The notes beneath the pieces are model-generated. The model was not told the origin of the DNA and did not search any database. It worked only from the letters and a program-made list of their open reading frames with translations. A stretch of DNA of 36,751 nt, from assembly GCA_028285085.1 (NCBI GenBank), contig JANQQI010000093.1, positions 1 through 36,751 of the forward strand, written 5' to 3'. The DNA comes from Saprospiraceae bacterium (GTDB lineage Bacteria > Bacteroidota > Bacteroidia > Chitinophagales > Saprospiraceae). The position numbers and the translations under genes were made by a program. Within the stretch, counting starts at the first letter, position 1. Every line of letters starts with the position of its first letter. Below are positions 1 through 36,751 of the stretch, piece after piece.

Positions 1-285
1 TTTGTGGATGCGGGTAATGTGTGGCTCGGCAATCAGGCCGCCGCAAATGTGCCTGCAGGCCGTTTTGCCTGGGATCGATTCTACAAAGAACTTGCCGTCG
101 GAACGGGACTGGGCCTACGTTTAGAAATCCAATACATCGTTATTCGTTTAGACGTCGCTTTCCCATTGCGCGATCCCGCTCGCCCGGACGGTGATCGTTG
201 GACAGTCTCTAAAATTCAGTTCGGTTCCAGAAACTGGCGACGAGATAATTTGATTTATAATTTAGCGGTGGGGTATCCGTTTTAA
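1..285 (+). CDS. BamA/TamA-family outer membrane barrel, C-terminal fragment
   Basis: The reading frame is already open at base 1 (first codons F-V-D-A-G-N-V-W) and ends with a TAA after the residues NLAVGYPF. The FVDAGNVW strand, the GTGLGLR strand and a terminal strand ending in an aromatic residue are typical of the last strands of the bacterial surface antigen (Omp85) barrel found in BamA and TamA. Only about 94 residues are inside the window; the POTRA domains and most of the barrel lie upstream. The gene converges on a TamB gene 110 bases away, and in Bacteroidota the BamA-like partner of TamB is often its neighbour, so this is plausibly the TamA/TamL partner. That assignment is inference; the Omp85 family call is more secure. 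Confidence 0.8.
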   Translation, partial: FVDAGNVWLGNQAAANVPAGRFAWDRFYKELAVGTGLGLRLEIQYIVIRLDVAFPLRDPARPDGDRWTVSKIQFGSRNWRRDNLIYNLAVGYPF

Positions 286-299
286 TACCAGTCCTCTTG

Positions 300-374
300 A
301 AGCGAAGAGATGTTTTGAAATACCAGATGAGGAGATTTCAGACATTGAATTTAGATTGAGGGACCTCTTCGCTT
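300..374. repeat. 10-bp inverted repeat between convergent genes
   Basis: AAGCGAAGAG at 300-309 is matched exactly by its reverse complement CTCTTCGCTT at 365-374, with 55 bases between. It fills most of the 110-base gap between the two convergent genes, so it could fold as a shared 3'-end structure. It lacks the U-run of an ordinary intrinsic terminator, so its function is a guess. Confidence 0.35.
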
Positions 375-395
375 ATAGTGAATATTCGACATTCA

Positions 396-3300
396 TCATT
401 GCCCAAAAGACTTATTAAACTTAATCCCTACCCCCGTCTTATTGACATTACTATTATCAAAAGCGTCGTAGTCTGTGCGTTGAAACGCGCGTAAAACATA
501 ATTACCGTTAGGATCAAGTTTGTATTCCAGTACAAAATCACCGGCAATATTATTTAGACTGGAGCCATCAGCTGCCGTTTGGTCACTGCTATCGAGCTGC
601 ACAACACCACCTACTTTGACCGTCAAGCGATCATTGAACACCGAACGGGTGAGACCGACATTGAGATTGGTGCGGGTGGAGGTGGAATTGTCAGCACCGA
701 ATTGACCGCGGTAGGATTCAAGATCAAAGGTAAGGCCGAGGCCATCCAGATAGCGCTCCGACAATCGATTCAATTGATTACTGATGAGGCCGCTGACACT
801 AGATAAGGCAATATTCTCTCCGGCCGTCGATAAGCTCGTCGATGTACTTTGGTCGGCCACAAAGCTATTTAGCAACAGCAAACCAAAGACCTGCTTATTG
901 AGTTCGCTTTCATCTTCGCGGAGCTGAATCAGTTTTTGATCCATCAAGGAGGATAAACCGATATCGTCAATCTCAGCGTCAATATCAAAGCTAAGACTCG
1001 GCTCGTTGATGTCGCCTTTCATGTTCATCAAAACGCTGACATCGCGCAATTCGCGGGCCCGGCCCGCGGCAGCTGTTGACAAACTAGACTCATTGGCGAT
1101 AAGCGGATAGATACTCGTCCGCGTTTTGTAGGCTGCCGTAATATCGAATCGCGTGTCAAGCGGATCGCCAATAAAATTGAGCCGACTACCGGCTTTGATA
1201 TCAAATGCCCGTTTTACGAGCCCCTGGTAGTTAAATTGATAAGCCCCTTCGCTCACTGTGTACAAACCCGTCACATTGACGGCGCCCGAGGGAAACATGC
1301 GGATGCTCAGGTCCGCCTCACCGCGACAGTTCAATTGATCTCCGGTAAGTGGATCGACAATGACAATCAGCTCGGCTTCCGGGCCAAGATCGAGATTGAG
1401 CGAAAGATCCAGGCCCGTAGCACCCGTCACTTGGGATTGACTCTCCGCTATCAGGCTGTCCAACGGACGCTGGCCCGGGCGACCGTAGATGATATAATCG
1501 GCTGTACCGCCCAGGTCTTCTTCCACGGCAGCGCTGACGGTGAGCTTACTGGGGGCCAGGCTTTTGGCCGTGATTGTGATGATTGGGGTTTCGGCGGGGC
1601 CTTGGATACGCATTTGGGCCGCCAGATTTAAAGTACCGTAGAACAAATCGTTATCACTAGGACCAGTGTTGAGGAATTGGAAACTTTTGGTAGAAAAATC
1701 CAGATCAAGTTGAATGTTTTGAAAACGATCGTGCAAAATGCGACCAGAGAGGGTTGCCATTTTTCCAGCCGGATCTTCTAATTGAAGTTGTCCAAAATTA
1801 ATGGTTCTATCGTCAAACTGTATTGGGTGCTCTTTAATCTTATATCTGGTTTTTAAATAATCAACTTTTGTACTGGCATCCATAAAAGCCAAGGTCCCTT
1901 TGGTTTCAGGTAAAGCTGTGGTGCCTTTCACGGTAAATTGGCCGGTAAGATAGCCGCTACTATTCTTAATCCCACCAAAGGTGAAGGGGTCGATGAGAAT
2001 CATGGGTAGTCGTTCGATATCAGCTTGTACAGCAAGTTGCGTGCTGGGAATGTGATAATTTCCTTGGATCTGCACGGCATTGTCGGGGCCAGAGAGTTGG
2101 GCTGCAAAATCGATCAAGGGCTGCTGTTCGTTTTGTTCCGCCTTGAGGTTAATGTCACCAATTAGTGAGTCATTCACTGTCAATTGATCTAACTCTAGAT
2201 CGGCAAAGTAATGAAGGTTTTTTCGAACATCATTCAAAGTAATATTGCCATTAAACAAACCTGAGTAGCGGAAGCCATCGATATTCGTAAAATCTGATAT
2301 TTCTTTTATTTGAAAGTTTTTAAAAACGAATCCAATCGGCGTGTAATTTTTATTAATTGGGTGATCATAAGTGGCGACTTCAATCGATTGCTCGCCATTA
2401 TTTAAACTAAAATCCTGAATTTGTAACTCCTCAGATTGAAAGCGGATGAGATGTTCAGATGGCACTTGCCAAATGCTTTCCGCTAAGTGTAAACTATCAT
2501 CCAACTGTAATTGATACCAAGAGTTCTTCGAACTCAATTCTGCTCCCCAAATGAAGGAAGGCACCTGATCATTGGCTTCCAACTGGATATTTGTCTTTAG
2601 CTTCTGATTCCCTAACACCGTTTGCCATTTTGCACCCGTAAAACCCAGACTCCCATTGTTTAAGCTGGCAAAATTAAGGGCAGTGGTGATACGTTCTGCA
2701 TCTCCCTGAATGCGCCATTGTAAGCTATCGACCTGCCAACCCATAATGGCTAACTCAGGGATTGATATGCGACTGGACAGAGCTTGTTCTTCAGTATTGA
2801 ATCGGCCTTGGCCTTCGATATATTTCAGGCGCTGGAGTTGTGGGAAAAAGAGTTTGGTTAAAGGCACAGGATTTTTGACCAGAAAAGAAAAGGCTAAATC
2901 TTGATCGTATATTCCAGATTGTGTGTCAGAACTGACATTTAGGCTATCTGAATTTGCTTCCGTAGCCATTAGCTCGTCAAGGGAGAAGTAATCATTGAAA
3001 TATTGAAGCAGGTGATCCGGGAGCTGGAGCAAACGAAAATCACCGTTAATTTGTGCAGCCAAGAGAGGAGAATTGAGTTCAATTCGTTTGTTGGTATCCA
3101 ATTTTTTCCTGGCGTACAAAACTAAGCTATCGAGTTGGTAATTGTCTTCGCCATTAGATAGGGCAAGTCCTTCGAGGGCGGCCCGGCCCATAAAATCATC
3201 GATATTACCTCCGATAAATTGTCCTTTCAATTGCGTGCTGGCCCGAATGATCTGCTCCGACAAATGCAAAGCTTGCGTATCCAACGTGTCCAAAGCCAAA

Positions 3301-5357
3301 TCAAATTGCAAAACTGGCTGCTCTTGATTTAAATCTACCAACCCCCGAAAATCAAAAGCCAGGTGATCATCTTGAATACGCGCTTCACCTTGGTATTTGA
3401 GCCTATCGACGGTGCCATCAATGGCCAGGTTGTGATAGCAGTAGCCATTGAAATCGATAGAATCGATCTGGGCATCGACGGCTAAGTTTAGTTGATCCGC
3501 TTGTAATCCCTTACCATCCACTTCAGCTGTAAGACTGACCAGATCAAATTGGCTGGTATCGGATAGCAATCGCCCCAATTGCAACTCTGCCAAGGTGAAA
3601 TCGCCTTTGTAGATCGCATCAGTATAGTCCTGATTGAATTGTACTTTTAAGTTAGTAGTCAAATAGCCAATATCTGTTGATAACTGCCCTTGGCTGGTCA
3701 GATCGTGTAAGGTCCCTAGAATATTTCCACGATAATCGAAATACTGCATCTCTTGTACCCCCGCCGGTAAGGTAGTCGGAACCAGAGCGGAAATATCATC
3801 AAGATGAGCATTAAGCTGATCAATGTTTAAATTAAATTGTAAGCGCTCAATATCGTCTAAGTTTTGTAGCTGGCCACTCCCTACGAAGGTGAGACTTTCG
3901 CTGGCATGGAGACGAAGGTCTTGAAGCTGTAAATCATGCAGCCCACCCTGAATTTTTCCATCCATAGTTAATTGCCCCAAGCTATCCAACTCCCGGGGCA
4001 AACCCAATTCGGGGAATCTGGCGCGTAAAGCCAGAAAGTCAATGCGGGCTGAATCCAGATGGAGCTTAAAATCAAGTTGCTCCGGCTCCAATATGTGTTT
4101 TGCATCTCCCGATGCTTGTAGCTTTAATAATTTGCCGTATTGCAACTGTAATTGTTCGAGCGTTATCTTTTCTGCTTGACCATCGACTCGGCCATCAATA
4201 ATGAGGGGAATGGCTTTGCACACCTCCGGCGGCAAATAAGCGTGAAAAAAGCGTTGGTCACTGGGTGTGATATAAGTCTTTTCAAATTGGGTCGACCATC
4301 TGCCTGAGTTTAAGATATCAGGCAAATCAGCCCAGGCGTTGAATTTTAGCTCAGTACTGTTTTGAATCTGGCTGTAAGGGGTTTGTAAGCGAAAATTGAC
4401 TAATCGGATGCTCTGGGAATCCAGTTCGATATCCGCTTGGCTCGAGCTAATCTCCAAGCCAGATTGCTCCTGCAAAGCTAGCTGGGTAAGCTGTGCTTGC
4501 AGGGCGTTAGCCGACCATTCGAATTGCTCAACCTTTAGTTCCAAGGCTTGAATATCAAGATGATGATGATCGAAGTCCGGCCGTCGTGTGGTGCCGAGGG
4601 AGGTGAGGCCAATCTGGCCTTGTGTTAAAATAAATTGTTCGAAGGTGAGCTGCCAGCCGAGATTGGGAAATTGTAAAGGGGCAGCGGGGCTGGTTTGACT
4701 AGTATCGGGTGCATTCAAAGGGCTGCTCATGCGAAAATAAGGTGCATCCAGCACCATTTGATTCATGTCCACCGCCTGCTCATCCAAATCGAGTCGATTG
4801 ATTTCGATTAAAAATGCTTCCCAGCCCGTTTGAAAATGGGTCTGGGTCAGTTGATCGTCCCAATGGAGCCGAATATCGGAGCTATTTAATTGGCTGATGC
4901 CAAAGGACCAAGCGGCGGCCTGGCTGGTATCCGTGGGGGCCGCTGGGGGAGGAGCGACTTTGAAACGATCGAGAATAAACTGATAATTAAAACTGCTATC
5001 CACAGCCGATCGCTGAATGTGGCTGTAAGCGCCGTGCAATTGGAGATTGTCGAGAAAAAGGCGTTGTTGAAGCAAAGAGAAAAAGCCGATGTCCGCGCTC
5101 AGCTCTTCGACACTCAGCAAGGTGTCGCGCTGCCGATCCAGTATCAGTAAACCTTCGATCACCGCAGCGCTAAAAAACTTGACCCGTACCCGATCGACTT
5201 GTACCTCGGTTCCCAAAGTTTGGGAGAGTTGTCCAACTACCTCCCGGGCCAGCTTGTTTTGCACCGACGGCATCTGCAATAAACCCCAAAGCAAGAGTAA
5301 TAAGCAGGCGAAGACCAAGAGACTTCGGATCAGTATTTTATAAATGCGTTTTTTCAA
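396..5357 (-). CDS. tamB: Translocation/assembly module protein TamB (1653 aa)
   Basis: This very long protein begins with a basic stretch and one hydrophobic segment (about residues 8-28), followed by an AsmA-like N-terminal region. The remainder is a long run of beta-rich, weakly repetitive sequence. It ends with a TamB (DUF490) domain in roughly the last 400 residues, including a late strand-rich section and a terminal LEYKLDPNGNYVLRAF strand. TamB proteins are anchored in the inner membrane and span the periplasm as a hydrophobic-groove bridge that moves lipid and supports outer-membrane protein assembly with an Omp85 partner. The partner candidate is the barrel gene at 1-285, which converges on it. 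The start is an ATG opening with MKKRIYK. The length fits the large Bacteroidota forms. Confidence 0.88.
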   Translation of the reverse strand: MKKRIYKILIRSLLVFACLLLLLWGLLQMPSVQNKLAREVVGQLSQTLGTEVQVDRVRVKFFSAAVIEGLLILDRQRDTLLSVEELSADIGFFSLLQQRLFLDNLQLHGAYSHIQRSAVDSSFNYQFILDRFKVAPPPAAPTDTSQAAAWSFGISQLNSSDIRLHWDDQLTQTHFQTGWEAFLIEINRLDLDEQAVDMNQMVLDAPYFRMSSPLNAPDTSQTSPAAPLQFPNLGWQLTFEQFILTQGQIGLTSLGTTRRPDFDHHHLDIQALELKVEQFEWSANALQAQLTQLALQEQSGLEISSSQADIELDSQSIRLVNFRLQTPYSQIQNSTELKFNAWADLPDILNSGRWSTQFEKTYITPSDQRFFHAYLPPEVCKAIPLIIDGRVDGQAEKITLEQLQLQYGKLLKLQASGDAKHILEPEQLDFKLHLDSARIDFLALRARFPELGLPRELDSLGQLTMDGKIQGGLHDLQLQDLRLHASESLTFVGSGQLQNLDDIERLQFNLNIDQLNAHLDDISALVPTTLPAGVQEMQYFDYRGNILGTLHDLTSQGQLSTDIGYLTTNLKVQFNQDYTDAIYKGDFTLAELQLGRLLSDTSQFDLVSLTAEVDGKGLQADQLNLAVDAQIDSIDFNGYCYHNLAIDGTVDRLKYQGEARIQDDHLAFDFRGLVDLNQEQPVLQFDLALDTLDTQALHLSEQIIRASTQLKGQFIGGNIDDFMGRAALEGLALSNGEDNYQLDSLVLYARKKLDTNKRIELNSPLLAAQINGDFRLLQLPDHLLQYFNDYFSLDELMATEANSDSLNVSSDTQSGIYDQDLAFSFLVKNPVPLTKLFFPQLQRLKYIEGQGRFNTEEQALSSRISIPELAIMGWQVDSLQWRIQGDAERITTALNFASLNNGSLGFTGAKWQTVLGNQKLKTNIQLEANDQVPSFIWGAELSSKNSWYQLQLDDSLHLAESIWQVPSEHLIRFQSEELQIQDFSLNNGEQSIEVATYDHPINKNYTPIGFVFKNFQIKEISDFTNIDGFRYSGLFNGNITLNDVRKNLHYFADLELDQLTVNDSLIGDINLKAEQNEQQPLIDFAAQLSGPDNAVQIQGNYHIPSTQLAVQADIERLPMILIDPFTFGGIKNSSGYLTGQFTVKGTTALPETKGTLAFMDASTKVDYLKTRYKIKEHPIQFDDRTINFGQLQLEDPAGKMATLSGRILHDRFQNIQLDLDFSTKSFQFLNTGPSDNDLFYGTLNLAAQMRIQGPAETPIITITAKSLAPSKLTVSAAVEEDLGGTADYIIYGRPGQRPLDSLIAESQSQVTGATGLDLSLNLDLGPEAELIVIVDPLTGDQLNCRGEADLSIRMFPSGAVNVTGLYTVSEGAYQFNYQGLVKRAFDIKAGSRLNFIGDPLDTRFDITAAYKTRTSIYPLIANESSLSTAAAGRARELRDVSVLMNMKGDINEPSLSFDIDAEIDDIGLSSLMDQKLIQLREDESELNKQVFGLLLLNSFVADQSTSTSLSTAGENIALSSVSGLISNQLNRLSERYLDGLGLTFDLESYRGQFGADNSTSTRTNLNVGLTRSVFNDRLTVKVGGVVQLDSSDQTAADGSSLNNIAGDFVLEYKLDPNGNYVLRAFQRTDYDAFDNSNVNKTGVGIKFNKSFGQ

Positions 5358-5566
5358 GGATAAATGAGCCAGGATTTAGTGGTAAAGATGCATATTTTCT
5401 GGGATAAACTTTGGAGAGGGGAGTGTTGGGCGATTAGGGTTGGCTGAGATATCAAAATAGGTTAAAGCACTGCAGTTATTTTCTGAAATACGTAGAGAAA
5501 AATCTGTCTAAGGAGAGTTGATTTGGTCGAAATTTGACAAGACGGCAGAAAGGTAGGAATAATTAA

Positions 5567-5581
5567 TGCAACGAAGTTGCA
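5567..5581. promoter_or_regulatory. Upstream operator dyad (imperfect 7-1-7)
   Basis: TGCAAC at 5567-5572 and GTTGCA at 5576-5581 are exact inverted halves around a three-base centre. Read as 7-1-7 it has one mismatch. It shares its six-base halves with the perfect dyad at 5602-5622; the two centres are 38 bp apart. It overlaps the likely -33 element (GTTG, 5576-5579) of the ABC operon, so a bound protein would occlude RNA polymerase. The regulator is not identified; the 7-1-7 form is typical of Fur-family proteins such as Fur, Zur and PerR. Confidence 0.6.
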
Positions 5582-5606
5582 ATTGCTGTTTTCTTGCGTA
5601 TATTTG
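5576..5606 (+). promoter_or_regulatory. Bacteroidota-type promoter of the ABC/CobW operon
   Basis: TATATTTG at 5599-5606 matches the Bacteroidota -7 consensus TAnnTTTG exactly. Nineteen bases upstream is GTTG (5576-5579), a one-mismatch match to the -33 TTTG element, at the normal spacing. Transcription should start near 5613, giving a leader of about 25 bases before the ATG at 5637. Both promoter elements lie inside palindromic operators. Confidence 0.6.
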
Positions 5607-5622
5607 CAACATTGTTGCAAAT
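5602..5622. promoter_or_regulatory. Perfect 21-bp operator palindrome over the -7 element
   Basis: Ten-base arms (ATTTGCAACA and TGTTGCAAAT) flank a single central T at 5612, a perfect dyad. The core is 7-1-7, TGCAACA-T-TGTTGCA. It covers the end of the -7 box and the expected transcription start, which is a repressor position. The 7-1-7 form fits the Fur/Zur/PerR family. Zur is favoured because two genes of the operon (DUF1826 and COG0523 GTPase) belong to zinc-starvation regulons elsewhere; this is inference. Confidence 0.65.
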
Positions 5623-5636
5623 GTAAATTATCGCCA

Positions 5637-6338
5637 ATGATCCGATTACAAGACGTTCACAAATCTTTCAAAGGGAATCCAGCGATTCAAAATCTAACGC
5701 TGCAAGTGGAAAAAGGTGAAATCTTGGGTTTATTGGGGGCAAATGGAGCCGGAAAGTCGACGACGATCAATATGCTATTGGGTTTCCTTAGTCCAGATTC
5801 GGGCTCAGTCAGTATTAAACAGTTGGATGCGACCCAAAGAGCAAGTGAGGTGCGTCAACTTGTCGGTTACATCCCCGAGAACGTTAATCTTTATTCTTAT
5901 TTGACGGGCGTTGAAAATTTAGACTACTTCTGTCGTTTAGCGGGCTTGCGCTATGCGAAAAAAGAATTGGAGGATGTCCTCACCACTTGTGGCTTGCAAA
6001 GTGAAGCGCATCATCAAAAGGTCGCCAACTATTCCAAGGGGATGCGGCAAAAAGTAGGCATTGCCATTGCCTACGCTAAGAAAGCAGAAGTCTATCTGCT
6101 GGATGAACCTGCAAGTGGTTTGGATCCCTTGGCGAGTAATGAATTATCTGATTTGCTCAAAAAACTAGCATCTGAGGGGGCAACGATCCTCATGGCTTCT
6201 CACGATATTTTTCGAGTGCGGGAAGTTTGCCATCGCATCGGGATTCTGAAGAAAGGCACCTTAATCAAAGAAATTCGTAGTGATGCCATCAGTGCCAGTG
6301 AGTTAGAGCAACTGTACTTGGAATTCATGAAAAACTAG
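5637..6338 (+). CDS. ABC transporter ATP-binding protein
   Basis: This is a 233-residue nucleotide-binding subunit of an ABC-2-type transporter. It has a Walker A motif GANGAGKST at residues 34-42, a signature region reading YSKGMRQK, a Walker B with LLDEP followed by a D-loop SGLD, and a switch histidine in the ASHD sequence. It would hydrolyse ATP on the cytoplasmic face to drive the two permeases encoded next. I chose the ATG at 5637 because MIRLQDVHKSF is the usual N-terminus. A longer open frame from a TTG at 5577 would start inside the promoter/operator and adds only unrelated residues. It is the first gene of a five-gene operon. The family resembles NosF/CcmA-like export ATPases; the substrate is unknown. 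Confidence 0.88.
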   Translation: MIRLQDVHKSFKGNPAIQNLTLQVEKGEILGLLGANGAGKSTTINMLLGFLSPDSGSVSIKQLDATQRASEVRQLVGYIPENVNLYSYLTGVENLDYFCRLAGLRYAKKELEDVLTTCGLQSEAHHQKVANYSKGMRQKVGIAIAYAKKAEVYLLDEPASGLDPLASNELSDLLKKLASEGATILMASHDIFRVREVCHRIGILKKGTLIKEIRSDAISASELEQLYLEFMKN

Positions 6339-6344
6339 GTGGCT

Positions 6345-7754
6345 ATGTGGCAAATCATCAAAAACGAAGGGTATTTCTTGAGCCGCAGCCGGACATTATT
6401 GGGAACTAGCCTGGCTTTCCTCCTAATGTTATTCCTCACCCTGTTTCTGGGACATCAGCAAACCCAACAACAAACCCAAGCTTATCAAACGGCTAAGGAT
6501 CACTTACGCGCGCAATGGGAAGGTATCAAAGAAATGAATCCACACGGGGCAGCACATTACGGCACCTATGTCTTTAAGCCCGCTAATTTGTTGGGTAGCT
6601 TGGATGAAGGGGTTAATACCGTTACGGGCAATGTTTTGCGGGTAGAAGGACACGTCCAAAATGAAATTGTCCATTCAGAGGCCTCCCAAATGCAATCGAT
6701 TTCTAAGTTTGGTAAGCTTAAAAGCTCGCTTTTACTGCAGTTTATTGTTCCCCTGTTATTAATCTTTTTGGCTTTTCATACCGTAAGTAGTGAAAAACAA
6801 AGCGGGAGACTCAAACTACTGGTTTTACAAGGTGCCAAGCCTTTTTCTTTAATTTTTGCTAAAACCTTGGCAATCTGGAGCTATGGTCTTTTACTCTTGA
6901 TGGCAGTACTACTGGTTTACACTCTTTTTAATTTTCAAAATCTAGATGCCGAGGTATTGACCCGATCGGTGCTATTTTTTCTGTCCTATGCGCTTTACTA
7001 TTTTATTCTGACGGGATTAACGGTTTTCTTTTCATCCCGTTGGCAAAATGCCACGGTTGCTCTCACTTCTATGCTCGGTATTTGGATCGTTTGGACGATA
7101 TTTTTACCCAATATTTTAATGAGTTCGGTCGAAAAATGGCACCCCTTACCCAGTCGAAATGAATTTAAAACGGCCATGAAGGAGGACCGTTCCAAAGGTT
7201 TAGATGGTCATAATCCTACCGACGAAAGGAAAAAGGAATTAGAAGAAGCGACTTTAAAAGAGTACGAAGTCGATAGTCTTTCCCAGTTGCCAATCAATTT
7301 TGATGGTCTTTTAATGCAAGCTGACGAAGAGTACGGTAATCAGGTTTGGGATAAGCATTTTGGACAATTAAGAACTGTACTCACCCAACAAAAACAAAGT
7401 CTGCAGCTCGGTGGTAGTATCAATCCATTTATTGCATTACAAAATGCAAGCAGGGGATTTGCGGCCAGTGATAACTTACACCATCAGGAATTTTTGGTGC
7501 AGGTGGAGCAATTCCGCAGAGTGTTCATTAAAGCCCTCAATGATAAACATGCTTATGGCGGTTCCAAAACTGGAGATTGGGGGTGGAAGGCCGATAATGC
7601 TTTCTTTAAGTCTATCCCGGATTTTAAATATCAACCTATTACTCTGGCTTCGGTATTTTCTCATTACGTGCTGGACTTAGCGATTTTAATGCTTTGGTCG
7701 ATTCTAACGGTTGTTTTATTAATTCTTGGCGCGCGTAAAATGCAAATCGTATGA
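6345..7754 (+). CDS. ABC-2 permease, first subunit (DUF3526-like)
   Basis: This 469-residue membrane protein has about six transmembrane segments: one near residues 17-36, four clustered between about 126 and 260, and a last one at the C-terminus ending in LILGARKMQIV. Two large soluble loops, about 90 residues after TM1 and about 170 residues before the last TM, should be periplasmic. The sequence SSEKQSGRLKLL after TM2 is the usual ABC-2 coupling region that contacts the ATPase. A GTG at 6339 directly follows the previous stop, but the ATG two codons later (6345) gives the natural MWQIIKNE start. It overlaps the next permease by four bases (ATGA), indicating translational coupling. The DUF3526 label is a family judgement by eye, and no substrate can be assigned. 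Confidence 0.78.
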   Translation: MWQIIKNEGYFLSRSRTLLGTSLAFLLMLFLTLFLGHQQTQQQTQAYQTAKDHLRAQWEGIKEMNPHGAAHYGTYVFKPANLLGSLDEGVNTVTGNVLRVEGHVQNEIVHSEASQMQSISKFGKLKSSLLLQFIVPLLLIFLAFHTVSSEKQSGRLKLLVLQGAKPFSLIFAKTLAIWSYGLLLLMAVLLVYTLFNFQNLDAEVLTRSVLFFLSYALYYFILTGLTVFFSSRWQNATVALTSMLGIWIVWTIFLPNILMSSVEKWHPLPSRNEFKTAMKEDRSKGLDGHNPTDERKKELEEATLKEYEVDSLSQLPINFDGLLMQADEEYGNQVWDKHFGQLRTVLTQQKQSLQLGGSINPFIALQNASRGFAASDNLHHQEFLVQVEQFRRVFIKALNDKHAYGGSKTGDWGWKADNAFFKSIPDFKYQPITLASVFSHYVLDLAILMLWSILTVVLLILGARKMQIV

Positions 7755-9070
7755 AAAACCTTAGCGTATTTTTATATGAATGGAAGCACTTTTCCCGAAA
7801 TCGGTTTAAAGTAGTTGCCCTATTGCTTTATGTTGCCGCAGGAATTTACGGATTACACAATGGCGCGGCTTTATACCAACAGCAAGTTTCAGAAATTGAA
7901 AGAATTGAAGAAGAAGCTCATACGGGAAGACAAAAATATATTGCCTACTACGATGAAGGTAAGAAAGGCCCCGAAGATCGCCCCTGGGTGGATATGACGA
8001 CCCCTTTTTGGGCGATATGGTATGCTTCTATTTATCATTTTAAAATGCCTTCTCCGGCTATCGTATATAGTATTGGACAAGCGGAACAATACGGTTTCTA
8101 TAAGCGGGTAACGTTTTTGAGCAGTCCTTATGATGCGGATATGGCCGAGGAAATTGCTAATCCTGAACGTCTCCAAACTGGGACACTGGATTTTGCCTTT
8201 GTTGTGTTATTTTTGCTGCCTTTACTGCTGCTCATTTTATTATACAACGTAAAAAGTGCGGAAAGCGAACAAGGTTTTTTGCCATTAATAGAAGTACAAA
8301 CGGTTTCCACAAATAGTTGGCTTTTGTCAAGGGTTAGTTTTTATGCCACCTTGGTGCTGTTGAGTCATTTAATTTTAATTTTTTACGGCGCCATGCTCAC
8401 ACCAGTTCTTGAGACAGCGTCTCAAGTCGTTGGACAAGTATTCCTCTACATCTTTTTATCACTTGTTTTTTGGTCAACGATTTATTTTTTAATTCTCCGA
8501 AAAGGGAAAACCATTACCGGCAATGCTTTGAAAATGGTAGGGATCTGTGTGGTATTTCTATTTATCATACCGGCAGTAGTACACCAGTGGCTAAGTATAA
8601 AACAGCCCGCCAATTTGATGACGGACTTTATTGATGCCAACCGGGATAAAAAAGATGATCTTTATAATCAACCCGATAGTGTGATTCAAGCTCAGCTTTT
8701 CGCCATGTTCCCTGAAATCGTTGATAGTCCCTTGGCTCAGGATACGCTCAGGATCGATCAAGCCAGAAATCGATCCACCTATTCTTTAGTCAATGAACTA
8801 ATGAAAGCCAGTATTGTCCCCATAGAAAACGAAAACGATCATAAAAATCAATTCATTCGAACGACCTATTGGTTTAATCCAGTGACCTTTTTTCAAAACC
8901 AATTTAACAAAATTACGCAAACACATTATCGTGATTATCAGCAATATCGAGATGATATTCAAAATATGATCGATGGGCAAATCCGAATGATGGTTTTAGA
9001 CATTTGGCAAGATGTAAAGGTCGATAAAGCGAAATACCTGGAATATGCTAATGTGACGAAAGTCGATTAA
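7751..9070 (+). CDS. ABC-2 permease, second subunit (DUF3526-like)
   Basis: This is a 439-residue homologue-like partner of the preceding permease. It has five clear hydrophobic segments: near the N-terminus (LLLYVAAGIYGL), then FVVLFLLPLLLLILL, LVLLSHLILIFYG, FLYIFLSLVFWSTIYFL and VVFLFIIPAVV. The coupling motif after TM2 reads SAESEQGFLPL. Unlike its partner it has no C-terminal transmembrane helix: the last roughly 160 residues are hydrophilic and end in YANVTKVD. If the N-terminus is cytoplasmic, this tail is periplasmic. The start codon overlaps the stop of the upstream permease. The two proteins probably form an asymmetric heterodimer with the ATPase at 5637. Confidence 0.75.
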   Translation: MKNLSVFLYEWKHFSRNRFKVVALLLYVAAGIYGLHNGAALYQQQVSEIERIEEEAHTGRQKYIAYYDEGKKGPEDRPWVDMTTPFWAIWYASIYHFKMPSPAIVYSIGQAEQYGFYKRVTFLSSPYDADMAEEIANPERLQTGTLDFAFVVLFLLPLLLLILLYNVKSAESEQGFLPLIEVQTVSTNSWLLSRVSFYATLVLLSHLILIFYGAMLTPVLETASQVVGQVFLYIFLSLVFWSTIYFLILRKGKTITGNALKMVGICVVFLFIIPAVVHQWLSIKQPANLMTDFIDANRDKKDDLYNQPDSVIQAQLFAMFPEIVDSPLAQDTLRIDQARNRSTYSLVNELMKASIVPIENENDHKNQFIRTTYWFNPVTFFQNQFNKITQTHYRDYQQYRDDIQNMIDGQIRMMVLDIWQDVKVDKAKYLEYANVTKVD

Positions 9071-9086
9071 TTTTTTTTAATAAAAA

Positions 9087-9098
9087 CTAACTAGTTAG
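9087..9098. repeat. 12-bp palindrome before the DUF1826 gene
   Basis: CTAACTAGTTAG is a perfect 12-base palindrome in the 38-base gap after the second permease, ten bases before the ATG at 9109. It follows a run of eight T. It may be a secondary control or processing site inside the operon, or chance in A+T-rich DNA. Confidence 0.3.
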
Positions 9099-9108
9099 AG
9101 ATATAATT

Positions 9109-9759
9109 ATGATAAATGTAGAAACAACAGGCCAAGCAACTAATGCAGCCATAGGTAATGATGCTAAAGTTTTGTCAGAAATACACTTGGCATCAAAAAA
9201 TATTGCTATTCTTCAGCGTGATCTTAGTGCTTTGAATGACATGCTTTTGTCTTTAAAAGAGCGTCCGGTTGGGTTAAAAGCAAATGGAACCGTTGAGGAA
9301 ATTACTACTAGTTTGAAAAAGTACTTCGATGAAGAATTAAATGGTTATACACTCATTTTAAATGACATTGTAAATGTGTTAAGTTTGTTTGAGAATTTAA
9401 CCCAATCCTCCTCTTTCCGCTTATTACTAACTATCGTTGATACGGATATGTGCCGACGATTTCACACGGATATTAACCACTTGAGATTATTATGTACTTA
9501 TACGGGACAAGGAACGCTTTGGCTCCCGGACGAGGCGGTGAATATAAAAGCGTTGAAATCAAGGAACACAGAGCTGGAAATTGCTAAGGATAAAAATCAA
9601 ATACAACAAGCGGGTGCAGGGGATGTAGTTATTCTGAAAGGGGCCTTACATCCAGAGGGAAATGCGGTAGTGCACCGTAGTCCTACGATTGAATCCAGCG
9701 GAGAAAAAAGACTCTTGCTCAGAATTGACACTAATTCATTTTTAAATTTTGGCCTTTAA
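9109..9759 (+). CDS. DUF1826 family protein
   Basis: This 216-residue protein matches the DUF1826 pattern as I know it: CRRFHTD at residues 115-121, RLLCTYTGQGTLWL at 126-139, DVVILKG at 172-178, VHRSP at 188-192 and a nearby arginine at 201. There is no signal peptide or membrane segment, so it should be cytoplasmic. The family has no established activity. In other bacteria its genes often lie next to COG0523 GTPases within zinc-starvation loci, and here the next gene is such a GTPase. The His119-x-Asp121 ... His189 ... Arg201 arrangement resembles the metal and co-substrate ligands of Fe(II)/2-oxoglutarate oxygenases; that is my inference. It is the fourth gene of the operon that begins at 5637. 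Confidence 0.7.
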   Translation: MINVETTGQATNAAIGNDAKVLSEIHLASKNIAILQRDLSALNDMLLSLKERPVGLKANGTVEEITTSLKKYFDEELNGYTLILNDIVNVLSLFENLTQSSSFRLLLTIVDTDMCRRFHTDINHLRLLCTYTGQGTLWLPDEAVNIKALKSRNTELEIAKDKNQIQQAGAGDVVILKGALHPEGNAVVHRSPTIESSGEKRLLLRIDTNSFLNFGL

Positions 9760-9824
9760 AAAAGAGCGATAAACTAGCCTCTCTATTTTAGTCCTTAACA
9801 CCTACTGAAAATAAAATATTATTT

Positions 9825-11048
9825 ATGGTAATAGATAAAAAACTTCCCGTTACCGTCTTAAGTGGATTCTTAGGAGCGGGTAAAACTACCTTACTAAACC
9901 ATGTTTTGCATAATAAAGAAGGTTTGAAGGTTGCAGTCATCGTCAATGACATGAGTGAGGTGAATGTAGACGCAGAATTGGTCAAGAATGAAAATACACT
10001 ATCGCGTACTGAAGAAAAACTAGTAGAGATGAGCAATGGCTGTATCTGCTGTACTCTTCGGGAAGATTTGATGGTGGAAGTAGAACGTTTGGCTAAAGAA
10101 AATCGCTTCGATTATCTACTGATTGAGAGTACTGGTATTAGCGAACCTATACCTGTGGCTCAGACGTTCTCTTTCGTCGATGAAGACAACGAGATCGACC
10201 TTTCCCGCTTCAGCTATATTGACACCATGGTAACGGTGGTTGATGCCTTCAATTTTTTCAAAGATTTTGGAAGCCCTGAAACCTTGATGGACAGAAATCT
10301 CACGGATATGGAGGGTGATTATCGCACCATCGTTAATCTCCTTACGGACCAGATTGAGTTTGCTAATGTCATCATATTGAATAAAACAGACTTGGTCAAC
10401 GAAGAGCATCTTGGCGTACTCAAGGCTGCCATCAAAAAGCTGAATCCCTCCGCTCGCATTATTGAATCGACTTTCAGCAACGTCAGTCCCAATGCAATTC
10501 TCAATACGGGCCTATTCAATTTTGAAGAGGCTGAACAAAGCGCTGGCTGGATTGAAGAGCTAAATAAAGATGAGCATACACCAGAGACGGAAGAATACGG
10601 CATTGCCTCTTTCGTATACCGAAATACAAAACCTTTCAATCCAGAACGTTTCTGGCACTATATCCAACACAAATTTCCGGGTACCATCATCCGTAGTAAA
10701 GGATTGTTTTGGCTGGCTTCCCGTCCGGGGCAGGCCCTGGTTTGGAGCCAGGCCGGAGGCTCTTTGCGGGCCGATAGCGCTGGTGTTTGGTGGAGCAGCA
10801 TGCCTTATCGGGAAAGGACACAGTATTTGGCTTTCATTGAAAACCAAAAAGAAATCGAATCCGACTGGGATCAAACCTTTGGTGATCGCAAAAACGAAAT
10901 TGTGTTTATTGGACAAGATATGGATGAAGCGGTTATTCGAGCTAGTTTAGATGCTTGTATAGCAACTGACGAAGAAATCAGTTCGCATCAATGGCGAAGA
11001 GGCTATGAAGATGAGTGGCCCGTACAACGTGCGTATTCCTTAGGATAA
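9825..11048 (+). CDS. COG0523/CobW-family GTPase, ZigA/YciC-like zinc metallochaperone
   Basis: This 407-residue G3E GTPase has Walker [10 protein letters not shown] at residues 14-22, the metal-binding CICC motif at 73-76, IESTGISEP at 100-108 and the guanine-specificity motif NKTD at 186-189. A CobW C-terminal domain follows, with [20 protein letters not shown], two tryptophan-rich stretches and a late [11 protein letters not shown] strand. The C-terminal pattern and length match the YciC/ZagA/ZigA branch, which delivers Zn(II) to target enzymes during zinc shortage, rather than cobalamin-type CobW. The acidic, His-containing linker is short (DEHTPETEE). It is the last gene of the operon and a strong terminator follows 23 bases after the stop. 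The family call is secure; the zinc role comes from homologues and context. Confidence 0.9.
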
Positions 11049-11071
11049 AAAAGACATTACTGGCTATAACT

Positions 11072-11119
11072 AAGTAGGGAACGGTGAAGCTTCGGCCACC
11101 GTATCCCTACTTTTTTTTG
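11072..11119 (+). terminator. Strong intrinsic terminator after the ABC/CobW operon
   Basis: AAGTAGGG (11072-11079) pairs with CCCTACTT (11105-11112), and ACGGTG (11081-11086) pairs with CACCGT (11097-11102), with one bulged base between the two helices. The loop is ten bases and a run of T follows to 11118. It closes the operon that begins near 5613. Confidence 0.88.
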
Positions 11120-11345
11120 GTCTCATTGGTGAGTAATAGGTTTGGATGGGGAGATATAAGCATAGATCATACTAATTATTATTTTATTTCATCTTAAAAA
11201 ATGTGAAATAGAATTTTAGCCCATTATGGATCAATTGGATGATTGTTAGCTATACATATAATAGCATAAAACATATTTGCCTGACAGTTTATTTGCAATG
11301 CTACGTCTATTCCTTGTTTTGCGATGTTGAGAAGGTTACATTAGG

Positions 11346-11639
11346 ATGAACGATTTAATAACCTTAAAAAACCTTTTCATTATGTTAGCTCAACATTCGA
11401 TCGAACATCAAGATGCCATTAGAGTTATTGGTTCATCAGAAAATAGCTTTGATGAGGCCGTAGCAAACGGTATTAGTACCATCAAAGAAGCACATGGCGG
11501 TACACCACGAGTACACCTAGATTTTGTCTCTTTCGAAGTCGTACAATTGCAGGGTGTGATTCAAGATGGTGGACGTGAGAGACCTCAAGTTCGCATTTAT
11601 CAAGCAGTAATCGATGTAGTCGGCGTTCATAGGCATTAA
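11346..11639 (+). CDS. Dodecin-like small protein
   Basis: This is a 97-residue protein whose region from about residue 18 onward follows the dodecin layout: a first strand HQDAIRVIGSS, a helix SFDEAVANGISTIKEAHG, then two strands FVSFEVVQLQGVIQDGG and PQVRIYQAVIDVVGVH. Dodecins are 65-75-residue proteins that assemble into hollow dodecamers and store flavin, CoA or calcium. An internal ATG at 11382 would give an 85-residue product closer to family size, so the true start is uncertain. The spacer between the last two strands carries an insertion (DGGRERP) compared with classical dodecins. The gene stands alone. I am moderately sure of the fold and unsure of the ligand. Confidence 0.5.
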   Translation: MNDLITLKNLFIMLAQHSIEHQDAIRVIGSSENSFDEAVANGISTIKEAHGGTPRVHLDFVSFEVVQLQGVIQDGGRERPQVRIYQAVIDVVGVHRH

Positions 11640-11683
11640 TCACCACCGACCGATTTAGTATATTATGCAAATTGTGATTAATG
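11634..11683. repeat. 10-bp inverted repeat at the end of the dodecin-like gene
   Basis: CATTAATCAC (11634-11643) spans the stop codon and is matched exactly by GTGATTAATG (11674-11683), leaving a 30-base loop. There is no T-run, so it is a weak terminator candidate; it could instead be a 3'-end stabilising structure. Confidence 0.35.
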
Positions 11684-12152
11684 GGAGACTAAGAACCTAT
11701 GCTTCAGATGATCTCTGGATTAGTTGCAATTTGAATTTTTTATATCTCTCATGCATAGTTCATCTCATCTATTAGGCTTAGGTATTACTTTTTCTATTGT
11801 TTCTCTATTCATTGATCTATCATTTCTTATTCCGGTGTCAGGTCGGACTTAGAGATGGCTTACACGATTCACAGGAACCGTAAATGTGAGATTGACCGGC
11901 CTCATTTCCTACAGATTAAAGATTTTAGTGCTATCTTTAGACCAATACTTTCCTACTTTGATAGTCAGATGTTTAGATAATCTCAAGTCTGATTAGAATA
12001 TTTAAACTAACCTGTACACTACTGTATATCTATAATCCATTCGAGCAAGCTGGCCGAAGGGGAGAGGATCATTATGAAAAGGATGCGAATGGAACTAATA
12101 TTTAAAGGGTATGAAAAAGTATTATCTAAATATTGAAATTAAAACAACAAAA
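11684..12152. other. Intergenic region with no supported gene
   Basis: These roughly 470 bases are A+T-rich. The only open frame I see is 41 codons (11855-11980), with no recognisable motif. I find no RNA gene, terminator or consensus TAnnTTTG promoter. It may be a remnant of lost genes at the edge of the A+T-rich accessory segment. Confidence 0.4.
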
Positions 12153-13154
12153 ATGAAGCAAGTTATTTTATTAGTACTGTTACTTATTCCTTTTTTCCTC
12201 TTAAGCCAAAATCCCCTGGATAGTTTAATAAAAGAAGGAATTGCGTTACATGATGCGGGTGATTATGACGCTGCCATTAAGAAATACAAAGAAGCATTGA
12301 ATTATGATGAAAAATCGAGTTTAGCTTATTATGAATTAGGATTAACCAGTTACACAAAAGGGGATTATAAAAAGTCAGCGAAGTATGCTGATAAAGTTTT
12401 AAAAATTGATGATGGATATTTAAGAGAGGCCTTTACGTTAAAAGGCTCAGCGTTGGACAATTTAGGTAAGACTAAAGCTGCGATTAAAACCTACGAAAAA
12501 GCAATTGAAGCTTTCCCCAAGGATCACTTACTTTACTTCAACTTGGCACTTACCCGCTACAACGCTGGACTCGCTGATGAAGCTGAGCAGGATTTAAAAA
12601 AAGGATTACAAGTAAACCCCTCCCATTCCACAAGTAATTATTTATTAGGGATAATTAAAATGGAGCAAGGGCGTCGAGTAGAATCCTTATTAGCTTTTCA
12701 TTTTTTCCTTTTGTTGGAACCTAATACTGCCAAATCAAAAGAAGCGTTGGCAAGAGTATCTTCTTTAATGAATGAAGGGGTGACCAAGAAAGATGAAAAG
12801 AATATCGAAATCAATCTTGCTGCATTGGGAGAAGAAGATGATTTCTCCACAGCCAATTTGATGCTATCTCTCCTAAGTGCATCGAATATGACCGAAGAAA
12901 ATGAAAATAAATCAAAGGAGCAATTGTTCTACGAAAATACCGAGTCTTTGTTTAGCGTATTGAATGAACAGAAGGAAGGAAAAACGGGGCTATGGTGGGA
13001 CTTCTACGTCAATTTTTACGGAGCACTATTAGATGCTGGACATCTAGAGACTTATTGCTATTTCATCAGACAACAAAATGGGGAAGCTGAACAGAAATGG
13101 ATCGCAGAGAATAATGAAAAAGTAGAGCAGTTTTTTCAATGGTTGCAAGAGTGA
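12153..13154 (+). CDS. Secreted/periplasmic TPR protein
   Basis: This is a 333-residue protein with a signal peptide (MKQVILLVLLLIPFFLLSQ). It is followed by tandem tetratricopeptide repeats from about residue 20 to 190 (for example YDAAIKKYKEALNYDEKSSLAYYELGL, shortened here by naming its start and end: YDAAIKKY to YYELGL). The rest is a less regular helical C-terminal half with ENENKSKEQL and a tryptophan-rich end. An open frame exists from an ATG at 12111, but the 14 extra residues would bury the signal peptide, so 12153 is preferred. TPR proteins of this sort act as periplasmic scaffolds; no partner is evident. Base composition is lower in G+C than in the flanking core genes. Function is unassigned beyond the repeat fold. 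Confidence 0.75.
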   Translation: MKQVILLVLLLIPFFLLSQNPLDSLIKEGIALHDAGDYDAAIKKYKEALNYDEKSSLAYYELGLTSYTKGDYKKSAKYADKVLKIDDGYLREAFTLKGSALDNLGKTKAAIKTYEKAIEAFPKDHLLYFNLALTRYNAGLADEAEQDLKKGLQVNPSHSTSNYLLGIIKMEQGRRVESLLAFHFFLLLEPNTAKSKEALARVSSLMNEGVTKKDEKNIEINLAALGEEDDFSTANLMLSLLSASNMTEENENKSKEQLFYENTESLFSVLNEQKEGKTGLWWDFYVNFYGALLDAGHLETYCYFIRQQNGEAEQKWIAENNEKVEQFFQWLQE

Positions 13155-13432
13155 TTTTGATCAAAACCGAGTGTTGCTCAAATATATCGAACAAATATTT
13201 GCATGGGATGATGTTGATAATTCAGCCATTACTGAAAATCAAAAATGAATAGGCCGTCTTGAATTTAGTGTGCTTAAAAAAGCAACCTAGATTACGCCTT
13301 CGTATAGCTTTTAAGCTAAAATATAACCATTGATGGAGGGAGATGTCTTACCTGCGCTAGTTACACCGATAAGGTCACTGTTGCGGGTTATTGAAGATTA
13401 AAAATGCAAGGACAAAAAAACAGAAATAAAGT

Positions 13433-14392
13433 ATGAAAATGATAAGGTTTTTGTTTTTAATGGATATGATGATTTTCTTGTTATTTACAACTGGCTGTAA
13501 TACATCCATTAAATCCATAAAGAAGAATAATTTACATTCTATAACAGTAATTAAATATGATGCAATAGTTGAAGACGGGGAGATAGTAAAAGGCCAAATA
13601 AAAACTGAATCCTATTTTTTAAGAAATCGGAGCAATGTCATTGCTGAATACAAAATAATCCATTATGATCATAGAGGGAAGGATGGTTTTGGACAATTTT
13701 ATAAATATGATCAATCAAATCAATTGATTGAGTCGTTTAAATACGGCTCGGGTCGACCTATCCAAATCAGATACGCCTATAAGTATGACTCAAAAGATAG
13801 AATGGTAGAGAAAATGACTTGGTTCAGGAATAAAGAAGTAAAAAATATTATGAAATATGACGCAAATGATAATATACTTGAAAGACGTAAATATGTTTCG
13901 GACGAGTTATCCCATCGAACTACTTATGAATATAATGATAAAAATGATAAAATTAGAATTCAACATTTTCATGAAACCGACACTTTACGCTCATCTATTT
14001 ACGAACCTTACAGATGTAATGAAGAAAATGTATCGTATATGATGGATACGTTTATGTATGACACAAAGGGATTATTAATAGAAGAAAAAAATTATACATG
14101 TTATCATACCTTATCTTCAAGGACAACCTACAGATACGATGAAGAAGGACGAGAGATTGGATATACAGATTATGATGACAAAGGACTAATAACTGCTAGT
14201 GAATCATTCTTTTACGATGAACGCGATAACTGGATACAAAAGGTATCCTATTTCTACGATGAGGGTGAAACAAGTGAAATTAAAGTAGAATACATTTATA
14301 AGTATAAAAAAGATGGCAGTTGGATAGAGAAAATAACAATTCAGAATGATAAACCTGTTTCAATAATTGAAAGACATTTTGAGTATTATTAA
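13433..14392 (+). CDS. Lipoprotein with YD/RHS-like repeats
   Basis: This 319-residue protein has a lipoprotein signal ending in the lipobox LFTTGC, with Cys22 as the lipidated residue. The rest is a series of short repeats built around a Y-x-Y-D pattern: YKYDQSNQL, YKYDSKDRM, MKYDANDN, YEYNDKND, FMYDTKGLL, YRYDEEGRE, FFYDERDN and YIYKYKKDGS. These are the YD (RHS-like) strand-turn repeats common in Bacteroidota surface lipoproteins. There is no toxin-like C-terminus and the array is too short for an RHS cocoon, so it is probably a small beta-sheet surface protein. It is visibly A+T-rich. Function unknown. The following antiporter gene starts 112 bases downstream on the same strand. Confidence 0.7.
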   Translation: MKMIRFLFLMDMMIFLLFTTGCNTSIKSIKKNNLHSITVIKYDAIVEDGEIVKGQIKTESYFLRNRSNVIAEYKIIHYDHRGKDGFGQFYKYDQSNQLIESFKYGSGRPIQIRYAYKYDSKDRMVEKMTWFRNKEVKNIMKYDANDNILERRKYVSDELSHRTTYEYNDKNDKIRIQHFHETDTLRSSIYEPYRCNEENVSYMMDTFMYDTKGLLIEEKNYTCYHTLSSRTTYRYDEEGREIGYTDYDDKGLITASESFFYDERDNWIQKVSYFYDEGETSEIKVEYIYKYKKDGSWIEKITIQNDKPVSIIERHFEYY

Positions 14393-14504
14393 CAGCACCC
14401 GAAAAATTATCCCTTATTTTGCAGCGTCCTCTTGATGAATGCCTTGCGATTCATCCGATGAGGATAGATTGATTTGGTGCTCACTTGAAACTGAAAATAC
14501 TCTA

Positions 14505-15671
14505 ATGCCTTTTCTCGCTGCCTTTGATCCCAATTTACCCAAATTCGTGCTGCTTGGATTGATTATCATTGGGCTGGGGGTGGTGCTGCGCTACTTTCGG
14601 CAACCCTATGTGGTGGCGTATATTCTGGCGGGTGTTTTCTTGGGAGAGCATGGCTTTGCGATTGTTACGGATAAGACCCTGATTACTTCGATGGGGGAGT
14701 TCGGCTTGATTTTGCTGCTATTTTTCATTGGGATGGAGATTAGCTTACAGGATCTACTGAAAAAATGGCGCGTAGCCACTATCGGGACGACTCTGCAAGT
14801 ACTAGGCAGTGTCCTTCTGGTAGCATTCATCGGTAATTACTTTGATTGGAGCTGGAATCGTATCATCGTCGTGGGCTTTGTGATGAGTTTGAGTAGCTCC
14901 GCCGTAGTCATCAAACTTTTGCAGGATAATCAAGAGACGCAAAGCTCGACGGGTAAAAATGTAATCAGTATTTTACTGATGCAGGATATCCTGATTGTAC
15001 CCATGCTCATCGCTACGAATTATTTGGGTGGCAATGAGCCTACCGCCGACGAAGTCGCTTTGCAAATTACCGGCGGGGTACTCATCATCGGTGGTATCCT
15101 GTGGCTGGTTCGACGCAAAACAGTGACTTTGCCCTTTAGCAAGGAGATTGAAAAGGATCACGAACTGCAAGTCTTCATTGCCTTTATCATTTGTTTTGGT
15201 TTTGCACTGATCACCGCTCTGTTCGGCCTGTCGGCCGCCTTGGGGGCTTTCGTTGGTGGCATCTTTGTACACACCACCCGCTCGACGGAATGGTTTCACG
15301 ATAGCCTGCACTCCTTTCGCGTAGTATTTGTGGCCCTCTTTTTTGTCTCCGTCGGCATGCTGATCGATCTGGATTTCTTGCTGGACAACTGGCGTATTGT
15401 TTCTTTGCTCATCGTCGTAGTCTACCTCACCAATCATTTGGTCAACGCTACCGTTTTACACTACTTTGGTCGTAATTGGAAATATAGCCTCTACGGAGGC
15501 GCTCTGCTGGCACAAGTTGGTGAACTCAGTTTCGTCCTTTCGGCGAGTGCCTATCACGCCCAGATTATCTCCGATTTTGCGTATCAACTCACCATTATTG
15601 TGATTTCATTGACTTTGCTCATCAGCCCGTTCTGGATTGCGGGGACAAAGAAAATAGTTGGCCTACCGTAA
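14505..15671 (+). CDS. CPA2-family cation/proton antiporter (KefB-like, no TrkA domain)
   Basis: This is a 388-residue integral membrane protein with about twelve hydrophobic segments. Family motifs include RQPYVVAYILAGVFLGEHG near the N-terminus, LLLFFIGMEIS, a polar stretch SLSSSAVVIKLL and LSAALGAFVGGIFV. It stops after the antiporter domain; KefB/KefC proteins continue with a cytoplasmic TrkA-N domain that is missing here, so nucleotide or glutathione gating is not expected. It probably exchanges K+ or Na+ for H+ across the inner membrane. The frame is open from 14439, but MPFLAAFDPN at 14505 gives the normal start. A CDF metal transporter gene follows 96 bases later on the same strand. 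Confidence 0.85.
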   Translation: MPFLAAFDPNLPKFVLLGLIIIGLGVVLRYFRQPYVVAYILAGVFLGEHGFAIVTDKTLITSMGEFGLILLLFFIGMEISLQDLLKKWRVATIGTTLQVLGSVLLVAFIGNYFDWSWNRIIVVGFVMSLSSSAVVIKLLQDNQETQSSTGKNVISILLMQDILIVPMLIATNYLGGNEPTADEVALQITGGVLIIGGILWLVRRKTVTLPFSKEIEKDHELQVFIAFIICFGFALITALFGLSAALGAFVGGIFVHTTRSTEWFHDSLHSFRVVFVALFFVSVGMLIDLDFLLDNWRIVSLLIVVVYLTNHLVNATVLHYFGRNWKYSLYGGALLAQVGELSFVLSASAYHAQIISDFAYQLTIIVISLTLLISPFWIAGTKKIVGLP

Positions 15672-15720
15672 ATTGGATGCTGAGAAGCTGTTTTAATGCC
15701 TTTACTTTGCAAGAGTAGTT

Positions 15721-15728
15721 TATCTTTG
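15721..15728 (+). promoter_or_regulatory. Consensus -7 element upstream of the CDF transporter
   Basis: TATCTTTG matches the Bacteroidota -7 consensus TAnnTTTG exactly and lies 39 bases before the ATG at 15768. No clear -33 TTTG is found at 19-21 bases upstream, so this is a partial promoter call. It suggests the transporter can be transcribed separately from the antiporter before it. Confidence 0.4.
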
Positions 15729-15767
15729 TGGAGCAAATGCACAAGCCTGTTTTGATCTTTAATCTGC

Positions 15768-16775
15768 ATGTCAAAAACCCAGCAATCTGAAGCTTACCGT
15801 ATTAGTCGCCGTTGGCAGCAGTTGGCCCTATGGCTCGGGCTGGGCATTCTAATTGTCAAGTGGATTGCCTGGGCAATGACCAACTCCAACGCCATTCTCA
15901 CCGATGCGATGGAGAGTATCATCAATGTGGCGGCGAGTACTTTCGCGCTCTACAGTCTTTCGCTCGCCGCTAAGCCTCGTGATGACAACCATCCCTACGG
16001 TCACGGCAAGATCGAATTTATCGCTGCTGGTCTCGAAGGTGGACTTATCCTGATTGCCGGCTTGCTGATCTTCTCCAAAGCCATCTACAATTTTTTTCAG
16101 CCACAGACCCTCGTTGCACTGGACGTGGGAATTGGCGTTACCGCCATCACCGGCCTACTTAATTATTGGCTCGGCCAGCGCCTGTTGCATACTGGCCGTC
16201 GCTACCATTCGCTCACCTTGATGGCCGATGGCCGCCATTTACTTTCGGATGCTTATTCTTCACTGGGACTGGTCTTAGGACTTTTTTTAGTCTATTTGAC
16301 TGATCTCATCTGGCTGGATAATGTGCTGGCGCTCATCTTTGGGGTCGTTATCCTCGTAACGGGCTATCGGCTCGTGCGGACTTCCACGGCGGGGATTATG
16401 GATGAAGCCGATCCGGGACTAATCGATACCCTGATTGAGGATATCAATCAGGAACGTAGCGAAAACTGGATCGATATCCACAACTTTCGCGTGATTAAGT
16501 ACGGGGCCACCCTCCACATTGACTGTCATCTGACCTTGCCTTGGTATTTTGATGTGCGCGAAGCGCACGATGAGGTTAAAGCCTTCGAGGAACTTACCGA
16601 AAGATGCTGTGCAGTTCCTGTTGAACTTTTTATCCATACCGATCCTTGTGAGGACGAGCTTTCCTGTCGCTTATGTAGTAAATCTGATTGTGCGCATCGC
16701 CTCGCTGAATTTCAAAAACGCGTGGAGTGGCACGCCGGGAATGTGATGCATAATCAAAAGCATCGTTTGGAGTAG
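15768..16775 (+). CDS. Cation diffusion facilitator (CDF) metal transporter
   Basis: This is a 335-residue CDF exporter with the usual six membrane segments and a cytoplasmic C-terminal domain. The TM2 signature reads DAMESIINVAAS, the loop NHPYGHGKIEF follows, and TM5 carries ADGRHLLSDAYSS with the His-x3-Asp metal pair. By alignment to YiiP/FieF from memory, the TM2 site would be Glu49 and Asn53 rather than Asp and Asp, which may change metal preference. The C-terminal domain ends with an unusual cysteine cluster (CEDELSCRLCSKSDC) followed by a His, a likely extra metal-binding site. It would export a divalent metal such as Zn(II), Fe(II), Mn(II) or Co(II) using the proton gradient. The metal is not determined by sequence. 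Confidence 0.88.
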   Translation: MSKTQQSEAYRISRRWQQLALWLGLGILIVKWIAWAMTNSNAILTDAMESIINVAASTFALYSLSLAAKPRDDNHPYGHGKIEFIAAGLEGGLILIAGLLIFSKAIYNFFQPQTLVALDVGIGVTAITGLLNYWLGQRLLHTGRRYHSLTLMADGRHLLSDAYSSLGLVLGLFLVYLTDLIWLDNVLALIFGVVILVTGYRLVRTSTAGIMDEADPGLIDTLIEDINQERSENWIDIHNFRVIKYGATLHIDCHLTLPWYFDVREAHDEVKAFEELTERCCAVPVELFIHTDPCEDELSCRLCSKSDCAHRLAEFQKRVEWHAGNVMHNQKHRLE

Positions 16776-16812
16776 CGGAATTTATGTCGTTTTTTTATGG
16801 AAATCTCTAGTT

Positions 16813-17802
16813 ATGAACTACATCTCCATCAGTCTCTACCAAAAGATGGTCAATCATGCGATTGCCGAAGGCTTGAGTGAGGAAGATCTTCAGGATTTGC
16901 CCGTTCCACCCGCTGCGATGCAAGATTTGCGGGCGGTACCAGCTGATCATTTTTTTCTGCTACACGAGATGTTGGATCAGCGTCTGGGCCCTGGTTTTGC
17001 GGTGCGGGTCGGGCAGCAGATGAAAATGGATGACTATGGTGTACTGGGGTTATCCTGGAAGACTTGCTCCCGTGCCGGAGAGATCTTCGAACGTTCAGAG
17101 CGTTATTTTCATTTGTTATCCAATACGTACCTTTTCAAAGTGGAGACGAAAGGGGAGGTGTCTGAGATTTATCTTTTTCGTGATGCGCATCGGCGGGGCG
17201 TGGAATTTTCCAACGAAGCCACTTTCTCCGCTACGGTGGTAGTCTTGCAAGCCATGACCGAAAAGGATGATATCGTACCACTTGGTGTATCTTTTAAGCA
17301 TGGCCCTCCACGTTCATTGGATTCCCACGAAAAGGTATTTCAATGTCCTGTGAGTTTCAATCAACCCCACAATTTCATTAGTTACCGAACCGCTGATCTC
17401 AATACTCGGACGGCTAAGGCGGATATCGGCATTCACAACTTTCTCATGGAACGAGTCGAGGAGGAGACCAAGGGCATGGAAGTCAGTTCCATCAAAATAG
17501 CGACGGATGTCTCTCAGTTGATTCAAGATGCACTGCCGAGTGGCATTCCGGCTATCCAACAGATTGGAGAATATATGGGCATGAGTAGTCGTACGTTGAC
17601 TCGGCGATTGGCCGAAAATGGAATGACTTTCCGGACCTTAGTTAAGCAAACCCAAGAAAAAATTTCTAAAGACTTACTACAAAACACCTCCCACACCATT
17701 AGCGAAATTGCCTTCCAAACCGGCTTCTCCGAGCAGAGTGCATTTAGCCGGGCCTTTAAGCGCTGGACGGGCCAGTCTCCACTGGATTTCCGACAATTGT
17801 AG
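16813..17802 (+). CDS. AraC-family transcriptional regulator
   Basis: This 329-residue protein has a long N-terminal region of the Arabinose_bd type (PF12625-like), with DDYGVLGLSWKTCSRAGE in its middle. A C-terminal AraC double helix-turn-helix spans about residues 245-329, containing IGEYMGMSSRTLTRRL, ISEIAFQTGFSEQSAFSRAF and the closing KRWTGQSPLDFR. It is a one-component, DNA-binding regulator of the OruR/ArgR-like branch. The next genes on the same strand (18110-19846) form a tight group, with an inverted repeat at 18014-18031 just before them, so they are likely targets; this is inference. The effector is unknown. Confidence 0.88.
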   Translation: MNYISISLYQKMVNHAIAEGLSEEDLQDLPVPPAAMQDLRAVPADHFFLLHEMLDQRLGPGFAVRVGQQMKMDDYGVLGLSWKTCSRAGEIFERSERYFHLLSNTYLFKVETKGEVSEIYLFRDAHRRGVEFSNEATFSATVVVLQAMTEKDDIVPLGVSFKHGPPRSLDSHEKVFQCPVSFNQPHNFISYRTADLNTRTAKADIGIHNFLMERVEEETKGMEVSSIKIATDVSQLIQDALPSGIPAIQQIGEYMGMSSRTLTRRLAENGMTFRTLVKQTQEKISKDLLQNTSHTISEIAFQTGFSEQSAFSRAFKRWTGQSPLDFRQL

Positions 17803-18109
17803 AAAGTACATGCATTCTAAAAGATCTATAGTTGCGGCTTTTTTGGTTCCGTTTTTTCAGCTGAAGGAAAAAATGAACACCCTATCAATGGGAAGCTTAA
17901 ATGGTCGTTACAATTAATCAAGCTAGCTAATTGACAGACTAACTATTCCTATCTGCTGACTACAGAATCTCATCTTTCACTAGTCAAAATCCTCTAATTT
18001 GACTCAAAAAACCACACTTGGCTGAAAGTGTCATAACATTGGCGCGGATGGTCAAGTCTGGGGTGCCGTTTTGGGCCAAATTTGCTTCTGTAAACAAAAC
18101 AGAAGTAAA
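17803..18109. other. Intergenic region between AraC gene and cytochrome operon
   Basis: These 307 bases contain no supported gene; an overlapping open frame that enters from 17708 is a shadow of the AraC gene. They hold the inverted repeat at 18014-18031 and a 10-base palindrome TTCAGCTGAA near 17857. No clear terminator or consensus -7 box was found. Confidence 0.4.
18014..18031. promoter_or_regulatory. Possible regulator-binding inverted repeat
   Basis: ACACTT and AAGTGT are exact inverted six-base halves separated by GGCTGA, 79 bases before the ATG at 18110. The position suits an operator for the downstream genes, perhaps for the adjacent AraC protein. AraC proteins more often bind direct repeats, so this is weak. 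Confidence 0.3.
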
Positions 18110-18469
18110 ATGAAACAAGCACTGATCAAACTCCTCTTCCTTGGACTATTACCTGTCCAACTTCAATTTGTGTTCTCGGAAGATCTGACCCGTCTTCCTC
18201 TGGCAACCTTGCAAAACCTGCCTTTTGAGGACCCGGAACCGGGGCTGAAGCAACAAGCTTTTGAGATTCTCAAGGCTAAGTGCAATGTCTGTCATCGCCG
18301 AAAAAATCCATTCAAGATTTTCTCCTTGAAAAATATGGATCGACACGCGCCCAAAATCTATAAGCAAGTCTTCGTGAAACGGCGTATGCCCAAAGGTGAT
18401 AAAGTCAAGCTCACCGAGGCGGAATATCAAACTTTAGAAAATTGGCTCAAATCGAAAAATATCTTTTAA
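18110..18469 (+). CDS. Small exported monoheme c-type cytochrome
   Basis: This is a 119-residue protein with an N-terminal signal sequence (MKQALIKLLFLGLLPVQLQF) and one c-type heme attachment motif, CNVCH at residues 58-62. A methionine in RRMPKGD (Met93) is the likely second axial ligand. The C-terminal helix TEAEYQTLENWLKS is the usual closing helix of small cytochromes. It should sit in the periplasm and carry electrons. A frame from 18071 is open, but the start at 18110 places the signal sequence at the N-terminus. The next gene begins two bases after its stop, so they are co-transcribed. The redox partner is unknown; a heme-binding-domain annotation is equally reasonable. Confidence 0.75.
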   Translation: MKQALIKLLFLGLLPVQLQFVFSEDLTRLPLATLQNLPFEDPEPGLKQQAFEILKAKCNVCHRRKNPFKIFSLKNMDRHAPKIYKQVFVKRRMPKGDKVKLTEAEYQTLENWLKSKNIF

Positions 18470-18471
18470 TC

Positions 18472-18969
18472 ATGGACCTTTCAATCAAATCAATCATTCT
18501 TTTTGCCGCCGTCATTTTGACCGGCTTATCTGCAGGACTTTTTTACGCCTGGATGGTTTCGGTCATCCCCGGTACCCGCAAAGTAATGGATATCACCTAT
18601 TTGGAAAGTATGCAATCCATTAACCGGGCGATTCTCAATCCTGCATTCTTTCTGGTGTTTATGGGGAGTCCCTTAGTGTTGGGGGTAAGTGCGATTCAGC
18701 AGTTCAATCAAGGCACACCTTTCTGGTTATTGTTGGCCTCGACGCTAATCTACCTCTTTGGCACCTTCGGCGTGACGGCCTTCGGCAATGTCCCGCTCAA
18801 CGATGCGCTCGAAGCACTACAACTCGCAGAACTCAGCGATACTGAAGTAATCAGCTTTCGCAAAGCCTACGAAACGAAATGGAACCGCCTGCACTGGATT
18901 AGAACCGCCTTTTCGGTATTGGCCTTTGTGCTTTCTCTGGCGGCAGTATTTACTTATTCGAATCAATAA
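18472..18969 (+). CDS. DUF1772 (anthrone-oxygenase-like) membrane protein
   Basis: This 165-residue protein has four predicted membrane segments: IILFAAVILTGLSAGLFYAW near the N-terminus, then FFLVFMGSPLVLGV, FWLLLASTLIYLFGTFGVTA and FSVLAFVLSLAAVF. The conserved pieces GLFYAW, TFGVTAFGNVPLND and W-NRLHWIRT are characteristic of DUF1772. Some members are linked to anthrone oxidation, but most bacterial ones have no known substrate. It starts two bases after the cytochrome stop and is 31 bases before the NmrA-like gene. I use ATG 18472 because the 10-codon upstream extension lies inside the preceding gene. Confidence 0.78.
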   Translation: MDLSIKSIILFAAVILTGLSAGLFYAWMVSVIPGTRKVMDITYLESMQSINRAILNPAFFLVFMGSPLVLGVSAIQQFNQGTPFWLLLASTLIYLFGTFGVTAFGNVPLNDALEALQLAELSDTEVISFRKAYETKWNRLHWIRTAFSVLAFVLSLAAVFTYSNQ

Positions 18970-19000
18970 TTTTCTATCATATTTTAAAATCAAGATCAAA

Positions 19001-19846
19001 ATGACAAACAACATTTTAGTAACCGGAGCTACCGGTAAAACCGGCCGTAAAGTAGTAGAACTCCTTAAACAACGCCAACAAAATGTAAGAATGGGCAGCC
19101 GCCATCACGATCCGGTTTTTGACTGGAACGATCCAACGACCTGGCCCAAAGCGCTCGAAGGAATGGACAAAGTTTATATCGTGTATTACCCAGATTTGGC
19201 TGTTCCTGGTGCTTTGGAAGCTGTTGCCGGACTCACCGAGGCGGCCAAAGCCGCAGGCGTGAAAAAAGCTGTTCTCCTTTCCGGTAAAGGTGAAACCGAG
19301 GCCGAACGCTGCGAAGCGGTAGTTGCTAATTCTGGCTTGGATTATACCCTGGTACGCGCTTCTTGGTTTAGCCAGAATTTCAGCGAGAGCTTTTTGCTGG
19401 AGCCTATCCTGGCGGGTCACGTTGCACTGCCATTACCTGACGTAAAAATCCCTTTTGTAGACACCAGCGATATCGCAGAAATGGTGGTCGAAAGCCTCCT
19501 GAATGACGCCCACAACGGAAAGACCTTTGAAGTGACCGGCCCTAGCGCAATTACCTTTGTCGAAGCAGTGCAGACCATCGCCAAGGCAACCGGACGCACC
19601 ATTAATTTCCAGGCGATTTCCCTGGAAGAACACAAAGCAATGCTCGAATCTATCGGACTACCCGAAGCTTACGTTTGGTTGTTAAGCTATCTCTTCCGCG
19701 AGGTGTTGACCAATCCAAATAATCAGGAAATCAGCTCCGATGTTGAAAAAGTACTCGGACGTAAGGCGACGTCTTTTGACACTTTCGTGCAGAACACTGC
19801 CCGCACTGGTGTCTGGAATCAAAGCATTCCACAGACAACTATTTAA
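19001..19846 (+). CDS. NmrA-like NAD(P)-binding protein
   Basis: This is a 281-residue atypical short-chain dehydrogenase. The nucleotide-binding motif VTGATGKTGR starts at residue 7, the fold continues with VYIVYYP and VKKAVLLSG strands, and the substrate side includes YTLVRASWFSQNFSES. It lacks a clear Tyr-x3-Lys catalytic pair, typical of the NmrA/quinone-oxidoreductase-2/ergot-alkaloid EasG-like group, which use NAD(P)H for redox sensing or reduction. The ATG at 19001 gives the canonical N-terminus; an upstream open extension overlaps the previous gene. It ends the group that starts with the cytochrome, and a hairpin with a T-run follows the stop. Substrate unknown. Confidence 0.85.
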   Translation: MTNNILVTGATGKTGRKVVELLKQRQQNVRMGSRHHDPVFDWNDPTTWPKALEGMDKVYIVYYPDLAVPGALEAVAGLTEAAKAAGVKKAVLLSGKGETEAERCEAVVANSGLDYTLVRASWFSQNFSESFLLEPILAGHVALPLPDVKIPFVDTSDIAEMVVESLLNDAHNGKTFEVTGPSAITFVEAVQTIAKATGRTINFQAISLEEHKAMLESIGLPEAYVWLLSYLFREVLTNPNNQEISSDVEKVLGRKATSFDTFVQNTARTGVWNQSIPQTTI

Positions 19847-19850
19847 TCCT

Positions 19851-19893
19851 AGAAAAGAAAGGGCATCGATGATGTGGTGTCCTTTTCTTTTTT
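19851..19893 (+). terminator. Probable intrinsic terminator after the NmrA-like gene
   Basis: AAAAGAAAGG (19853-19862) can pair with CCTTTTCTTTT (19881-19891), with one bulged T, around an 18-base loop, and the 3' arm is T-rich. It lies just after the stop at 19846. The A/T-rich stem makes it weaker than the one at 11072. It may act in both directions. Confidence 0.55.
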
Positions 19894-20027
19894 AACGGTG
19901 TAAAGTCTTTTTGGAAGGTACTAAATCTTATTAAAAAGTACGGATTTGTGTTCCGGGACGATTGACTGACCCACCCAATCCATCTTTGTTTTATTAAACT
20001 CATTATCCACCACAAAAAAATTAAATC

Positions 20028-20453
20028 ATGAAAAATATTCATTTTAAAAGCCTCATCATTTCTGCCCTTATCGTTTGGACTTTGGGCGTATTATCTTATT
20101 TGGCCTCTTACTTTGTATCTATCATGGACGATCCCGATTTACAGGCTAACTGGGTACTTTCTCTGGCAATCATCCCGCTGGCGGGCCTCGGCGCACATCT
20201 TTATTATCGCAAAGGCTATCAAACCAACGGATTTGTATTAGGAGGGGCCATGTTTCTTATTGCAATGATTATGGATGCTTTGGTTACTGTACCTGTATTT
20301 ATGATTCCTAATGGAGGAAGTTACGCCAGCTTTTTTATCGATTTTGGCTTTTGGATGCTGGCAATAGAATATATTAGCGTAGTGGCTGCCTACTGGCAGA
20401 TTGAGAACACACTGCGTAAGATGCAGTTGAGACGAGCGGCAAAGGCAAAGTAG
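20028..20453 (+). CDS. Four-helix membrane protein, DUF5367-like
   Basis: This 141-residue protein has four hydrophobic segments: SLIISALIVWTLGVLSYLAS, WVLSLAIIPLAGLGAHLYY, FVLGGAMFLIAMIMDALVTVPVF and DFGFWMLAIEYISVVAAYW. It has a basic C-terminus (LRKMQLRRAAKAK), as expected for a cytoplasmic end. The pattern agrees with DUF5367 as I remember it, a family without a known function. It is separated from the NmrA-like gene by a terminator, so it is probably its own unit. A standard ATG starts the frame. I am confident that it is a real membrane protein and less so of the family name. Confidence 0.6.
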   Translation: MKNIHFKSLIISALIVWTLGVLSYLASYFVSIMDDPDLQANWVLSLAIIPLAGLGAHLYYRKGYQTNGFVLGGAMFLIAMIMDALVTVPVFMIPNGGSYASFFIDFGFWMLAIEYISVVAAYWQIENTLRKMQLRRAAKAK

Positions 20454-20566
20454 TAGCCATCGAGCTTACAATTTTTAACACACACTTAATCTTTACGATT
20501 TTGCCATTGAGGATTTAATGAATAACTAGCCTAGCTTTAATTTTTTCAGTTTTTAAGCGCGATATC

Positions 20567-22624
20567 ATGGAAAAGCCTGTTTATAAAAAGAGAGACATCA
20601 GTTGGTTATCGTTTAATCACCGGGTGCTACAAGAAGCCCGGGATCCACGAGTACCGATTTATGAGCGATTGAAATTTTTGGCGATTTATTCTTCGAATTT
20701 AGATGAATTTTTTCGGGTACGCGTCGCTTCGATGCGCAGCTTCAAGGAAATGGATAAAAAGGTGCGCAAGCAATTGGAAGTTAAACCCAAAAAGATTCTG
20801 AAGAAGATCACCGAAATTGTTGATCAACAACTCAATGAATTTGGACAGGCTTTTCGCCAGGAAATATTGCCGGAATTAGCTGCACAAAATATTCATTTAA
20901 TTGACGAGGCAAAATATTCCGAAGACCAGCAGCAGTTTGTCAAACAACTATTTGCAAATACAATTGAGCAACACCTCAATGTGACTTTAATTGAGGAAGA
21001 GCAGGAGACTTTATTTTTACAAAATAATACCCTCCATCTGGTAGTAGTGTTTAATGATGATAAAAAACGGATTGCCGTCATTAATATCCCAAGTGACGAA
21101 GTTGGGCGTTTTATCACCTTACCGGAATTTGAAAATCAGCATTACATCACGTTTTTAGACGATGTCATTCGGTATAATTTGGCAGAAAAATATGGTGCCG
21201 AAAATATTGAAGGTATTTATTCCGTGAAATTATCTCGAGATGCGGAATTGTATTTGGGAGATGAATTTAGAGGGGATTTAATTGAAAAATTAAAAGCACG
21301 TTTGGAAGAACGCAATATGGGGCAACCGACGCGTTTTTTGTACGATCAAAGTATCCCGGAATTACAACTGGAGCGTTTGCAACAACTTTTCGGCTTATCG
21401 CATTACGATTTAGTACCCGGTGCCCGCTACCATAATTTCACTGACTTCTTTGGTTTTCCAAACCCTACCGAAGATGCCTCAAGGCACGACACGAAATTGC
21501 CACCAGTAGCGCATCCCGAGTTAGAACAGACGGAACACTTGCTAGATGCGATCCGAGAGAAGGATTTTATCCTACATTTTCCTTATCAATCCTATGGCTA
21601 CGTGCCTAAATTAATCTGGCAGGCAGCAGAAGATCCTACGGTGGAGGAAATCCATATTACGTTGTACCGAGTGGCTAGCAAATCGGAGGTTACTTCTGCG
21701 TTGCTGCACGCCCTTTCGAAAGGAAAGAAGGTTAATGTCTTTATTGAAGCCAAAGCGCGTTTCGATGAAGCCTCTAATCTATATTGGGGCGGTCAGTTGC
21801 AACAAGCCGGCGCCTTCGTGCGCTACAGCTATCCCGGCATCAAAGTGCACACAAAACTATTGCTGATCCGCCGGCGAGAGGAGGGTGAACTGAAAAATTA
21901 TGCTTACCTCGGTACCGGCAATTTCAACGAAAAGACAGCGAAGCTATACTGCGATCACGCTCTTTTAACCGCCGATCCTCGGCTCGCGGATGAAGTCGTT
22001 CAGATTTTTGAACTGCTCGATCGTAAGATTATCATTCCTAAAACCAAACACCTTTTGGTGTCGCCTTTTACAACCCGTTCGGGCTTTGAGAAACTGGTGG
22101 ATCGGGAGATTAGCTACGCACAGCAAGGCAAAACGGCCTACATGATCCTCAAGATGAATAGCTTGGAAGATCGGGGAATGATCGATAAACTCTACGAAGC
22201 GAGTTGCGCCGGCGTAAAAATTCAGCTGATCGTGCGCGGCATTTGCTGCCTCGTACCCGGTGTGGAAGGCCTGAGTGAAAATATCGAGATCATCAGCATC
22301 GTCGATCGCTTTTTGGAACACGCTCGGGTGTATATTTTTGCCAACGGTGGCGTCGAAAAAATGTATCTGGCTTCCGCCGATTGGATGACGCGTAATCTTG
22401 ATCGGCGGGTAGAAGTCGTATTTCCCATTTACGATCCCGACATCTACGGGGAGTTGCGCCGGATCATCGATCTACAACTGAGCGACAATGTTAAAGCGCG
22501 TAGGATCAACAAAGCCCAAGATAATCCCTATATCGAGAATGATGCAACAGCTATTCGTTGCCAATTGGCAATTTATGAAATGTGCAGTGAATCGATAGTG
22601 GAAGCGATGGAGAACGAGGAATAA
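20567..22624 (+). CDS. ppk1: Polyphosphate kinase 1
   Basis: This 685-residue cytoplasmic/membrane-associated enzyme makes inorganic polyphosphate from ATP. The N-terminal domain starts RDISWLSFNHRVLQEA and contains SSNLDEFFRVRVASM, both standard PPK1 signatures. The two catalytic histidines are visible: His428 in GIKVHTKLLL, equivalent to the phosphorylated His435 of E. coli, and His585 in FLEHARVYIF, equivalent to His592. YAYLGTGNFNEKTAKLY and the arginine-rich ASADWMTRNLDRRVEV complete the active site. Length is close to the 688 residues of the E. coli protein. It stands alone (no ppx phosphatase gene beside it). Confidence 0.97.
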   Translation: MEKPVYKKRDISWLSFNHRVLQEARDPRVPIYERLKFLAIYSSNLDEFFRVRVASMRSFKEMDKKVRKQLEVKPKKILKKITEIVDQQLNEFGQAFRQEILPELAAQNIHLIDEAKYSEDQQQFVKQLFANTIEQHLNVTLIEEEQETLFLQNNTLHLVVVFNDDKKRIAVINIPSDEVGRFITLPEFENQHYITFLDDVIRYNLAEKYGAENIEGIYSVKLSRDAELYLGDEFRGDLIEKLKARLEERNMGQPTRFLYDQSIPELQLERLQQLFGLSHYDLVPGARYHNFTDFFGFPNPTEDASRHDTKLPPVAHPELEQTEHLLDAIREKDFILHFPYQSYGYVPKLIWQAAEDPTVEEIHITLYRVASKSEVTSALLHALSKGKKVNVFIEAKARFDEASNLYWGGQLQQAGAFVRYSYPGIKVHTKLLLIRRREEGELKNYAYLGTGNFNEKTAKLYCDHALLTADPRLADEVVQIFELLDRKIIIPKTKHLLVSPFTTRSGFEKLVDREISYAQQGKTAYMILKMNSLEDRGMIDKLYEASCAGVKIQLIVRGICCLVPGVEGLSENIEIISIVDRFLEHARVYIFANGGVEKMYLASADWMTRNLDRRVEVVFPIYDPDIYGELRRIIDLQLSDNVKARRINKAQDNPYIENDATAIRCQLAIYEMCSESIVEAMENEE

Positions 22625-22775
22625 TAGTTCAAACATTCTTGGTGTAGATCATATCCTGCGGATCAATGTGAGGAAAGCCATTCATATAAGCTGTGGTTAT
22701 CCACTTTTTCGTACCTTGGTATTCGCCTTGACCAACCTGCTGACCAGATTGTATTTCTGGATTCAACCCAATAAC

Positions 22776-25433
22776 ATGAAAAGATTAGTCTACCTCATCT
22801 TGCCCTTGATGATATTATCCGCTTGTCAAACTAACGAAAAATCAGAGCCACTGTACGAGTCGGCGCAGTTTACCATTCATAAAAACAAAGTCGTACAAGG
22901 CGATAATATTGCTGAAGTGATCTCTCCGACGCACCTGAAATCAAATTATAAGAGTCCAGCCAGTGCAACCTTTTCAACTTTAGTGAAATTTAAGTTTTCG
23001 ATTAATGAAAAGGATAATGAGTTGCCTCCTGGCGCAGATCACTGGGTTGTGATTAATGATGAACATAGTTCGCCGGTGATGACCTTTGGGGAAACACCTC
23101 CGCCATTTCCCGAGCAGCCAACGACTTATCTGCCTACTAATTATGAGTATACTTTCAAGGTGGATGTATCGCCGGTCTTACAACAATTTGAAGCACAAGG
23201 TTATTATGAAACCCACGATGGTTCAAAAGTGGCGAAAGCAGATTTCAAAGGGTTTTATATCGCCGGGGGCTCGGAGCCGTTGACTTGGGATTTTGTGAAT
23301 TTGGATAATAAAGGCCTAAAATTAGCACCAACGGACGATCCCAATATTTACAGCATCACCGTTCAGTTGAATCCCTATAATGAAGCCGATTATCAGGATA
23401 AGGAATGGCAGTTGAGCGAAGAGGTCTCCACTTGCGCTCAATACACTTCCGAACAGCCGATTGTGGATGCGCTTTTCAATTTATCATTGGAAGAAGCCAA
23501 AAAGAATATTGAACCGGATAGCACCTTGCGAACCGGTGCCAAGTGGGGTGGGGTATGGACACGAGATGTGAGCTATTCTATTTTGTTGGCCTTTGCCTAC
23601 CACGAACCGGAAGTGGCAAAAACCAGTTTGCGCCGTAAGGTGAAGCGTGGCCGTATCATCCAGGATACCGGCTCGGGTGGCGCCTGGCCAGTTTCATCGG
23701 ATCGAACGACTTGGTGCTTGGCTGCCTGGGAAATCTATAAAGTCACCGGCGATCAAGCCTGGCTCGACGAGGTTTATCCCATCATTAAAAATACGCTCGA
23801 AGATGATTTTAAAACTATCTACGATGCCAAAACGGGCATGTATTCGGGTGAATCCTCCTTTTTGGACTGGCGTGAGCAGACTTATCCTAAGTGGATGGAC
23901 AATCGGGATATTTACGTCTCGCAAAATCTGGGGACCAACGTTGTGCACTACCAAGCTCATCGTATCCTGGCCGATATGGCCAAGCTCCAAGGCGATCCCC
24001 ATGAGCTTTACGCCGCGCGCGCCGAGCAGATAAAAAAAGGCATCAATCAATACCTTTGGTTGCCAGACCAGGGCTATTATGCGCAATTTATGTACGGTCG
24101 AAATGATTTGATTGTATCGCCGCGCTACGAAGCCTTAGGCGAAGCTTTGGCTATCTTGTTCGAAGTGGCCGATCAGGAAAGAGCGGCCTCAATCGTGAGC
24201 CATGCGCCACTCACAACCTACGGGGCGACTTGCATTTATCCACAGATTCCGGGTATTCCGCCCTACCACAATAACGGTATCTGGCCTTTTGTACAATCCT
24301 ACTGGAATTGGGCGGCTGCCAAAACAGGCAATGAAGCAGTGCTCAATCACGGACTCGCCAGCGTATACCGTGCGGCGGCTTTGTTTTTAACGAATTACGA
24401 AAATATGGTGGCCGAAACAGGCGATTTTCTCGGTACCGAGATCAATTCCCATCGTATGCTCTGGAGTATGGCCGGTAATCTGGCTATGGTCCATCGAGTT
24501 TTCATGGGAATGGATTTCCAACTGGATGGCCTGTATTTCCGTCCAGTGATTCCGCGAGCTTATGGGGGCGAAAGGAGCTTATCGAATTTCCACTATCGGG
24601 ATGCCGTGCTCAAGGTGACCGTCAAAGGCCACGGCACCGCGATTAAATCGGTAACCATCAACGGTGAGCCCGCCGAAAAGGCCTTTATACCAAGTGATGC
24701 CACCGGCCCACAAGAAATTGTCATCGAGATGGCCAATAATGCCTTTCCACATCAGGACATTAATCAGGTAGACAATCACTTCTCACTGCCGACGGTCCTG
24801 GCGCAAAAGGAAGGGAATCAGCTAACCTGGCAAGCGATAGACGGCGCCGTACATTATCGTGTGTATAAAAATGGACAATTTTTAAACACTCTTACAGAAA
24901 CGGTATTCAAGCCCGAAGATGACATTTACGCCGATTATATGGTGAGTGCTGTTGATGCCAAAGGCTACGAGGGCTTTGCCAGCGAGCCGGTAGTTTTTGC
25001 TAAAAACGAACAAATTATTGAGCTGGAAGCCTTTGCTCCGGCTGCTGATTTGCCCTACACCAATTATTCCGGTCAGGGCTTCGTAGAACTAAGCTTAGAG
25101 AACAATACAATCATTGATTTTCAAATCAATGCACCACAGGCTGGCAACTATTTATTGGATTTCAAATATGCCAACGGTAGTGGTCGCTGGAATACGGATA
25201 ATAAATGTGCGATTCGCAGTTTGACGGTCAATGATGCTTATCAAGGTGTGATCGTACTGCCACAACGCGGTCAGGATGAGTGGTCAGATTGGGGATTTTC
25301 CAACGTCCTAAAGGTTCAACTAGAAACGGGAGAAAATCGGGTAAAAGTTCATTTTGAAGATTGGAATAATAATATGAATGTAGATGTGAATACCGCCATG
25401 CTGGATTATCTGCGGGTGATTCAGGTGAATTAG
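22776..25433 (+). CDS. Lipoprotein six-hairpin glycoside hydrolase with C-terminal CBM-like domain
   Basis: This 885-residue protein starts with a lipoprotein signal ending at the lipobox LSAC (Cys17), so it should be anchored to a membrane, probably on the periplasmic or outer face. A beta-rich domain covers about residues 20-210. An (alpha/alpha)6 catalytic domain follows, from about 215 to 620, with WGGVWTRD (257-264), LDWREQ (363-368), PYHNNGIWPFVQSYWNW and GTEINSHRMLWS (Glu555 inside). This is the clan of glucoamylase, GH63, GH37 and MGH1-like glycosidases. After it come a fibronectin-III-like piece (VHYRVYKNGQFL) and a CBM6/35-like domain in the last 130 residues. The earlier open frame from 22668 is rejected because it buries the signal. 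I cannot name the exact GH family or substrate. Confidence 0.78.
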   Translation: MKRLVYLILPLMILSACQTNEKSEPLYESAQFTIHKNKVVQGDNIAEVISPTHLKSNYKSPASATFSTLVKFKFSINEKDNELPPGADHWVVINDEHSSPVMTFGETPPPFPEQPTTYLPTNYEYTFKVDVSPVLQQFEAQGYYETHDGSKVAKADFKGFYIAGGSEPLTWDFVNLDNKGLKLAPTDDPNIYSITVQLNPYNEADYQDKEWQLSEEVSTCAQYTSEQPIVDALFNLSLEEAKKNIEPDSTLRTGAKWGGVWTRDVSYSILLAFAYHEPEVAKTSLRRKVKRGRIIQDTGSGGAWPVSSDRTTWCLAAWEIYKVTGDQAWLDEVYPIIKNTLEDDFKTIYDAKTGMYSGESSFLDWREQTYPKWMDNRDIYVSQNLGTNVVHYQAHRILADMAKLQGDPHELYAARAEQIKKGINQYLWLPDQGYYAQFMYGRNDLIVSPRYEALGEALAILFEVADQERAASIVSHAPLTTYGATCIYPQIPGIPPYHNNGIWPFVQSYWNWAAAKTGNEAVLNHGLASVYRAAALFLTNYENMVAETGDFLGTEINSHRMLWSMAGNLAMVHRVFMGMDFQLDGLYFRPVIPRAYGGERSLSNFHYRDAVLKVTVKGHGTAIKSVTINGEPAEKAFIPSDATGPQEIVIEMANNAFPHQDINQVDNHFSLPTVLAQKEGNQLTWQAIDGAVHYRVYKNGQFLNTLTETVFKPEDDIYADYMVSAVDAKGYEGFASEPVVFAKNEQIIELEAFAPAADLPYTNYSGQGFVELSLENNTIIDFQINAPQAGNYLLDFKYANGSGRWNTDNKCAIRSLTVNDAYQGVIVLPQRGQDEWSDWGFSNVLKVQLETGENRVKVHFEDWNNNMNVDVNTAMLDYLRVIQVN

Positions 25434-25493
25434 ATTGGGGCGCCAGATGGTTTGATCTTAGCACCCCGTTCTAATGTGAAAATGGGTATGAAG

Positions 25494-26945
25494 TTATTCC
25501 AATGCATTCAATGCATCCTGCACACCTTGGGCTTCCGGCCTGATGTTTAAGGCTTCTCGATAACAGCGGATGGCTTCACTATTTTGGCCTAATTCCCGAT
25601 GAGTATTACCCATGATGACCCAGTTATTGAAAAGATATGGGGATTCTGGATATTCTTTCAAGCAGAGGTTTAGAAAAGGGATGGAATATGAGTGCATGCC
25701 TTCGGAATTCATTTCCAAAGCCAATACTAATAGTTCAACTTCAGAGAAGGTGTATGCTGAATGGTGTTGTTCTTTGAGTTCATGATAGAGCTCAATAGCA
25801 GTCTGTGGTCCTTGCTCAACCGTTTCACGCAAAAGTCGCTTTAGCAAGGAATAACGCGGTTTTTCAGTAGGCTGGCCATGCAATAAATTGATAATTTGCT
25901 GTCGAATATCTTCATCCGCCATGTCTCGCATATTGCTTAACAGAATAATGCAGTAGCCTTGTTCCGGCAGTCGAACCATACAACTCCGATAGCCTGTCAC
26001 CATCCCGGAATGCCAATGTATCTGTACCGAGTCAGCCAGGCCATTTAAACGCGTACGCCAGCCCAGAGCATAATTCTCGTGTACTGGCTGTACCAATTCG
26101 GTTTTGGACTGTGCATGCAAAAGCTCAGTCCCGGTTAGCACGCGATCCCAGCGCAATAAATCCCGGGCCGTCGTGATGATCCCTCCGGCAGAGAAAGTCG
26201 TTGACGGATCGCGATAATTGGCATTCATATAATACCCGTTTTTATAATCGTAGCGATAAGGACGAACTCGGTGGTCTAAAATGGTCGAATGATCGTCGAG
26301 GCTAGAGTCGGACATTTCTGCGGGTTCAAAAACATATTTAATCAGCAATTCACCTAGTGGCTTGCCACCTGCTTCTTCCAAAACGAAACCAGCGAGCAAG
26401 TACCCCAAGCTACTGTATTGATGCGCGGCCCCCGGCTCAAATGCTAACTCCAAATCTTTAAATAGTGCTAACAACTCCTCACGGGTGTAAGGCAATCGAT
26501 CTCTGTTCTGTAGAAAATTTTCCCAGGCACGATAGTGCGGTAAGCCGGACGTGCTACTCAACAAATGGCGGACGGTAACGCGTTGAGCAAGGGCCGGATT
26601 GGGGAAATCAGGGAGATATTGGTCAATGGTGGTATCGAGCTGGAGCATGCCATTTTGTTGCAATACTAAAGCCAGCGCCGCGATAAATTGCTTGCTTAAT
26701 GATCCAATGACAAATTTCCCATCCGGGCGATGCGGGATTTGCCATTCTCGATCGGCATGTCCGAAGGTACCTTCGTAGATGACTTTCCCGTGCTGCGCCA
26801 CCAAGGCGACGCCCTCAAAATGGCCGGTTTCATAAAAGTCTTCCAGTAACGTATGAATATTTTGACGCAGGGATTGCGCCTGTAAGACTGGAGTGGTGAC
26901 CCATTGGAACCAACTCATTAGGAATATCCCGATTAAGAGTCTCAT
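25494..26945 (-). CDS. Beta-lactamase-family serine hydrolase with C-terminal TPR
   Basis: This is a 483-residue exported protein with a signal peptide (MRLLIGIFLMSWFQWVTTPVLQAQ). The class C beta-lactamase/esterase domain has the catalytic S-x-x-K as GSLSKQF (Ser82, Lys85), a YSSLGY at Tyr177 where most members read Y-x-N, and the third motif near HSGMVTGY. The last 60 residues form TPR-like helices (NTHRELGQNSEAIRCYREALNIRP). Such proteins are periplasmic peptidases or esterases rather than drug-resistance lactamases. The ATG at 26945 is preferred over an in-frame TTG four codons upstream. It is divergent from the histidine kinase gene, with about 158 bases between starts. Confidence 0.87.
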   Translation of the reverse strand: MRLLIGIFLMSWFQWVTTPVLQAQSLRQNIHTLLEDFYETGHFEGVALVAQHGKVIYEGTFGHADREWQIPHRPDGKFVIGSLSKQFIAALALVLQQNGMLQLDTTIDQYLPDFPNPALAQRVTVRHLLSSTSGLPHYRAWENFLQNRDRLPYTREELLALFKDLELAFEPGAAHQYSSLGYLLAGFVLEEAGGKPLGELLIKYVFEPAEMSDSSLDDHSTILDHRVRPYRYDYKNGYYMNANYRDPSTTFSAGGIITTARDLLRWDRVLTGTELLHAQSKTELVQPVHENYALGWRTRLNGLADSVQIHWHSGMVTGYRSCMVRLPEQGYCIILLSNMRDMADEDIRQQIINLLHGQPTEKPRYSLLKRLLRETVEQGPQTAIELYHELKEQHHSAYTFSEVELLVLALEMNSEGMHSYSIPFLNLCLKEYPESPYLFNNWVIMGNTHRELGQNSEAIRCYREALNIRPEAQGVQDALNALE

Positions 26946-27103
26946 TTTTATCCACAAGATGGAGGCTTACAGGAGTAAAAGCGGATAACGAAAAGTCAAC
27001 AAAAGCAAAAAAAGAGTTAAAAGGCTAAAAAAAGATTTAAACACTGGTTCTTTTATTCGGAATTCCCGTCCTTGGAATTCGTTCAACCAATCATCTCTGA
27101 TCT

Positions 27104-28426
27104 TTGAAAAAAGAGACGCAACATACCTTACTGATTTTAGTCATTTGTCTGACGCAGCTAGGACTGTTGGGCCTGCAAACCTTTGCGCTAAAAAAACTAT
27201 ATCTACAAGAAGAACAAGCTTTTCTGGAAAGGCTAGATGTGGCTATGGGACGTTTATACGAACAGATTGATCCGGGGGATGTGCTCTATAATCAGATTAA
27301 TACCTTGGCCACTAAGCCGGGTTTAGATGAAGTAAGCACCGAAGTGCAGCAGCAAATTCAAGGGCGCTTGCACGAATTATTCGCTCGACTCGATATCGAT
27401 ACAGTCTTCCGAATTCATTTTTTTAATGTCGAGCTAAGGGAGCAATGGTCAAGGTTATTATTGCGAGAGGCTGAGGTCCCGGAAGAATTAAAAATGCGCC
27501 TTCTGTTTCAAGAAGAAAATGCTGATCCCAAAATTGATTACCTGGCTATCGCCGCCTGCCGGGGGTGTCGACTCGCGCTTGGCATTGAGTTTCCGTATAT
27601 CAATAATTGGTACTTTCTCGGTCGACTTTGGAATTGGATATTATTAAGTTTAGTGTTGTTGACGATCCAAATTGGCATTTTCGTTTATGTCCTCCGCAAT
27701 ATTCAAAAGCAGCGTCGGCTGTTGGATCTCAAGACCTCTTTTATTAATCACCTCAATCATGAATTGAATACGCCTCTATTTTCGATCTCACTGGCGTTGA
27801 AGCATATTGAGCGACTTGATGAAAAACAACAGTATACACAGCTTCGACAATATCTCGATATCATTAATAGTGAAAAGAACCGACTTGTGACCACGATTAA
27901 GCGCAGTCTAAATGTGACCCAATTAGAACAACAAATTCTCTCGGTACAACTCGATGAAATAGATGTTGCTGTTTTTTTTGATCAATTAAGAAATGTTTTC
28001 GAAACCCATCCTTCAGCTGCTTCGGCTAAAATTTCCACCTCTTTTTCTCCAGAATCGAGAAAACTACTAGCTGACGAGACACTTCTTTTTAATGCTCTTT
28101 ACAATCTAATCGATAATGCCTTAAAATATAATACTGAGGAGGTGAAGCGAATTGCAATAGACTTGCAAACTTTAACCGGAGAAACCACGGAAATTACTAT
28201 TTCGGATAACGGTATTGGCATTCCCAAGGCCTATCAGAAAAAGGTATTTGAAAAGTTTGTTCGTTTGCCCGATACATCTGGAATTAAAGGCACGGGCTTG
28301 GGATTATCCTATGTTTGGCTGGTGATCGAGGCCCACGGTGGGCGTATCAACTTAAGCAATCGTGCGGAAGGAGGTAGCATTTTTACCATAACTTTACCGC
28401 AACCAATTCGTCGAGCCGATGCATGA
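27104..28426 (+). CDS. Two-component sensor histidine kinase (TTG start)
   Basis: This 440-residue kinase has an N-terminal membrane segment (about residues 8-28), a periplasmic sensor region of about 145 residues and a second membrane segment at about 176-197. A HisKA domain follows with the phospho-acceptor His219 in NHLNHELNTPLF. The HATPase domain shows ALYNLIDNALKYN, SDNGIGIP and GTGLGLSYVW (N, G1 and G2 boxes). The sensor domain contains a CRGC pair at 152-155 that could bind a metal or form a disulfide. No ATG precedes the first membrane helix: the frame opens just after a TGA, and TTG 27104 (giving MKKETQH) is the only sensible start. It overlaps the response-regulator gene by eight bases. 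Confidence 0.92.
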   Translation: MKKETQHTLLILVICLTQLGLLGLQTFALKKLYLQEEQAFLERLDVAMGRLYEQIDPGDVLYNQINTLATKPGLDEVSTEVQQQIQGRLHELFARLDIDTVFRIHFFNVELREQWSRLLLREAEVPEELKMRLLFQEENADPKIDYLAIAACRGCRLALGIEFPYINNWYFLGRLWNWILLSLVLLTIQIGIFVYVLRNIQKQRRLLDLKTSFINHLNHELNTPLFSISLALKHIERLDEKQQYTQLRQYLDIINSEKNRLVTTIKRSLNVTQLEQQILSVQLDEIDVAVFFDQLRNVFETHPSAASAKISTSFSPESRKLLADETLLFNALYNLIDNALKYNTEEVKRIAIDLQTLTGETTEITISDNGIGIPKAYQKKVFEKFVRLPDTSGIKGTGLGLSYVWLVIEAHGGRINLSNRAEGGSIFTITLPQPIRRADA

Positions 28427-29120
28427 AAAACACCACATCTTATTGGTAGAGGATGATGCGCATCTGGGGTATTTGCTCCAGCAATACATTGTTTTACACG
28501 AATTGGAAGTGGTATGGGTGAAAACGGCAAAATTAGCGCTTGAGGCTTTTCGGGAAGGACGTTTTGATCTCTGCATTTTTGATGTCAACCTTCCCGACCA
28601 AGACGGTTTTTCGCTGGCTCGACAGATACGCATGCTCTTGCCCGATCAACCATTTTTGTTCCTGACTGCTCGCACCCTCAAAACGGATAAATTACTGGGG
28701 TTTAAGCTCGGTGCGGATGATTACCTTTGCAAACCCATTGATGAAGAAGAGATGATGGCGCGGATTCGAGCAATCTTGCATCGGACCTCTAGACAGGCAC
28801 CCTTTGCTGGTCAAAAATTGGAATACCAAATTGGTGATTTCGTATTCGATCCTGCGCAGGGGCAACTTAGACTTGGTGAGGTAACCCGACAACTCACTCT
28901 CAAGGAAAGCCAACTGCTGGATTTACTTTGTCAGCAAAAAGGGAAAATTTTAGATCGCAAGACCAGCTTACGTCTAATTTGGGGCGAAGTGGATTATTTT
29001 ACACGCAAGAGTATGGATGTTTACATTTCAAAATTGCGAAAATATTTGGCCGAAGATACTCGAGTGCAGATTCGAAATATTCACGGCCAGGGTTTTGTGT
29101 TGGACATTCCACCAAAATAA
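28419..29120 (+). CDS. OmpR/PhoB-family response regulator
   Basis: This 233-residue regulator has a receiver domain with the acidic pair EDD at 11-13, the phosphorylated Asp55 in IFDVNLPDQDG, Thr83 and Lys105 (LCKP). A C-terminal winged helix starts at about residue 130, with LTLKESQLLDLLC and SMDVYISKLRKYL. It is translationally coupled to the kinase at 27104 (eight-base overlap), so the two form a cognate pair. The target genes are not known; the divergent serine hydrolase gene is a natural candidate. Confidence 0.95.
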   Translation: MHEKHHILLVEDDAHLGYLLQQYIVLHELEVVWVKTAKLALEAFREGRFDLCIFDVNLPDQDGFSLARQIRMLLPDQPFLFLTARTLKTDKLLGFKLGADDYLCKPIDEEEMMARIRAILHRTSRQAPFAGQKLEYQIGDFVFDPAQGQLRLGEVTRQLTLKESQLLDLLCQQKGKILDRKTSLRLIWGEVDYFTRKSMDVYISKLRKYLAEDTRVQIRNIHGQGFVLDIPPK

Positions 29121-29168
29121 TCTGAGAAATAGATTCTGATTTCAAATCACCGGGAATAGACCTCTAAT

Positions 29169-29696
29169 ATGCTAATCAAAGAATATCAAGCGAGTTGGGC
29201 CAATGACTTCATGGCGATCAAGAATATCATTCAGCAGGCTTTGGCACCTCTTATCATCCCTATCGAGCACGTCGGTAGCACTTCCGTTGTTGGACTAGCG
29301 GCCAAACCAATCATCGACATTGATATGGTGTATGAAAATGAGGCTGATTTTTCAACCATCAAAAAAAACTTAGAGCAATTGGGCTATTATCACAATGGTG
29401 ATCAGGGTATCAAAGATCGCGAGGTGTTCAAAAGAGTGGAATCTGCTAAAAAACACCCTGTTTTAGATACCATTATCCATCACCTGTATCTGTGTCCTGT
29501 TCATAGTGTTGAATTGCAACGACACTTGGCATTTAGAGATTATTTACGAGAAAATAGTGAAGCGAGACAGGAATACGGGCAACTGAAATATCGGATTGCC
29601 GAGCGCGCTGAACAAGATATGATGACCTATGCCTATTTAAAACAAACGATGGCTCGAAGTTTTGTCGAATCCATTTTAGCGAAAGCAAAAATGTAA
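29169..29696 (+). CDS. GrpB family (UPF0157) protein
   Basis: This 175-residue protein has the GrpB/UPF0157 signature: an N-terminal EYQASWANDF, then IEHVGSTSVVGLAAKPIIDIDMVY at about residues 37-60 and HHLYLCPVHSVELQRHLAFRDYL in the second half. The fold is related to nucleotidyltransferases (HVGSTSV corresponds to the GS motif with later acidic residues), but no reaction is established for most members. It lies 48 bases after the response regulator on the same strand and may be read through from it. It is cytoplasmic, with no signal. Confidence 0.9.
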   Translation: MLIKEYQASWANDFMAIKNIIQQALAPLIIPIEHVGSTSVVGLAAKPIIDIDMVYENEADFSTIKKNLEQLGYYHNGDQGIKDREVFKRVESAKKHPVLDTIIHHLYLCPVHSVELQRHLAFRDYLRENSEARQEYGQLKYRIAERAEQDMMTYAYLKQTMARSFVESILAKAKM

Positions 29697-29837
29697 AACA
29701 CTAAACATTATCCTTCTCCATTTTTTTATACAGTAATTAATAATTCAACTAATTTTAAGCATCAGGAATCTACTTGGACTTTTATGATTTCATTGGATGA
29801 TACAAAATATATTTTCACCATCTTGAAAATTGCTGTT

Positions 29838-30806
29838 ATGAAAAAGTTTTTACTCTTCTTTTTTAGTATGACTTACGGTTTGATGCTCGGTGCGCAAACC
29901 AATGTACAGCTTAATATCCATCACAAAATGGGGGATGCACCATTCGCTATTTTGACACCCGCGAAGAATAATATCGATCACGATTTTGATTTCAAGCGGA
30001 TGCAGTATTATATCTCCGAAATTAGTCTTACGCATGACGGTGGACAGGTCACGCCAATTGAAGATACCTGGTTGTTAGTAGATGCTACAGAATCGACGGT
30101 TGTTGATCTGGGAGACTACGACATGACCCAACTGGAAGCCATTCGCTTTCACATTGGTGTAGACTCCATGCACAACCATCTAGATCCAGCCAGCTGGCCA
30201 AATGATCATCCCTTGGCACCAAAGTCTCCCACTATGCACTGGGGCTGGATCGCTGGTTATTTTTTCATTACGCTAGAAGGACGCGGCGGTCCAAATTATG
30301 ATCAAAACATCGAACTGCATGGATTATTAGATGATAACTACCATGCGATAGAACTCCCCTTATCGGAAACCGCAGTCGATAACCAACTGGTGATTAATGT
30401 TGCTGCAGACTATACTCGAGCATTAGAAGATATTGAGGTGAATGACGGTAATATCTTGCACGGTGGAGTAGGCTCGGCGCGTCATGCCATAGAAAATTTC
30501 CGGGATTACGTCTTTAGCATCGGAGGGCCGGCAACGGTATCGACTATTGAGTTGAGCGAATTACAAAGCCTTGAACTTTATCCCAACCCCTCAACTTCGA
30601 GGCATTCCACGGTACGGATCAATACCACCGGACAACATGTTTATGACTTAAACATTTGTGATGTACTCGGGCAGTCTATTCAATCTATCACCCAAGTACA
30701 AAGTAACGAAGCGATTGCTTTGGAGCTGCCCGCGCAAGGTGTTTATATGATTCAATTGGTGAAAGCCGGGCAAACTGTTTTAACGAAGCGCTTGGTGGTG
30801 CAATAA
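29838..30806 (+). CDS. MbnP-like copper-associated protein with T9SS sorting domain
   Basis: This is a 322-residue protein with a signal peptide (MKKFLLFFFSMTYGLMLGAQ), an MbnP-family domain (about residues 22-228) and a type A T9SS sorting domain (about 245-322: LELYPNPS to TKRLVVQ). MbnP hallmarks include MQYYISEISLTHDGG, IRFHIGVDSMHN, MHWGWIAGYFF (Trp135, Trp137) and an AIENFRDYVFS end. In methanotrophs, MbnP is modified at a tryptophan to kynurenine by the diheme enzyme MbnH and then binds copper. The next gene, seven bases downstream, is an MbnH-like diheme protein, which supports the call. The tryptophan that would be modified is not proven. An ATG at 29784 is open but lacks a signal, so 29838 was chosen. 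Confidence 0.85.
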   Translation: MKKFLLFFFSMTYGLMLGAQTNVQLNIHHKMGDAPFAILTPAKNNIDHDFDFKRMQYYISEISLTHDGGQVTPIEDTWLLVDATESTVVDLGDYDMTQLEAIRFHIGVDSMHNHLDPASWPNDHPLAPKSPTMHWGWIAGYFFITLEGRGGPNYDQNIELHGLLDDNYHAIELPLSETAVDNQLVINVAADYTRALEDIEVNDGNILHGGVGSARHAIENFRDYVFSIGGPATVSTIELSELQSLELYPNPSTSRHSTVRINTTGQHVYDLNICDVLGQSIQSITQVQSNEAIALELPAQGVYMIQLVKAGQTVLTKRLVVQ

Positions 30807-30812
30807 GCCTTA

Positions 30813-31835
30813 ATGATGCGACTCCGACTTCTGTTTTGGTGTTTGTTGGCGTTGAGCTGTTGGGCCTGTGCCGAGCAAGATGAGCTGGCAATTGATACTT
30901 TTCCGGCTTTGATGGCCGTGCCTGCAGGATTTCCAGCTATCGAAGTACCGGAGGATAACGCTTTCAGCCCGGAGCGATGGGCGTTGGGAAAGCGCTTATT
31001 CTATGATCCGGTAATGTCGGTAGATTCTACGGTAAGCTGTGCGTCTTGTCATCGACCGAATCTGGCTTTTAGCGACAACCGTGCGATGAGTCCGGGCGTC
31101 GCGGGGCGTCCGGGTGTCCGAAATTCCCCCAGCTTAGCCAATGTAGCCTATCAGCCTTATTTCACGCGAGAGGGTGGCGTGCCGACTTTGGAAATGCAAA
31201 TATTGGTGCCAATTCAGGAGCACAATGAATTTGATTTCAATATTGTATTGTTAGCAGAGCGGCTCGCTCAGGATGCAAGCTACGTTGAGCAAGCGGCCGC
31301 TGCCTATGGACGCCAACCCGATCCTTTTGTGATTACGCGAGCCTTGGCCTGTTTCGAAAGGAGCCTTTTGAGCGGTAATAGTCCATTTGATCAATTTGAG
31401 TACCAAAATAGAAAGACGGCACTCTCTCGTGAAGCACTACGAGGGATGGATTTATTCTATAGTGATCGCACGAATTGTTCGGTTTGCCATTCAGGCTTCA
31501 ACTTTTCAAATTATGCGTTTGAGAATAATGGGTTGTACGATGTTTATGCTGATCCCGGTCGTTTTCGATTGACTGGGGATACTTCCGATATGGCCCTTTT
31601 CAAAGTCCCGGGGTTGCGCAATGTTGCCGTTACCGGACCATATATGCACGATGGCACCTTTGAGCGTTTAATGGATGTCATTGAACATTACAATCAAGGG
31701 GGAAAGGCTCATCCCCATCGCAGCCCGTTGATTCGACCGTTGCAACTGACTGAGCAAGAAAAGGCCGATTTAGTACAATTCCTGGAGGCTCTGACCGACG
31801 AATCATTTATTAAGAATCCGCTTTTTGAGCCATAA
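30813..31835 (+). CDS. MbnH-like diheme cytochrome c peroxidase family lipoprotein
   Basis: This 340-residue protein starts with a lipoprotein-like signal (lipobox near CWAC, about residue 19). It carries two c-type heme sites, CASCH at 76-80 and CSVCH at 222-226. Further family features are GRPGVRNSPSLANVAY, REGGVPTLEMQI, a distal Met278 in GPYMHDG and a terminal QEKADLVQFLEAL helix. The family covers bacterial cytochrome c peroxidases, MauG and MbnH; adjacency to an MbnP gene favours MbnH, which oxidises a tryptophan of MbnP with peroxide. It would be anchored in the periplasm. Seven bases separate it from the MbnP-like gene, so they form a two-gene operon. Confidence 0.87.
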   Translation: MMRLRLLFWCLLALSCWACAEQDELAIDTFPALMAVPAGFPAIEVPEDNAFSPERWALGKRLFYDPVMSVDSTVSCASCHRPNLAFSDNRAMSPGVAGRPGVRNSPSLANVAYQPYFTREGGVPTLEMQILVPIQEHNEFDFNIVLLAERLAQDASYVEQAAAAYGRQPDPFVITRALACFERSLLSGNSPFDQFEYQNRKTALSREALRGMDLFYSDRTNCSVCHSGFNFSNYAFENNGLYDVYADPGRFRLTGDTSDMALFKVPGLRNVAVTGPYMHDGTFERLMDVIEHYNQGGKAHPHRSPLIRPLQLTEQEKADLVQFLEALTDESFIKNPLFEP

Positions 31836-32077
31836 TTTTATACACACGATATTTGATTAGCGCTACAATTGCTGCTGATCAGGCTTTCAGTCAATTCCCA
31901 GCTTTATTTTAACTATTCTCTTATTTGCCATTGACGTCATTTATCCTACCAGTCACGTCATCGCGTGTTGTTTATAGGTCAAAAAATGCAACATTGTAAA
32001 GCGTGTTAAATCCTTATTTCAAAGCTAAAATTGATTGAGCGTTCTACAGTTTTCAACCCCAAAACTCTAATTAAGTC

Positions 32078-33562
32078 ATGCAACTTTTTACCCCCCTTTT
32101 CTTCCTCCTTTTATTTTTTTCTCAAATCGCTGCTCAGGTACAAATTGCCCCTGCCTGGATGAAAATCGAAAGTTCTGCTTTTGACCTCGCAGAAGGCTGG
32201 GATGTAGAACTAGATACTGACGGCAATATCTATTGGGTCGTCAGTACAGATAGCTTAAATTTGATGCAAGATATTAAGTGCCAGAAATTCGATCCCGATG
32301 GCAATCCACTTTGGGACGAGCCATTGCGCTACGGTGGTCCCTTTGTCCAGTTAGCCTATGTGGTGGAATCGGATGAAGACGGTTTGTATATCGGTGGCCG
32401 CGCTTGTCAATCGTTCGGACTTATTGATTGTGATATGTTACTATTGCGAGCAGATAAGACCAACGGGGAGCTTGTGTGGGATCGGACAATGGACTTTGAT
32501 GCTAATGGCTACGACGAAGTAGATGGCATTGTCTTACAAACAGATGGTATCTATTGCGGCGGTTGGGCACAAGAGTTATCCTCTGTCTCCGATACGGAGT
32601 CCGATATCGGTTTGTGGAAACTGGATTACGATGGTAATACCAGTTGGACCAATGCTTTTGGACAAACAAATTCTCGTGATGTACAAAACGGGCACTTTGT
32701 GGTGGATGACGAGCATATTTTCTCAGCTGGCCTGTGGGGAGGCACTAATACGATTAACCGAAACGGCTATGCCTTTTTGGGAAAATTCTCGACTGCAGAT
32801 GGTAGTTTCATTGATTCTACTTTATTTGGTTTCCAATCCGATGATTTTTTTGATCTAGAACAAGCACTCGGAATGGCAACGGATGGCGAATTCCTCTACC
32901 TTACCGGCGTGACGACCCCTACGGAGGCCATTGATCAACAAATCTTTGTCGCTAAATATGATAAAGACCTCAATCCGATATGGTTCATGGATTGGGGAGG
33001 CGAAGGCCATGAAAGTGCCCGAGGAATTGCTATTCACAACGACATTATCTTCGTGGCTGGCTTCAGTAGTTCACCCGAAATTGTTGGTAATGAAGACCGA
33101 GATGGTCTATTGCTGGCACTTGATTTAGATGGAAATCCACTGGAACATTACATCTGGGGCAATACGAATTCAAACTCGTTTTTTAATTTACGGGTTAACG
33201 ATGAACGGATTTATCTAACGGGAACAAACATCGTTGATGATTTTCTCGGAGACAGAAATGCGATGCTCATTGCATTTGATAATCCTATGCTTTCTACCAA
33301 TGTGACTGAAAGCGAAAAAGGAAGTGCTTTTCAAGTCTTTCCCAATCCGGCGAATGGACAAATCACGGTCCGCTTGGATGCATCCACATCTGGCCAACCG
33401 ATGGTCCGCGTTTTGAACCTGCAAGGTCAGCTGGTTTATCAAAATAAAATGGCAGGGAGTGCGATCCAAATTCCACTCGATGTCTCGGGAGCGTTCTTGA
33501 TCAATTTGGATTTTGATACTTATTCGATTTCAAAAATGATCGTCAATGAGAGCAAGAGGTAG
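32078..33562 (+). CDS. Secreted protein with beta-propeller-like repeats and T9SS sorting domain
   Basis: This is a 494-residue protein with a signal peptide (MQLFTPLFFLLLFFSQIAAQ). A central region of about 390 residues holds WDVELDTDGNIYWV, WKLDYDGNTSWT and LAKYDKDLNPIWFMDWGG-type strands, each with aspartate/glycine turns, resembling SBBP/beta-propeller repeats. The last 80 residues are a type A T9SS sorting domain (FQVFPNPANGQITVRL to SKMIVNESKR). It is expected on the cell surface or released. No catalytic motif is visible, so an adhesin or structural role is as likely as any. It lies 242 bases after the MbnH-like gene and looks separate. Confidence 0.8.
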   Translation: MQLFTPLFFLLLFFSQIAAQVQIAPAWMKIESSAFDLAEGWDVELDTDGNIYWVVSTDSLNLMQDIKCQKFDPDGNPLWDEPLRYGGPFVQLAYVVESDEDGLYIGGRACQSFGLIDCDMLLLRADKTNGELVWDRTMDFDANGYDEVDGIVLQTDGIYCGGWAQELSSVSDTESDIGLWKLDYDGNTSWTNAFGQTNSRDVQNGHFVVDDEHIFSAGLWGGTNTINRNGYAFLGKFSTADGSFIDSTLFGFQSDDFFDLEQALGMATDGEFLYLTGVTTPTEAIDQQIFVAKYDKDLNPIWFMDWGGEGHESARGIAIHNDIIFVAGFSSSPEIVGNEDRDGLLLALDLDGNPLEHYIWGNTNSNSFFNLRVNDERIYLTGTNIVDDFLGDRNAMLIAFDNPMLSTNVTESEKGSAFQVFPNPANGQITVRLDASTSGQPMVRVLNLQGQLVYQNKMAGSAIQIPLDVSGAFLINLDFDTYSISKMIVNESKR

Positions 33563-33874
33563 CGTTATCAGCTTTTTCTAATAAGATTCATCCTATAAAT
33601 TGAAATAGAAGAACTGATTCTAATTTGTCGTAAAGTGATTGTGATTCCAATAGAATAGTAATTAACGCCCTTGGAATTGTTCTTAATCTTTACGTCCTTA
33701 GTAAAGTCAGAGATCAAGTGACGGGAAAGAGAAATCAAATTTTGGTTTGGGCGATGCGTTTATTCGAAATAGAATAACATTTAAGCGTATTGCATTTATT
33801 TCGGTTGCAACATCTTGGCCAGCATTGGTATCAATGCCAATGTCATCGTAGCATTCGTTATAACTGTTGCCCGT
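33563..33874. other. Intergenic region before the TPR-HTH regulator
   Basis: These 312 bases carry no gene I can support. Open frames on either strand (for example minus strand 33707-33964) have no family signature that I trust. The plus-strand frame into the next gene is open from 33815, but the signal peptide begins at 33875. No consensus -7 element or terminator is visible. Confidence 0.4.
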
Positions 33875-35842
33875 ATGTCCTTTTGGAAACGACTGATTCT
33901 CATTTGCCTTTGGCTTACCCCCGTAACTCTTGCGGCATTTAATACTTCCGATAGCCTGATTCAAGCCCTGCCTACCTTAAAAAGTAACGAGAAAGTGGAC
34001 GCACTCAATGATATTAGCTGGGCGTTGAAGTTTTCTGAGAATAAAGCAGCCGGGCAATATGCTAATGATGCGTTACAATTGGCACAAAACATTAAGTATC
34101 GAAAAGGGGAGGGGCAGGCTATTTATAACCTAAGCGTCATTCATTCGATCAAAGGGGATTTTGAGCGATCTAGCCAGTATGCCAAAGCATGTATAAGTAT
34201 TCATCAGGAATTAGATAACGCCAAGCTGATTGCTAAAGGATGGAATGTCTTGGGGGTCAACTCTATCAATCAATCTAAGTACGATACGGCCTTGGTTTTT
34301 CTGGGGAAAGCACTGGATATATCGGAAGCATTGGGTGATACGGCGGCAATTTTATCTATCCGGGGAAATATCGGTAATGTCCATTTCAATCAGGGAGATT
34401 ATGAACAGGCCTTGAATGCGTACCATAAGTTGATCGAGTTTGGTAAAGTCATCAGGGATACGGTGATGTGGTCTACTAATCTGGGGAACGCCGGCAGTGC
34501 GAATTCCCTTATGGGCCGTCATCCATTGGCTTTAAAGCAACTCTATGAGGCCTACGATCTATATCAGGCGACGAATAACAAAGCCCTAATGGCCCGCACT
34601 TTAAGTGATATTGGTTTGCTGCTGAAGCGCATCCAATTACTAGAGGAAGCTGAAGGGGTATTCAAGGAATCACTCGCTTTGAATGAGCAGTTGGGGAATA
34701 AACGGCAATTGGGAATGGTCTGCAATAATTTGGGCATTGTCTATTATCGGTTGAAGCGATACGATTTGGCCATCAATTATTATGAAAAGACAATCGCTTA
34801 CTACGAAAGTGTTAAAGTTAAAGCTATCGGAAATGCGTTAGGGAATATTGCAAAAGTATATACCGATAAAGGGCAATTGGATACTGCACTCGTAATCCTC
34901 TATCGTGCGCTGGAAAATGACTCATTGTTAAATAAACGACCCGGTATGGCGCTGCGCAATGTTGATATCGGTGCCATCTATTTGAAAAAAAATCAATTGG
35001 ATCGGGCCGAATATCACCTGCTTAAAGGATACCAGCTTTGGGCAGAAACGGATCAAGTAAAGGATTTGTCCTCCGCCGCGGGATTTTTGTCTAATCTCTA
35101 CGAAGCCAAAGGAGATATGCAGAAGGCTCTGATTTATCGGACGGAATATAAAGAAACCCAGGACAGTGTTTACGGTATCGAAAATCAAAAAGAGATTATC
35201 CGCATTCTATTGGAACGGCAACAACAGGAACTAAAAACGGATAGTCAGAGTACGATCGTTGCATCTAAGGATACAGATCATTCAGGCTATCTAATTCCGG
35301 GAGCTGTTTTGCTGTTTGCTCTGGGTAGTATCGTTTTCGTTTACCGCAAAAGACAGCATCGTCACCTGCAGGAGCAACTTAATGCCCAGAATCAGAATTT
35401 GCAGGATTTGCAGTCGTCTCTCGAAAAGAAAAACTTGGAAGTCGCTTTTCTCTCCCTGAGTACGATCCAAAAGGATGAATTTATTCGTCAGTTTACCCAA
35501 AAGCTGAATGAATTCTCACGCAAGCATCCGCAAAATTGGGATATCCAGAAGCTGTTAAACAGTCTTCATCTACAGGATGTCAATACCAAAGACTGGGACT
35601 ACTTCAAGCAGGCCTTTGAGCAAATCTCACCTCATTTCTTTGATCAATTATTTGAGCGCTATCCCAAGCTTTCGAATAAAGAATTGAGGCATTGTGCCTT
35701 GATTCGTTTGAATATTCCGATCAAAGATGTCGCCCAGATTTTAGGCATTTCGGTTAGTGGTGTCCACAAAGCCCGCTACCGATTGCGTAAGCAATTTGGG
35801 CTAGACCGCGGCGAAAGTCTCGAAAATCATCTCAATTCATAA
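33875..35842 (+). CDS. TPR - transmembrane - HTH regulator
   Basis: This 655-residue protein is of the Bacteroidota type that combines an N-terminal signal, about ten periplasmic TPR repeats (about residues 40-420, with YDTALVFLGKALDISEALGD and similar units), one membrane helix (LIPGAVLLFALGSIVFVY), a coiled coil and a C-terminal LuxR-type helix-turn-helix. The HTH reads LSNKELRHCALIRLNIPIKDVAQILGISVSGVHKARYRLRK, given here by its start LSNKELRH and its end RYRLRK. It lacks a kinase domain, so it may act as a membrane-tethered sensor and DNA-binding protein. The start at 33875 (MSFWKRLIL) gives the signal peptide. A secreted protein gene follows 293 bases downstream and is a plausible target. 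Confidence 0.87.
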   Translation: MSFWKRLILICLWLTPVTLAAFNTSDSLIQALPTLKSNEKVDALNDISWALKFSENKAAGQYANDALQLAQNIKYRKGEGQAIYNLSVIHSIKGDFERSSQYAKACISIHQELDNAKLIAKGWNVLGVNSINQSKYDTALVFLGKALDISEALGDTAAILSIRGNIGNVHFNQGDYEQALNAYHKLIEFGKVIRDTVMWSTNLGNAGSANSLMGRHPLALKQLYEAYDLYQATNNKALMARTLSDIGLLLKRIQLLEEAEGVFKESLALNEQLGNKRQLGMVCNNLGIVYYRLKRYDLAINYYEKTIAYYESVKVKAIGNALGNIAKVYTDKGQLDTALVILYRALENDSLLNKRPGMALRNVDIGAIYLKKNQLDRAEYHLLKGYQLWAETDQVKDLSSAAGFLSNLYEAKGDMQKALIYRTEYKETQDSVYGIENQKEIIRILLERQQQELKTDSQSTIVASKDTDHSGYLIPGAVLLFALGSIVFVYRKRQHRHLQEQLNAQNQNLQDLQSSLEKKNLEVAFLSLSTIQKDEFIRQFTQKLNEFSRKHPQNWDIQKLLNSLHLQDVNTKDWDYFKQAFEQISPHFFDQLFERYPKLSNKELRHCALIRLNIPIKDVAQILGISVSGVHKARYRLRKQFGLDRGESLENHLNS

Positions 35843-35906
35843 TTGGAGTTACGACCGTTGAGTGGATGACAATATGCTTTTTCGTATTTTAAAAACAAAT
35901 AATGTG

Positions 35907-36050
35907 TTAGGATAGGAAATTACTTTGTCCAATGGAGTCTATTGTTTAAAGTGCTGTTTTTGAATGGTTTAAATGGTTTGCTGTTTTGTCTGTCCTATCT
36001 GTTTTTAAAATGATCATAAGCTGTTGATTGCTGTCCTAAATATGTCCTAA
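35907..36050. repeat. Repeated TCCTA(A/T) motifs upstream of the last gene
   Basis: TGTCCTAA occurs at 36032-36039 and 36043-36050, spaced 11 bp (one DNA turn), and TGTCCTAT at 35991-35998. A reverse-oriented TTAGGATA lies at 35907-35914. Together they could be helically phased binding sites for an activator of the secreted-protein gene at 36136, possibly the TPR-HTH regulator encoded just upstream. The pattern may also be chance in T-rich DNA. Confidence 0.3.
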
Positions 36051-36135
36051 GCTAAATCTTGGGGAGTCTTGAACTGGAAAATACATTTGAGCCCGTAGGA
36101 ATTTTCCAATCTGACGACTCAAAATTCAGTTCAGT

Positions 36136-36751
36136 ATGTATTATCGATTACTTTTACTAGTGACCGTTTTGTTTTCTCCCTTTTCTTTAACCGCACAAAC
36201 CCTAACCGAATCCTTCGAAACGGATGGCGAAGGGACCCGATATGAGTCTAACAACTTCACTGTTGGATGTGGAACGGATTGGTTTAGAAGAACCTTTGAC
36301 GGCGAATGTAGCACGGCGAGTCACAACTTTCGAGATCTAGCCAGCAACAATGCTACAAATGAAGATGGTACCTTTTACTTTGCCGGGAGTGACATCGAGG
36401 AAGGCAATGCCGGCGAGAATCCGTTGGGCGACGGCGAGAGTGCATATATCGTTTTTCCAACCCAAGCGATTACTGGAGGTAATAATACTTTTGATGTTAC
36501 TATAAAATTTGCGGCTGAAAGTGATGACTCTGGTGGGTTTGAAGGGGAAGAAAGTCTTTTTGTCGAATATGCTTTCGATACGGATATTGCCACCGGAGCC
36601 AATTGTAGTGATTGCTTGCCCGCCGAAAATGCGGTCAATACCGGGACTTATACCGTGGCGGGTGCTTTTTGGGGTAATACAGCCACCAGGAGATACCAGG
36701 AGGATACAGACTTAAACGGGACACCGGATGGTACGGAACTGTCGGGCACTT
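36136..36751 (+). CDS. Secreted protein, N-terminal part (runs off the window)
   Basis: The ATG at 36136 opens a frame with no stop to the window end (205 codons). It begins with a signal peptide (MYYRLLLLVTVLFSPFSLTAQ). The mature part starts TLTESFETDGEG and continues with CGTDWFRRTFDGE, FYFAGSDIEEGNAG and SAYIVFPTQAITGG, a jelly-roll-like, Asp/Gly-rich pattern typical of large Bacteroidota surface proteins secreted by T9SS. The C-terminus, where a sorting domain would lie, is missing. Function unknown. It follows the TPR-HTH regulator by 293 bases of T-rich DNA with no visible terminator. Confidence 0.75.
   Translation, partial: MYYRLLLLVTVLFSPFSLTAQTLTESFETDGEGTRYESNNFTVGCGTDWFRRTFDGECSTASHNFRDLASNNATNEDGTFYFAGSDIEEGNAGENPLGDGESAYIVFPTQAITGGNNTFDVTIKFAAESDDSGGFEGEESLFVEYAFDTDIATGANCSDCLPAENAVNTGTYTVAGAFWGNTATRRYQEDTDLNGTPDGTELSGT

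Follow-up and report, generated by a model that had tools for sequence, protein, structure and literature searches.

What does an ABC-2 type transporter do beside a DUF1826 protein and a COG0523 GTPase, two families associated with zinc starvation elsewhere? The question arises from a contig of a Saprospiraceae bacterium, for which the window is the whole stretch of DNA analyzed (36,751 nucleotides). Most likely, the genes studied here encode proteins induced when zinc is short, centered on a membrane pump whose kind has already been seen in another bacterium's zinc response.

Operon layout and control region

One run of genes encodes, 5' to 3', an ABC ATPase, two DUF3526 ABC-2 permeases, a DUF1826 protein and a ZigA-like GTPase, and ends at a strong terminator. 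The features are as follows:

5567..5581, no strand: predicted Zur-type operator 1, TGCAACGAAGTTGCA, an exact box that overlaps the -33 TTG
5577..5606, + strand: promoter TTG-N19-TATATTTG (TTG at 5577-5579, 19 nt, TATATTTG at 5599-5606)
5603..5621, no strand: predicted Zur-type operator 2, TTTGCAACATTGTTGCAAA, an exact box that overlaps the -7 element
5637..6338, + strand: ABC ATPase of ABC-2 type, 233 aa (ABC_tran PF00005, E 1e-31, Pfam)
6339..7754, + strand: ABC-2 permease 1 (Pfam, predicted transmembrane helices, alignments)
7751..9070, + strand: ABC-2 permease 2 (4-bp overlap with the permease 1 gene)
9109..9759, + strand: DUF1826 protein (Pfam E 3.4e-41)
9825..11048, + strand: ZigA-like COG0523 (G3E) GTPase (cobW and CobW_C, Pfam)
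11072..11119, + strand: intrinsic terminator (folding energy of a 61-nt stretch -24.8 kcal/mol, z -4.66)

Open reading frames, Pfam and the folding z score confirm the five genes, short or overlapping junctions and strong terminator described in an earlier note, and the ATPase with two consecutive ABC-2 permeases bearing large loops likewise holds on Pfam and transmembrane prediction. The ATPase start was set at ATG 5637, which is preferred because it fits the homologues; the listed TTG 5577 is too early. An alternative start at ATG 6345 is possible for permease 1. A consensus scan did not pick up the terminator at 11072-11119.

The promoter has what we take to be the Bacteroidota form. It is embedded in two copies of TGCAAC-N3-GTTGCA with a spacing of 38 bp, and the predicted operators cover both its -33 and -7 elements. 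Its TAnnTTTG pattern was not found in the two later intergenic gaps of the operon. A sigma-70-like site upstream of the GTPase gene (9795-9822) counts against a single promoter; such sites are near chance in the window (19 found versus 14.8 in shuffles). When the window alone was searched for the box with three mismatches, the five matches were also near chance (shuffle mean 1.99; five or more in 7 of 100 shuffles).

The DUF1826 protein matches PF08856 at 141.8 bits (cut-off 22). Its invariant residues are HxD (119/121), H189 and R201, presumably resembling the facial triad of Fe(II)/2OG oxygenases. No match below E 0.05 came from the PDB profile search, and no further family below E 0.03 from Pfam; neither gave a match to an Fe(II)/2OG oxygenase. 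The GTPase belongs to COG0523/CobW, having both cobW and CobW_C domains as well as a CxCC motif (CICC at residue 73). We call it ZigA-like and not ZigA because its 563.1 bits against model NF038288 fall below the cut-off of 600. Both families occur in proteobacterial Zur regulons, as far as the available text of two reports goes (PMC2770081; PMC5786701), which bears out their earlier description as Zur-regulon companions in other bacteria; unlike those regulons, the present operon joins them to an ABC-2 system. DUF3526 found no mention in the literature searched, and DUF1826 is mentioned there in three papers.

The predicted regulon and related loci

The zinc link of the operon, first drawn from two gene families and the form of the operator, is now well supported by computation on the box across the genome and on related loci, and a zinc response is predicted. 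Nine exact copies of the box are present in the genome (7.47 Mb), all at five loci of metal type: two each at the operon and at a zur-type gene, one at a folE paralogue (one of three folE copies), three in a cluster that encodes a TonB receptor together with a DUF4625 protein, and one in a MerC/His-rich/TonB-receptor cluster. With one mismatch allowed, 18 genomic sites were found versus 6 for the reversed control, and a second Fur-family gene carries such a one-mismatch box. The TonB receptor of contig C69 has ZnuD as its second-best NCBIfam match, at 110.8 bits and far under the cut-off of 950. The expectation that the motif would precede other zinc genes held for genes of metal type, among them the predicted Zur gene, and failed for the sole PF01297 (ZnuA-family) gene of the genome, which adjoins a DtxR/MntR-family regulator gene and has no box in its 14-kb stretch, even with two mismatches. 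No substrate-binding protein or TonB receptor is encoded by the five genes (Pfam), as noted earlier; receptors sit elsewhere in the same predicted regulon.

For comparison we used loci of the best 80 of at least 584 confirmed relatives, of which 38 are close and 42 distant; the scan pattern contained H69 and H73 and also shaped which loci were seen. The core of ATPase and two permeases is found again in other Bacteroidota and keeps its order in 71 of these 80 loci, while the exact five-gene order, whose recurrence in Bacteroidota had been in question, is found in just one (L071). Across the 1.465 Mb of the best 80 loci there are 54 exact boxes, against a mean of 0.04 and a maximum of 1 for 179 permuted palindromes, and 28 tandem pairs are spaced 36-40 bp apart.

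Among the close loci from this best-80 set, 24 of 38 carry a box close to the start of the ATPase gene (control motif 0/38) and 14 do not. A Zur-type gene is adjacent and divergent in 18/38, a scripted count that passes over L074 because of its over-long ATPase start; in L088, zur is separated from the ABC genes by ZigA and DUF1826. Cultured carriers with a zur-type gene next to the operon include Winogradskyella vidalii and Flavivirga jejuensis (L064, L066). The same 38 loci encode, no farther than 6 kb from permease 1, MerC (16), ZigA (12), DUF1826 (6) and FolE (5), and nine of them, some on short contigs, have none of Zur, ZigA, DUF1826, MerC and FolE. Neighbors were named by BLAST matches at E 1e-5 or better with one query each, and 'Zur' there means Zur-like. 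In the distant loci of the best 80, a box is near the ATPase start in 2 of 41 (L114, with no ATPase match, was left out) and the marker genes are missing in 23/42.

The family is patchy in the phylum, with 18 of 198 genomes having it, the window's own included. On plasmids (9 of 12 records sampled, two of the nine without annotation), a TonB receptor is in the cluster in six of seven annotated DUF3526 stretches; three Zur-type patterns gave weak matches in the nine stretches, except for two boxes before the receptor in Spirosoma.

Permease features and the role of the transporter

Permease 1 has six predicted transmembrane helices and two large loops, and matches ABC2_membrane_2 and DUF3526 in Pfam (PF12040, E 9.4e-27, 94.9 bits against a cut-off of 25), the latter in loop 2. 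In permease 2 the DUF3526 match is weak and below the cut-off (21.2 of 25 bits). Five helices are predicted for permease 2, which lacks the C-terminal sixth, a loss seen across the clade (37 proteins counted including the fragment L086; L095, without permease 2, was left out). The periplasmic loop 1 of permease 1 has conserved H69, H73, D89, E103 and H105. For the 80 loci, finding H69 and H73 conserved is circular because the scan pattern contained both, so we used 17 permease-1 proteins found without the pattern (the window's, eight from plasmids and eight others; L151 was left out as no ORF was recovered): H73, E103 and H105 are kept in 17/17, and H69 and D89 in 16/17. The alignment of permease-1 proteins from the 80 loci omits 13, including the short L121.

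We propose that this is probably a zinc-starvation operon repressed by the Zur-type protein encoded on contig C13, with a ZnuGHI-type ABC-2 transporter serving zinc acquisition. With zinc present, Zur dimers would occupy both operators, covering -33 and -7, and keep the operon off; with zinc absent it would be transcribed. The ATPase and the two permeases would form the transporter in the inner membrane, acting after the TonB receptors that belong to this regulon, and the His/Glu set of loop 1 may bind the metal or a ligand of it. In the least certain step, zinc, or a complex of it, would then be moved inward with no separate binding protein. By its family, the ZigA-like GTPase would allot scarce cytoplasmic zinc, and DUF1826 may have a role that is perhaps oxygenase-like.

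More specifically, and only tentatively, the system may import zinc by means of an ABC-2 (exporter-type) fold while lacking a binding protein: a six- plus five-helix pair would catch the metal at the His/Glu site of the permease loop, and the system would replace ZnuABC in some Bacteroidota and relatives with a Zur operator of their own. If so, an ABC-2 fold would work inward with no binding protein to assist it. Most ABC-2 proteins are exporters, which counts against import; the term 'exporter-like', applied to this system earlier, describes the fold only.

An unlikely alternative is that the ABC-2 system of a Zur-controlled operon exports a zincophore or a small periplasmic protein rich in His. 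Besides the fold, four sequences of the exporter subunit PmtD follow the first of the PDB profile matches of permease 1, and small secreted-looking proteins (His, CxxC, R/K-P/G-PP end) were seen by eye upstream of the ATPase in 16/42 distant and 4/38 close loci of the best 80; a His-rich small protein ending RGPPP is also encoded at the C114 regulon locus. However, the small gene is missing from the window operon, inspection by eye of the operon and of the ORFs listed for box loci showed no metallophore biosynthesis gene, and the linkage of the family to TonB receptors suits uptake.

It is also rather doubtful that the system translocates nothing and that ATP powers a step in the periplasm, for instance the insertion of metal into a protein or its release from a receptor or chaperone. 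NosDFY uses ATP to drive such a step, and NosY is the nearest solved structure to permease 1 by profile (E 4.7e-10, profile residues 131-257). The large periplasmic loops with conserved His/Glu would suit this role, and a permease 2 without its sixth helix is odd for a translocation pathway. Against it, the loops of permease 1 lie outside the NosY-matched part, and none of the five genes is NosD- or NosL-like by Pfam.

Response to another metal (manganese, iron or cobalt) is improbable. The candidate regulator, a Fur-family protein with two exact boxes at its gene, matches PF01475 at 33.4 bits (cut-off 23.1) and reaches 23.8 of the 167 bits of the curated Zur equivalog model NF008646. Zur, Fur and PerR cannot be told apart from its sequence by itself; the protein is Zur by regulon, not by sequence. 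A Fur is its best solved relative in the PDB profile search, yet chains named FurB/zinc uptake regulation protein are within the five best matches. The regulon content (an extra folE, COG0523 GTPases, MerC, TonB receptors) also argues for zinc, as does the zinc-responsive, Zur-mediated control of Caulobacter ZnuGHI described in the available text of PMC4176598.

Chance adjacency of an ABC system with no zinc link would fit the rarity of the five-gene order and the patchy family, and is nonetheless highly implausible given the confinement of the genomic box to five metal-type loci, the 54 boxes and the operator and zur-type neighbor counts in the best-80 set.

Relation to known systems

In role, ZnuABC and other cluster A-I importers are alike in being Zur-controlled ABC systems (control being predicted here). 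They differ in having an A-I binding protein and an ABC-3 permease, whereas this operon has neither (by Pfam, no A-I binding protein) and uses ABC-2 permeases with DUF3526. NosDFY is akin in that the permease 1 core matches NosY; the system here differs from it in having large DUF3526-type loops, two different permeases, no NosD and a zinc-type regulon instead of nos genes. P. aeruginosa PA4063-4066 has a permease of another type. It resembles the present system as a zinc-starvation ABC system (zinc response predicted here) other than ZnuABC, and is called poorly characterized in the available part of PMC10393844; it has two candidate binding proteins where this operon has none.

A close counterpart is ZnuGHI of Caulobacter crescentus (CC1518-1520), a Zur-repressed ABC-2 ATPase with two ABC-2 permeases, next to the divergent gene of the TonB receptor ZnuK and with a TGTTAT-type operator on its promoter (PMC4176598, available text). 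That text names neither ZigA nor DUF1826 in the operon and describes no znuGHI deletion phenotype; the term 'substrate-binding' is absent from the text of the paper. Both systems have an ATPase, two ABC-2 permeases and an operator on the promoter (predicted here), a likeness of gene content and layout. Of 14 control genomes, that of Caulobacter vibrioides alone has DUF3526. The two systems differ in the box, TGCAAC-N3-GTTGCA here, and in the receptors, which here are at other loci.

Because the available text already describes ZnuGHI as an ABC-2 system that is repressed by Zur and adjoins a TonB receptor gene, the earlier view of a little-described system overestimated its novelty. The word 'bacteroid' is absent from the text of a Zur review (PMC6103462), and a literature search, with regulon databases and most subscription journals outside its scope, found no title on a Bacteroidota Zur regulon. 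To ZnuGHI our analysis adds a predicted Zur-type box for Bacteroidota and relatives, with a small predicted zinc regulon for one Bacteroidota group, and an apparent coupling to ZigA, DUF1826, MerC and folE. With the conserved periplasmic His/Glu motif and, across the clade, a permease 2 predicted to have lost its sixth helix, a Caulobacter system so far described only loosely becomes a family whose parts can be tested.

Promoter, predicted operators and gene order of the operon

The earlier note described five genes running from a promoter to a strong terminator with small or overlapping junctions, and this arrangement is real: the run occupies 5637 to 11048 of the window, with a 4-bp overlap between the two permease genes, gaps of 38 bp before the DUF1826 gene and 65 bp before the GTPase gene, and a terminator z of -4.66.

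Features of the operon (window coordinates)
5567-5581, first box (predicted Zur-type operator, TGCAAC-N3-GTTGCA)
5577-5606, promoter TTG-N19-TATATTTG, Bacteroidota form
5603-5621, second box
from 5637, plus strand, ABC ATPase gene (first)
plus strand, ABC-2 permease 1 gene (second)
7751-9070, plus strand, ABC-2 permease 2 gene (third)
9109-9759, plus strand, DUF1826 gene (fourth)
to 11048, plus strand, ZigA-like GTPase gene (last)
11072-11119, strong terminator

The promoter, which we take to match the Bacteroidota consensus, has its -33 element within the first box and its -7 element extending into the second, the two starting 38 bp apart, so that a repressor bound at both would cover it. Neither internal gap (38 or 65 bp) contains a TAnnTTTG element; a sigma-70-like site precedes the GTPase gene, and such sites occur here at about chance frequency. 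The GTPase is ZigA-like with a score below the curated cut-off. In the DUF1826 protein, H119, D121, H189 and R201 are invariant (14/14); the HxD, distal His and Arg presumably resemble an Fe(II)/2-oxoglutarate oxygenase triad, a resemblance for which profile searches with DUF1826 gave no support. Elsewhere in the window, a CDF cation-efflux transporter gene (15768-16775) lies some 5 kb downstream from the operon, and 29784-31835 holds the gene of an MbnP-type protein that ends in a T9SS sorting tail and then that of an MbnH/MauG-like di-heme enzyme.

Predicted regulon in the window's genome

Among the 7,470,950 bases of the genome we found nine exact boxes, where our own arithmetic puts the expectation for a random sequence with even base composition at about 0.4. 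Allowing one mismatch raises the count to 18, versus 6 for the reversed control.

Exact boxes in the genome
five-gene operon: 2
contig C13, between a Fur-family gene and a divergent gene run: 2
contig C4, folE paralogue (locus L012, 7261-7935): 1, about 0.2 kb upstream
contig C69, two lipoprotein-like genes (by eye; one is DUF4625) and a TonB receptor: 3
contig C114, MerC gene, His-rich gene and TonB receptor: 1

The divergent run on C13 encodes alanine racemase, an alpha/beta hydrolase, DUF5916, COG0523 and MerC, and the box-linked folE is one of three GTP cyclohydrolase I copies. As to whether the box precedes zinc genes, it stands with a Fur-family gene, a folE paralogue and TonB-receptor clusters, and is absent from the stretch around the sole ZnuA-family gene, which adjoins a DtxR/MntR-family regulator; the stretch around the ZIP locus also lacks the box. 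Of four Fur-family matches, the C13 protein is the likely regulator, judged from gene position, because its relatives in genomes G011 and G003 (54% and 56% identity) adjoin the same operon divergently. A second, short Fur-family gene (contig C46; L057, 4513-4881) is closely preceded by a box with one mismatch, and the operator could therefore serve more than a single repressor.

Spread, neighbours and operators of the family

In a search of 59 genomes taken as relatives, counting that of the window, 11 have a permease 1 match; four of these besides the window's own carry a close form (65-74% identity), namely G003 (truncated by a contig end), G011, G017 and G041. In the phylum draw, 18 of 198 genomes, again counting the window's own, have a homologue; all others are at most 33% identical, so the close form is uncommon. 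A contig scan yielded at least 584 relatives, and the 80 best were retained. Among these 80, 38 loci (L062-L099) form a close set with 52-75% identity, which groups with the window as a single clade of 39 (support 0.90) in a midpoint-rooted tree of 68 sequences. Flavobacteriia, Saprospiraceae, Melioribacteraceae, Calditrichia and Marinimicrobia are among the taxa named in their record titles; this patchy distribution points to possible transfer between lineages. As to whether the five-gene order recurs, the ATPase-permease-permease core does, in 71 of these best 80 loci, and the exact order is found in one.

A Zur-type gene is divergent and adjacent in 18 of the 38 close loci. Within 6 kb of permease 1, this set has Zur-like (22), MerC (16), ZigA (12), DUF1826 (6) and FolE (5) genes, and nine loci have none of these five markers. 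The 42 distant loci have DUF5916 (19), TonB receptor (14), ZigA (12) and Zur-like (9) genes, and 23 lack all five markers. Of nine plasmid stretches examined, seven carry annotation, and six of the seven have a TonB receptor within the cluster, one of them with DUF2946 as well. On a Spirosoma plasmid (L152, 3034-3109), one exact and one single-mismatch Zur-type box precede the TonB receptor of a DUF3526 cluster. Upstream of the ATPase or, on C114, of a TonB receptor, some loci encode small proteins (roughly 100-140 aa) that look secreted, contain His and in many cases CxxC, and finish in R/K-P/G/A-PP (L103 8837-9127; L112 8762-9088; L062 8697-9017; L015 3807-4229). Those scanned from Bacteroidota all stayed below the Pfam cut-offs, and one proteobacterial example is DUF2946.

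Between 260 bp upstream of the ATPase start and 80 bp into the gene, with two mismatches allowed, the box occurs in 24 of 38 close loci, with none for the control palindrome, and in 2 of 41 distant loci. The best 80 loci (1,465,287 bases) contain 54 exact boxes, versus a mean of 0.04 and a maximum of 1 for 179 composition-matched permuted palindromes, although these counts are not independent, some loci being from related species. Tandem pairs spaced 36-40 bp number 28, and in 16 the second box overlaps TAnnTTTG; such conserved spacing and placement would be as expected of a two-site repressor. The earlier note's zinc link is better founded than the sequence alone allowed.

The predicted transporter and a known precedent

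Permease 1 has six predicted transmembrane helices; TM1 and TM5 are each followed by a large loop, and in a profile search the best match among solved structures is NosY (E 4.7e-10). Among 17 permease-1 proteins found without a sequence pattern, including the window's and alpha- and betaproteobacterial ones, H73, E103 and H105 are kept in all and H69 and D89 in 16; all five lie in the first loop. Permease 2 has five predicted helices. Judged by hydropathy alone, a C-terminal sixth helix is missing from all 37 of 37 close permease-2 proteins, of which one is a fragment, while 38 of 42 distant ones have it. We predict zinc-starvation control of the operon with high confidence and consider a role in zinc acquisition probable; inward transport by the ABC-2 system is a tentative possibility.

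Like the window operon, znuGHI of Caulobacter crescentus combines the gene of an ABC-2 ATPase with those of two ABC-2 permeases. These genes rise 29-, 38- and 12-fold when zur is mutated, EDTA derepresses them, EMSA shows Zur binding, and the TonB receptor gene znuK adjoins them (PMC4176598); a review counts ZnuGHI among the ABC systems for zinc uptake (PMC6103462). DUF3526 occurs in one of 14 control genomes, Caulobacter vibrioides, and ZnuH and ZnuI would be its DUF3526 proteins. The novelty hoped for earlier is lower given this Zur-repressed precedent: this kind of system is already known by its regulation (PMC4176598).
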